Source: Zarea fungicola
Lineage: Eukaryota; Ascomycota; Sordariomycetes; Hypocreales; Cordycipitaceae
Direction of reading: 5' to 3'
Length of the DNA stretch: 64,000 nucleotides
Assembly: GCA_900169235.1 (NCBI GenBank)
Contig: FWCC01000256.1
Location: 248,001 to 312,000, forward strand
A model generated the notes under the pieces. The model was not told the origin of the DNA. It ran no database searches and saw only the letters and a program-made list of their open reading frames with translations. This document shows positions 1-64,000 of the stretch, in pieces. Within the stretch, counting starts at the first letter, position 1. The number at the start of each line of letters is the position of its first letter. Position numbers and translations under genes: made by a program.

Positions 1-649
1 CCACCTTCCATCCAGCGGCCTCAGCGATCTCTTTGATGCCAGCAGGGCTGAGCAGGCAGCGAATGTTAGCAGAGCTTGCAGCGTTGTGCGCTTCGAGGGA
101 TGCACGAGCAATGGCAGCGAGCAGATGAGGCTCTGCGTCGCGCTCTGTAGCCTTTAGCGCGTATTCAGCAACCAGGACGGAGCCGACACGACCCTTAAGA
201 GCGCGCAGCATGTTGGCCAGCACCTCGCGGTTGTCAAAGTACCAGATACAGTGGCTAAAGACGGCGTAATCCCACTTTTTGTCGGTCGCGGTAAGGAAAT
301 CAGACGGCTCGGCATTGTGCCAGGCGATGCGGCTGCCGAGTTCACCGGCGCTGATATGGGACTGGGCCTGAGAGAGGGTGTAGGGGGAGCCATAGTCGGG
401 AGGGCCAGGGTCAACGGCATCGACATGGCCATCGGGCCCCACAGCAGTAGCAAGAACAGTGGTGCAGGTACCCTGACCGCAGCCAATCTCAAGGATCTTG
501 GAGCCGGGGGTGATGCGCCAGGTGTTAATCAGATGAAGACGGTGCTCAACCTGAACCTTTTCAATCTGAACGCTCATGTCATTGGGAGTGGGCGAGTACC
601 GCGCAATCTTTTCGGCACTGTCCAGCGGGATGGGGGTGAATGAGGCCAT
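1..649 (-). CDS. Class I SAM-dependent methyltransferase, 3' end outside the window
   Basis: The frame runs open from an ATG at 647-649 to the window edge (about 216 residues visible), so the C-terminus is missing. Residues 1-50 carry a typical lead-in ending in ILEIGCGQGTC, the glycine-rich motif I that binds S-adenosylmethionine in class I methyltransferases. It is followed by an acidic strand-2 motif (DAVDPGPPDYGSP) and a motif IV-like stretch (KKWDYAVFSHCIWYF). The arrangement resembles fungal Methyltransf_11/25 proteins that modify small molecules. The substrate cannot be read from the sequence. The gene is divergent from the small protein at 1923, with 1.3 kb between the two starts. No intron is needed in the visible part. 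Confidence 0.85.
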   Translation of the reverse strand, partial: MASFTPIPLDSAEKIARYSPTPNDMSVQIEKVQVEHRLHLINTWRITPGSKILEIGCGQGTCTTVLATAVGPDGHVDAVDPGPPDYGSPYTLSQAQSHISAGELGSRIAWHNAEPSDFLTATDKKWDYAVFSHCIWYFDNREVLANMLRALKGRVGSVLVAEYALKATERDAEPHLLAAIARASLEAHNAASSANIRCLLSPAGIKEIAEAAGWKV

Positions 650-1922
650 TGTGATGAATCTGTGAGTGGTGGATGAGTGTGCAATGAGCGCGGGCGATTG
701 CTTTGATACCTTGAGTGAGAGCCGTGCCTGTCGTCTGTGTTTATATAGGAGGCGGGATGGCGATGCTTTCAATGGATATATTTGAGTTGGCTCTGCAGCG
801 TAAAAACTCGGCTTTAGTGCACCCAGCCATCGTCTGCGCCGGTTGATTGGCTGGGGACTTCTCGATGCATCTTTGGTGCTTTGTTGCAACGGAATGAAAG
901 CTCAGGGCTTGGTCGTGAGTCACTTGGTAGGTCGCTAGAGTCACTGCAAACGGGGAAATTCAGCCACTGCCCAACTTATCAGTGGATCGTTTGGAGGAAC
1001 TTTGTGGGCCTCCGCACGGAGAAGGCGCCGGGGACCATAATAAGCTTCAACCCAGCTCCATGCAGATGACTCTCTCCGTGAGTCAATCGACAAGTGCTGA
1101 TGGGCGTAAGATGGTTTCCGTCGAAATTTGAATGGAATTATCTTTTGTAGTGATCCATGAGTCGCAAAATATGCTCGCGCACTTCCAATGCAACGTCTGG
1201 AGCACCGGCAGATGGGCCGTTTGTTACTTCGCGTCCCTGGGCTAAATAGAGACAGGACGAGCAGAGTGATGGGAGGTGCTAGATATGAAAATGACCAATG
1301 GCCAATGACCGTGTCCAAAAGGACTGTGGTTTGAAGAATTTTGATAGCTTGTGATAGTAGCGACGGGAGCCTGTAAAGGTGTAGAGATTTAATGGGAGGA
1401 GCAAAGTTGGCAGAGAAGACTCCGCTGAGACCCTCAAAAGCTGGCGAACAGGGCGCTCGCTTCAGTCGGCACTGGAGCATTAACATACAGCAGGCCAACA
1501 GCGCTGTAAGCCGCGCCAGTTCCAGCCAGTCAAAATGACTGCTGCCAACAATGCAAACAGGAACAAAGCAGCATTGACTCTTGGGAGCTGGCTGCGTCAT
1601 CCTCCCCTTTGCTCTTCAACTCTGCCCATCAACATTCAAGATCTCTCACACCGCACATTTGCAAATTTCTTTACATCCACTCATCCCTCTCCTGTCGTCC
1701 GAATCATCACCGCTGCTGTTTCTGTTCGTCATCTTCCTCGCAGTTACCTTCGGCCCGCCACGTGAGGGGCTTGTGAAGCAACATTTGCTGATTAGTACCC
1801 CGACTACCACCTGGCATAGCTCGCCTGCAGTGGCCTACTTTGCATACCTTTCAACGGTGGCCTATTCTACGCCCCAATGCACCACCAGTACACATTCTGC
1901 GTGCATTGACGGCCATCTTGCC
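650..1922. other. Intergenic region between divergent genes
   Basis: This is the shared upstream region of the methyltransferase (leftward) and the NTF2-like gene (rightward). It contains a 219-codon open frame on the minus strand (941-1600) with no recognisable domain and an unnatural composition, which I take to be a chance ORF. No clear regulatory motif was identified. Confidence 0.5.
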
Positions 1923-2447
1923 ATGGCAGGAACACAGATACATTATGGCCCGTATGATGCCATCCCCGCCACAGCATCCCCTGGTCTTCTCTTCCTCAAG
2001 AACCTTCTCCCAGCGCTCGATTCGCTCGGTCCCTTTGACGCCCATGGCGAGCCTATTGGACAGCCAGCCCTCATCCAGTTCCTAGCCCCGGGTGCCACAT
2101 TCGTCATGAACGGCGGTCCTCCCATACAGGCCGTTGACGTGCTACAAATGCTCCCCAAGCGCAGCGAGCGTCTAAGCCGGTTTCACCACGATGTCCGTGT
2201 GGCCTGGGACATTGCCGCCGGTGACGGCTCTGGAAAGCGCACAGTCATGTACGAGTCGACCAGCATCTCGACATTCAAGGCGGATCCTGAGGCCGTCCAG
2301 GTCAAGGTCGCCGAATTCAACATTGTTGAGCTGGTCCCGACCACCGATCCTACTACGGGGGAGGCTACGCTCAAGGCGGTTCAGCTGCGAGCATTCCTGG
2401 ACGGCGCGCCGGTGACGTCAAGGGCGCAGCTGATTGCAAAGGAGTAG
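1923..2447 (+). CDS. Small NTF2-like (SnoaL-fold) hypothetical protein, 174 aa
   Basis: The frame is open further upstream (from 1581), but the extra residues look like translated UTR. I therefore place the start at the ATG at 1923, which begins MAGTQIHYGPYDAIP. The layout fits the NTF2/SnoaL fold: helical N-terminus, a central segment with paired aromatic and His residues (RLSRFHHDVRVAWDI), then three long beta strands (vmYEStSISTF, VKVAEFNIVELV, LKAVQLRAFLDGAPV) ending in the typical R-x-F-x-D-x-x-P-V motif. Such domains serve as cyclases, dehydratases or binding proteins in fungal metabolism, and none of these can be chosen here. Length (about 175 aa) is normal for a stand-alone domain. 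Confidence 0.7.
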   Translation: MAGTQIHYGPYDAIPATASPGLLFLKNLLPALDSLGPFDAHGEPIGQPALIQFLAPGATFVMNGGPPIQAVDVLQMLPKRSERLSRFHHDVRVAWDIAAGDGSGKRTVMYESTSISTFKADPEAVQVKVAEFNIVELVPTTDPTTGEATLKAVQLRAFLDGAPVTSRAQLIAKE

Positions 2448-2794
2448 ATCGAGATCCCATGATGCTTGTCGATAGTGTTCTGAACTAAAAATAGTGGGAA
2501 ACAAGGAAGCAAGTGGCTGCGCCGCGATTCTGCTATGACACCCATACCTGCTCGCTATTATTATCTCTTGACCGTTAGGAGTTTTTGTGTTATCTCTCAG
2601 CCGCGTCGGCCAAGTCGAAAGACTGCTGCCAGCATGAAAAAGTTTTTTTATTCTTTTTCTTTTCGCGATTAAGACACAACATATTTACGAACGCCACGAC
2701 GCCACACGAGCGTAACAGTATTGCTTTCATGCAGTAGCTATGTTGAATATTTACCACCAGTTTGTACCATTTACATTTAGTCTTTCATAGTCAA
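2448..2794. other. Convergent intergenic spacer
   Basis: The spacer lies between the ends of two convergent genes. It is AT-rich with short T runs (for example about 2641-2660) that could serve 3'-end formation. No gene is seen. Confidence 0.5.
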
Positions 2795-3490
2795 TCAATC
2801 AAGAGTTAACAACTGCTCAAAAAAGCCTCCATACCCAACCTCGACGTCATGCAGGTAGATTTCCAGAATCCACTGCCTCTTGAACCCATCACCGCCAATA
2901 CTCGCCATGGATGTTTGATTTTCTGGCGCAATATACAGTGGCCATTTGTCCTGAGGGATGCGCTCGTGCGGGAACGATCCCACGATGTGTCCCGCCAGTT
3001 TCGCGCCCCAGGTCCAATGGCCTTTGGCCTCGCCCGTGCTTTTGGCAATCGCAAATAGCTCAGCGCCCGTCATGGCAGGGTTCTCGCGAAACTTGCCCGC
3101 AATCTCGTTCCATAAGGGTTCCAGCGCGTCGCGCAGCTGGATCTTGCGGGGGTCGCTACCCAGGACGTACGTGCGGCCAAAGTCGGCCTCCCACTCCTCA
3201 AACACGGGGCCAAGGTCGATGAGGACAATGTCGTCCTCGCCAATGATGCGGTCTGGCGGGTTTTCCTTGAAGGCCGCGAGCGTGTTGGGCCCGCTGCGGA
3301 CGACGCGCTTGTGCCAGTGTGTGCGAACGCCGTGGCGCTCCGTGGCGAGCGCGTGAATCTCGTTGCTCAGCGCCTTGTCGCTCACGCCCGGCCGGAGGAG
3401 CGTTTTTTCAACCTCGACAAAGAGCGCGAGGGCTTTGTCCTGTGCGTCCTTGAGACGGGCCACACGGACCTCTTCGGTAATGGCCGACAT
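2795..3490 (-). CDS. M24 (creatinase/aminopeptidase P-fold) metallopeptidase-like protein, 231 aa
   Basis: The protein is a single pita-bread-fold domain without the N-terminal creatinase domain. It starts at the ATG at 3490 (MSAITEEVRVARL). Likely metal ligands of the M24 family are visible: D92 and D103 with the typical 11-residue spacing (VLIDLGPVFEEWEADFGRTYV), H168 in GHIVGSFPHE, E210 in WILEIYL and E225 in GGFFEQLLTL. The usual substrate-pocket His is less obvious. Members cleave N-terminal X-Pro peptides or act as amidinohydrolases. At about 230 aa this is the short fungal form often annotated as an M24 domain protein. One exon; substrate unknown. Confidence 0.85.
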   Translation of the reverse strand: MSAITEEVRVARLKDAQDKALALFVEVEKTLLRPGVSDKALSNEIHALATERHGVRTHWHKRVVRSGPNTLAAFKENPPDRIIGEDDIVLIDLGPVFEEWEADFGRTYVLGSDPRKIQLRDALEPLWNEIAGKFRENPAMTGAELFAIAKSTGEAKGHWTWGAKLAGHIVGSFPHERIPQDKWPLYIAPENQTSMASIGGDGFKRQWILEIYLHDVEVGYGGFFEQLLTLD

Positions 3491-4675
3491 GGATGGTTTT
3501 GGTGAAGCGACCAACAAGACAAAAAGCTGAAGAGACGGCGAACAACAGAGCTGTGCTGGGAAGGGATACGCGATGGATAAGCTCTGACGTGCGTCCTGGA
3601 TTCGAACCAGGTTAAAATATGATTTCAGCTACAATTTGGTTTTACCACTTCTCCTGGTATCCTGTCAATGCAGCATGCCTTGATTTATATATGTATGCAT
3701 GTATGTGTATATACCGCCGTGCACAACCTTAGGGCAGGATCCAGCTGCAATGAGTCAATTACTCCGCATCACGCCACAAGTAACGACAGTGTACCATAGG
3801 GCGCATGGCCATCCACCTACAATTCGCAATGGGAACCTCAATTCGTACTAGGGCAGAATGGGCAAATCGCTATCAGTGGCCACTTTTGGATCCTGATACC
3901 ACCAAAATGTCCTTGATGTGCTGTGTCGCCGCGCCTTGCAGAGGCAAACATTCCGCCCAACGACGCCCGGCTCCACTGTCGGCGAATTTGACCTCGAATG
4001 AAACAGCGTCAATTTGAGGATCTTGGGGAATGATGCGGCGGTTTGCAATTATTGGATAATTGATCACATCCCAGCTGCTGCCATTTACCTAATGTTTTGT
4101 CCGAAAAGGGGTATTGGCGGAGAATGTTCTTTGCCGTGAAACCCGTAAGAAACTAGCCGGCTACTTGGTGCCGAGAACAACAACTTTGCGGTGCCAAATA
4201 TTGGACCGGAGGAGACGACGGGAATCTAAGGCAAATAAATAGCGGCAGAAATGATTAGTGGCTGGCGCCAATCTAATTACCTTGGACTGTTTGGTGTGTT
4301 CATCCTTGAAGTGCGTCAATGGGAGAAATTGTATCTACCGGTGTGTATAACCATGGAGATAATTCGGTGATTAGCGATTATGCAAATGCGAGCTACTGTC
4401 AAATTTGAAAATGTGCAAAATGGTGGTACAGAGAACGGATTTGCTGTTCCCCTAACATCGTCTATTACTGGCGTTATTCTATTCTATTTTATTCATCTCC
4501 ATGTGACTCGAAAACGGAATTGTCCTGGGAGCCCAAGGTTATATGTCGAAGCAATGGTCACTTTGGCAGAGTTGATGTTGGCATTTTATGTCCTATTCAA
4601 ATTGCACAAATGAATCTCTAACATCCAGCTTTGCCTCCATCAAACGGAAATGTCATCTCAGCGGCAACACTTAAC
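3491..4675. other. Intergenic region with a tRNA-like B-box remnant
   Basis: This is the upstream region of the M24 gene and downstream region of the siderophore transporter. On the minus strand at about 3594-3615 there is a perfect tRNA T-arm/B-box (5-bp CCTGG/CCAGG stem around TTCGAAT). The acceptor stem cannot pair, so I call it a remnant at most. An alternating TATATATG/TATGCATG tract lies at about 3686-3713. No protein gene is supported. Confidence 0.5.
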
Positions 4676-6816
4676 TTATTTCGGGGATCCGCGTCCACCC
4701 CAGAAGCGCAGGAAAGCCTCCTTCTTGGTTTTTGCTGGCGGTAACGGCTCTGGATTCCTGTCCCCTTCCTGCAGCGGCTTTCCATCATTTCCCACATTAG
4801 TCACGGCGTTTTGCTGCTTTCCCAGATAAAAGTTGGTCTGGAAGCATGCCGCGACGAGCGGAATAAAGGCAAGCGCCAGGGCAGGGGCTAGGCAGTAGTA
4901 GAGCGTGCGGCGGTAGGCCTCAATGATGCCCTGACGCATGGGACTGTCAAATGGGTACAACGTGCGCGCTGCTTTTACATTGCCAAAGATTTTCTTCACG
5001 GTGGCCTCTGGCGTTCCAGGCGGCAAGTGTGCCCGCAGCTGCGACGGCATTTGCGCCGACCAAATGACGGCAACGACGGCACTTCCGATCGCGCTGCCAA
5101 TCTTGGACCAGAGAGAAAGTAGAGAAATGGCTAGGGCGACGTCCTGGTGGGGGACGCAGGCCTGGGAGGCGACGCGCGTGCCCACGACGGACATGGCGCC
5201 ACCCGCGCCGATGAGGATCATGGAGAGCACCATGGCGGCGGTGTTGTCCGTCGCGCGATGGCCGGAGAGGAGAATGCCCATGCCAATGACCTTGAGGCAC
5301 AGGCCGGCGATCTGAATGGCCTTGTAGCGATGCGTCCAGCGCTGGAGGAGGCCAGCGATAGGGCCAAAGATGCAGAGCGCGAGCGTTAATGTGTTGCCGT
5401 AGTAAACCCAGTCTGCCTGACTCCATGGCTTAGCCACGAGCACGTACGAGCTCCAGTACAGTCCACGCATTTGACCAGCGACTAGATAATTTCACATTAG
5501 CAAAATAGTAATTGGCGTGGCAGCGTACTGCCATTGAGTAGATGCGAAATGGAGAAAAGAACCCACAGAAGTAAAAGCTGTCAATGATGATGGACATGAC
5601 GAAAGTCTTGTTAAATACCAACCGGCGTGGCGCGCTCGGCATCTTGGCCCATTTTATCTCGTACACGACGTATGCAATCAGAAGCACGCCGCCGACCACC
5701 ATCATGGCAATCATTGAGTGGTTCTGCCAGCCGTGCGTGGCATATGTCTTGAGGGAAAAGGGCAGCAGGAGCAGTGACCAGCCGAAACCGAGCAGAATGA
5801 GGCCAAAGGCATCAATCTCGTACCAGTTGCGCAAGAGAGCCTTGCCCCAGGACTCCTGGACATCAGTGTGGGGAGCAGCGGCGACAATGAGACCCCGCGG
5901 GCTTGTGATATCTTGCTTCTCAGCGAAACTGTCAACGGCAGCGCGGCGTGCGGCATTGCTCGAGGCCATGTTGACAAGACCGTGCTTCTTGGCCTGGCGG
6001 TCTAGATAGATGAGGACAGCAATGGCAGGGCCGAGCGCGACGGGCATGATGATGGCAAACATGCCATAGCCCCTAGTATCAAGAATACCATGTTAGTAGT
6101 CTATAGCTCATTCGCAAATGCTTCTATACATACCATCGCCACTGGTTTCGAGAGGACATGGACTCGACAATCTTGCCCGAGAACCAGGTATTAATAATAA
6201 ATGGCGTCGACAGAAGCGACGAGACAAAGCCACGCCACTCCAATGGCGTCAAGTCTGCCACAATAATATCATTCACCAGATCCAAACCCGAGCCACCTAC
6301 CGCCACAAATACCTCACCGACTATATACGCCGAGATGCTGTGCGATGTGGCCGCGATCACGTAACCCACGGTGTAAAAGCCCAACACGAGGAGATATGTA
6401 TAAGGCCGCGACGTAATGTCGGAGAATTTGGCCATGAATGGCTTGCTCACAGCACCGATAATGTTGGTAGCAATGGACAGTGTGGAGAGCACGCTGCTGT
6501 GTTGCTTGTAATACGACGAGGCGTCTATGCTGTAGTAGCTCGTCGTGGAGGAGTCGAGCGAGTAGGCCCAGGCGCAGACGAGGACGGAGATAGCGACCAG
6601 ATAGAACGTCTTGCGGTTGCTTTGAGCCTCGCGGTAGACAGCCTCCATGCGCGTCACACCCTTGGACTGCACAATGTCGCCGACGGATGAGGTGGCGAGC
6701 GGCTTCTGGCTTGACGACCGGCTGTGGTTGTCTTCGCCGGAGCCAGAATTTCGGCCCCGCGCTGCTGACGGAGCCGGTGCAGCGACTTCAATGTCGATTT
6801 GCTTCAAGTCAGACAT
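4676..6816 (-). CDS. Siderophore-iron MFS transporter (SIT family), 664 aa
   Basis: Three exons: 6134-6816, 5567-6072 and 4676-5481, with introns 6073-6133 (GTATGT, ACTAAC) and 5482-5566 (GTGGGT, GCTAAT). The spliced joints read WRWGYGMF and DSFYF-AGQMRGLYWSSYV, both conserved in fungal siderophore transporters (TC 2.A.1.16, MirA/MirB/Sit1-like). An acidic/Ser-rich cytoplasmic N-terminus of about 70 residues precedes roughly 14 hydrophobic segments, including YYSIDASSYYKQHSSVLSTL and VGEVFVAVGGSGLDLVNDII. These proton symporters sit in the plasma membrane and import ferri-siderophores. Start chosen at the first ATG (MSDLKQIDIE). Upstream lies an exact SreA-type site (7122-7130), suggesting repression when iron is sufficient. 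The exact siderophore cannot be told. Confidence 0.92.
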
Positions 6817-7121
6817 AATTTCCAATGCAAGGCACAAAGATGATTTTAAAAAAATTATCTCGTCCGTCGATTGCGGCCCTTACAGAGAACTCATCAGAAG
6901 CCAGCCAGGCTCGGGGAAAGGGACAGCCCTACTATATAGCTAATTTTTAACCATGAAAAAATGCGCCTAAAAAGACTAAATAGCACTAAAATATCAGCTT
7001 CTCCGACGACTGCATATATCCCTGCATGCAGGGTCGGAGTAGTGCTATTCATCATGGGATGATTTGCCATCAATACGAGCTAAAATTCAAACCAAGTTCG
7101 AAGCTGACCACTCATCTAATC

Positions 7122-7130
7122 TTATCAGAT
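7122..7130 (-). promoter_or_regulatory. SreA/SRE-type GATA iron-repression site
   Basis: The minus strand reads ATCTGATAA, an exact match to the ATCWGATAA consensus bound by the iron-sensing GATA repressors of the SreA/SRE1/Urbs1 family. It lies about 306 bp upstream of the siderophore transporter start and in its orientation. The match and the promoter context are seen; binding is inferred. Confidence 0.65.
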
Positions 7131-7189
7131 GCGCCATGCGGGCCTCCTAGCCTCCTAGTTCCTGGACATAGGACAAAAATTTTCTTCCT

Positions 7190-7194
7190 CCAAT
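7190..7194 (+). promoter_or_regulatory. CCAAT box upstream of the siderophore transporter
   Basis: A CCAAT pentamer, followed directly by GACTC, lies about 60 bp distal to the GATA site. The CCAAT-binding complex together with HapX controls fungal iron genes, so a pairing with the GATA site is plausible. A 5-mer is weak evidence by itself. Confidence 0.3.
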
Positions 7195-7621
7195 GACTCG
7201 GCGCTGTTCCGTTCCGTGGCTGCGATTGAACTATTCGGTATTCCTTCCCGTTAAAGTAACGACTCCCGGACAATGCCGGTGGGTATGGGCGAGGCGCAAG
7301 TCATGGAATAAACGCCTAACGGTTCTGATATATCCGAGAGGGGCTGCAGAGAATCTTGGCGAAACCCGCCAGGCCTAGCCCATGACGGTTAATTTTTGTC
7401 AGCGCATTTCAGACTCTCTCATCATTCCGTTGATCATCAATGCGCAACTCTACTCCACTCTTACAGCCGAAGCCGGCGGCTTGTAACCTTGAAGCTGGAT
7501 TCCCAAGATCCAAACGCTGATAATAAATATGTCTCAAAGCTTAATAGTTGACAATGTTTGCTTTTGGTTGGTATATGTAAATTCTATCCATTGAATAGGT
7601 TTCCTCCTGCAACGTCTCACT

Positions 7622-9817
7622 TCACCCTTTCGCTGCCGTTTCGCTACCATCGTCATTAAAGAGTGTTTCTTGCGCTACGGAATGGATTTCATTAGCTCGT
7701 TGTCTCGTTCGCGACCGGCGGAATTTTCCGTTTAGTTTTCTGTTTGTACGAAACTTACCACTCCACAGCTCAGCGTAGACGCCGGCTCGGTCAATCAATT
7801 CTCTGTGCGTGCCCATCTCGGCGACCTGGCCCTCCTTTAGGACTATAATCAAATCCGAGTCGAAAATGGTGCGCAGCCTGTGCGCCACAAACACGCTTGT
7901 GCGACCCTTTTCCCGCAGGATGCCGTTGATGTTGACCATGAGCGCCTGCTCAGTGTGCGTGTCCAGAGCGCTGGTGGCCTCGTCAAAGAATAGCAGCGGC
8001 GGGTCCTTGAGCAGCAGGCGGCTCATGGCCAGGCGCTGCTTCTCGCCACCTGAAATCATCAGGCCGCGCTCGCCCACCTTTGTGTTGTATCCGTCGGGAA
8101 ATTTTTGAATTGTGTCGTGGATGCGCGCCCGCTGCGCGGCGGCAACGACTTGCTCGTGCGTAGCGTCGATCGAGCCATAGCGGATGTTGTGTTCAACGGT
8201 ATCGTTGAAGAGCGGTGTGTCCTGCGGGACGACGCCAATGGACCGTCTAAGCGAATCAACTTGCACGTCGCGAATATCCTGGTCATCGATGAGGATGCGG
8301 CCACCTTGGGTATCGTAAGAACGGAACAAGAGTCGCAACAGCGTCGACTTGCCGCAGCCAGAGGGACCGACAATGGCGACCTTTTTCCCAGCTGGTATGG
8401 TAAGATTGAGGTTTTGCAAGATGGGTCTGTCGACGTGGTATCCAAAGCTAACATTCTCAAACTTGATTTCGCCTCCCTTTGTAAGGGCCAGCTCCTTGGC
8501 ACCAGGCTTGTCGGTAATATTCACATTCACTTTCTGCAGGTTGAACAGGGTCTCCATGTCAAGAAGAGATTGTCGCAACTCGCGATAGACCGAGCCCAAG
8601 AAGTTCAGCGGCACAGATAGCTGGAAGACTAGCTGGTTTACCATGACCAGGTCGCCGACTGTTAGACTGCCGTGGGCCACTCCGTCAGCAGCCAGGTACA
8701 TCATGGCCGTGAGGGCTGAAGAAAAGATGATATTCTGTCCACTATTGAGCATCGCGAGCGATGTGGCCACCTTGATGGAGCTCTTCTCATACTCTTTCAG
8801 TGCCTTATCGTAGCGGGCTACCTCGAATTTCTCGTTATTGAAGTATTTGACGGCCTCGTAGTTGATGAGCGAGTCGACCGCAACTGTAGATGCTTTGTTG
8901 TCGGCGGCATTGGCTTGACGCCGGAACTTGGTTCGCCACGCCGTAGTCCAGATGGTGAACGCCGTGTACGCCACCATGGTCAGCGCGGTGATGGCGGCAA
9001 ACTTGGCACCATACTGGTACGTTAAAATACCGCACACCATGCTGATTTCCAGCGCCGTCGGCAAAACATGAAATACCATGCTCGTGAGCAGGAAGCTGAT
9101 GCCCTTGGTACCTCGGTCAATGGCGCGCGTGAGGCCGCCCGTCTGCTTGGACAGGTGGAAGCTCAGGTCGAGACGCAAAAGATGGTCAAACACGTTGCGG
9201 GCAACCGATCGAATGGCCTTTTGCGCGACAGACGCAAAAATGGCGTTGCGGAGCTCCTGCAGAACCGTTGCGCCAACTCTGGAGGCTCCGTATGCGAAAA
9301 TCATTGCGCCGGCAATTGTGGTGGCTGTGCCGGCGACGGCGGCGACGTCAATGTTCATCGAGTCGACGATGCTCTTGAAGTAGAACGGCACCTGAACGTT
9401 GAGCACCTTGGCGCCAACCAGCAGCGCCACGGCGAGACCAACGCGTACCTTGGTCCCCATATTGTCTTTGGGCCAGAGGTAGCGCGACATCTCCTTCATG
9501 ATGGCCCAATCGGCTTTGCGCTGTTCTGTCACTGTCTTCTCCGGCACGGCGAGCGGATCGGTGTTCTTTGGGGTCGGCTTCACGACGGCAGCAATTTTGG
9601 CGTCCACCTTGGCAGCTGCGGCAAGTGTATTCGAAGACGGTGCCTTTGGCGTCGGTGCCTGTGGTCGACGCGGAGCGGCCGTCGTTCGGAGAGGTTGCAT
9701 CGACTGGAAAGCTGCCATTGGATTCCGGGTGGTCACCCACGACGGGCGACCGCGCGCCGGCACTATGCTACAACGGGAGCATAGCACCGGCGCTCGTAAA
9801 ATCGATCGTGGGATCAT
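7622..9817 (-). CDS. ATM1: Mitochondrial ABC transporter Atm1 (ABCB7 type), 703 aa
   Basis: Two exons: 7759-9817 and 7622-7674. Intron 7675-7758 has GTAAGT, GCTAATG and CGTAG, and removing it restores the family C-terminus VYAELWS-AQETLF. The ATG at 9817 starts an Arg/Ser-rich presequence ([16 protein letters not shown]) suited to mitochondrial import. It is followed by a six-helix ABC membrane domain and a nucleotide-binding domain: Walker [10 protein letters not shown] near residue 484, signature SGGEKQR near 589, Walker [13 protein letters not shown] near 609, and H-loop VAHRL. Atm1 exports a glutathione-linked sulfur compound from the matrix for cytosolic Fe/S assembly and iron sensing. 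Its tandem position behind the siderophore transporter makes a small iron locus. All catalytic motifs are intact. Confidence 0.96.
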
Positions 9818-10571
9818 TGCCGTGGGAGCATCATGTAGTGTCTCGGAAGGAAAAGGTTTGGTGGGCGACGGGAGGGGCCACAAGGCTCGGAGCTATTGCA
9901 GGACAAAAAGTGGCGGGAATGTCGACCGACCCAGTTAGGAAGTTGTCAGGAATCTCACAAGGCTCAGCTCCAGACCACGGCTCAATAGTGCAGTGCAAAT
10001 AAACAAAAAGAAAACGCAATTTAAAAAAAAAATTAAGACTGTAAGATACAGAATTGCTTCGAGCAGAAGATACAGCGGAGAAAAAGAGAGCCGTAGGACA
10101 TCAAGGTCACCGACTTGACCGAGTCGTGTACAGTGGAGGCCGATACTAGGCACAGACAGACTGAAGTCGAAAGAAGGAGAAGCTATGGTGCAATTGATAG
10201 GCCAATGCGCCGCATTTTGGCAATGGATTAATTATTTGAAAAAAAAAAAAAATTGAGACATTTATTGCACACCATTCGCATTAGCTGCCACGCCATTTCG
10301 CGAGCTGTGATTTTTGTATTAGGCAAATGTCCGTGACTTGAGTGTCGCGTGCCCGGTTTGAGTCTAGGAGCTGCTTACCAGTCACTATCGTCACTTTTGC
10401 CAGGCACATCTGATAATCAATCCGTTTAGCCTTTGTGCTTCCACTGCAAATTTCCCCCCCTAATTCCCCTCTTTTCTTGGTATTTCCTGGTGTTTATTGG
10501 TATTTCTTCAACTACAGCGACTGTAACATAATATGAGCAGTTGCGACCTGTGCGAAATCGAGTTCTTCCTT
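9818..10571. other. Intergenic region upstream of Atm1
   Basis: This region holds the Atm1 5' flank and the 3' flank of the Zn2Cys6 gene. It has two short poly-A runs (about 10021-10033 and 10240-10253). No gene or clear motif is seen. Confidence 0.5.
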
Positions 10572-12570
10572 TTACCCGAGCCCGAGATACTCAAGTTTCC
10601 CGTTAATATGCTCTTGAAGTACTTGATCAATGTTAAACTCTGTATCAAAATTCCAATCCAGCCACTTCTGCACAATAGGCCGCTCTAGCAGCCACTGTCG
10701 ACAGAAAGGCGTCTGGTATATTTCGCAATCTTCCACAAGGGGTTGGAGCATGTTTATCGTTCTTGACCAACGCGCGGTCCTCAGAATAGTGTATCCTCTT
10801 TCTTCGATGAATTGAGACCCATGAGGGCGTGCATAGTATGCCTCAAAGGTTTGACCGTCGATGTCCGGGATAAGTACAGCAATGATACGTAAATGGGCCG
10901 GCACAAACAGTTTTTCATCGTCAACTGGGCTGGCGGCTTGGTATTCTTGCTCCTGTAGAAGGAGGAGGACTTCCAAGGTCGTAGCGTACGCATCGCTGTG
11001 AAAAACACCCTCCCGGCCAATCATGCGCAGCTCATCAACGATCCAGCGGACCCAGGAGCCCTTTGGACAGCAGCGTCCGACAAGATACAGTAGTGGTGTG
11101 AACCCAATTCTCACCCTCTCGCTGGCCAGTTTGATATCAGCAGATGATTTCTTCGCTGCCATCACGGCCGTCTTTGTGAGCCTCAAGACATCGTAGACGT
11201 GGAAATACGCAGCCAGTTCGATGCTGCCATCCTCGTCTCCCGAGAGCGCCAGAGCCCACAACAGACGAGACTTGTAGAAACTATACAATGCTAGAGCCAG
11301 ACATGTCTCCAGTGACGCATTTTCATTGCACTGTGGGGGAAATGGAAGATTCTCCAGAGCTTCTTCCGAGTATTCTGTCGGATCGAATAACCCGTGGCCA
11401 TTGGCGAGTTTGTCAAAAACGGAGGAATTGATTGCTTTCCATTCATCAAGAGCTTTCAAAAAGGCCGCAATTTTCTCTCTTGTGACGGTATTGAGGTGCG
11501 CAGTATAGACGCACCATGTAATGTGTTTAAGGTCAAGATCCGCGGCGCTGAACTCGAGAAGCCGTTGCAGCATTGTCGAGGAGCACGTGGCCGCAGCCTC
11601 GAACAAGGACGAAGGTACTGCTACCACGGACTTTTCTGCGTTTGAAGGGCTGCTCGGCTCTAGAGCAGTAGGAAAAGGTCTTGACAGACGGCAGATGAGC
11701 TCTAGATCGCGCAGCGACGACTCAAGTGGCACAATAAATGTCTTGACTTGGTGCACACCGTCCAAGTGAAGCTTGTATGAGTAGTGTTGAATGATTTGGG
11801 TATGGCGAATTACAGCAGCAAGATTTCCACAGAAGCACTACTCAGGTTAACTTGCCATGTTGCGTCTTTTATCTACCGCGTTTGATAAAACGTACCTCGA
11901 TGTATGCCATGATGACCAGGACGCCGAGCGCAAGTGGCGTCGGGCCTTCATTTGCCGCCAAGTTGCTTGATAATCCGTCAAGAGCTCTGATATATGTGCG
12001 GATCGCGACTATCTTAGCATCCTGTCCACAGTCTTGGTCGTCTTGGCCCGCTTGCGAGCACAGCAAAGTGGCACGATGCATTGTCCCCAGCGCCACAATT
12101 GCATCCAACACCCATTCCGTCTCCCACGCCGCCTCACACATATAATCCCTCCAGAAATGCAAATTTTTGGGCGGAAAAATGATTGACAGAGTCCGGTAGA
12201 GATATTGGTGATAGCCGAGAATGTCCTGTGCGCGCGAATGCGGGCGCTGTGACGGAGTCGGGTTTACCGGGAGAGCCACCAAGGGCAGCCCATCATCACG
12301 ATGGCCCGTATAACCGCTTTTATTGATTGTTGGTTGACTTGACCCTTTCTGGGGTAATGGTTTATGTTGATTTGCAGTGGCTGCTGACGATGTGGGTGCT
12401 GTTGAATTTCGTCGCGGGTAGCGGACTTGCAACTGTTGCTTCATTGAATAACCTGCGCACTCGACGTTTGCATTTTCGCAGCGTTGACACTGTGGCTTCT
12501 TCTCGTCGCATTTCACGCGCCGGGTGCGACATGTTAAGCAGCCTGTTCTTGTTCTCTTCTTGGCATTCAT
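10572..12570 (-). CDS. Zn2Cys6 transcription factor, 646 aa
   Basis: Two exons: 11896-12570 and 10572-11837. Intron 11838-11895 has a GTACGT donor and AGTAG acceptor. The spliced protein begins MNAKKRTRTGCLTC with a complete binuclear zinc cluster: Cys 11, 14, 21, 28, 31 and 38 in C-x2-C-x6-C-x6-C-x2-C-x6-C spacing. A Ser/Pro-rich linker and a long helical middle/C-terminal region follow (IFPPKNLHFWRDYMCEAAWE, then ALGTMHRATLL), typical of the fungal_trans_2 activator type. It should bind DNA in the nucleus. It lies 2.3 kb from the NmrA-like gene at the left edge of the proposed metabolite cluster, so it may be its regulator, but the position alone does not prove that. Confidence 0.9.
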
Positions 12571-14842
12571 GGTGCGCCATGTACATTGGGCTCAATTGAT
12601 GTCGTATTTTGCGGATTATGTGAGAGCCTCACTATAATAACTGGATCTAATCCGGCCAAAAATTGGCTTTCCCGTCACGTGTTAAGCCTCACTCATATTC
12701 AACAGCACTTGGCTGTATCTTTTCAGCTCCATGAAGTAAATAGTATCCAATATCGAAGAATATTTACTCTGGTTTATCAGTTTGAGTCTTAGTGTCTGCA
12801 GTGCGTGCCTTTTCAATGACCTCTAAATGTGGTTGTATTGTGACACGGAAACAGACCAGCCTAACCTTACAGCATGGGTTGATTTCTGTGAGCGATAGAG
12901 TGTCCTGGTAATGCTGACCAGTTGCTCAACCCAATTGCAGGAGCGACAAAATAAAAAATGACGGTGTTCAAACAAGAATTGAATAAGGCTGGCTGGTTGG
13001 ATAGCTACGAGAACCGAACCGAACAATGAACCAAGCAAATGGCATCCAAGCTGAGCCGGGCTGAGCGAATGCTTGGCCTGCTGTACACACTGAATCTTTC
13101 AAGGAATCTTTTGCCCTCAAACACATTATTAATGTGGTTTATTTGTTGATTTGTCAGAAAAATCCCATTTTCGTACGTTGGATGATTAAATAGATGCTTT
13201 TTGCGGTCTCATCGTTAAGCTATTCAAGTAACTCGCATCCTTCGCTTATCTCGCTTACCTCGGTATGGGCTCGTTGTTCTCCCAGATTCTTGACCTGCTC
13301 AGGGATCAACTTGAACAGATCAACGACACCACCCAAATTTAGTGACTAAATATTTGCAAGTTTCGATAAATAAAATAAATGCATCAATGTCAGGCCAGTA
13401 CTGAGGTACAAACCACGCAATTTTTGCCACGTACTGGCCGTGACCAAGGAGAAAGAAGCAGAATTTCTGCTGATTCCCTCTTCAGTTAACGAATTCTGCA
13501 GTTTAACATCCTAGTTTTCGTCTTTCAATTCCATAATGTCTCCTCTGCCGTTTGCAAAACACCGGGTCTGTTCTAGTATGCCGGCTTCTTCTTTCCCCTG
13601 TGAAATACATACACTTCTGACTCTGCCCAGAATTTACGAGGGGGTCCTCCTCAAAGGTTCGAAGAGTCCACAAGTGTAAGTTATCGGTACCTTGAACCTG
13701 CGATTAGACCTCGCTGGTGATGCACAGCCCGTTGCCGCCAACACCACGATGTACGTGTGCCGAGGGATGCTAATACTCTGCGACACAAACATACAATGTC
13801 TTTATTTTCGGTGCAATTCTAGCCTCTCTGGTCTTTTGGCATCTGGAATTCGGATAGATGGGACATGTCTGGTATAGGGCTTCAGCCATGGCTGTTTTGG
13901 GGTTTTTGAATCTGCACACCACACGCACGTTGTCGTGGTGGGACGCTTGGGGGGAAATTTGCGGATCTTTATGTACGTCCTCTTGGCAACATTTTCAATT
14001 AACTAGGAGTTGATGTTTACTTGAACTAAAATAATACAAGCCAAACAGTGGAGAGAATCATAGTACATCCCCATAGTAGCGAGTTGACTGACATGGAGCA
14101 TTTACACCCATATACGGAGAGCTGGTTCAAGCAGTCAATAGACCCCGTTCAGCACAGAAAGAACATGCAAAATCAATTTTAAAATAAACAGATAGTGAAT
14201 ACTGAAATCGGGACTCTATGTTTTTTTAATGTCTAGAAACATTGCTGCTATGTTTACTGGCTGCCCCATGCTCTGCACCAGCTACATGTTATTCAAATAG
14301 GCTGCACAAGGAAGCCGTGTTCTCGTCGCCTGGATTTACAACTATCCAGGTCGGAAACTCCGGAATATGGCTCAAAACATACTACACATCGTCATCTTGA
14401 TATGGTGCGATTAACTAGGCTCCATTTCATTTGAAATCACCATGCAGCCTACGTTGTAGTTACCGGCAAATGCCATGGTGAAGCATAGTCGGCAGCCTCG
14501 CTTAGATCGCTTAGAAGGATGAGGCTTTCCACGATGCATCCCAAAAACGCCCAATTCCGTCATACTTGGCAATGATTATCAAAAAAAAAGATTTATAATA
14601 CTACGTAGCTGAACACAGCTGTAAACTTAATTACAAATTGATGCATTATTGATGGCAAATTGTGGGAATTAGAGACTGAGCAATCAAGTATAAAGATACA
14701 TCGTGTTCCGGGCACTACGGCACTTCCAACTCGACACGGCAACACTCTACGTTCAATTCAATAACAAGAACGACAGTTAAAAAAGGCTTTCTTCATTTCA
14801 AAAGAAAAACAAACTTTACTAGTTACACTTCTCAAACCTACA
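12571..14842. other. 2.3-kb gene-free stretch left of the metabolite cluster
   Basis: Only short unconvincing ORFs are present on both strands. Composition is AT-richer than the flanking genes. I see no repeat, transposon end or RNA gene. It may hold the upstream control regions of the Zn2Cys6 gene (leftward) and the NmrA-like gene (rightward). Confidence 0.5.
14689..14694 (+). promoter_or_regulatory. TATA box of the NmrA-like gene
   Basis: TATAAA lies 154 bp before the start codon, in the context TATAAAGATACATC. The same 14-mer with one change recurs before the SDR gene at 17727. Confidence 0.5.
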
Positions 14843-15772
14843 ATGTCTACCCAGTCTCAGGCCAGAAAGATTGCCTTCATTGGCGCAAGCGGACAGGTTG
14901 GAAAGCCAACCGTGGATGCTCTGTTGGCCAGCGAAACGGCACATATCATTACTGCCCTGCAGCGACCTGAAGCCAAAAGTACCTTCCCCGCTGGCGTTAT
15001 TGTTAAGAAGGGAGACCTCGAGGATGAGGCTTTTCTTAGCGAAGTCCTCCGCGGCCAGGATGCCTTGGTCCTGATGCCCCCTCTGTCTCACCTTGTCGAG
15101 CTCCAGAAGCCAGCGATCCGTGTCGCTGCCAAGGTCGGCATCCCTTACATCTTCCCTTCCGAGTTTGGTCCCGACCCCTTCGCCACCCAGCTCATCAAGG
15201 ACAACGGTCTTCTCCAGGCCAAAAAGGGCATCCGTGACCTCATCGAGGAGCTCAAGGTCAGCAGCTGGATCTCCATTGCTGTTGGCCCTTGGCTTGACGA
15301 CGGTCTCCGCAAGGGCCTCTGGGGCATCGATGCCAATACCCGCAAGGCCACAATCTATAATGGTGCCAATGTAAAGGTGAGCACCGCGAGCATTCCTCAT
15401 ACAGCAGAGGCGCTCGCCGCCGTGCTCAGCCTGCCCGAGGCCGAGATTGCCAAGTACAAGAATGGCGCCATGTATACGCCCTCGTTTCACCTATCTCAGC
15501 GTGAGCTGCTCAAGGCTGTGCAGCAGGCCAGTGGCACAACGGATGCGGACTGGAATATTGATGTTCGGGAGGTTGCCGACGTGCAGCAGGAATATGAGGC
15601 CAAGATGAAAGCGGGTGACGGTATGGCAGGATACACAAAGTTCTTTGTTACTCACTACCTGGATGCGGGAGCCAACTTTGAGAGCAAGACCAAGGCTGCC
15701 GAGCTCCAGAGGCTAGCACAGTTGGGCTTGGGTACAGAGAGCCTGGAAGCTGTAATCAAGACCACCATGTAA
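14843..15772 (+). CDS. NmrA-like NAD(P)-binding reductase (atypical SDR), 309 aa
   Basis: Intronless; starts at the ATG at 14843 (MSTQSQARKIAFIGASGQVGKP). The GASGQVGKP motif at residues 14-22 is the G-x-x-G-x-x-G dinucleotide-binding loop of atypical short-chain dehydrogenases. FPSEFGPDPF and the later helical domain match the NmrA/isoflavone-reductase-like group (PF05368/PF13460). Members are NADPH-dependent reductases of aromatic or phenolic compounds, or redox sensors without catalysis. The conserved Lys of isoflavone reductases is plausible (K144-K145) but not certain. It is the leftmost enzyme gene of the 14.8-29.4 kb cluster and carries a TATA context shared with the SDR gene. Confidence 0.88.
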   Translation: MSTQSQARKIAFIGASGQVGKPTVDALLASETAHIITALQRPEAKSTFPAGVIVKKGDLEDEAFLSEVLRGQDALVLMPPLSHLVELQKPAIRVAAKVGIPYIFPSEFGPDPFATQLIKDNGLLQAKKGIRDLIEELKVSSWISIAVGPWLDDGLRKGLWGIDANTRKATIYNGANVKVSTASIPHTAEALAAVLSLPEAEIAKYKNGAMYTPSFHLSQRELLKAVQQASGTTDADWNIDVREVADVQQEYEAKMKAGDGMAGYTKFFVTHYLDAGANFESKTKAAELQRLAQLGLGTESLEAVIKTTM

Positions 15773-16190
15773 TGAGGTGGATTACATGATTAATTAGTTA
15801 GCCAAGTTGGTTCTTTGTGCATTAGTTGTTTCGGGTCCAATAGTCATGTAAATACTCTTGTTAGAATGGAACTATATTTAATCCAACCTCGGTTCTTCAT
15901 TCTGCAAGTTGCAAGTGCCCATAATAGCTGATTAGAGTTGAGTGTGTGTGGGCGTTAGGCGCACTTGTAGCGCTGATGTCAGATCCGCTGGCAGCAGACA
16001 TGACTCTGCCGTGACTTTCTCGCTATTTGATGCGTAGCACCCCATCGAACTCATCAACCTCACAGGTTTCATCAACTTCATCAATTATAAAAATACACTG
16101 TTCAAATTTAAGAGATTTATTATCCGCACACTCGCTGCATTGGCTGGCGCCTTGGCCATCCAACGACTTGTAGAGCAGATAATTATTGCA
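15773..16190. other. Spacer with TATA box before the first bZIP/AT-hook gene
   Basis: A TATAAA at 16086-16091 sits 105 bp before the start codon at 16191. Nothing else is recognised. Confidence 0.5.
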
Positions 16191-17181
16191 ATGCTACCCA
16201 ATTCAGACATGGATTTCACATTCACCGAAGCCACTCTCAGCCCACGTTCACAGAGAACACTAAAAAATCGGCTTTATCAAAGAGCCCTAAGTATGCTCAA
16301 CAACTTCATTGCTCGGCCGCATCGGGTCAGTCAACCTTCAAGGATATCAGGACTAACCCAGTGAGACAGGAGAACGCAAGCTTGCAAATGAATTGGCCAA
16401 AGGGATAGTTCGTCGCCCGCGGGGTCGTCCCAAGGGTTCACGCACAAGTAGAGTCAACCGCTGTCATGCCACGGTTTCCCATGAAGGCGGTGAATCAAGA
16501 CATCATTGCCCCTGTAGCGACTCTGCGGGCGAAAACAAGAAGCGAAGGGTCAGTCCAGTCTGTCATTCGGAGAATCACTGTTTTTTATGCGAGGTGGATG
16601 GTTCCGCATGCCTTGAGTTCCTCAACAGACTTGACCAGCTGGTGAGCCGCGGAGCGCTCCCGGGCCACCCTCTATCCGACACGCTCCAATCTCTCACTCA
16701 ATATAACCTTTTAAGGGCCTTAATGAGCAACATGGCTGATATTGGCCTCTCAGTGTTCTCCCTCAAAGAGTGTGACAGGTTGTCGCCATTTAGTGATACC
16801 TTCATGGACCTGTGCCTGGTGCCACAAAGTTTACGTCCCACTACATTGCAGCGGACGGTGGCGCACCACCCATGGATAGATATATTCCCCATTCCGGCGT
16901 TGAGAGACGCCATGTTGATACATCAAGGTAAATACGATGCAGCGAAACTCTGCAGCGATATCACCGGCAAATGTGGGACAGACTACGCTGGGGAAGTTGG
17001 GCTTGTCGTCTGGCGTGAACCTTCGGACCCAGAGGGATGGGAAGTGAAGGAATCATTTGCCAAAAATTGGTCCTGGTTGCTTGAGGGCTGCGGCGAGCTG
17101 AAGACATCGACGAATTATTGGCGTTCGCTGAGGGGCGATCCTCCGCTATTTTCTACCGGGACAGAAAAGCATGCTGAATGA
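16191..17181 (+). CDS. Basic-region/AT-hook/DUF3425 transcription factor, 303 aa
   Basis: Two exons: 16191-16290 and 16370-17181. The intron (GTATGC, GACTAAC, ACAG) was inferred because it joins the basic region QRTLKNRLYQRAL to RERKLANELAKG in frame. Residues 21-34 match the basic half of a fungal bZIP (N-x7-R type). No leucine heptads follow; instead residues 48-55 are RRPRGRPK, an AT-hook core. The C-terminal half is the DUF3425 domain of fungal bZIP regulators, including HHPWIDIFPIPALRDAM, GEVGLVVW and the terminal NYWRSLRG. It is a clear paralogue of the gene at 19177, on the other side of the SDR. It is probably a nuclear regulator, perhaps pathway-specific. An alternative start is the ATG at 16209. 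Confidence 0.8.
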
Positions 17182-17821
17182 GGCATTGTTAAACTATTAA
17201 TACCACTCTGTTTGTTGACCAACTTTCGATTTCGGCCCGATTCTTTGTTGGCGCACTTCTGTGTAAATGGCCTATTTGGCTTATAATTTACATCTGCTTG
17301 GGCGTGCACTGAGAATGGCTGGTGCCCAGTTTATATCGCCATTCCCCGGACACTTAATGTGAATTCAGATATATTCTTTCCGGGTTTAACGAAAGCTAAC
17401 TCCAGAAATTCGGACAAAATCTTTAGCAAATATGGAGATAGATAGTTCATCTCCAATCTTGCTTTGCCCATAGCATATAGACTTCGACGTTTCACTTGAG
17501 TGCATTCGGATGTCATGATCCCCACCCGATGACCAAATTTCCATACCACGTTCAAACCGTACGTTGCAAAGGCCATACATTCACTGCCTTGATTCATTTT
17601 CCACAGCAGGACTTAACGGAATCAAGCGGATATACATCTACTGCGTGATACGTAGCGAGTTTCAAGTCTCAATCGCGGTGTTCATGGATATCACATAATG
17701 CGTCGCCGGGTGACCTCCTTAAAGCATATAAAGATGCATCTCTCCTCCAAAAGGTTTTGTTCGTTCAAAATAAATGCCGCATGAATTCTATATCTTCGCA
17801 ACCCATCTACACATCAAAATT
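17182..17821. other. Spacer before the SDR gene
   Basis: The spacer contains the TATA box at 17727 and no convincing ORF. Confidence 0.5.
17727..17732 (+). promoter_or_regulatory. TATA box of the SDR gene
   Basis: TATAAA lies 95 bp before the SDR start codon, in the context TATAAAGATGCATC. This is nearly identical to the NmrA-like gene promoter at 14689. Confidence 0.5.
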
Positions 17822-18828
17822 ATGGCATCCATCCTACCACTTGCAGGCAAGACAGCCTTGGTGACTGGTGGCATTCGAGGCATTGGCCGAGGCATCTCTC
17901 TAGAGCTTGCGAGGCGAGGAGCCAACGTTGCCATGGTTTACGCCAATGCCTCGAGAAGCGAAACGGCAATGCATGCTGTCGAGGAGATTGTTGCACTCAA
18001 ATCCGGTGCCAAGGCGGTAAGCATTCTGGCTGACTTGGCACGGACCGAGAACCATGAGAAAATCATCCAGGAGACACTACAGGCGTTTGATACTAAAACA
18101 ATTGATATCATCGGTAAGCTCGCTATTTCCATCTTCGACATTCTGCATTTGGGTCTACTTTGCAATTAACGTGCTTCCTACAGTGCACAATGCTGCCATC
18201 GGTATCCCAGTCTCGACGGAGCAAACCACCGAAGAGCTGTTTGATCAGACCATGGCTACAAACGTTCGCGGTCCGTTTTTTCTCACGCGCGCGTCGCTTC
18301 CGTACATACCAGAGGGTGGACGAGTTATCCTCATTTCATCCATTGCTGCACGCCGATTTTCCTTTGGCATGGCTCAAACTGCATACGCCATCAGTAAGGC
18401 TGCGGTGGAGGGCATGGTCCGAAGCTGGGCCGTCGAAGTATGCGGCAAGCTCTTATCCCCGAAGTCATTGGATGATGCGCAAATATTGACTTGAAATAGT
18501 TCGGACACTCAAAAGGCGTAACTGTCAATGGTAAGTCTAGATTGGCATCCCTCCCAGGCGGCCTTGTATTGTACGAACACCTGATTGACAAAGTCTAATC
18601 TTATGCGTAGCACTCTCCGTTGGTTTTGTGGAAACTGAGTTGGTGCAAAACCTGAGCCCTGAAAAGCTCGAAGTCTACCGTGAGGAAAATGCCAGGGTTA
18701 CAGCTGCCGCTCCCAGGGCTGGCACACCCGATGACATTGCTCAGATTGTGGGTTTTATTGCAGGTGAGGGGTCTCGCTGGGTGACAGGAAGTACTATCTC
18801 AGCGAATGGTGGCAAGTATCCCATCTAA
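17822..18828 (+). CDS. Short-chain dehydrogenase/reductase, 264 aa, four exons
   Basis: Exons 17822-18113, 18184-18437, 18500-18530 and 18611-18828. The third exon is only 31 nt and is needed to join WAVE to FGHSKGVTVN and then ALSVGFVETEL. Classical SDR motifs are intact: cofactor loop TGGIRGIG (residues 15-22), HNAAIG at 99-104 in place of NNAG, catalytic Ser in ISSIAAR (near 149) and Y165-x3-K169 in YAISK. The protein resembles fungal ketoreductases of the versicolorin/trihydroxynaphthalene reductase and 3-oxoacyl-ACP reductase type, using NAD(P)H. The substrate is unknown. It lies between the two paralogous bZIP/AT-hook genes and is probably a tailoring enzyme of the cluster. Confidence 0.9.
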
Positions 18829-19176
18829 AAAGCTAGTCATACTTACAAGTATCTAATACCACACTGTTTTTTCAATGTTTTTCATTAGCTAGAAGTGGTG
18901 ATGCGTAGTAATGCAAGCACATCAGCATGTTATCCTAGACGTAGTTTCAGCCTTCAACTACACAATACAGAGTACAGATGCCGTGTCAGCTTTCAGAATA
19001 TCATCTGTTCAGGCTAATTGGGGGATAAATCTGTCATCGTGTGGGTCAAGGATGCTGAAATGTTAAGTCCGAGTAAAGATTCTCCGCCATTCTAGGGTTA
19101 GCGCTGGATGTAAGTCGTCCGCGTATAAAGTGTCCTATCTGTTCGTCCCGGAGGATCCCCGTTCATCTTCAAAACC
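18829..19176. other. Spacer with TATA box before the second bZIP/AT-hook gene
   Basis: TATAAA at 19124-19129 is 53 bp before the start codon. No other feature is seen. Confidence 0.5.
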
Positions 19177-20078
19177 ATGGCGGAGACCAACAACAGGCCT
19201 GTAAAGTGCACACAGAACGATGTAGCAGACCCTCCGTCTCGCCGGAGACTCCAAAATAAAAATAACCAAAGAGCGGCCCGTAAGTTCTACTGTGCCGTCA
19301 TATACAGACTCGCTGTATTCTCACCCACTTTTCAGGCCGACGAAAGTTGATACAAGACGCGATTCAGGGTATTCAGCGCCGTCCACGCGGCCGACCCAAA
19401 GTTTTGCAACCATCAAGCTCAAATGCAAGCAGCGCCACTGCATCAGCTATTACCCCATCCAACACCTCGCTGGTCTCCACAGACCGATGGTCATTTTGCA
19501 ACGTGACTTCAACCCATGGTCTTGCTCTCGTGGGGTGTGTGGGCGATAGGTTCAAATATGGCCTCACACATGAGTACCCGACCGCGGACCTCTTGTTGTC
19601 CCTTACTCAACTCAATGTACTGCGTGCCATGCTTCGAAATCTCTCATGCCTCAATCTAAGCATGGAAGCTATCAAAGACACAAACAGGGTGTCTTCGTTC
19701 AACCTTACAGGTCCTTCGGAGAATGCAACTGAGCAACTGCCTTCTGGCTTGGTTCCAACAGCGCTGCAAAAGTCAACGTCCCACCACCCATGGATAGATC
19801 CATTCCCATTCCCCGAGTTTCGGGATGCGCTCCTGCAGTATGATGTGTCCTATGATGATGTCGAACTTTGCAATGACTTTATTGGGCTGTGCGGACCGTC
19901 GAGTTCAGGTGAAGTGGGAATGATTGTCTGGGGCGACCCAGGCGACCCCAGTGGCTGGGAGATGACGGAGAAGTTTGCACGGAAATGGCTATGGCTTTTT
20001 TTTGGTTGTCGAGACTTGCTGATTGCCACAAATTACTGGCGGGAACTGCGTGGGGAGAAGAAACTTTTCATGCTGTAA
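19177..20078 (+). CDS. Basic-region/AT-hook/DUF3425 transcription factor, paralogue, 281 aa
   Basis: Two exons: 19177-19279 and 19336-20078 (intron GTAAGT to TTTCAG). The basic region RRRLQNKNNQRAARRK is split by the intron at almost the same place as in the paralogue at 16191. An AT-hook core RRPRGRPK again falls at residues 48-55. No leucine zipper follows. The DUF3425 half contains TSHHPWIDPFPFPEFRDAL, GEVGMIVW and ATNYWRELRG. The shared intron position, AT-hook position and C-terminal domain show a duplication around the SDR gene. The two have diverged widely in the linker, so the event is not recent. Likely a DNA-binding regulator; target unknown. Confidence 0.84.
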
Positions 20079-20416
20079 CTGTAATGGCAAGGGTGGCCGG
20101 AAACGATGGGGGAGCTGAGAATCTTCAGCCAGCAAGAGTTTGGATCTCCGACTCTGCCTAGCGAGAAATTCGATGAACTTTTTCGTCGTCTTCCCCCAAC
20201 ATTACATAGAGTGCGGCTTTCGAAGATAAGCCTCGGCTTCGCGTCAATCAATTTGCATAATATCCCCCAGTGTAGCTTGGGTCGGTCAGAATGCGACAAA
20301 TGATAATCAAAGCTATGTAACTCTATTGAACCAAGACAATTGAATATTCACTTCTATTTAATCCCAAAAATGTTCAATGGCCCTTTGGCTACAGCAAAGT
20401 TGTAGGCAGGCGATCT
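20079..20416. other. Convergent spacer
   Basis: The spacer lies between the ends of the second bZIP gene and the FAD oxidase. It holds only chance ORFs. Confidence 0.5.
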
Positions 20417-21868
20417 TCATCCGACGAGGTTTGGGATGGCATTTGCAAATACACCATGAGGATCATACCGCTGCTTTAACGCTTTTAACTCTGCCAACTT
20501 ATCCTTATAAACTGCATGAAGGTCCAGTACATCAGGTGATGTCATAGGGAGATATGTCTGTTTCAGTGCATCCTCTAACCCGCTCAGATCGCGTCGAGCT
20601 CCTTCAGCCCAGGCAGCCGCGGGGGCAGCCGTGTCTTGGTCCAATGCGACACCCAAAATTTCGACCACAATTTGAGGTTCTCGATATGGGCAAACTGATA
20701 CGGGTACATCTTGCGAGATCGATGGGCTGTCCGCTCTGAGGATGTGCATGAGGAGACCACCAACACTGCTGGTGGGTAGCTTGGTCGCCAGCGTCGCCAA
20801 GGTGGCAATGACATTTGGGGAAAATCGTTGAAGAGATACAGTTTCGGTCCGGCCAGAGACTTCTTTCGGAAGCATTGAGGTCTGCAAATCTATTTGCGTG
20901 GCTGGGTCGGTGCTCAGTGTCAAAGGCTGCGGCGGTCCGGGCATAGTAAGCATTGGTGCGAGAGAGGCGACGCGTTCAATCCAGAGTTGAGACTCATCGC
21001 AAGCAGGCCCGTTCCAAATGATTCCGCATATCATGGTTACACCTAGGCCAGGGATAGAGAGGATAGATGGTGCCACAGAAAGCTGTCGCGGCAACTTGCC
21101 TCCGTTTGACTCTAGCAAAGCTTCGTATCCTGAGAGGAAAGTCGTGACGGCTTTCTCAAGATTGCTGGAATCGAACAACAATTGACCAGCTTGGATCTGA
21201 AATACGCTGTAAACCATCAATTTTATTTAGTTGCCCGAGGTTGTGTGACTTACTCCTTCCGTATGATGAACCTTGACGATAAGTTCCACGACAATGCCTA
21301 GACATCCGCCACCACCTCGGAAGCCTTTTAGCAGCTGCTCGTCGGCCTGGACAATTTTGCCCTCGGCATTTACAACTCTGGCACCGGTTATTTGATCAGC
21401 GCCCAGTCCATAATACTGGCTGTAGGGTCCAAATCCACCCACGAGACTCCATCCCGTGAAGCCGACAGCACCACAAGAGCCAATCGGTGCCTGGAGGCCC
21501 TCCACGCGTAGAGCATTGGCAACCTGAGATGCAGTCGCACCACCGCCGATACAGGCAGACTTTTTATCGGCGGCTACTTGAACAGAGTTTAGGTTACGCA
21601 GGTCGATGCTGACCGCATCACGACTGGTAAATCTTCCAAACATGTCGTGGCCGCCGCCGCGAACTACCAGGGCCACGCCGCGTGCGATGCATTCCGAAAC
21701 AATTGTAGCAACTTGCTTGCCATTAGTAGGCAGCGCAACAAGCCTCGGCGTGTTATCTCTATGGGTGCCAGAAAAGCTGCCAAGGGCGGTGACGAATTCA
21801 GGGTCGTCTTGGAGGAGAATGGGTATTCCGCATTGTCGAAGTCGATCCTCCAAAGTCAAGTCGGCCAT
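20417..21868 (-). CDS. FAD-linked oxidase, berberine-bridge type, predicted bicovalent flavin, 464 aa
   Basis: Two exons: 21254-21868 and 20417-21196, intron 21197-21253 (GTAAGT to TTTCAG; a nearer AG would break the frame). The PCMH-type FAD domain shows VVRGGGHDMFGRF with H74, the site of 8-alpha-histidyl flavin. GSCGAVGFTG carries C132 at the place where berberine-bridge-like enzymes form a second, cysteinyl bond. The C-terminus has the BBE signature YKDKLAELKALKQRYDPHGVF. These oxidases are often secreted, but no signal peptide is seen here, so it is probably intracellular. They catalyse O2-dependent oxidations and ring closures in natural-product pathways. The gene looks intact and belongs to the cluster by position. 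Confidence 0.9.
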
Positions 21869-22540
21869 CTTGATCGCCGAATGATTTTAATCAAGTTTAT
21901 TCTATACATGAGGAACTCAAAGGAGAAATATGGCGATGCATGAAGCTGATTTATACCTTGAGTCTTGGTCGTGACAGCAGCCAGTTGCCCACCTACTTAG
22001 TGGCGGCTCTTTATTATCAGCAGCTAAAAGCCGAGAAGCTGGGGCTACCCGCTAACAAAAATATGTCAAATAAAACTGGAGAAGAGGGCGTCCATCTGTT
22101 TGCCGAAATAGGGAAGGTTTTGGGAGCCGTACGTGCTGTGGTTCCGTAAACCTTATTTCGGTTGTGGAAAATGATGACATGTTTTTTTAGCTGACATATT
22201 TTCCTACTCGGCAATTCGAGATCCAGGGTCCTCCCACAATTCCGATGACCACGTCATCCAGTCTCGAACTGCAACGGCTTATTGCTTCAAATCTATAGTT
22301 GGCGGTCTGTCTAATAAAGGGTAACTAGTTAAGTGCTCGTGCAACCAGATACCACTGCTTGAAGACGTGTCAACCGTGCATTTATTTGTCTTTATTTATT
22401 TATAAGCATATCATAGACTCTCTATATCCACAACGGTATATAGCCTATGGATGCTGATTCGAAGTGAGGCGCGGGGCCGCTATGGCAACGTCTTGTTATG
22501 GGCGGGATGCCTCGACCAGTGCACCGCTTGGATTTAATTC
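21869..22540. other. Spacer between FAD oxidase and the dead adenylation gene
   Basis: Nothing coding is supported. A carrier-protein domain would be expected right after the adenylation remnant (just below 22541), but no trace of one could be read. Confidence 0.45.
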
Positions 22541-24293
22541 TCATAAACTCTCATACAAAGACTCCAAATCCTTCCTCTTTATCCCGCCTTTTGCGTCTTT
22601 TGGGATGGGCTTCTCCGGCGTAACCATTATGACCCGCGATCTGTCGACTCGGTTATAACTCAGCCCCCCTTGCAAGCCATCTCCGGGTCGGCCAAATCTC
22701 GTCCATTGTCGCCTCGGCATTTGTGGTGCCCTGCAGCTCTACCACCAGACATGAAGCCGGCCGGCCATTTCCGACCATTGCGACGGTCTTAACCGTTGCA
22801 TGCGCGCTAATGTGCTGTTCAACCATAATGGGGTTGACATTTTGTGCAATGCTCAGACTATTGATGTCGTCAACGCAGCCAGCAAAGCGCCAGTGATGCG
22901 GCTTGTTCGCTTGTGGTGAGAAGAGGTCACCCATCCGATGCTCCTGCTTAGTCGAAAATATCTGGAATATTGCCTGCGGCCGCAAGTTCACTAAGTCGTC
23001 GCGCATAAATTACCAGCTCATACATGTCGTCCCCAAAGTGGCACCTTTCAATCCCGAGAGCTTTACTATCGATGCAGACGTATTCCCAGGTATCCGGGTC
23101 AGCGGTCTGCAGTTGGAGGAGCTGTAGTTCCGTTGCAACGTAGGCAGGCGCGATACAAACATGGTCAGCCAACTGGCTAGCTAGATTTACCGAAAGGGAG
23201 GCTATACATGTGGTGTCAGGACATTCTTCAACAAGGAGTTAGGCAGGGTTGGACCTTGTGTACCTCCGCCAGTAAAGATATTGTTAAGCCGCTTTAGCTC
23301 GGCCATGTATGTGACATTTTCGAGTGCAGGCTCCAGTCGAGATGGGAGAGTGAATGAATTCTCGCATTTGCTTTGCTAGATCCATCTCGTCATGGCCTCG
23401 GCAGGGTATTCCGGAAGGTGTAGGTGCATCGGGGTGAGAATGTAGGTGGCATTTGCATATAAAACCTGCGCGACTGAGATTGCCATACTCGCATGAAACG
23501 CAGACAGCGAAGGGAGCATTCTGCGACGGGGATGTCCCGGGGGATTACCTTGGAAACGCGGATGGACAGGTCGACCATCTAGCGCGGCAAGGGGGGTCGA
23601 AAACGAGGCTCCGAAGAGGATTTTGTTTATCCATGGAATTGCTTTCGGGTTACCAGTGACTCCAGAGATGTGAAAATACCGTGTATGGTGTCAGAAACAT
23701 TGGCCTTTTTGTGTTTGTGTGGCAAGAAGCTAACCACGGCGAGGTCCTTGCCGGCCATGTCATACGACTTCTCGGATTGAAAGCTCATAATCTTGGTCGT
23801 TTCGAGAATGAAAATTGTACTTGGAATTGAAGCGCAAGGCAAGTTACTGCATGCACGTATCAAGTCTTGAGGTGCCGCTTCTTGCGAATAGAAGAGCGCG
23901 ATGCTATTTGTCTAGTCCATAAGACTTTTGTGGCCGGCAGTGTCGTTTACTAGAGCTTAGCAAAGCAACTTTCACTCATCAGAAGACCATAGAGCTTAAT
24001 TTTGGAATAAAAAAACAAGCATACCACAATCTGAGCCCCGGAAGCTGCAAAAAGCATCAAGTAGTATCGATTATCTGGGAAGCCGGCATATGCCACTGTG
24101 CTGAACGCCTTGAATCCAAGCTCTATGCCTCTCTCCATGAGCCACCACGCCAGCCGATCCACGGCGTTGGCAAAGTCGGCAAATGTGAGAGTGAGAACAT
24201 CTTGAGCAAGGTGAGGAGGCTGTAAGAACTCGGCAAAAATTCGCAGAGGTTCGTCTCGAGCAATGTCGTCGAGGGCTGTTGTAATGAGTTTTC
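22541..24293 (-). pseudogene. Broken adenylate-forming enzyme (NRPS-like reductase A domain)
   Basis: Pieces of an ANL adenylation domain lie in the correct order but in different frames. An N-terminal part near 24000-24290 includes NAVDRLAWWL and YAGFPDNRYYLML. A core P-loop part near 23600-23670 includes TGNPKAIPWINK. A middle part near 23200-23590 includes LNNIFTGGGTQGP. A 22948-23172 part has DPDTWEYV and YELVIYAR. A 22650-22920 part has GDLFSPQANKPHHWRF and CVDDINSLS. A last part near 22545-22640 has PIPKDAKGGIKRKDLE. Damage seen: frameshifts, including near 23665 and between the last three parts, an in-frame TAG at 23376-23378, further stops of all kinds near 23190-23210, and no start codon. 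No carrier or thioester-reductase domain follows. It resembles fungal NRPS-like reductases, probably the lost core enzyme of the cluster. Confidence 0.85.
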
Positions 24294-24761
24294 CCTATAT
24301 GTTGGGATTGCCCATGGGTGGTGGCAGTCCCACTAGATGAGCTGTGCTCCTGTATCAAGGACTTTGAGTTCTGCTACGTGGTTTTACAAGTCGCCGAAAT
24401 CTTGCAGTTTACACGTTATCACAACTCATGGGAGAGGGTATGGGAGGTGCTAAGGTGCGGGTGACAAATAAGAAGAATGTTATCATATTATGATAATCAG
24501 ACTCACCGTCCACATTCCGAGCTGATTGCAAAGTAAGGTCTGCAAGTTTCCAGTGTAGCTAAATGCCATACACCTGAATAACGTTGATGAGATGATCAAG
24601 AGACAGGACAGTGAAGTGAGTCAGTGAACAAAATACTATTTGTTTATTCTGATACATCAATCGGTCATCTTCGGCAGCTTGGAAATTGTCAAACGTCCAG
24701 CTTGCTATCCCCACCCGCCACTGCGAAGTTTGCGTACAATCGAATGCTCCTATTATTTCTA
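24294..24761. other. Spacer between pseudogene and P450
   Basis: The first part may hold the decayed N-terminus of the adenylation gene (a Ser/Thr/His-rich stretch near 24300-24358, out of frame). No functional feature is supported. Confidence 0.4.
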
Positions 24762-26576
24762 TTACTTCTCCAGTTTTGATATTTTCCTGCGTCTTACCCA
24801 TACCGTCAACGGCTTCTTTGGATGTTTTGTGCTACTCCGTGTCTCTGTCTTAGGCTGCACCCATCCTCTGCCATCTGGGGCCACAAAGTCGAAAAATGAC
24901 AAGATGATGGCCGAATACAGCATTAATTCACGCTTTGCTAAGGATCTACCTTTACACATGGCGTGTCCCGAGCCTGATTGCCGCACCGTTAGAAAATAAG
25001 AACCAATTTAAAAGTTTTTAACAAGTATGGATAACGTAGAGTCGCATATACACTTACTGTATGGTTTCAACGTTCCCATGTCCACCGTCCGTGCAATGTT
25101 GCCTTGCTTATCTCTCGTCTCACGAATATGGCGTTCCGGGTGAAATTCAGTCGGGTCGGGAAAGTAGGCTGGATCCATTTGATGCAGTCCCTGCGGAAGA
25201 TGGAGCCATGCTCCTTGCTTCAACAAGAACGCCTGCTCCTTGTCGCGGCCCCCAACAACAATATCCTCCTGTGGCCGTCGCACACCCCACGACGCCGTAT
25301 ACAGGCGCAGCGACTCAATGTACGCCGCATTGAGCAAGGGGCATTGGTTCAGCACGGCATTGATGTCAATGTGCGTCAACTCCGGCGCCACCCACACCGC
25401 GTCGCCAAAGTCATGGTCCGGTTGTGTGACTTGCACATGCGGCGCAATCTCTTCGCGAATTTGCTCCACGAGGACGGCGTCGCGTGAAATCTCCCAGAGC
25501 ATCCATGCGGTGAGAGGGTTGGTGTTTGCATTCATGGCCCACGCGAGGCCGAGGTCCGCGCCCGCGCGGGCGGCTAAGGACAAGTTGGCGCGGCGAAAGA
25601 CGCCCACGCGTGCCTTTTGCACGCTACTCATGTTTTCAAGGTCCTGCCACCGTGGGCCGGGATCCTCCTTGCCGTCGAGGTGCTTGTCGATGGCTTCGTG
25701 GTACTCGTGCATGTACGCCCGAAACGTGCGGCCGGCAGCACGGGCAAGGCCGACGCTAGGGACGGGCACCCAAGACGGCATAAAGGTCATCATGACAAAG
25801 CCGGCATCATAGGTCCACAGGTGCTTCCACGCGTCGGGGAAGTTTTCGACAAAGTCGGTCCCAAACATGCCCTGGTTTGCCGTCTTGGCCATGAAGTTGC
25901 GGACCAGCTCCATGAGATCGATCTCGACAAAGGTCTCGCCTTTGCTGTTTTGCACAAGTTCGGCACCAGCCGCGACTTCCCAATCCATCTGATCCGAGGG
26001 GGATGAATTGAATGTCACCAAGTCGGCAATGTTGCGCTTGAGGTGGAACATGGTCTCGTCGAGCAGGCACTTGACGCCGCTCTCGGTGACCATGCTCTGG
26101 AGCACAGCATTCACATCGTCAGCCACGGCAAGAAAGGCCCTCATGTCGGGTTTAGTCATGCCAAAGCAGTTGGTTATGAGCTGTGGGTGCAAGAAAGTAT
26201 GGCTGACGACGCTGGTGGGCTTGTTGAGGACCTTGGCGCTGAGGCTAGGGCTGAAGATGAAGCTGTGGATGCTGCCAAAGAGGCGGAGCGAGAAGATGCC
26301 CTCTGGGTACATGCTGCGCAGACGGTTAAAAAACCACTCTTGGCATAGGATGAAGAGTGGCGCGTGACCAAGAAAGGGAATCAGGTACGGGTGCTCGCGT
26401 GGCGCGGAGGGTTGCTGGCTGGAAACGCCATTGGCAGCATTGGTGCCGCTCGTACGTAAGAAGGTGAAGATGCATACGAGGAGAAAGGATCCGAGGATGG
26501 CAGCCCAGATAACAGAGCGGTCTAGATTCTTGGTCAGGGTGATGACGGTATCGCGCGCCTTATTAAGATTGTCCAT
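24762..26576 (-). CDS. Cytochrome P450 monooxygenase, 576 aa
   Basis: Two exons: 25058-26576 and 24762-24973. Intron 24974-25057 (GTAAGT to TCAG) falls just before the heme loop. The ATG at 26576 is followed by a membrane anchor (about residues 22-40, VIWAAILGSFLLVCIFTFL). P450 hallmarks in order: I-helix AWAMNANTNPLTAW, ExxR in YIESLRLY, FHPERHI, and heme-binding YSSGHAMCKGRSLA with Cys513 as axial ligand. The heme motif has Tyr instead of the usual Phe at its first position. The type resembles the fungal CYP7/CYP8-like group seen in secondary metabolism. It would act at the ER with NADPH-P450 reductase. It lies downstream of, and on the same strand as, the flavin monooxygenase. Confidence 0.92.
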
Positions 26577-27302
26577 GGAGGCTATACTGAGATGGTAGGA
26601 GACGCCGCTTCGCTCCGGCAGTAAGAGTTGTCGGTGCTGGCAGCAAATTTGCACAATTTGCGTACGCTGTTGAAAATTAGAGCTAATATGAGCGAAGGCT
26701 GCAAGTCATCAATGCTGTTTACTGGTCTGAAATGAAGCCGGGGACCAATACGGGAGAAGAATTCAAAGATGAGAATATGAGAGGATGGCAAAAGCAAGGA
26801 CAAAATCAACCCGCACTGAGCGAAGTTACTGGAGCCACGTCTTTCTAGCGGCCTCCCTCTATAAACTCATTTTTGCTGGCGGCTCGCACTGGGACTTGTC
26901 CACTAAAATTTCATGTGGCTCAGCCATCCGGAAAATCGGTAAATCTTACATGCGCCCTGGAACCCGGCCAGATGATTTGGGGGGGGGGCTTTTTTAACCT
27001 ATCTTGAAGAAATCTCAATCCTTTGACAAGATAGCGCCGTTTTGTACAGACTGTTGCATACATCGCAGGTAAGCTGTTGGCTGTCCGGCTCATTATGTGA
27101 TATACGTTATCTACGCCCCATCGTCAAGCCTAGACGCAATCAGCCATCAATCCCATGCATTGCTGTGTTCAGATTCCAAAATTGGGTTCCACTCTCTCAT
27201 TGATACTTGATACAAATGAAAATTCACGCGAGAGTGTGTTGGTAGAAATGTGATCGAACAGCTTCCTCATGTATTCCAGCCCCGCGCCATCACGAACAAC
27301 CG
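26577..27302. other. Spacer upstream of the P450
   Basis: This is the P450 5' flank and the FMO 3' flank. It contains a poly-G run at about 26980-26988. No gene is seen. Confidence 0.5.
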
Positions 27303-29405
27303 TCACTGCGGGACACGTCTATGTCTCTCCAAACTCGCCTGGTGCTTGTCATTCAACCTCCTCACCTCGTCTCTGGCCCCCTCCCATGCCTTCCTCTTCC
27401 CTCCTCTAAAGAGTCGCCAGACCGCTGACGTAAATACCCCGCGGTCAATCATCCCATACAGCTCCCTCTCCCGCCACCAAAACACCCACGACTTCCAGCT
27501 CCACCACGCCGCGACATGCTCCTCGACGCCCATGCCCGCCGTCTCGTCCGCCCACACTAGCCATGCGCGCATGTTCACCGTGGCGGGCACAATCGTGCCT
27601 CTCTTGGCCAAGCCCGTCAGCCACGCCGTCTGCCCGTCCATCCACCGCTCCATCGCACTGGGTGGAGGCAGCCTCGACTTGCCGCGCCAGACCTGCGTAA
27701 TGCACATGCTGGCAATGTCGGCAACGGTAAAGGCACCCGTCGCAAACCATGCGCAGCCAACAAACGCGAGTGAGTCGGGCCGGTCTATGGAAAAGACGTT
27801 TTGGTAGAGACGTGGAAGAGGGCGGCCACGGGAGCCGCGTGCGGCGGCCCAGGACCGGTAGCTGCTTCCGTCACTATCGTGCTTAATGGGGTTGACGTTG
27901 GGAGCGAGAACGTCGTAGTTGTTTTCATAGCCGACACAGCAGACAATGACGTCGGCTCCCACTGTGCTGCCGTCTGCTAGTTCCACTGTTTCGGGGCCAG
28001 TGATGCGCTGGATGCCCGCAACGGACATGAGGGAGCCGGCGCGTAGGTTTGGTATTAGTTCGTCATTGATGATGGGGTTTGTCACCGTGGCCGGCGGTGC
28101 GTCATCGAGTCGCCAGGCCGGATCCAGTTCCCCGAATACCGTTCGTGTCATCTTGCGCAGGACCTGGCCGCTAATGAAGTCGCGCAGACGCGGGACGATC
28201 CAGTCTATGGTGCCTTGTAGACGAACAAGGCGATGGGTAAGGACGCTCGTTGCAGGAACGCCGTTGTGATCGCGTGGGAGCTGCATCAGAACAAGAAATA
28301 TTGTGTTAGATAAGCGGTGCCACGGGGGAAATAGCAACAGGATACGTACAACGTGAGCTCCTCTACTATGTGACAAGTAAACTTCGGAAGCAATCCCAAC
28401 CAGGGCATTCGCAATGTCAGCACTGGTATTTCCCATGCCTAACACAATGACTCTTTTACCGGCGTAGTCGGAGGGCCTGCCATATTGGTTACATTTTCCT
28501 CAGTAATCAAGACCGATTCATCAAAGCATTTACGGCTTTCTTACCTTTTGAACTCCTGGGAATGCATCACTGCCCCTGCAAAAAAGTCTTGGCCCTCAAG
28601 GCGAAATGCCGTGGGCTTCACGTGCGGACCGGTGGCCATGACGACCTTGTCAAAGTACTCTGACGGGGCCCCATGTATGTCGATCTTCCATTTGCCTGTC
28701 TCTTCGACCTCGGCGATGTGGGTAATGTGTGTAGTGAGCCTAAAATGTGAAGCAAGTTGAAAGTGCTCAACGTATGATTCTATGTAGGTTTGTACGTCCT
28801 TTGCCGAGCAATGAGTAGGTGTCTCTGCCAAGCATCATTAGTTCAACTGTGACAACGAAAAATCATTTCGCAATAACAGAAGAATAATGCTAATGGTATA
28901 CCTTTTGGGAAAGGATAATCGGTATAACACATCTTTCATAGAATGTTAGTCTTGATTGTTGCACAGCCACACCGCAAGGGAGGTCAGCTATGCCATACTC
29001 TTTCAATGGGGATATTGGCTTGCGTGGCTATTTCTGAAATATTAGCATTCAAAGGCTTTCGAAGCGACGGGCTGAACAACATTCAAGTATACTCAAGGTT
29101 TCCTTGTCCTCGGTAAAGTGCCAAAGCCCACCGTAGTACGGGCTCTTTTCAAAGCCCGTCACATCAAAACCCTCTTCAACCAAGTTCTTGACTGCCGCAA
29201 TACCCATGCCTCCTAGGCCGAAGAAAACAGGGAGAAAAGGTCAGCAGCTATTTTACTTATCGCTTCAGAATTTTTTGGGAAAAATTCAATCACTAAAAAT
29301 ATATTGCCCTTGTCGACAACCGGTCCAATAAACATAACAGGGAGCAAGAAACATACCGAGGCCGACAACAGCCACCGTCGTCGTTGGCCGTGTTCCAGCC
29401 GTCAT
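27303..29405 (-). CDS. Flavin-containing monooxygenase (FMO/Baeyer-Villiger-like), 539 aa, seven exons
   Basis: Exons in transcript order: 29357-29405, 29093-29212, 28999-29033, 28902-28932, 28545-28824, 28350-28476 and 27303-28280. All junctions use GT...AG, most with a CTAAC/CTAAT branch point, and frame is kept throughout. Two exons are only 35 and 31 nt. Motifs: FAD loop GLGGMG (residues 15-20), EKSPYYGGLWHF, CYTDYPFP, the FMO-type FFAGAVMHSQEF (near 160-171) and NADPH loop GMGNTSAD (near 185-192). The C-terminal third is hydrophobic and Trp-rich. Such enzymes hydroxylate N or S atoms or insert oxygen next to carbonyls using NADPH and O2. Probably the right-hand tailoring gene of the cluster. 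The small exons are the least certain part. Confidence 0.85.
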
Positions 29406-30043
29406 TTTCTGATCTTGATCGATCCTAGGAACCTACAGCCATCAAATTCCGCTCAACAAGAAGGGTGTAATCAAAGCAACCAGACTAAACCGCACAGTCA
29501 GTTTTCGTCAGAAAGAATGGGAGCAGGTAAGGAGCAATCTTAGCTTTACGCTAACCCAACTACCGAGAGTCGCCGATTTGCGTGGGGGAGGGTCCACCAT
29601 GATGGCATCTGCTTCTGGTCAATAACAAGATCACAGCCGTTAGAACACATCAGCCAGCTACCTTTATATGACATACGTACTTGACTTCGTGTTCAATGAC
29701 TAAACGTACTCTATCTTCAGCAATAGCTTTCTAAAACAACATGACGCATGCAGGTGCATGCAAGCATAAACAGTTAGACTACCACTCTTCGTTTTCCGTC
29801 ACTTTTGCTACTCCGTAAGAAAAATAAAGCAATGAGCCAGATTGTTGAATCTACGATCCAACACAATACAAAATATGATAAAGCAAAAAGCCAGGAGAAA
29901 AAGAAGCACTCCTTTACACAAAAGTAAAGGCCCCATTTATAGCCGGCTGGGTGCAATGTTGCCTGAATCCCTTCAAAAAAAAACCCAAACCATAAATCCC
30001 ACATATTTCTTCCAGTTTCCGAGTCACCTCGTTTTCCCTCTCC
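29406..30043. other. Spacer upstream of the flavin monooxygenase
   Basis: No gene or clear motif is recognised. The composition is AT-rich next to the stop of the Myb gene. Confidence 0.5.
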
Positions 30044-32688
30044 TTAAGCCTCGATGCGCGATGGAACATCTTCCATGTCGTCCATGTCCGAAGAGGGCTG
30101 TGGGGCAGTTTTGCTACCGCTGGTCCTGCTCTTCTTGTACTTGGTAGGCGTCTTGCGTTTGCGATGAAAAGTCTCATCAAACTCATCACCGTTGGCGGTC
30201 TCAACGGGCTCCGGCACGACAGCTTCCTTGTCTACAATAATCGGCTGGGCTGCCTTCTTGGGCTTCCTGGCTGAGGGTCGTTTGCCGTTCTGCGTCCTCT
30301 TTGCCGGCATCGCCTTCTTGGCAGACTGTGGCACCTCGGTCAAGGCGGGATCAATCTGCATCTCCTGGGGCTCTTGTTGCTCAGCATCGGCGTCGCCCTC
30401 CTTCTCGTCGCCCTGCATGTCTGTCTCATCAATCTTTTCTGAGCTCACGCTGAGTCTATCCTTTGTCCCGAAGGGAACCTTTGCGACAAGGGCCCTCTCG
30501 TTGTCGTCATCAAATCCCTCCCCACCAATGTTGGGGAGCTCTCCATCTTGATCATACCTGTCCACCAAGAACTGAGCGCAGTCACGCACCGTCCTCATGT
30601 CCGCGCCAGGGACCGACAGCATCAGCCGATGCCATACGAGCTCCAGTGTCGATCGGTGCCACTTAGTGCGGAACTGTTTATCGCACAGCCTCTGCCACGG
30701 AATCTTTTCGAGGGAACCAGCTGCCGACCCGTTGATGGCGAGTACAAGGCGATACTTCTCAGTGTCGGGCATTGCCTCGAGCTGGCGACGCGCCTTCTCG
30801 AGACGGAATGGAATGGCCGAGTTGGCTTCCGCTGAGGCAAGCTTCTCGTTGCTGGAGAGTCGCAGGTTCATCGATTTCCACTTGGTGATGCACTGCAAGC
30901 GGCTTCTTGTGCGTCCCATGCTTTCGCTGATGTGCTGCCAGTCAATGAGTTGTTCATATGACTGCTCTAGTAGCTGACGGCTGGGGTCCTCTTCGCGCAT
31001 GCGGTCGATGGCCTTCATGGCGGTTTGAATATGCATCGTAAGACGGGCCTCCTCATCGCTGTCCCATGCTTCCTTCTTTTGCGCAGCGCCACAGACAAGA
31101 TAGTTTCGGTAACGGTCTCGGATGTCTTCTGGATGACGGTTGATTATGGGGGCAATATACGACCACTTGGGACCATGGGTGTTGATAAGACTAGCCAGTT
31201 CATTGTCCTGTTCGAGTGTCCAGGTGCCTCGGGCAACAAAGTTGTGGAACTTTTTGCGGGCGATGTTGATGACTTTTTGTCTGTGTCGATCAGGGCATTC
31301 AGCAAAGATGCGCTGCCAAAGCTGTGTGTGTGCTTCACCTGCAGCTGTTCCACCCGGGGTCTGAATCATCTATACGGGGCTTGTCAATATCTACAAAAGA
31401 AAAATGTTTACGGTCAATCAGATTGGCTTACCTCATTCACTTGGGTCTGCTCCATCTCATGTTCTGACCTGAAGCTCTCAATGGCATGAGCAATGCGAGA
31501 TAGCTCCTCGTCGCTAAACTTGCCCTGTATGTAGGTTGGTCGAACAAACGAGCCACTGTCGGCATAAGCAGCAAGATCTCTGTCCAGTTTGCGCTCACGT
31601 CTCGCTCCTTTCTTGGGAGCGGCACGCTTTGCACGTCTTTGCTTGGGTGACATGGCAGATGGTGATGGCAGGTCTCCAAAGGCGGTAAGGGATTCTTCTG
31701 GAACAGGCTGTTCAAAATATGTTGGTTTCGCCTTTTTCCGAGTGGAGCGTGCTCTTCTCGGTGTCTCTGTGGCTTCGTCGACGAATGCAGTCGTTGGTGC
31801 CTCTGTGGCTGTCGGAGGAGCATCGGCCATCTCACTGTCCTGTTGCTGTTGCGCTGCCTGCTTATTGATGTGTTCCTGCCAAGCCTCGCGCGCAACGGCT
31901 TCTACATCACGCTCCATATCGTCTGCGTCGGCACCTTCTCGGCCAGCATCATTCTGAGTGTGGTCTTGAACTTGGGCGCTACCCTCTCTAGATCGAGCCT
32001 CACGAGACTGGCTAAGCCGGCGCGCATGGGCTAATGTCGGAGACTGTTGGGGATCGGATTCTGCATTCTCTTCAGGAACACTGTCAATGGCGGAAAGCTC
32101 TGACTTGCGACGGCGTACAGAAGTCGACGTGTCAGCGGGCGTGTTTGCTGCGTCGTCATGAGACTTGCGCTTCTTGCGGCGGTCCTTGCCATCGGACGAG
32201 TCGGAGTGCTTGCGCTTCTTCTTGGATGGAGAAGCCGGTGTTGCAGGAGGTTCATTGGCGTCGTTATTGCCATTGACAGAGCTCGAGTGTCTGTTTGCAC
32301 GCCTCTGTGCTTTACTATTGCCAGATTCGTGCCTCTCCTTCCTCTTTTCACGCCGATGCTTCTTTGAGGCAGAGGCCGAGTTGTCTACAATCTGGGATGA
32401 GGCGGGAGGCGCGGCGGCATTGCTGTCAAACATTTGTAATGCACCAAAATCAGCCTCCCCGTCACTTGCCTCATAGTCGTTGAGAAGGGGTGGGAGCTCT
32501 TGCGACGCTGTCGTCATGTTGTCGTCGTCGTCGAGGTGGCCGGGGCGTTTGCGATGCTTGTTCTTGCTGCGACTGGATGATTGTACTTCGTGGAGGTCTT
32601 CGTCGGCCGGAGAGGATTGGGTTCGCACAAGGGAAAGAAGGTTTGAGGTAAAACTACGCGACTCAGCCCATCTGCTTGCAAAAGCCAT
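30044..32688 (-). CDS. Reb1/TTF-I-like Myb DNA-binding protein, 860 aa
   Basis: Two exons: 31432-32688 and 30044-31369. Intron 31370-31431 has GTAAGC to TATAG; an earlier AG would give a stop. The first 400 residues are disordered, highly charged and Lys/Arg-rich (KHRREKRKERHE, SPSKKKRKHS), with nuclear-localisation-like clusters. Two Myb/SANT repeats follow: ARGTWTLEQDNELASLI...DIRDRYRNYL near residues 466-512, and EAWDSDEEARL...TRSRLQCITKWKSM near 517-592. This order matches the Reb1/TTF-I family, which terminates RNA polymerase I transcription, arrests replication forks at rDNA and can act as a general regulatory factor. The C-terminus is again basic and disordered. Start at the ATG at 32688 (MAFASRWAESRS). 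Confidence 0.85.
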
Positions 32689-33412
32689 CGAGGGGGGTGG
32701 GAAAGCAGAAGAGTAAATATGGCAAAGGTGATATGAATTCACAAGGATGTTTGGTGGATAGCATTTGCTATGCGGCCGGTAGGTCCACAAGGCGCGTCAA
32801 GCAAAAACTACTCGAGGCTGGCAAAGAGGAAAGTTGACTGGCAAAAGTTCGAGGAAACTTGGGGGGTGCAGGGTAGCTGAAGTTTTGAGTTTGTTGCTGC
32901 CTGGAAATTCAGGTGCTTATTCTGATGGATACGAGGGAGGCCGGCTTCCTTTGTATGGCCACGCTACAACAAAAACTGGTAGATTGTTGCTTGGTCAACA
33001 ACATTCATTCAATTCTAACACTTCGAGAAGGAGAAATGCCTGTTGCTAATTAACCCTCATCATTGATGGGTTCAGCAATAGATACTGTTCTCCGGCTACA
33101 CGCAAAAAGCACTGTGTTGACGAAATCCTTGTGAGGTTCCATCGCCGTCCCAGCCACGCTGATTTAATTTTACTATTACCCGGCGCCACCACTTCCCCAT
33201 GCTAGCATTGCCACTTGGCCAGTCGCTTTCAGCCATCAATCATTGTTGTGACACAAAAGAAATCTTGGTATTGACAAGTCACTCTATCCTACACGTTTAA
33301 CAAATGCCATAATATCCAATGAACGTACACCAAACTGGTACAGGTTGCAATCAGCAATCGCTCGCTCCAAAGCTACGCATTCAACCTTCGTCACCCATTA
33401 CCGTCGCCCATT
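32689..33412. other. Spacer upstream of the Myb gene
   Basis: This is the 5' flank of the Myb gene and the 3' flank of the AAA ATPase gene. Nothing further is recognised. Confidence 0.5.
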
Positions 33413-35283
33413 TTAATCATCCTTCTTCTCAGCCTCCTTGATCCGAACCGTAATGCCTTTGCGCCCAGCTTCAATCTCATAATGGCCACCCAGCACCAGA
33501 TCCTTGGCTACTAGCTCGCGCGTTCTGCCCAAACTCTCAATATCGGCAATGCGTTGGATCGTGAGCTCCAGATGCTTGTCGAAGCCTGGCTCATTGCAAA
33601 TTTCCTGAAAAGCACGATGCATGGGGACGCTACTCGCGCGTACATCCGCTTTGCTTGTGATGCTAAACAGATTGAGACTATCCAGCTTGCGAACAAAGTC
33701 GCACCGGGTCATGAGTTCCTGTGCAATGTGAAACGGATATGAAGGGAGCAGATGGCCCACGATAGGGTCATACGTTTTGTCCATCTCTTTTTCTTTAGCT
33801 ACCAGCGCCTGTGCGAGAACCATAGCTGCCGCCTATGTAGATGTTAGTTGTCAGTTTTTGCTGTGTTTTTGGGGGGGGGGGTTTCTGGGAGCAATTTGCC
33901 GGCCAGCATCCCGATACGAGTACTTACAGCCCATTTTTGCTGGTCCATAACATCATCGTCCATCTCCATGCCCAGAATCCAACATTGGTTCAGGAACCAC
34001 TTCTTCTCAATCTCTTTGATGGATTCACAAGTTGCAAGCATGTCTTTGCTCTTGGCCACCCGGTTCAAAAAGTTCAACCGCCCGCCAACCTGGTCGTAGA
34101 CTTGTTCCAGCTTCTCTTTGCAGACGGACTCGCCCCAGTACCGCTGGCGATATTTTTGCAGCGCGTCCACAGCTTGCTGCTTGGGCAGGTCTGTGATGGG
34201 AAGAACCTCCATTCGTGTGGCGAGCTGCTTGAGGCGCTCATAGACCCAGTAGTCGTCCGAGTTGAAGATCATGGTAACTAGGTTCGTTGCGGCCCATTGC
34301 TCGGCACGTTGTTGCAGCAGCTCGATGAGGTCACGGCCGTCGTCGTCGTCGCGAAGGAGATGCATCTGATTCACAATGACAATAAGTGGCCGCTTTCGCT
34401 TCTTGATAAGCTTCATGGCCACCTTCTCGAGCTTGTTGAGTGCTCGTTCAATGTCCAGCAGCGCAGTAGACTCTCGCGGGCCGCGCTCGCTAAAGTAACC
34501 GCCGATGTAATCCTCGTGGTACTCGTAGTTGAGCGCCTTTCCCAAGCGTAGACGGACAACTTCAAGGTCGGCGTGTGCTTCAAACATGGACACGCCATCG
34601 CCATCAATCTTACGCATCGCCTCCAGCAGCATGCTACTCTTCCCCGTGCCTTTCTCACCAATGATGAGAAAATAATGGCCAACATCGCGGCCATCGACAA
34701 TTGCGTCTATGATTCCTTGCTCAGACCGGCGTACCCACCTATCTTCTTCTGGCTCACGAGTATGCGGCAGATCCTTGCCAATGGCGGCGAGATCAAGCAC
34801 GGGGTCGCCTGGCTCGAATGCGCGAACCATTTTGCTCACCACAAGCATTTTGTAGCTCCTGTGGTATATGTAGCCAGCAGCAGCAAAACCCAGTCCCAAA
34901 ACGAGTATGGAAGCAAACGTAGTTGCCGCTGATTCTGCCATTTTGGACGCCAGTGTCGGCCCATCACTTCCATTGCCACCGTTGCCATGATCGCCACTAT
35001 GGGTGCTCTTGGCGTTGTTGCAGTCATCTGCAGCTGTCTCTGCTTTGTTCTCTGCTGGAACGGCGAGGCCACCAGTTAGTCTGCCATTGAGTTTGTGATT
35101 TGCAATATACTCGGGTATACAGCTATTCAATTCTGCGACTGCACTTTGGGAGCATTACGTACCATTTCGCTTTGCGCTTTGTGTTGAAAACGCGTGGCAT
35201 CTTGCCTTCGCATATGTGCGGGATCTCAGGGTCCTTGTTGGCACACGTGGCGCAGCCCTTGCCACGATGCGCTGTAAAATCAT
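33413..35283 (-). CDS. Mitochondrial AAA ATPase (Orc1-like AAA domain), 555 aa
   Basis: Three exons: 35163-35283, 33928-35054 and 33413-33832. Intron 1 (35055-35162, GTACGT, GACTAAC, TTCCAG) was chosen because it joins in frame to an ATG-started presequence at 35283. That presequence is Arg-rich, lacks acids and ends AKARCHAFSTQSAKRN, typical of matrix-targeting signals. A membrane segment follows (TFASILVLGLGFAAAGYIY). Then comes a P-loop ATPase with Walker A GEKGTGKSS and a hydrophobic strand LIVIVNQMHLL at the Walker B place, where the usual acidic residues come only after MHLLRDDDDG. Intron 2 (33833-33927) joins QQKWA to AAAMVLAQAL. Predicted to sit in the inner mitochondrial membrane. 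Function is unproven; it is conserved in filamentous ascomycetes as an uncharacterised protein. Confidence 0.85.
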
Positions 35284-36242
35284 GATGATTCAAATTGCTA
35301 TTACAGTCAAAGACTGCAGCCCACATCCCTTGACGCCAATTTGGACGGATTTTACCCGGACAGTTAATGAAAAAAGGAACGTCGTTGGTTTGTCGAACTT
35401 CACTGGGGATGGACTTGACAGTTTACCAGTGCACTAAACTCCCTCCACAGCGCCTCGATACAGTGGCTGAGACGGCGGGGGTTAGTGGTATGCAAATTTA
35501 ATTTAGCGAGGGGACATGCCTAAAGCGACAGGTGTGTTCGCTGTCGGAGGCCGCCGGCCCACTGACGAAGCGATCTCATTTCATTTTCCAGGGGCCCTGC
35601 CGTTTTGCACTTGCCTCCAATCTTTCATCTCCGCATCCTCAAGGCGTCAGAGATACCCTGCAGGTTAACCAGACTCAATTTCATCAAAAATAATAGAGCT
35701 GTGTTGATGGATATGTCGCTACCCCTAGAGAGTGTGAATAGAGTAGACAGGATGTGAACACCCATGCATCAGATTCACGGGTGCCTAGGCATGAGGATAA
35801 TTACATAAAGGGACTTGTCCCGGGAAAGCTAACTTAGATCTTTAGTCATCCATCTTTCCTTTGAGACCTTCAACTGGCTGCAATTGAGAACTGACTTCTG
35901 GTCTTCTATCTGAGCACATCAATGCCGACTTTGAGTCAATGTTGTACATCCATTGTTATCTCCCCAGAGTGATCCTCACTCAGTCTGGCCTCAGATGATG
36001 CTCACTTTACTGTTAGACGTGAGCCGAGGCGGCGCTGCGATTCATCGCAACCCCTCCTCACATGATAAATAGCATTGCTTGCCATCCACATTCTTCAACA
36101 ACCATCGTGGATGCTCTTTGCTCATCGAAATACTCACATTCAATTAAAGCTTAAACGTCGCGGGCGTCCGACGACCCATCTGGCACATCACTCTCTCTTT
36201 TGTGTCAGCAGCCAGCTCTAGAACAGAATTGGTGCAAATACA
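35284..36242. other. Divergent promoter region
   Basis: This region is shared by the mitochondrial AAA ATPase (leftward) and the UAG-interrupted gene (rightward). No ORF is supported. No exact regulatory consensus was identified. Confidence 0.5.
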
Positions 36243-39200
36243 ATGATTCAGCTTGAAGAAAACACAATGCTTCCAACTGCGCTTGAAATTGAAGACCGCT
36301 GGCTGTACCAATACCTCGACGCACTCCGCAAACTGCTGACAACAGACGACCTGGAGTATTCCACTTTACACTGCGACTTCACAAAGGAAATACAAACCAA
36401 ATTACGTGTTTTCGACCATGATGCTTCCATTCATGCATCCCTGATCAAAGAACCTCTCTCAAGCCAGGAAAAAAACACCCGCCGCTGCCCCATAAACCCC
36501 CGTCGATGTCTGCTCACGGCGACGCGCGACATATTCAGGGATCTGCTTCGGGGTGGCGGTATCGACTACAAACGTTCGATGCATGGCATTGTTCTGCTCG
36601 ATCAGGTCGAAAGACACCGTGTTGTGCTCTTCAACACAGTTCAGCGTGAGATGGCTGCCGCACTGATGGATGTTACACAGTCGTCCGTTCTGCTGGAGTT
36701 GCACAACGCCAGCACCCTGCACTACGGCCTTTTCCACATGGGTTTTCGTGCTGCCGTATGTACAGGCTACCTTTCCCTACCGGCGATTTAAGACAACTGA
36801 CAATTTTGCTTGCATTAGATCTTGATTCACTTCCTTGATCCGACTGAGAGCACGCCGGATGCGTGTATCATGGCCAAGCTGAACGCACTATTCCCACCAA
36901 TTGCCGCGGCCAATCTAGACTCAACTCTGTCGCTGGCTCCGTATACTGATGGTTTACGTGAAAACATTCGATTTTGTGTCTACGAGTATCTAATGCGTGG
37001 CAATACTGGCGACGTGGCAAATTGGCGTGCGTTGAAGGCGCGGCTGTATTCGTGGTGCAACATACCTGGTTACACCGAAGCCAGAGACGCTATCATGCGT
37101 TACACCGAGGAATTTAAAAAGCTGGAATTACTCTGCCTCTCTACACTACACTCACTCGAAGCTCGAAGGCAGAAAGTGCACATACCAGAATCTTTGCAAG
37201 GCAGCACGTTCGTCATTAGCTCATCCTTAACTAGCATCGCACCGTCTCCAAGTTCGTCATTTTTCGGAAGCGACATGTCTGACTTCGACTCTTCCTTCCA
37301 GACTCACCATCACTCACTCAGTTCTGTGAAATCGCACTCGCCCTCTACAAATTACAACCTGCAGTCCTCCCCGCTGCTGAGAGGCATGCCTGGCAGAGAA
37401 ATATCAGCAGCCAAAACAGATGGCGCCGCCTTCGCTGGAGAGGTCGACGCCGTGCCCATTCTGGCGTACCCAAATGATCTATCCCAGATCGAATTCGATC
37501 AACATCCTCTCACAAAGTATCTGGATATGTCGCCCCGCGAAAAGATCCAGCTGGGCCTTGTCATCCCAAAACAGCTCCCTAGTCGCGATTTTTAGTACAA
37601 TTTTGACTCAGAGGATGAAATGGAAGAGGATGTGGCAGAGATATCTAAGCCGATCAAGGATAATAGCAAGAGCCGTCGCTTTGGTAGAAAAGGTTCTGAC
37701 ACGCGAGCACCTCCAGTGCTGCTGTTGCCTCCTATACCCGAATCACTGAATACGAGTGCGACTTTGAGTAATTTTGGGAGAATTGTGAGGCATATACGGT
37801 CAAAATCTACTCTTGCACCACAAGCAACCGAAGCCACATTCGCAGCTGTGGATGCAGCTTTGAGCGCAAAGACTCCACGCAAGCTCAGGATTCCGTTCAG
37901 ACGTACAAAATCCACAATTTCTAATCCTGAGCTCCAATCTGACCCCAACCCTACGTCAATAATTGAGCTACCGAATAGCCAATTTAGCAATCCGTTTCCA
38001 TACCTCAATGCCGGCGCGAATCCACGACAGAGCGTGGCCAGTCCAACTGAGTCAGGTTACCCGAGCGCTGTTGAAACTGACATCGAACGGGCCCAATGGA
38101 CAATTGCTAAGCCTCGACTGTCGCCCATGGAGTATGCAAGAACGGTACTCATTAGATCGGCATTGTATCGGCGGGAGAGTGCTACCGCGTCGGCCCCTGC
38201 CGAGTTGACCAAGCTGTGGTTTTGGACCCCTGGATGGGAAACTTTTCTTATTATACCACGAGAGCCTGTATTGGCAAGAAAGGACTCGGCCACGTCTGAG
38301 CTGCCAGCTTATGCCGACATGATTGATACACAGAAAAATATCGACACGACATTGCTACCAAGCAGCAAACGAGGACAACCGGAGGTTAACCGGAATAGCT
38401 TGCTGTCTTGCCCGCGGCTGTCATTAAACCTTGGTAGCATTGCAATGCAGCTTCCGTCAATGTTACAGCTGATAAATTTTGACGGGATTCATTCATTTCG
38501 ATCGCCATCTAATTCTACAGTTTCGACATTCCAGTCAACTTCAGAGTCATATACGCACGTGCCGGCCAACATCGCAACGGGCAATGCCTCTGGCCAAGGC
38601 TCACGAGAAGAGAGTTCTGAGAATCACATGCTCACTTTGCTAGCCGAGGGTGTTGATAATTACCCTACGTGCCAGCCAGGTACCGCTTCTGTTGCTCCTA
38701 GTGTAATCGATCCAGACGGTCCAGCCGAGCCTGATGGGGAAGCAAATCATGGGAATAGTGACACTGCAACACGAAGTACGAACACTCAATTTGAGGACGA
38801 GTCAAATTTCAGTAATTCTGAAGTTCAACAAGCAGAACCGCCACCAATGGCGCTTGGCAATCATGCGGTGCAGGGCTCACCCGCAGAATCGTGCAGCAGT
38901 ATAGACATAGCTGCACTGGCCGTTCCGCAGACTTTCGGGCTCGACCAGCAGCACCCAACCGATCTTGCATTTGCACACCAACCGCCGAGGCGGCGGATTG
39001 GCCACCGTGTAGTAGGGGGCCAGCTGGTGACAGCTGTGAGCACCAGCAGGGTCCCTCAATTAGTTGCCGGTGAGATGCGCTCTGCCGTTATGAGTATGCA
39101 TGCGCATTCAGAGAACTTTGAGTTGCCTGATGTTTCGGATGAAGAGAGAGAGTTGCGACCGCCACCCCTGTTTGTCCACAGGCAAAGGCGGAGAAGCGAA

Positions 39201-40718
39201 GGCCGCAGTTGTTTGCGGCAGCGGGATACAACGAGGAGAAATTTGTTCAGCAGCAACGACGGCGAGGATGACGTGGATGGCCTATTGCGGCATCTCGGTG
39301 ATAGTAACGGTGATGATGGTCTTCTCTCGCCGGTGTCACCAGAAGACGAAGAAGGGCTGTCGCCGTGGTCGCCGTTTTATTATTCGGACAATAACCATAT
39401 ACTGCGCGTAACCCCATCTATTCGCAGCCAAAGCTCTGCGCCAAATCTTGCGACGCCAACTTCTTCGGCGCGACGCCTTGCCATCTCCCCGCTCCGTACA
39501 CGTACACACAGAGAACAGCGTGGTGATGAGGAACATTCAGGCTTCAGTCCGCGACCGCGACAGATGGCCTCGACGCACCTACCTCTGCCAGATTCTCCCA
39601 CACTACCTGCCGTTGGACCGCAAGTAAGAATAAAACAAGGACTGTTCGGTTTATCCAACGACGCGCTCATCGGAGCGCGATTAGGCGGGCCCGGAAGGCT
39701 TCCTCTGCCACAAAAGTCGTCACCAACAAGAAGAACAGTAAAAGAGCCTAATTCAGGTCGTAGCGGTGCAGGGAAGCGGCAGGGTCGTGACAAGCCATAT
39801 CCCCTCACCCCCCGAAAGCTACGGAAGCCCAGGCCTGCGTCTAAGAAGCCTAGCGATTGCGATAGCAGCAGCTTCGCTTTGCACAAAGCCGCAAGTCACG
39901 GTGCGTTTACACTCCTGCCCAAGCTCAGCGTAAGCCGGCGCCGTTCTGGCACAGTAGCACAACAGGCCAACGAGGAACAGCAAGACTAGAACTACTGCTA
40001 CGACTATCACGACTTTCGTCATCCTCAAGTGCCATCAATTCCCAGTACAGGCACAACAGCGCTGCGCGACGAGCGTGAACCGTCCGCGCTCAAGATAGGT
40101 CAAGACACCAGTTCGTCCACGAGACTCGACGCCGCTCGTCGCGGAGCATTCTCCGCTACAAAACAGGACCCCAACTGGCTGCCACAGCCTGTACCACCGC
40201 CACAATCACCATCATCTCCCCGCTCTGACAAGAGAGCTGATGAGCAGCTGAACCATGGCGCTGGCGGTCGCGGCACCGGGGGTCGCGGCGCGGTCACGGG
40301 CGCAGGAAGTAGCCTCAGCGACTACCTACAATTAGACACCAATCATGGCTTTCCAAATGACAAATCTTACTATTCTCACCTCTCAGAGGCCAGACACAAC
40401 GTGCCGGCGCGTGGTGGATCATACAAGGGTTAGGAATCCGGCAGTATGGTCGAAAGGGGTCCTCCTCCGGGTGGTTTCCAGGGGCAATCCACCAACAGGT
40501 CTTGCATACAGGATGGCAGCACGACCGGCCAGGGTGCTGCAGCGGGGACTGGGAGCCTGGGATATCATCAACCCTGTGCAGGAATTCCAGCTACCCGGCG
40601 CTCGGCAACGACGGTAACACACGGCAGCATCAACAACAGCCTGGACAGCGGCAATTCTAGTGCCAACAAGAGGACGATTGGCACCTCAATCGGCGGCCAG
40701 ACGATCCATACCAATTGA
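36243..40718 (+). CDS. Very long gene of unknown function with three in-frame TAG codons
   Basis: Exon 1 is 36243-36755. The intron 36756-36818 (GTATGT to TTAG) joins GFRAA to ILIHFLDPTES. From 36819 one frame runs to a TGA at 40716-40718, broken only by TAG at 37593, 39987 and 40431 (codons 430, 1228 and 1376 of 1470). Only 24 nt separate the first TAG from the next in-frame ATG, followed by 789 open codons, so separate genes are unlikely. No intron with usable signals removes the first TAG. The N-terminal 260 residues look folded and helical. The rest is Ser/Pro/Arg-rich and disordered, with acidic patches (GEDDVDGLLRHL) and basic ends. I recognise no family. Readings: mRNA editing or readthrough, a young pseudogene, or sequence error. 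The true stop could be any after the first; the part beyond 40433 is the least certain. Confidence 0.7.
37581..37608 (+). promoter_or_regulatory. Predicted RNA hairpin with the first in-frame TAG in its loop
   Basis: AGTC (37581-37584) pairs with GACT (37605-37608). The helix continues through G-U, one C/U mismatch, G-U and three A-U pairs (37585-37590 with 37599-37604). This leaves an 8-nt loop TTTAGTAC that holds the stop codon at 37593-37595. Pairing was found by eye; no folding energy was computed. Confidence 0.4.
40417..40451 (+). promoter_or_regulatory. Predicted RNA hairpin around the third in-frame TAG
   Basis: GATCATAC (40417-40424) pairs with GTATGGTC (40444-40451), 8 bp with one G-U. 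The 19-nt loop contains the TAG at 40431-40433. Found by eye, not computed. Confidence 0.3.
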
Positions 40719-41447
40719 GGCAAGCAGTTTTCCTGCCCAGCTCATCTCCCAGGACTAGATCCCCCGCCGCACCTGACAGCCTTGGGAGTTACATCGCGTA
40801 CTAACCAGACGGCCCGCCCGTTGATGGCCCACGGTGTGATACCAGTACAGCTCCAAGCTTTTCACCCCTGAAACGGAATAGTCTGCCCTGGTGTGCGAGT
40901 TATGCTAGCTGAAGCGGTTGATGCGTTTTGGAAGCAGATTTTCTTTTAGATACTAATAATGAATAGATATTTGGCATTGATTGTCAAATCTAGTAGTAAG
41001 GATGTAGGCAAGGTGACCGAGCCTTCTGTCCACCAACTTATTTAACGGAAAAACTGTAAACTAGTTAAATTGTTCGACTGCTAGTTTGGCTTTTTTTTTG
41101 CGTCGTTTTGTGGCGTTTTTGGGATCAATCGGTGCAAGCCAACGTTTTTCTGTATGCAATGTACCTGTACAACCGCAGGACTGCTCCGTATACCGTATAC
41201 AGGAAGAAGGGGGGTGTCGAATGTGCCAAATAAAAAGCAAATAAAACCCAAGACCGTCGATGCCTTGTTTCTCCCTGGGCCCATTTGTGTGCGAGTAAAA
41301 AGAAAACTGAGACGCGGGACACATGGCGGCGTCGCGTGGGCTTTCTGCCTCAGTGGCTGGCCGTTCATTCCAAGGGGCTATAATCTGCACAAACTTTGGG
41401 GTCGCCATCATGGGCGCTGCTTTCGTAGGCGAACACTGGGTACATAG

Positions 41448-41470
41448 AACAAAACAAAACAAAACAAAAA
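41448..41470 (+). repeat. Short (AAAAC)n microsatellite
   Basis: About four perfect AAAAC units followed by an A run. Confidence 0.8.
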
Positions 41471-44400
41471 GCAATGATTGCATTAGACCCTCGTCCTTTT
41501 CATTGTCAGCGGGCCATGGCGGCGGATCTGTGGAGAATGGGTTACCAACATGCATGTACACGTCGTGGCCCCAGCCAGCAGGATTAATAGAAAGAAAGGG
41601 AGAAGCCGTGGTGCCGACAGTCTGGTTCCGTACCATCCCTTTCGACTGCAGCCATGCAGGCCACTAATGCAACTGAAATTTTTCACTTCACAAAAAGACA
41701 GGCCGTAAACGTGAGATGAGAGAAAGGTGTGCAGCAACGGCGCCACTTTTTGGCGCAAATGGACATGGTCCCCCCTCCACGTAATTGGATTACTTTATTT
41801 GAAGACGAAAGGGCGGGTTTTCTGGAGAAATTGGGGGCGAACGAGCAACTACTTTTTGTCCATAAATTTCTAAGCTAGCCCAGAAGGCGTCCGGAGCACA
41901 GCCGAGTGACATCTCCAGCTGTGACTGGCACGTATTCCCTGGTCGTGAATTTTCTCAGTTGCGGCAGCGATCGGCAATTCAGTGAGCAGAATGGAGTACA
42001 TACGCCAGACCGAGATGCTGCGCAGCCGGTTGATGATCCCTTTGCCGATGAAGTGTACCAGTAGAAGAGGCATTTCATCGTCTTACCCTCCTGCCCCTAA
42101 AAAGAGGGTGGGTGATATGACAGACTAAGACACGCCAGGCAAGCCCGTTGGCGGCCGGCTTGGACTAGCTAACTAGCTCATATTCTAAGTCAAGCACAAA
42201 GCACTGATGACCGTTGGAAATGCACTGCCTTGAAATATGCTAGTCACCAATGTAGGAACGTTGGTCAGTTTGATGCAGTTTTTTGCCTTGCATGCGCCAT
42301 GCCGCGACAGTTAAACGGACATTTGGCTAGGGATCCGTGGCAGCCGTCTTCGACCGTGCATTTTGGAATGTAAGACGCTGGCGGATGCTCATGTTAAGAC
42401 ACAATTGCCGAAAAGGATATGTCGCTACACTCCCTACTCTGCTCAGTGATTTCCCGTCCAAAAATATTAGAAAAAAGTCCATCGGAGTGAGACTTCCGAC
42501 ATCCGAGATTAGTGTGCTGTCTCTGCACGACAGCGCTGGAGCAGACTCAATCGAAACGTTGCTGGCGGTGAGCATTTGCCAAGCTTCTGACACTGGTCAG
42601 GATCGTGAGATGCCTGCGCACCCCTGGTAGATTCCCAGAGAGTTGGGAACCATTTTTCCATCAAGGAGTGAAACATTCATGTCTCCAGGCTCAAATGAGG
42701 GGCGGGGAAAAGGGTTTCTTGCGAAACACCTCTCCAAGGATTGTAGTATCTGTGGCCAGAGCAATGTTCGTAGCTAGGCGTTCAGAAGATTGTGAAGACC
42801 AGGCTCCACCGTTGTGCAACATAAACTTTACAAACCCTTACCCAATAGCATATATGTTGACTTACCGAGAATGGCGTCGGTAGCTGTCCTTCCTAGCTGT
42901 TTCCCCCTTTGTGCCCATGAAAGCTGCTGGTAGGTAGTCACAGTGGTGCTCGATGAGAAGCCTCTTGTCGGTTACCATCAACATTTCTGGGCTCCATTCC
43001 CCAAAATGTAGCAATGCCGATCGTTTCATGGATAAGACAACCGAAGCACCCTACTGTATAATCTCAAGCCGTCCCTGGCGGCATGTACTGCAGCCACATG
43101 GCTGGATGGTGTCGTTCATTCATGAGAAGGAGGCTGTGTCATGCTTTGTGTAGAAGTCCCGTGCAATCCCACGATGACTTTGGAACAGGCTACCTGAACT
43201 GAACACTGACAGCGTCGCAGTAAGTCAGTTTTACTGGGATTCCGCACTAGTCCAGCGGAACACGGACCGGACCTTGCTCACCCGGGCGCCACCGTCTTAG
43301 AAACCCCACAGCAGGCTCGTTCAGTGGTTAGAGTAATAACTGGGTCTGGAGGCTGAATTGGCGCATCGAAATGAAAGGGCCTTGGGCGAGAAAAGATGCA
43401 AAAGGTTTCGGGCAGAATCATGTCCCGACAGCGCTCAGTCGCAACTGAGGATGATTTTTTGGTACGAATGTTTTACCCCTGGGGTAATGCTAATAATATT
43501 TATCCTCCTGTGGAGGCTCGAGTCTTCCGCTTCTTACCAATTCATCCCATGTCTTGATTGTAGAGCTATTGATGCTCAGGGAAAATCCCAAAGTGTCCTG
43601 CGAGCTGCAAAATTACTCCCAAATTGGCCGCCTTGTAGAACAAATCGGCGAGCAAATCATTCAAATTAATATGTGTTGTTGTGTTCATAAAGCCAATCTT
43701 ACCTGGCTTCGATTGCTAGTGACGTGGATTCTTCAGAAGTAACGCTACAATTGTATAATAAGCAAGGCCATTGAAGAGTTTGAAAGTTTGAGCGCTGGCC
43801 GCTAGGCTCCCCCTGACCCAGGAAGGCTGCTACCTTCCGTAAACAATACACTAGCGATGTGATTGTTACCAATCTGAAAATATCTTCCCCTCATTAGGCG
43901 CACATAAAGAAGAGGCAACGACCCGCCAAGATCATCATGTACCATGGCGCCGGCCCTTTTAGCCTCAGCATCGATCTTTGAGTTGATCGCCGTGGTGGGC
44001 CATGGCTAGTCAGGAAGCATTGTAACTTGGAGGGAAATAATGTAGGAAAAGCTCAGCCTGTTGGTTTTCTTTGACATTTATCTAGCGCGGCACGGCTCTC
44101 GGACCCAAGTCCTTTACGCAAAGGTATTTAGGACAGTGTACTGTGTTTGTCAACTGTTATTAGCAATCCGTCGAGGTACTCTAGCTCAGCTCTATGCGCG
44201 TTGTTGGTACAAGCAATCCAAGTTTGGGAGGAGGTCTCCAGCGATCAAAGCGCTAATCCAACTTGGCGTAGCTCCGGCTGACAATGCAGTTCCATCCGAC
44301 TCATTGTGCAGCCAGCTGCAACGCAAATCAAGGAAAAAGAATGGCAGTGGCTGTTCAATAGTAGCAAACGTATGAACGCCACGGCTTGACGGCCTGACGG

Positions 44401-45560
44401 CTTTGCGACGGAGAGTGGCCGTCGGGGTTGAACCGCGCAATGCAAGGCTCTCCATGGAGTTCGCAGCGGGCCAAGGAAAGCACGGAGGCAGACCGAGCGA
44501 TTGGTAACGTTGATCTTGGCCGTTGGCTGCCGGTGCATCTCGATTATGCCTGCCGTCAGACTGCATTGCTAGGAGGTGGGTGTGGCATCAGCGCTGAGCT
44601 GCGCTAGCCGGGTGGCAGGGTATGTATGGCCCGTCGTAGACTCGCCGCCTCCTAGGTTCACTGTTCCTGGAGACGTACATAAGAACGCAGTGGAACGAAG
44701 AGCGGTATGTGGGGGTTGCCCTGCTATATTATGTGTTGCATGTGTATAAGATGATGTGCTTATAAGTTAGTGCTGATAAGTTGCCTGATGATTGAACGAT
44801 GTATGGCGGATGGTGGATGGGCTTATTCGACAAGCAAGGGCAATGTACAACACAGAGTGAGGAGGAGATTCCCGAGTTAATCAGTGGAGAGCCGGGCCGC
44901 TCCAGGACGGGCCGTACAGTCGCACCTGCACTGTGTCTTTTAGCGGACAAGTTCCTGCTAGGCAACGTGCCAATCCGCCCACAGGGTGCGTAGTGGGGTT
45001 GTGTTGGCCCGAGCTTTTTGAGGCTTTTTGCGGAGCGTTGAACTGTAACGCCCCTGAGGCCAGCCGCAGCAACTTGCACTGTGCGCTGCATTAGCAGCCG
45101 CTGGCAATGCATGCTGCACACCAACATATGGTCTCGCAGAAAGAGACATGGCCCCAGTGAACCACCACGCTGTTACAATACGAGGGGCTCATTATCAGCT
45201 TGCTAAAAACCAACAAGTCTCATCTAGGATGCTCGACGGTTGCCCGTTGTCTCACACAGTTAGTTGTCTGCTGGTACGGCCCACCAACGCCACGATATGG
45301 TGCAGGATTCCAGCTCGGCGCCTCTCATCCACTGTCATCCACGTTTCGTTGCCTAGCATGTCAAGGATACGCAACATCAGCTAATTTTTATTTTATTTTA
45401 GCACTGCTACTTTATGAACCTGCTCGTCCGCCAGCCCAAAGCACTATACTGTTACACAGCGGAAAGTCGCCGTTCCATACGTACGCAATACCATGCGTTC
45501 ACTCTAGAGGGTGCAGACGAAGACCATTGCCTTTTCCTGCTACTGATGTGGCCTTGGTGC

Positions 45561-45579
45561 AAAAAAAAAAAAAAAAAAA
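45561..45579 (+). repeat. Poly-A tract, 19 nt
   Basis: An uninterrupted run of A directly followed by CCCACC. It is a homopolymer with no flanking duplication that I could see to mark a retro-insertion. Confidence 0.8.
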
Positions 45580-47115
45580 CCCACCAGTCGCTGCACTTCC
45601 TCTACTATCCTTGTCAAAATCTGGCTCGGGTTAAAATCATGCTTGCAATCCCTGCACAGCTGCTAGCAACGGTATTCGCAAGCACCATCGACCGCCACTG
45701 ACATCGTCCCCAGCCGTCGCTACTTGAAGCGTGTTCAATGGGTTGTCAGAATCATCCCCTGTACCAAATAAATTGTATGAAACGAAAGTAGCCAAGTGCT
45801 CTCTATTTCAGGCCAATGAATATATAGTGATATCATAACACAGGCGGCGGCGTCGAACTAGCCACTTTTTGCGACCCTTACCAACCTGTAAGACTCAAGG
45901 GAGACACTACAGCTCGGCCGATTCAGCGAGGCCATGCTTGAACGGGCGCCGACAGGTTGACTCTCTTCCCCGCAGGGTCACCACCTAACTACATTCCGTG
46001 CCAATATCTATTCGACCGCAGGACTGTTCAGCAGATGCCCAGGTACCTGAACTTTGACCTTGAGCTGGACTTTGTGGCGTCGTAGTCCCCGCCGTCCACA
46101 GAAAATCTTCTACAGATCCGTCCTTGGTACCTATTTATGCAGCCTCGACTAGCTCAACGCTCGCTGGTGGGCAATCACCAGTGCACCAAAGCCACAGTAC
46201 CGTGCCAAAAAGTACCGTAATTCCGCGAGCAACATAATAACCAAGCTATCGCCCGCCATCCCGCCGGCGCCCGACCTGGTCCAAACAGACAAGGATCACT
46301 AGCGTACTAATACATAAAAAAAGAGATGCGAATGGGCCAAGCAGGTGGAGCAGCACGCATTAGTATGGCCGCCTTAGACCCCTGTAGCACAGAGATGCTC
46401 CCAAGTACGATGGCTGTTTATTTGTTAGCTGGCCTCTGTCTCCATCCAAGACTGGCCTCACTGCAAGAGGCGCTCGCTCCTGGCACACCCATGCTGTCCA
46501 AACACTAGCATGGGTGCTATCCAGCCGGTCTTGGCGGTCATCGGCCCTGTCAGAACATGTCCAGTGTCTCTGCAGCCCCTGGGGGAAAAACGCGTAAGAG
46601 CAGACAGGGTGGCCTTGTCAGGTGGGGGAGAGTACAAACAGCATAGTTCTAAATGCAGTGGCATGCCTTGACAAGAAGAGGCTTTCTTCACTGGGTCCTT
46701 GATCAGGGCCAGACCTGGAACCCCAGACAATAGCCGTGGCAGCGAGATAAAGGCCGGTCAACCCTCGTCTAGGTATACACCTCTGTCTCCAGAGTAGTTC
46801 CAAAGACGATCTTGCAGCTCCCTAGCCAGTTGGAGCCCAGGTAAGGTGAGCTTGAAGTGCCAGCCAACGATATATAGGCAGTCCCATCCAGACATTTCCT
46901 CTCCATCCGTCACATCCAGACGTCGTTCTGCTGCACATCATCTTTATCATTATACATCTCGCTATCCTCCCGATTATCGTGGACTTTAGCCCGGCGGAAA
47001 TTCTGCTGCATCACTAAAAACTATTGTCCATCTTTCCTCCAGCACGCGACCTCATCAGGTACTTAAGTTCCTTCCCTGATCCTGGGGATGTTGTGGCTTG
47101 TAAGGACAGGGTGCT

Positions 47116-49423
47116 ATGGATCATATGCTAGTCAGAGGACAGGAAATCCATGACAAGCAACCACAACAATATAATCCTACTATACTGGACGAAATTATCT
47201 GGAGCAAAATGCCTTTCCAGTCTTCTCGCCCTGCGGAGATGTCTTGGGCCACGACATCGACCTCCGGTTCTAACCGCCGGAACAGTCAAACCTCACCTCT
47301 AGGTGGAAGATTTGGAGCGACCTGTGACACCTCCAATACAGCGCTATTGCCGTCGTATGCTACATCTTCTTCCTGTGATGGGTCCTGGACAAGTGGTGCC
47401 ACTGATCACGAAGAAGTTGAAGGTGACGGAATCTCGGACGAGTGGGAACAGGACTCTAACACCGCGTCCATTGTACCAAAAATAGAACCTATCGAAGACA
47501 ACGACGTCGCAATGGCGAAACTGGGCCATATGCCTTTGGCACCAAAGGAGACGACCAATTCATCATTCAAACAAAAGAGGCCTCGAGGAAGGCCTAAGAA
47601 GAATACCGTTCCAGTAGCTGCCAACTCAACGAAGGTCGTAAAGGGCCGCTCCAAAACTGGTTGCATTACTTGTCGCAAGAGAAAGAAGAAGTGCGATGAG
47701 GCTAAACCCGGATGTAGGTCCTAGTTAGTCATTGGCTATGGTTTGCTACCGGAAACTGATTGACCTGCGCAGGTCTTAATTGCGAGAAAAACTCGGTCGT
47801 GTGTGAAGGATATAATGAAAAGCAACTATGGAGGAGTGCCACAGAACGCCGGGCTGAAGAAGGTGAGTTGTCTCCGATACAGCTGATCCGTTCAAGCTCT
47901 CATAAAATCTAGGTCGACTGAAACGAGAATTCTTTCCTGCTGTCACACTACCTGCCATAGTTCTCGGCCTTGAAACTGCCGAAGACAAGATGTTTTACGA
48001 TCATTATGTCAACCGTCTTAGCAACGTCTTGACAGTTGAAACAGAACAGCGCAATGCATTCCGAGATTTATTATTCAATCTCGCCACAAAACATCAAGGG
48101 CTTCTGCACTCCATTATGGCCATCAGTAGCATGCACATAGATACCGCAACACCTTATGGATCCGCATTGTTACACCGACACCCGAATGTGTCAAGAGAGT
48201 CTCTGCAGCAACGGTCAAGCTATCATGTTTCGGCGGCTTGGACTTGCTTAAGGTCCGATATTGACAAGTCCGAGTCACTCGACCCTGATGATCCGGATTC
48301 TCAGCTCATCTTGGCAGCTAGATACGGTCAGATGATTTGCCTCGTGCTGCAGAATCTGATCGAGGGAAGCCCGCGAGGGGAGCATCGCGTGCATCTGCAA
48401 GCATACCAAAAACTCATACGACACTCGCCTCCACACGACATGGCCCTCCACGCGTTCATAACTGAATTCTTTCAATATCATATTTACGCAGACGACATCC
48501 TCTGGCACCCCGAGAATCATATTCCTCGTCTTTCAGTGGAGGAAGCGGATTTTGAAACGTCAGCAGATGGGAGCATGGCCTGTCTGCTAGGTGTCAAGGA
48601 TGGACTTTTCCAGCACCTGCGCGAGATTACCTCACTGTGCAACATAATTCGCAAGAGAATGGTTGATTCGAACAATAGCCCCGCAGCGAGCTACGTTGAA
48701 ATAATTCAAGCCAATGACATTGGACAAGCCCTTCAGTCTTGGAAACCGAATTGGCGGGCGGGTGATAGTCGCGCTAAAGCAGGGGAGCTATATCGGCTGG
48801 CCTTGTGGATTTATCTTTTTCGAACTGCTTTCCCACCCGCCACGGGCAATTCGGATAATACTTTTGGGGGTTCATCCATGATGGGATTCATGTCGGGCCG
48901 GCGTTCGTCGATTGCATCCTCCACCGGCCAGCTATCCAGCGGTTTCTGTGAGGAAACGTTTCCTCGTGAGCAGAACTACATGCTATCACGACATGCGTCA
49001 CGCACCAACTCGATGCACGAGGAGGACGCTCTGCCTACGCCGGCAACAACCCAAGGGAATGGTTCGAGCTGCCCGCCATCGCCGCCACCGTCACGCCGTC
49101 CATCTCAGGATGACAAGCGTGTTGCGCCGTCCATCATGGAGGCACTCGGCATTATCGAGTCGTTTGACCCATCCGAACCCTGTCAGACCCTACTCCTCCT
49201 CCCATGTCTGCTGCTTGGCACCGCCTGCTTCGACGCGACACAGCACCCGAGGATCAGGGCAGCCGTACAAGCGGTGCGTAATTACACGGGTTTGCGCAAC
49301 GCAGATAGAGTGCAAGAGGTCCTTGACGAGACCTGGGCTCTGATGGATAGGGGCGACTGGGCGGCGGTCTGGGACTGGCAAATCATTGCGAGCCGTAGAG
49401 GATTAGATTTTCTTTGTACATGA
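47116..49423 (+). CDS. Zn2Cys6 transcription factor with N-terminal AT-hook, 732 aa
   Basis: Three exons: 47116-47713, 47773-47862 and 47913-49423. The first intron splits the codon of the fourth zinc-binding Cys. The zinc cluster is at Cys 183, 186, 193, 200, 203 and 210 (KTGCITCRKRKKKCDEAKPGC, then LNCEKNSVVC). About 20 residues before it, KRPRGRPKK (154-162) is an AT-hook. The long C-terminal part has the helical fungal_trans_2 pattern (FRDLLFNLATKHQGLLHSIMAISSMH, then a Ser/Pro-rich insert and DWAAVWDWQIIASRRGLDFL at the end). A nuclear DNA-binding regulator; targets unknown. No enzyme cluster adjoins it, and its left neighbour is the gene desert. Confidence 0.93.
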
Positions 49424-50258
49424 GGCATTTTTAGCAAGGATGATCTACCCATGCTGTAAATCTCCCATTTTCCCCCCATTCTTGTCTTTAGTTTTACAGT
49501 TAGGCAGAAGGGTGTATTGCGTTGCTATGCCTTGGCGCACTGCTTTTATCTACTCGTCTGCCAACGGCACACAAGATAGTTTGTGGAATAGATGCACTGG
49601 GCGGTTGGACTGGACCTTGGGGCAGATATCCCGACAATATGTTCCACGATGTAAAATGGGGGAGGGGGGGGGGGCGCAAATTCTCTCACTTGTGTTGAGC
49701 ATATTTCGTTTTCCTTCCTGCTGGTTTATGGCTTACTGAGTTCCTTCTAGCATTCGGCGTTCAAGCACATGAATGGTGTGTCTTATGTTCTCTCTTTCTA
49801 TTTTTGCACTCATTTATATCCACACATAAATCTTCGGAGGGCGCAGTTCTGCTCTTGTTTTTATACAATCATTGTATATATAATTTTATACTACTTTGAG
49901 TCTAGTCATAGCGGAATGGCCACCAAATGCTGAGACTAAATGTAAAGCCAAATAAATCTTTTTTTTCTCGCATACATAAACCACGGTTGCGTGGTCTTAT
50001 TTTAATTCCCATACCATAAAAAAGGGGGACGCTATACCATCAAATGTTCAAGATACATACATGCCTGCGCTCAAGCGATCAAGAAGAAATAACAACTCCT
50101 ACAGGGGCCGAGGGAAAATAAAATAAAGTGCTGTTCAACAACGAAACAGAAAATGAAACCAGGTGATTTCCCACAACATTCATAAAACAAAGGTAAGAGC
50201 AGATGAAATCCGACAATTGAACCTACAGGGTTCACGGGCCAACACAAAACCTCCAAAA
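49424..50258. other. Convergent spacer
   Basis: The spacer lies between two convergent genes and includes a poly-G run near 49663-49674. No gene is seen. Confidence 0.5.
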
Positions 50259-51540
50259 TCACGTTCTACCGTCCGTGTCTGCATCAAAGTGAAACTGCCC
50301 TTCACCTCCATGACCCGGAAGCTCTCCACCACCTCCTTCGCGAGGCTGTTGATACCTCGGGCCGGAGGCATTAAGAGGCACGGGTCCGCGAAAGGTTGTA
50401 TCAATGTATGGCTCATATTCCGGGCCAGGATAGCCCGAATCGGCAGCCACACCATCAATCATACGCGCTTCCCGACGCTCCTGAAGCGCCGCCGCACTCA
50501 CAGGCACATCGCTCCCCGCGCCGCCGCCACCGGGCGTCGAGGAAACATCGCGATCGCGGCGCACATCACTGCTCAACCCGGATGTCGTTCGCTCGAAGAA
50601 CCATGGGTGAGCTTGCTGTTGTGGCTGCGACGATGACGATACAAGGGGTACCGGCCTGCGGTGATAGATGGGTCCGGACACGGTGCTGTTGGCGCCCTCG
50701 CCAAATCCCACCAGCGAGGCGGACCCGTCGTCGCTCATCCTGTCCTCGTAGCCGCCAACGGAGCGCGTGGCGCGTGCCTCGTCCTCCTCCATGTCCTCGT
50801 CCATGGCGTCTGGCTCTGCGGCCATGCTGGCGACCGAATCGGCAGTCTCGCCACGGTAGTTTGTGTCGGTACTAAACATGTCCTCGTCGCCGTCGCCGTC
50901 GCCAACCGTCTGGCGCGAGCCGCCTGCGTCCTCGCCGCCGCGATGGCTGCTCTCTGTGGCGCTGGCTGTGCCCACGGTGCTCATCTTGGTGACGGCAACA
51001 GGCTGGCCGTTGACGTCAAAGTACGAGGGCGTTAGGTTCTGTGAGGCGGGGAAGTTTGCGGGGAAGCCTGTTGTCGATGTCGGTGTCGTCTGAGGCGAGA
51101 GGGACGATGCTGCTCCACCGCGACCAGCACCGGTGGCGCTTGCTGTATCGGTCGCTAATTGGTGAGGAGGAGCGCGCAGGGTCGATACACGCTCGAGGCC
51201 GGCGAGACGGGAGATGCGATCGGCTCGTTCAGCCTCGAGGCTGGTGGTGGAGGGTGTGTGCTGATGACCGCGGCCAAAGGGCCCGCTGGGGAGATGGCCA
51301 CGGTGTCCGTCCTTTATGGCAGTCGTTGAGAGAGCAGAGAGCGAAGTTGTGGTGCTGGTCGGGGTGCTGCTGGGTTGGTTGGAAGAAGAACGTGTGAGCA
51401 AAGCGATGGTATCATGGGAAGCGGGAGCAAACGTAAGGGGACAAGGCCCAATAAGTCACTTACGGCATCTCGGACGGGGTGTCTGGATTGGAGCCCGGCT
51501 GGGGGATGTTGATGAAAGCAGGCGTTGGCGCCTGCGCCAT
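50259..51540 (-). CDS. Conserved disordered fungal protein of unknown function, 395 aa
   Basis: Two exons: 51464-51540 and 50259-51369, intron GTAAGT to CCCAG. The spliced N-terminus MAQAPTPAFINIPQPGSN and the following Thr/Ser-rich segment (TSTTTSLSALSTTAIKDGHRG) have the look of a conserved motif. The rest is low complexity: Ser/Thr-rich, an acidic middle (DEDMEEDEA), and Gly/Pro/Gln-rich. No folded domain, signal peptide or membrane segment is visible. A segment EAERADRISRLAGLERV could be a short helix. The composition suggests a nuclear or signalling adaptor, but no function can be assigned. Confidence 0.8.
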
Positions 51541-52326
51541 TTCGAATGGGTCTTATTGTCGCGAAGAAGGGGGAGTGGAAGCTTGCTTGATCAGAGAGAG
51601 GTGGTCGAAGTTTGTTGGGAACGGCTGGAGTCGGGATGACGCAACTTTGGCCAATATTTGCGCCGCTGGTGCGCGGGAAGTCTCAGGTCTGACAAGTCCA
51701 AAACTAAAGACGAGAAAATCAGAACGATGGGTATATAGTAGATGATGACTAGTGGCGGGATAGAAGCGAGGAATGAATTGAAAGAGTTGTACGCAGTGCT
51801 GCGACAGAAATGGAGTAACTGTCTGGTGGTGAATTGAAAAAGTTATGGGACAGTGAAAAGCCACGATTGTTTGCCTTACAAAGGCAGGGGGCCGGCGCGG
51901 GGGATTCTAGTGGGATGCAACGGGGAATGGTAGCGGGGTGAGACGCGCTAGAAAGGCCTGCAGCTTCTATTTAAGCGGAAAGCTTAAGTGGTCTTAGGCC
52001 GCTGAGGATGAGGCCGCAGGCGCTGGAACTACCATCGCCGGGGTCCTTTTAGGGAATAGGTAGGTATGGGGCAAGACGCCCACTGGAGCGCTGAATTTAC
52101 AACGGCGGGGTGGAGGGGCATCTTTTGGAGGGGGCCGGCCTTCTGAACTTTCGTCAGGAATACTACAGTTGACCACCGCAGCAAACATGAAACTCAAGTA
52201 TCATGTATAGTTAGCCTATCTAGCACCACTAATCGCATCGTCTCACACACAAAGACTTTGGATGAGAAAAGATATTACTCCGGCTATAAACTTCTCATGT
52301 ATTCCTTATCAAGCCTTCTCCTCTTC
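51541..52326. other. Spacer upstream of the disordered-protein gene
   Basis: This is the 5' flank of the gene ending at 50259. No gene or exact motif is recognised. Confidence 0.5.
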
Positions 52327-53050
52327 TCATTCTTCCTCGGATACATCTGCCTCCACTTCCCCCCCAGCAGCCATCAGGTATCGTGACCCAGCTCCCTCAC
52401 TCCCACTAATACCATTCCCTGGTATATACCGGCCGCCATCCATGTATCCTCCCAGTCCCAACTCCTTCTCCATGATTCCATCCGCCATCAGCCGCCGTAT
52501 AAGGACCGTTGTCCACTCCTGCATGCTTCGCACTATTAGGCCACTGATATTCTCCGCGTACTCCCAGCTTTGGCTCCGCGGAGGTGGTACCACCATTCGC
52601 GCAACCTGCCGCATGTTTTCAAACTTTGCTTCCACCACCCATCCAATGTGCTCCTTACTGAGCATATCCCATGCATTGTCGTCCAGCTTCATATGGGCGC
52701 TGCACTCGACCCGCATACCCGTCCGGCGGTTGCCCACCAGCTGAATCAACGTTCCTCGGCCGTCGACATCGGTCTCAACGAAGAGGGCATCTTGTTTGTG
52801 GTGGCTACCCCCACTCTGTATAATGTGAAAACCCTTGTAAGCTCTCATTCTTATGTTGTCCTTGGTTGGGTTACGATGACGAGGAGCTTGAGGAGCTTGC
52901 CACAGCAAGAAGGGGCTTTGCTTTGTTTATTGAGCTCAAAGGCTCACTGGATTTCGAGCCAGGACGGGTGCAATATTTAACTGTGAACTGATAAACGGCA
53001 TTCCTTACCTTCATGTATGGACAAGGCGTTGGTGAGTTGGCAGGATACAT
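52327..53050 (-). CDS. Small DUF6540-like protein, 182 aa
   Basis: Two exons are proposed: 53009-53050 (MYPANSPTPCPYMK) and 52327-52833, intron 52834-53008 (GTAAGG to CAAG, 175 nt, longer than its neighbours). The main part has the feel of DUF6540-type fungal proteins: an ALFVETDVDGRGTLIQLVGN strand pair, a GWVVEAKFEN segment, and a C-terminal MQEWTTVLIRRLMADGI helix. The second-position Cys usually found before the last helix (cQ-W) is replaced here by Met. Function is unknown. The first exon and start are uncertain; the second exon is firm. Confidence 0.65.
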
Positions 53051-53345
53051 GCATCCAAACACATGTCAGGCACTGGAATCATTGCGTTTCCTTTGTGCCT
53101 GCGCTGTGCAACTCGCCCTTGTTATCCAAAACAAAACAAAAGCCAAAATGTCATGGTAGGAAACACTATGACAAGGAAAAAAAAGAGTTGGATTGTATGC
53201 TGGTGATACTCTCTATTTAAAATTAAGTGAGACGATTGCCTGCGTGATAGCACAAAACCACGCACGAGGCGACACATCGCGTGGCACTGCTCCGCCTGTC
53301 CATTGGTTTGCGTCTCCTTTCCCCCCTCTATATCACTTTCTTCTC

Positions 53346-53885
53346 CTAGTTGAATTCGCCTGCTGTAAAGTCCACAACGGTGGGCTTGGCCAAAAACGGA
53401 AATAGTTTCTTGACAAAGGCACTGTGCACCGGATCCTCCTTGACGTAGTGCTCGCGGTCCTCTGCAGACGCAAACTCAACCACAAATGCGTGGGTAATAC
53501 CGTTCTAGAGCACCAGTCAGCTTTCATTTCACACACCTTTCTCTCGTGTTTCTCCTGGCGGCACAGGAGCTGACCCCTCTCATGATGGCTCGATAGGTAG
53601 ACCAACGCTTATATGTGCTTACCTGTAAACCCTCGATGCTGTTGTCGGTGCCACCTGATGAGCGGAGAATATACGGCTTCTGAGTCGTAGCATGGATGCA
53701 ATTGTCCTTGAGGCCGAGCATCTCAGTGCTAAGCTATATGTAGGTCACATCACGTCAGTTTTCTCAACTCAAGGTGGTTGGTGTTTTGGCGGGGAATGGC
53801 TTTTTATGTCAAATACCTCGTCGCGCTGAGCCTTGGTAACCTCAGGTTTGAACTCGAGCAAGACGATGTGCGTAATAGGAGCCAT
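53346..53885 (-). CDS. Dabb (stress-responsive A/B barrel) domain protein, 112 aa
   Basis: Three exons: 53817-53885, 53623-53733 and 53346-53504, with introns 53734-53816 and 53505-53622, all in phase 0. The product begins MAPITHIVLLEFKPEVTKAQRDE and contains THAFVVEFASAEDREHY, VHSAFVKKLFPFL and a final VVDFTAGEFN. This is the ferredoxin-like Dabb fold of about 100 residues. Members form dimeric barrels. Some act as polyketide cyclases or fluoride/stress-related proteins and most are uncharacterised. The length is the normal single-domain length. No neighbouring polyketide gene suggests a role. Confidence 0.92.
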
Positions 53886-55384
53886 TTTGACTGGATGGAG
53901 GAAGAATTTAACTCGGGATGTGTGATGATGGAGCGAGTCGAGGAAGAGGGGAGCAAGATGCCTGCCTTCCGGCGGCGGGGTTCATTCAGAGTGGAGGGGG
54001 TTGAATATCTCGTCACCAGCACTAGTCGCCCAACGCACTGCATAATGCTGGCTTTACAATCAAGTCATGTCATCTCTACCTCTACTACCATGTTGAACAA
54101 ATCGGCAGCTAAAGATTGAATTCCTATTATAAATGGATTGCATACTGCATCATCTCGCCGAATAGGTAACCCCCTCGCTGGATACAATGGGCGAGTGACG
54201 TCGCAGCAACCATCCGTTGCCACCAATCGCTGCCCACGAGTCATCTCAAACATGTTTGTCGATCCAACGACTACCAAATCCCTGTGATTTTCCCTTTTCA
54301 TTAATTCATCCGTCTTTATGTTAACCCCCCCACCCCCATATCATCCCAACCCTTTTTACCCGGAGAAATGGGACAACTGCCAGAAATGTGTGCATATGTG
54401 TCGGATGCATTCCTCACGCATTCTATTATACCCGTCGCAGGACCAACAGGAATGTAGCGGATTATCCGACACTCTTGTCGATCGCGGCTGTATCCTCGGT
54501 GAGAAGCGAGACCCTGGACTATGGCGATGCTCCAACGGATCTACAAGGGAGCCACGAGGCGATGGGAACTTTCATGGGATGGAAGGATCAAAATGACACA
54601 ATGCTGTTTACTCAAACAAAGGACTAAATATAGATTTTTTTATTAGTTTGGTCGTCCAGCTACTTACCAGTCATACTGTTTCACCAGTAATCATGCCAAG
54701 GCAATACAATTAATTGCTACCATGCCGTTTATGTTCTGCCCAGTTTAAGTGGATGGCATACTGCAACGGTAATGATGAGGGACGAAAATTGTGAGATTGG
54801 TATTCTAAGGTACTTGAGTTTGAAATAAGTCGTTCAACGAATATAAATAGAAAGTTAAAGGAAAGTACTGTATGAGGTACCAGTAACCATGTAGAACTGG
54901 GATGAAATCATCCCTTGAAATCCAATATCCCTTTGCATCCCAATTGAGATGTTTGCCCCGGGTTCACAAGGCAGGTCGTCCTTGGCGTTGGACATTCTGG
55001 TTATCCTGCGCGAATAATCAAGAATGACATGAGACGCAAGCAACCCTCGTAGTGCCTGTCGGGGGTTGACAGCTTCTGTCTTCTGTTGTCTCATGCCACC
55101 TAGGAGTTCTTTTTGTTCTGGAGTTGGCCATTTTCTCGCGTGTAACTGACACCAATAGTGAGTGTGCCCGTGGCCCTTGATAAGGGCCAAAAATTCTGGG
55201 CTCGGAGTGTCTCACTTTTTGGCCCAGAATGCAGTATTTGCTTTTTGGTAGCATCTCGGGGAATGCTAATAAAATGCCCCCTTGAGATGATAAAACACAA
55301 ATCGTATTGCACATTTCTTTTTTCCAAAACTTGTTCATGTTTTGAAGTGCTGGAAGGGGAGGGCCAAAAAAAAAGCTTCATATT
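53886..55384. other. 1.5-kb spacer
   Basis: This is the 5' flank of the Dabb gene and 3' flank of the secreted-protein gene. The ORFs seen are short and overlap each other on both strands. None is supported. Confidence 0.5.
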
Positions 55385-55855
55385 TCAAATAAGTGCCATC
55401 CCGAGCGTCATCAATCCCAACGACGCGGCCAGCGCGACGAACCCAGGATCTAACAAACTCGTCGCACCGCTCATGGCCACGGGGACTTTGGTATTAGTCT
55501 GCGGCGACGACGTCTTCTCCGCTGCGGGCGTCTTTATCTTCGTTGGGCGTGAACCGGCATCGTCGCTGGGGCTACCGCTGTACATATTGCGGGTGAGGAT
55601 AGTAACTGACGCCGTCTGTGCTGGTGGGGGGCTAGGCGCGTCCTGCACGCTCGTAGGCTTGTCCGGCTCATAGTAGTCTGTTGATGAAGTGTCTTGATGT
55701 CGCTGTCGTTGTTGTTGCTGTTGCTCGTAATGAGGTGCGCCATGCCCAAGATGCGCCGGTGTGTCCATGTCGTTGATGTTGTGTAATTGCTGGGCTGTGA
55801 GACAGAAGCCGAGTGTCGCCAGGACAAAAAACACAATGTGTAATAACCTCGACAT
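55385..55855 (-). CDS. Small secreted or GPI-anchored protein, 156 aa
   Basis: It starts at the ATG at 55855. A signal peptide is plain: MSRLLHIVFFVLATLGFCLTAQ. The mature part is polar and low complexity, with a Gln run (YEQQQQQRQRHQ) and Pro/Ser/Thr-rich segments, and no cysteines. The C-terminus (SGATSLLDPGFVALAASLGLMTLGMALI) has a small-residue site followed by a hydrophobic tail, typical of GPI-anchor addition. It is probably attached to the plasma membrane or wall. No known family is recognised. One exon. Confidence 0.7.
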   Translation of the reverse strand: MSRLLHIVFFVLATLGFCLTAQQLHNINDMDTPAHLGHGAPHYEQQQQQRQRHQDTSSTDYYEPDKPTSVQDAPSPPPAQTASVTILTRNMYSGSPSDDAGSRPTKIKTPAAEKTSSPQTNTKVPVAMSGATSLLDPGFVALAASLGLMTLGMALI

Positions 55856-56906
55856 TTTAAGGGAAAGGAACAGAATGAAATAAATCAAAGAAAGAAAGGA
55901 AGTGAGGACTGAAAAATAAAGAACGTGGGTTATGATGGGATGGCTATCGCCAAAGTTGGCATAGGGTGTCGAGTATAGGAATATGGTTGGAAAATGTACA
56001 GGGTTGAATAAACTGCACAGTCCAAGACCGCAGCGAAGAAAACAAATTAAGAATAGCGTTGCAGCTTGTACTCCTTTTATCTAATGATGGCATCCTTTTT
56101 TTCTCCGTTGAGCGCAGAAAAATAAATGAAACAGAGACAAAAGTAAGTGAGTGCCCCGAACGCAGCCCAGGAAAAAGGAAATGTCTTGGAACTCGAGGCA
56201 AAGGAATGTCTCACAACGACCCTCCTTTGCACTCCCAATCTCCTTTTCGGCCCACGCCTTTTCCAGTTGCCCGGATGCAAGCAGCATTCTTTAAATCTAT
56301 GGTATGCACGATAGATGAGCCTATTCCATCTCTTGGCTTTGAAATTGGAAGAAACGACTCGGATGAATTATGGTAGTACATACATCCTGTCACTCTTGAG
56401 ATTTTTCGCCAAACTCAAGAGGTTGATACCCCTTTTCCATTTCATTTCGATAGGCCTGTTAATCTGTTCTTTTTGTTTCACAGTCCATTCAACGTCTTGC
56501 GTCATTCCCTTCTCCCAGCTGAACAGAGAATGGGGAATACATGATCTGTGCCTGGTTGTAGGGCAACCACGCGTGTTACAGAAGCATTCCAGTCGAGATA
56601 CCGCTCAATGCGCAATATGGTTGTCCCCACCTAAAGGCAATCCTATAGGAAAGAATGCAGAAGTTATGGGCAATTCAATGATTCAATTGTCGGTTTGTTT
56701 CGTCCAACAATCCTCTTTGCCTGTACGTGTCGCATAAGGTGTCCCGGCGATTATCTGAGCCGTCCGACCCTTACAGACGCATCGCATTACAAGACGAAAA
56801 GACTTCCGTGGTGGCGTTTCTTTTAGTTTCGATTCGCAGCGATGCCACTTTCCCCGTAGAAAAATACATGTTCTAGCTCGATGCCCCCTTGGTGGCTAAA
56901 ATAGTC
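55856..56906. other. 1.05-kb spacer
   Basis: This is the 5' flank of the secreted-protein gene and 3' flank of the MFS gene. Overlapping chance ORFs are present. No gene is supported. Confidence 0.5.
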
Positions 56907-58788
56907 TTATATCGTATACACGTAATGCGGACTTTCGTCTCCCAGCTCCTTCAGCTCATCCTCGGACAAGTTTCTATAATTTTCACGAATCATGCCCGCT
57001 GATCGGCGCTGATTTTCACGGCTGTACCATGCCCAGAGCAAACCGTAGATTAATGTGCCCATGGCAACCATGGACAGCGTAACGGCATGTCCTCTAATAT
57101 ATCGCGGGGCATCGGAGACTGGGCTGCCGTTGTGTAAATCTAATCAGTATGCACATTGTTTCATCGTATGGTACGCTATGTCAGTACTAAGGGCAGAAAA
57201 CTTACTATATAAACGATGACATGATGCCCGAAGCATTGCCTATTGTGAGCTGCATACCTGTCGCGGTCGTTCTCTTGCCATAGCGCGGCGAATTGTTAGG
57301 AAGCTGCCCAAGTAGTTGGTTAGTTTGACTTGATAACAGAACAAGAAGCCACACCCAGATTAAGACGGCTCAAAGCCACTCACCCATGCAAGCGGCAAAC
57401 CCACGACAATGTACAGGCCTGCTGCCACCAAGAAACACGCAAAGTAATGCACGCCTGACGGCACATCCGATAGCAAAATCGCATACCCAACAACACTAAA
57501 CACACCAAAAACGACGCAAAACAGACCCCGTTTTCGGGTTCGGTCTGACACAGTCGCAATCGTCATGTATGTGGCTGCGCCGAGAAAATAACAAGGAATC
57601 GTGAGAAGTTGGACCTCCGCGGGTGTCCAATGGCCCAACGCCTTGATAATGGTTGGTAGGAAAGTCGAATAACCTGCGCGATACACCACATCCCCCACCC
57701 GGAATTGCATGTTAGCCGAAATACCGCAAACGCTCAAAGTTGATCAGGGCGGTTCAGGAAGTAAAGGAAGAAAGCAAGGATCCGTACCGTATAGCATGGT
57801 ATCAACGCCAAACTGCGCGACGCAAAATGCCCATACCTTCCAATCCCCAAAGGCCTTGTTCATATCCACAACCCGAAACTCGCGTCCGGATTTCGTGTTT
57901 CCATACTCCCTCCCAAGCCTCACCTCCATCAGCGCCCTCTCCTCCTCGTGTGCCTTGAGAAACCACGCTGTCGCCGCATCGTTTGGCAGGTAAAACCATG
58001 TCACGACCCCTAGCACCACGCTCGGGATGCCCTCAATGATGAGAATCCACCGCCACCCACTCATCCCCCGCGCACCATCCAGATGCCCAATCCCAAAAGC
58101 CAGCAGACCGCCCAGACCACCTGCCACCGCAGCGCTCACGAACAAATAGCCGACCCTCCGCGCCAATTCATGTTTTGTGTAGAAGAAGGTGAGGTAGACG
58201 TTGAGGCCGGGAAAGAGGCCTGCTTCGACGACGCCGAGGAGGAGACGGCAGGCGAGCAGGCTGGCGTAGGAATCGACGAGGCCAGAGAGGGTGGCAATGA
58301 GGCCCCAGGAGAAGGCGAGGGCGGCGATCCAGCGGCGTGGAGTAAATAGTTTGAGGACAAGATTGGAGGGGACCTCGAAGAGGAGATATGGGACGAAGAA
58401 GATGGAGACGGCGATTTGGAATTGAGTGGGGGAGAGCTTGAGGTCGTTTTCCATGTGATAAAGACGGGCGTTGCCAATGTTGACGCTAGATGGCACTTGT
58501 TAGCTTATATACATAATTTTTTCTTTCTTTTTGGCCTTGTTCAATCTGTTCCAAAAAAAAGATTACCCCTTCAATAGAACTTGTGTAGGATAGAGCACTT
58601 TGAACTCACCGATCTAGAAAACTAAACAGATATAGACACATGATGAGCGGAATCAGATACAGATCCAGCTTTCGAACGAGTTTCTTCTCATCAGCCTGCG
58701 CCGCAAGAGCCTGAAGCCGACCTTCTTCGTCAACATGGCTCTCGTCGTTCCGGCACGGCAAAGCTCCGCCTTCATCCTTGATGTTCAT
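56907..58788 (-). CDS. MFS anion:cation symporter, Dal5/allantoate-permease family, 493 aa
   Basis: Five exons: 58610-58788, 57788-58485, 57384-57673, 57206-57303 and 56907-57123. The junctions read SFLDR-VNIGNARL, MLYG-YSTFLPTI, LPLAW-LPNNSPRYGKRTTATG and SSFIY-PVSDAPRYIRGH, all landmarks of this family. There are about 12 hydrophobic segments with soluble N- and C-termini. These transporters sit in the plasma membrane and import organic anions such as allantoate, nicotinate, pantothenate or other carboxylates with protons. The substrate cannot be told from sequence alone. The start at 58788 (MNIKDEGGALP) gives the usual length. Confidence 0.92.
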
Positions 58789-59816
58789 GCTCTTCTCTTT
58801 GTTCAGGACAGCCGGGAAACTGCTTCTTGTCGGCGCCAGTAGAAATCGCGGCCGGATCCACCAAGAACCAAAAAAGATTAGTACTACCAAGGATTCTGTC
58901 CTTTTTCTTTTTCTTTCTGCTGGTTTAGAATGCAAATGAAAGGGAAAAGATATTTGTTGTTCGGGTATTGTAGTGCCTTTGCGACACAATTGATAGTGGA
59001 GACACTGCTTCAGCCGCTGTTGACTCAGATATATGTCGAGTTAGCAATTTCGTTTGGCGTGCGGCCCTCTCTAACTGAATCAGTTGATTCAAATATCTAC
59101 AGGATAAATTGACGGCTTGCGACATCTTTTAACAGCGTATTGGCTGTATCTGGCCAGATGAGCAGAGTTTGGATATTGTGCATAAAACCATTCAAAATAA
59201 TGAACTTCTCTGCCAACCCGAATCAGTCCACTTTCAAATCCCTCAAAACAATGCGACCAAGTTTTTAACACAACAAATTTTTCGACTCATTTTATTATTT
59301 TCTTATTGCATTCATAATTAAGAGTAGATTGCGCTATATGTTATGTAAGAAATCAAATCACACTTTTCCTCCGTGCATCGCACGCAAAATGGTCTCTCCA
59401 TACCAAACGGAGAAATCGGCACTTGTTGTCATAATATCTAATCCTGGCAGGACCATCTCTCTTTCTCCGTCTTCCTTATCCATCCTTTTCGGCTTCGCGC
59501 TAGAAACCCAATTCGTCAATCTTCCCAGTGCTGTATCTTATTCTCTTGCTCTACCTGTCAAAAGAAAAGAACAATTCATATTAGAGATGTGGTCAAGTCA
59601 GACAATGTAGATTAAGAGTCCTCTTTTATCGTTTGCACACCAAAGAGGAATGGTATATACAAATTGAGAGACTAGAAAAAATAAAACCAGTAATTTGCGC
59701 CCATCTAGAATATCATATGCTGTAGAAAAACAAACAGATAAGGAAATAAAGGAAAAAGAAAAGACGTCTCTGGTCTACTTATTCCTCACTTTCGTCACCC
59801 GGGCCGAGAGTACTTT
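58789..59816. other. 1.0-kb spacer
   Basis: This is the 5' flank of the MFS gene and 3' flank of the wall sensor gene. No gene is supported. Confidence 0.5.
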
Positions 59817-61151
59817 TCATCGGTAGGGCTCGGTGGGCATCTCGTACACAGGTCCGCTCTGGTGGCTCAGGACAGGTTGGCTATCAATCTCGGCGGCATT
59901 GTCAGAGTGCCACTTTGCGGCGCTCGTGTTGGTATCTGTTCCGAGCTCCTGCGCAAAGTGATGGGGTGGTGGAGAGACCTCCTGCTTGGAAGGTGCTGGC
60001 GAGACGTTGGAGACGGTGGGAGAGCCGACGTTGCCGGCGGCCAGCATCGTATGATTCTCGGAGCCCGGTACGGGGTGCTCGGGGAGAGAATCGGGACCGC
60101 TGATGGCACTAGGAGGCACAGTGGTCGTTGTGCTACGGCTGGGGCCGTAGCTGGAGCCGTACGACTCGGGCTTGGCATATCCAGCTCTGCCGTCGCCCCT
60201 GGCGGTTCCACGGTAGCCCTCAGGGGCGAGCTGCTGTGGCGAGCGAGCGGGAGCGTTACGGAAGGCAGTGCTGGAGGAGTGCGACATGGGACGGGCACCA
60301 GCGCCAACAGGCACTTCGGAGGCACCAGCCATCATGTCAGGCTCAGCCTTGGGTGAGCGGTTTCGGCGTCTGCAGCAGAAGATGAGTGCACCGACAATGA
60401 CGACGAGTGCAGCACCACCGACACCTGCACCAATACCTGCCTTGGCACCAGTCGAGAGTCCGCCACTGCTTCCGCCGCTATTCGAGGAGGAGCTGGTATT
60501 GGTTGAGGAAGAAACGTTGGTGGTCGAAGTCACAACAAGAGCAGAGACTGTCTTGGTGCTGGTGACAGTAACGGTACTCTTTGCGTTAGCCTGGCTAGTC
60601 TCGGTATCCGTGCTCGTGACGGTGACGGTCGCAACATCTGTCACGGTAACATCCTTGCTGACTGTAACAACTGCGACGCTGGGCTGCACTGTGACGGTGG
60701 TGGTCTCAGTAACGGTTGCGCGCTTGGCCAGGCGGGCAGCGGGGGCCGGGGTAGCAGCAGCCACAATGGCACGCTTATCGATCTGGACCGTCGAAGTCTC
60801 CCACACAGTCTTGGTAGCAACCTGGGCATCGCTGCTTGTTACGGTGGTGGTGACGAAGACGGTGCTTGTGTCGGTGAGAGTGACGTGCTTGGTTGAGCCA
60901 GCAATGGTAGTGGTGCTGGTTGACTTGGCATCGCCCGTGACTGTCTTTGTGACGAAGACAGTTGTATCAGACCCGCCGCTTGGGGAGGTGGTGCTTGAGG
61001 AGGCAGGAGTACTGGTCGTGGATGTTGTACTGGACGCACCACCACCCGGCGAAGGGGACGGCGAGGGGCTCGCGTTCTGACGAACAACGATGGAGCCATT
61101 GGCGGCGCTGGCGGCGAGAGCCGCAAGGCCGAGAGCGAGGTTGAAGCGCAT
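59817..61151 (-). CDS. Single-pass Ser/Thr-rich membrane sensor, Mid2/WSC-like, 444 aa
   Basis: One exon; start at the ATG at 61151. A signal peptide (MRFNLALGLAALAASAANGS) leads into a Ser/Thr-rich ectodomain of about 215 residues with repeated TVTVT/TTTVT strings, suited to heavy O-mannosylation. A single membrane helix follows (about 238-260, AGIGAGVGGAALVVIVGALIFCC) with a stop-transfer CCRRRNR. The cytoplasmic tail of about 180 residues is Pro/Ser-rich. No WSC cysteine domain is present, so it is nearer to Mid2-type cell-wall-integrity sensors than to Wsc1. Two KR pairs (126-127, 143-144) in the ectodomain resemble Kex2 sites. The role in wall stress is inferred from architecture. Confidence 0.8.
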   Translation of the reverse strand: MRFNLALGLAALAASAANGSIVVRQNASPSPSPSPGGGASSTTSTTSTPASSSTTSPSGGSDTTVFVTKTVTGDAKSTSTTTIAGSTKHVTLTDTSTVFVTTTVTSSDAQVATKTVWETSTVQIDKRAIVAAATPAPAARLAKRATVTETTTVTVQPSVAVVTVSKDVTVTDVATVTVTSTDTETSQANAKSTVTVTSTKTVSALVVTSTTNVSSSTNTSSSSNSGGSSGGLSTGAKAGIGAGVGGAALVVIVGALIFCCRRRNRSPKAEPDMMAGASEVPVGAGARPMSHSSSTAFRNAPARSPQQLAPEGYRGTARGDGRAGYAKPESYGSSYGPSRSTTTTVPPSAISGPDSLPEHPVPGSENHTMLAAGNVGSPTVSNVSPAPSKQEVSPPPHHFAQELGTDTNTSAAKWHSDNAAEIDSQPVLSHQSGPVYEMPTEPYR

Positions 61152-64000
61152 CGTGGAAAGGGATAGAGGAAGGATCGAAGGTCGGCACAAAAGGCCTCAA
61201 GGTGGGCGTCGCTTCGGTGGCGAGAATCAGCTCGTTTGTCGGGTTTGTTGCGTGCCGATTAAGGGAGGGTAGGGTGGTAGTGTAAGGGATAGCAGATAAA
61301 GGAAAACGAAAACAGTTGCGATGAAAAACGAATGGAGGGTTTAAAAAAAAAAAAGACCACCGTATCCAAAAGATTACGGAGTACGGAGTAGAAGAATGAG
61401 AACTAATAAAAAAAAAAAAAAAAAAGAAACAGGAATTGGTGTGACGAGGAGAATATGGGAGGTAGAAAGAGGACAGGACCAGCGACTGGACGGATGGCGG
61501 AGTGCGACGCGGGTGGTTACAGTGGGAAACGCCCAAAAGAAAACTGGAGCGTGTTGTCTGAGTTTGCGGCACCAGCGGCGTGCAACAGGGCATTAGGTGC
61601 TGTAGGTTGGAGAGTTATAGTGGATGAAGGCGCTGTAGTGTGGCGATGTGTGGGACGGGCCACTATCTAAGAAGGTAGCCTAGCGGCCAGGCCTCCCAAC
61701 ACTGCGTCACTGGCTGTTTTTTTTCCTTCCATCTGGCAAAGTGCAAAACTCGAACCATGGCGGATTGACCAACTAGTCAGAAGGATTGGCACATACTCAA
61801 GTCCCAATGGGGGCAACGAGCGACTTGGTCGGCTTGACGGAAAGTTGTGAGGACGGGGGTTGAGAAGAGCCACTGGCGGGGACCGGTTAGACCTGTTTTA
61901 GGTAGACACTAATCCTGCTTCGGCTTAGATTGGTGGTGGCGTGGCGGCGACACCTGGTCCCTAAATACTTAATACGAGGCGCAAGGGTGCAATGTCATGG
62001 TCATGAGTGCTGGCACTGCATTTATGGCAAGACGTTGGAGAAGTCGAATTGTGTTTGTTTTCTAGCTTTGCTCGTTCTGGCATTTTCTATATAAAAAAAA
62101 AATCCTCCACAGTCTTGCCTATAGAAGACTTTCGGTGCTTTGTAAATGATTCCTTTGATATGCCATGTTCCTTTCCCATTACACTGTCTATACGAATGCG
62201 GAGTACCAATCCAGGTACAGAGTACGCAGTAGGTACTGGTACATTGCAGGACTTGTTAATGGTCACTTGTAATAGTAGCAGCATGATGCGACTCGCACAT
62301 GTCTTGGTGCCCCTCAGCAGTTTTGGGGCTGTCAGTCTCGTCGCATAACAATAATGACTGGCTACAGATCCAGCAAGCGATAATGCCCATGTGCTCAGAC
62401 ACGAGCTCCTTCTAAGCTCTCATTACATTTGTTCTCTCAGTTATGGAGAAAGTGGCTCGTATCGTGCGGGCTACTGACCCCTGGCATCTCCCCACACAAG
62501 GAACAATGACACAGTATATTCATATACAAATATACTGTACGACACATCATGTCGACCGGCCATGCGCTCACGAGCTAGGGTTGCATGAACCGAAGCTAGC
62601 TGACGAACCGAAGCTGCTCAACCTTTTTTTTTTTTTTTTTTNNTTTTTTTTTTTTTTGGCTGGTGGTATATCGCCACCTGACAATCTGGCTGCTTCCCTC
62701 AGACAGCCGCCGTGTGGTGCAAGACTTTCATAGGTGTGTTAAAAGAGGGTCTGAAATGGATCCAGCGCCCCGCAGTGCATTGGTACAGGTACACACCATG
62801 TAAATACTGGAACCATGTCCACTAAAAACCGTCCATATATGTACGTACAGGTACCTTTTTCTTCTTCAGTTGAATAATAGCAATTGCCAGCACATGGCCC
62901 AAAAAAAAACCTATTTACCTCACCATTTGCCTTGGTAACCAGTCGCCAAACGTCTTATTACTGGTCTGTCGAATACCACGTATCAGGCTCTGATTGACAA
63001 GGAGCCAGACATAGTTACAGTGGCAATTTAGCGGGGCCGCCAATGTCACTAACAATTTTTAATTTTTTTTCATATCTTCTCTTTGGGACTTTGTATCCTT
63101 TGCGTTTTTGTGCTCTGTCGATCCTTCACCTTCTAGAAGGAGCCCCCTCTGTATTCAAATGTCTTCCAGTGTCTGGCTCTACTATTTACTCACCATCCTG
63201 CACCTATCAATAGAGCCACATCATGCTTCAAATATTCGTTGCGCCATTCCTTCTCATCAGCTCCTTCATCAACTCCTGTGCCATTGTCGCCAATCTCGTA
63301 TCGGCGAATTCAGGCCTCCAGTCATTCGCTCCCCTCGGCACCATTCCGGCCAAGGCCAACCATCTCGTGACAGATGCTCCTCACCCACTGCCCACCCCCT
63401 GACAGCATGATGCTACCGCCGCACACACAACACGCAAAACAATGCTATGCATAACGGGTGGGCGAACTAGTTCGGCTGGCTGTGCTAATAAGATCGGCTC
63501 TCGATTGATACGTTACAGTGCCTGCACCGTTCTCTCTGTTCATTATCATTCGTCAACTGCGTTGCCCTGCGCCACACGTCTTGCAGCCCCTCTAAACAAC
63601 ACCTGCGGCATCTCCGGCCCCATTGCATATTTCTGCGCGTCTAAATCGAGTAGCAATCATCCGATCTGTTCATGTAGTTGAGTTAACCCAAGTATGACGC
63701 TCCTCGTGCACGCAACATAAAGTCCCTCGCATGTAGCTTCCAAGTTTTCTTGCTTGCCCAACAGTTGCAGTCAGACGTTTCTGCCCGACGCGGAACCTTA
63801 TCGCAGAAGCCGTGTCGACCTACAGCTCTGATGCAGATCTTGAATCATCTCAGGCTGTCCATTATGCGCGAAAGTTTGCCCACTACTTGCAACCTCTGTC
63901 ATCGCCGACTGGTCTGAGCAGCTATAAGCCTGATTGCTTACAATGGGAGCGAGCGACATTTAGCGTCAATTATGTTTGGCCAAGATACATTTCCATGACA
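61152..64000. other. Terminal 2.8 kb without a supported gene
   Basis: This is the 5' flank of the sensor gene, then low-complexity and GTAC-rich DNA (for example near 62190-62245 and 62785-62855), a TACGGAGTACGGAGTA direct repeat near 61375-61391, a poly-A run (61408-61425) and an assembly gap. ORFs after 63100 are short and unrecognised. Confidence 0.5.
62624..62657 (+). other. Poly-T tract with 2-base assembly gap (N at 62642-62643)
   Basis: Runs of 18 and 14 T flank two N. The true tract length is unknown and reads probably failed here. Confidence 0.95.

Follow-up and report, generated by a model that had tools for sequence, protein, structure and literature searches.

A stop codon shared among hypocrealean genera as a candidate site of A-to-I mRNA editing in Zarea fungicola

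From comparison with homologous proteins, we infer that a single gene of Zarea fungicola carries a premature UAG that dates back to an early ancestor of the order Hypocreales, has stayed at one codon ever since, and is recoded by A-to-I editing of the mRNA to give a long form of the protein; we assign this reading a probability of about 0.7. The gene lies in a 64,000-nucleotide stretch of contig FWCC01000256.1 (the window), whose coordinates are used here. Unedited mRNA would yield a short form of 429 residues. Editing of UAG to UIG, which is read as UGG (Trp), would let ribosomes enter a conserved C-terminal part of at least 797 residues, presumably in sexual tissue and through the Tad2-Tad3-Ame1 machinery. 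Two later stops might also be edited or might just trim the C terminus. The encoded protein is probably large and largely disordered, with a helical N-terminal domain.

Past one short intron, a frame of 1,299 codons runs from 36819 to a TGA at 40716, with no break except TAG codons at 37593 (TAG1), 39987 (TAG2), and 40431 (TAG3), which confirms the gene structure given in the preliminary description of this locus (Table 1). The five remaining frames over this interval contain 256 stops (129 TGA, 72 TAG, and 55 TAA), or about 51 per frame, so a frame with three is not open by chance. For all three to be TAG has a probability of 0.28 cubed, or 0.022, which is only slightly out of the ordinary. 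The interval 22541-24293, which had been contrasted with this gene as a pseudogene, contains between 14 and 24 stops in every one of the six frames. Segments A and B, on either side of TAG1, are homologous to proteins of relatives, and segment C matched P0025 (E = 4e-7) and P0026 (E = 1e-10). Segment D was not significant by BLASTP alone (E = 0.12 and 0.13 against P0025 and P0026); of 1,000 shuffles, none reached the score that it has with the end of P0025, and 140 of 1,000 reached that with P0026. Judged from these alignments, conservation in relatives is strong evidence that the frame is real, and weaker evidence for segment D.

Table 1. Features of the gene, in window coordinates
Feature	Position	Strand	Evidence
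Exon 1 of 171 codons, opening segment A; helical N-terminal domain	36243..36755	+	homologs; structure of homolog P0003
63-nt phase-0 intron, GTATGT...TTAG	36756..36818	+	same joint in several annotated homologs
First 258 codons of exon 2, to TAG1; rest of segment A	36819..37592	+	conserved tail GMPGRE..KTDGAAF..SRDF
TAG1, in-frame stop shared with relatives; putative UAG-to-UIG editing site	37593..37595	+	homolog alignments
Predicted RNA hairpin, 8-nt loop (37591-37598) holding TAG1	37581..37608	+	fold prediction; weak evidence given the null comparison
YNFDSEDE, the eight codons separating TAG1 from the next ATG	37596..37619	+	conserved in 12 spanning relatives
Segment B, 797 codons; conserved frame past TAG1	37596..39986	+	motifs LSPMEYAR..WFWTPGWE..CPRLSLNLG
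TAG2; ORF end in nearest relative P0024 too	39987..39989	+	homolog comparison
Segment C, 147 codons	39990..40430	+	homology to P0025 and P0026
TAG3; R or Q aligned in P0025 and P0026	40431..40433	+	homolog comparison
Segment D, 94 codons	40434..40715	+	weak homology, P0025 only
TGA, frame end	40716..40718	+	frame scan

Comparison with 70 homologous proteins, two of them the window's own, revealed that the position of TAG1 is shared. Twenty-one proteins (20 others and one from the window) end exactly at the TAG1 codon, 14 lack the upstream part, and 35 span the site. Fusarium, Claviceps, Ophiocordyceps, Tolypocladium, Cordyceps, and Beauveria are among the genera represented, and a tree of 56 rows places stop-ending rows among Claviceps, Ustilaginoidea, Fusarium, Tolypocladium, and Cordyceps. 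Segment A ends in S/N-R-x-F in all 21 aligned stop-ending rows, with R and F invariant, and the YNFDSEDE sequence that follows the stop is kept as YxFDS[ED][ED] or a variant in 12 spanning relatives. Segment B is conserved in the same genera as the upstream part, and in four pairs (P0001/P0036, P0006/P0026, P0008/P0025, and P0020/P0046) the upstream and downstream ORFs come from contigs of equal length. The Fusarium orthologs are P0013 and its kin.

The window's own stop was read as TAG, and for five relatives the type of stop was deduced. All relatives were compared as protein, and two of the records, P0050 and P0065, could in principle derive from RNA. In the five (P0037, P0045, P0048, P0052, and P0061), the gene model has an exon ending in ..FY. 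Because a canonical GT intron gives this ending only at TA/GT, these genomes should read TAG-T at the site. Four of the 35 spanning proteins read across the codon without a gap, with Trp in P0050 and P0065, Tyr in P0069, and Lys in P0053; on this alignment, Trp is not strictly required at the site. The preliminary description had held that orthologs with TAG or Trp at the codon would support editing, and at the protein level they do, with a stop at the same codon in several genera, Trp in two of the four ungapped rows, and a conserved frame beyond. An alignment-based search of viral and genome contig collections for ortholog DNA found no relative, as expected for a fungal gene.

A shared stop followed by a conserved frame fits programmed readthrough as well as editing. 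By this mechanism, a small share of ribosomes would insert an amino acid at the UAG of TAG1 in all tissues and the mRNA would stay unchanged; the Tyr and Lys at the site indicate that the residue there can vary, as readthrough would allow. Leaky stop contexts include UGA CUA and UAG CAA UUA, an incomplete list, and the context of TAG1, UAG UAC AAU, matches neither. The two rows with Trp fit decoding as UGG, and editing of UAG in the sexual stage is well documented in Fusarium in the literature covered. We consider readthrough unlikely and favor editing.

Alternative splicing would be another route into segment B if a short intron containing TAG1, perhaps with its donor at TA/GT, were removed from part of the transcripts. 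The gene models speak for it in that 31 of the 35 spanning proteins take the site out as an intron, five of them with the donor at the stop codon itself. However, these introns disagree with one another, as expected of false introns: the junction is different in each of four Beauveria species, and P0061 and P0064, both O. australis records, differ too. Removing the supposed introns would also cost conserved residues flanking the stop, on one side or both. The window does offer a weak donor, GTACAA, at 37595 inside the stop, with TAG acceptors that keep the frame 72 nt (37666) and 93 nt (37687) further on, but the GT-AG pairs from 37595 have no branch-point match, and none of the 30 frame-keeping GT-AG pairs over TAG1 (45 to 200 nt) has a GTRNGT donor. 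In the literature covered, FgBUD14 combines editing with alternative splicing of a stop-holding intron, but predicted introns of this kind proved false in PUK1 and CHE1. Splicing as the means of bypassing TAG1 appears improbable.

It is more doubtful still that the 429-residue protein is the sole product, trailed by a decaying remnant, or that the downstream frame uses its own ATG: in several species the short protein is conserved and listed as complete, and the first ATG past TAG1 (at 37620, 24 nt on) opens a 789-codon ORF (P0023) and is where P0024 starts and P0062 also has Met, but the downstream frame, including the eight codons ahead of this ATG, is conserved in the same genera, and four homologs carry both parts as one ungapped frame. 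Among the 12 alignable spanning rows with the DS motif, Met matches the ATG in one and V, A, L, P, T, E, K, or S stands there in 11. A downstream start is therefore not generally conserved even though the residues just past the stop are, which makes a separate second gene unlikely, as had been argued before from the window alone.

Compared with TAG1, the stops TAG2 and TAG3 are younger and weaker cases, two relatives (P0025 and P0026) reading through both places. Only the nearest relative, P0024, has its ORF end at TAG2, in a poorly aligned stretch, and R and Q are aligned with TAG3 in P0025 and P0026. For these two codons, a true C-terminal shortening in this lineage, with a frame beyond that has not yet decayed, is a somewhat favored explanation: the segment B ORF of P0024 (83% identity) stops at the same place, the two other relatives read through, and TAG3 faces R or Q. 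Against shortening, the 241 codons of segments C and D contain no stop besides TAG3, and the homology of segment C is clear. TAG2 might also be spliced over, given a GTGCGT donor at 39901 and frame-keeping acceptors, at the cost of part of the conserved stretch before it. The preliminary description proposed A-to-I editing or a leaky UAG as giving full translation and ranked the first site strongest and the third weakest. The ranking holds; the proposal itself gains comparative evidence at TAG1 and loses ground at TAG3, where Trp is not the aligned residue.

At all three TAGs, the A that would be edited is preceded by U and lies in a predicted hairpin loop, yet so do 13 of the 32 UAG triplets of the same mRNA at the same fold width, and for this reason the hairpin was dropped as a main argument. 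The genome has nine matches to the deaminase family PF00383, with Tad2 or Tad3 identity assigned to none of them. It also contains a methyltransferase frame, labeled RID-like here, with a single TAG; FgRID is a known gene edited by premature-stop correction (PSC) in the literature covered, and we count this frame toward editing as a candidate second case within the genome. A kinase search of the same genome gave 141 matches, 16 of them with an internal TAG, and a PUK1 ortholog was not identified among the ten of these 16 that were inspected. Judged by eye, the TAGs of these ten seem mostly to lie in introns or at exon borders, match L008 being ambiguous.

Pfam assigned no family to segments A, B, and D or to six homologs, and found no zinc finger in segments A to D. 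A match of segment C to a cytomegalovirus family (E = 0.006) was below the family cutoff and was taken as chance. The PDB gave no informative match by sequence and, with Foldseek, nothing at an E value of 0.001 or less. Poz1, the fission yeast shelterin bridge, may resemble the protein in structure only, at 13 to 14% identity with no sequence match and a Z score within the range that the tool warns about for helical bundles. It would be highly speculative to view the protein as Poz1-like, with hyphae making the short bridge domain only and meiotic tissue editing the UAG to append the long disordered part, which might serve, for instance, to cluster telomeres in meiosis, so that the UAG would have acted as a developmental on/off switch since the early hypocrealean ancestor.

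That many genera within one order keep a premature stop at one codon argues for a benefit from the stop itself, in that two forms of the protein may be needed at different times. With sites shared this widely, it can be tested directly why fungi retain editable stops instead of settling on Trp, by comparing the lineages that lost the stop to Trp, Tyr, or Lys with those that still have it. The protein comparison also shows that public gene models of this family are mostly unreliable at TAG1, which 31 of the 35 spanning proteins skip.

On the evidence of its sequence, the gene would be an additional candidate for a known kind, the PSC-edited genes of fungi. Searches of the literature for RNA editing in Cordyceps or the Hypocreales found no description of this gene, nor is it among the PSC genes named in the accounts covered; the full PSC lists lie outside that scope and might include it under a locus number. 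The OLD-ZAO antiviral editing pairs of Neurospora involve the same kind of correction of a premature stop, UAG to UIG, as proposed here. They differ in having an adjacent OTT_1508-type deaminase and a zinc finger, the latter absent from segments A to D by Pfam; OTT_1508-like deaminases (PF14441) occur in at least six places in the genome, none of those found lying on the window's contig. The PSC genes of Sordariomycetes that undergo A-to-I editing (PUK1, AMD1, FgRID, FgAMA1, and FgBUD14) have, like this gene, an in-frame UAG within an otherwise intact, conserved frame. They also share the U at position -1 and a predicted hairpin loop, which is weak evidence here, and PUK1 shares the false introns in gene models. 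The present gene differs in that its editing is deduced from sequence and in having no known domain or phenotype. A close parallel in annotation is CHE1 of Fusarium graminearum, for which the footprint of a PSC has been published as a stop at the site, a start at a later Met, and a false small intron (Zou et al. 2024). The gene described here has no zinc finger by Pfam, unlike CHE1, but it likewise has a conserved candidate PSC site and the same three annotation errors, and its site is common to more distant genera.

The preliminary description had reported a reading frame broken only by TAG codons, and that frame is real: after a single intron, exon 2 remains open for 1299 codons to a TGA, with three TAGs (TAG1, TAG2 and TAG3, in order) as its only internal stops, all at the positions first described. 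They divide the gene into coding pieces A to D. The remaining five frames of exon 2 carry 256 stops in total. Used as a DNA query against the 43-Mb, 456-contig genome, the gene gave one match, itself. No Pfam domain scored above threshold in A to D, and none passed in six homologues. The top structural match of the N-terminal domain (residues ~76 to 272) in models of two homologues, P0003 and P0013, which share one alignment, was fission-yeast Poz1.

Positions of the TAG-interrupted gene, its surroundings and a second locus; positions are those of the window unless a contig is named
Feature	Position	Strand	Length	Remark
Gene start	36243	+		
Intron	36756-36818	+	63 nt	phase 0
TAG1	37593	+		
TAG2	39987	+		
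TAG3	40431	+		
TGA	40716	+		
Piece A		+	429 aa	
Piece B		+	797 aa	
Piece C		+	147 aa	
Piece D		+	94 aa	
Neighbouring ORF	33844-35154	-		AAA protein with fungal C-terminal winged helix
Neighbouring ORF	30044-31369	-		Myb-domain protein
Pseudogene of the preliminary description	22541-24293			at least 14 stops in every frame; by eye, enzyme-like frame in broken pieces on the minus strand
L003	G000:C100:157018-160551			methylase locus, same genome

Homologues were collected with three protein queries: A alone, B alone (scoring restricted to the 7992 candidates sharing most words), and residues 1-330 of exon 2 with X at stops. These yielded 70 distinct proteins, including the window's own P0004 and P0023, many of them under the source names Cordyceps, Beauveria, Akanthomyces, Lecanicillium, Aphanocladium, Tolypocladium, Purpureocillium, Ophiocordyceps, Claviceps, Ustilaginoidea, Conoideocrella, Fusarium, Neonectria and relatives, and Cladobotryum. 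The genera belong to several families of Hypocreales. In 21 of the 70 proteins (20 without the window's own), the chain ends at the residue directly before TAG1, with the C-terminal motif S/N-R-x-F, in which R and F are invariant. Sorted by pattern, the other 49 comprise 14 that lack the upstream part and 35 that span TAG1. Residues around the stop are missing from 31 of the spanning proteins; the four ungapped ones have Trp in P0050 (SRDF-W-YAIDS) and P0065 (SRDV-W-YNFDS), Tyr in P0069 (SRDF-Y-YDFDS) and Lys in P0053 (SRDF-K-NKLDS), an annotated gene model that may hide an intron. The preliminary description had named TAG or Trp in orthologues as support for editing; as far as protein sequences tell, 20 other proteins stop at this codon and two of the four ungapped rows have Trp, the other two having Tyr and Lys. 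The first residues of P0050 resemble a translated intron, which suggests that it was derived from genomic DNA.

The frame beyond TAG1 is, by this comparison, coding. B shows conservation across the same genera, and YxFDS[ED][ED] or a variant directly follows the stop in 12 spanning rows. These eight codons lie 5' of the window's next ATG, where one row (P0062) has Met and the others V, V, A, A, L, L, P, T, E, K and S. The ORF of the nearest relative, P0024, likewise begins at the ATG after TAG1. Stop-ending upstream ORFs and downstream ORFs occur on equally sized contigs in four pairs: P0001/P0036 (38959), P0006/P0026 (19125), P0008/P0025 (21238) and P0020/P0046 (9249).

In a midpoint-rooted tree of 56 rows, made by a quick method and having many weak branches and a long one for P0050, stop-ending rows fall in both main groups, one with Claviceps and Ustilaginoidea and the other with Fusarium, Tolypocladium and Cordyceps. 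The rows with Trp, two in number, lie apart from each other. Stop-ending and skipping rows are intermixed (15 changes, versus 17.1 in shuffles), as expected if one state had been annotated in two ways. On the simplest reading, TAG1 would be an old stop that was later lost a few times.

We put the probability of recoding across the conserved TAG1, by editing or readthrough together, at roughly 0.85, and editing is the likely route. UAG would be changed to UGG, probably in sexual tissue, which would give a short and a long protein form. TAG1 lies in a predicted 8-nt hairpin loop, which is weak evidence for editing, since 13 of the 32 UAGs in the same mRNA fall in loops when folded with 30-nt flanks, and a loop of equal or greater stability arises in 5 to 14% of flank shuffles. 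Translational readthrough also fits and agrees with the comparative data as well as editing does; against it stand the Trp in two of four ungapped rows and the 3' context of TAG1 (UAG UAC AAU), which matches neither of two leaky motifs, UGA CUA and UAG CAA UUA. Removal of TAG1 by alternative splicing is unlikely because the junctions disagree and splice signals are weak. Four Beauveria species have four different junctions, and two Ophiocordyceps australis records have two; none of 30 frame-keeping GT-AG pairs (45-200 nt) over TAG1 has a GTRNGT donor, although seven begin at a GTACAA donor inside the stop itself, and FgBUD14 illustrates, in an excerpt of PMC11156358, that splicing and editing can coexist. 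Five models (P0037, P0045, P0048, P0052 and P0061) continue as ..FY at the junction; a canonical GT intron yields this only from TA|GT, so, as deduced from the proteins, these genomes should have TAG followed by T at the site. Readings as two genes or as a pseudogene agree poorly with the data; 11 of the 12 rows lack Met at the ATG, which makes a separate second gene unlikely.

The earlier proposal of editing or a leaky UAG is well supported by comparison at TAG1, whereas TAG2 and TAG3 may be edited or may mark a real shortening. Both look recent. C shares homology with P0025 (E = 4e-7) and P0026 (E = 1e-10), both of which stay open through the two positions; P0024 ends at the TAG2 position. 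D is similar to the P0025 end, where 0 of 1000 shuffles reached its score, but not clearly to P0026 (140 of 1000); by BLASTP alone, neither comparison was significant. R and Q, not Trp, align to TAG3, in keeping with the suggestion that it may be a real end. Splicing over TAG2 is also possible, since acceptors that would preserve the frame follow a GTGCGT donor at 39901. Eight relatives (P0027-P0033 and P0036) end soon after VGPQ[VF][KR] (..HGSL or similar), the window counterpart of these ends lying near 39610-39660; the window, P0025 and P0026 continue into SSFALHK..LLP, a motif also present in other rows. A second shared in-frame stop in the eight is possible.

A search for DNA methylases led to L003, which we label RID-like for being the smaller of two such loci. 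Its frame (locus positions 343-2619) is open except for one TAG at 1600, across which the Pfam match runs and whose A lies in a 3-nt loop of a predicted hairpin. The sole frame-keeping intron found by scanning, 1477-1602, would remove FCGGGG at 1516-1533. FgRID is described in part of PMC11156358 as a gene with premature-stop-correction (PSC) editing, and L003 is a second candidate for it in this genome.

An OLD-ZAO pair finds no support: the gene's contig has no OTT_1508 deaminase match, and Pfam gave no zinc finger. Matches to OTT_1508-type deaminases (PF14441, the family of OLD editing enzymes) number at least six in the genome, on C348, C2, C108, C321, C115 and C396.

The phenomenon itself is known; what stands out here is how widely the TAG1 site is shared. 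For Fusarium and Neurospora, sections of the review PMC11156358 and the commentary PMC12754623 describe how Tad2-Tad3, with Ame1, carries out PSC editing of UAG to UGG in sexual tissue. The review gives a preferred context, with U at -1, G at +1 and A at +3, and TAG1 agrees with it at all three positions. For PUK1, an extract of PMC7306014 reports that an intron predicted in the gene model as a way around stops proved false. The conserved PSC site in CHE1, according to part of PMC11169179, has led to three annotation errors, namely, a stop at the site, a start at a later Met and a false small intron, and all three are also seen in the homologues of this gene.
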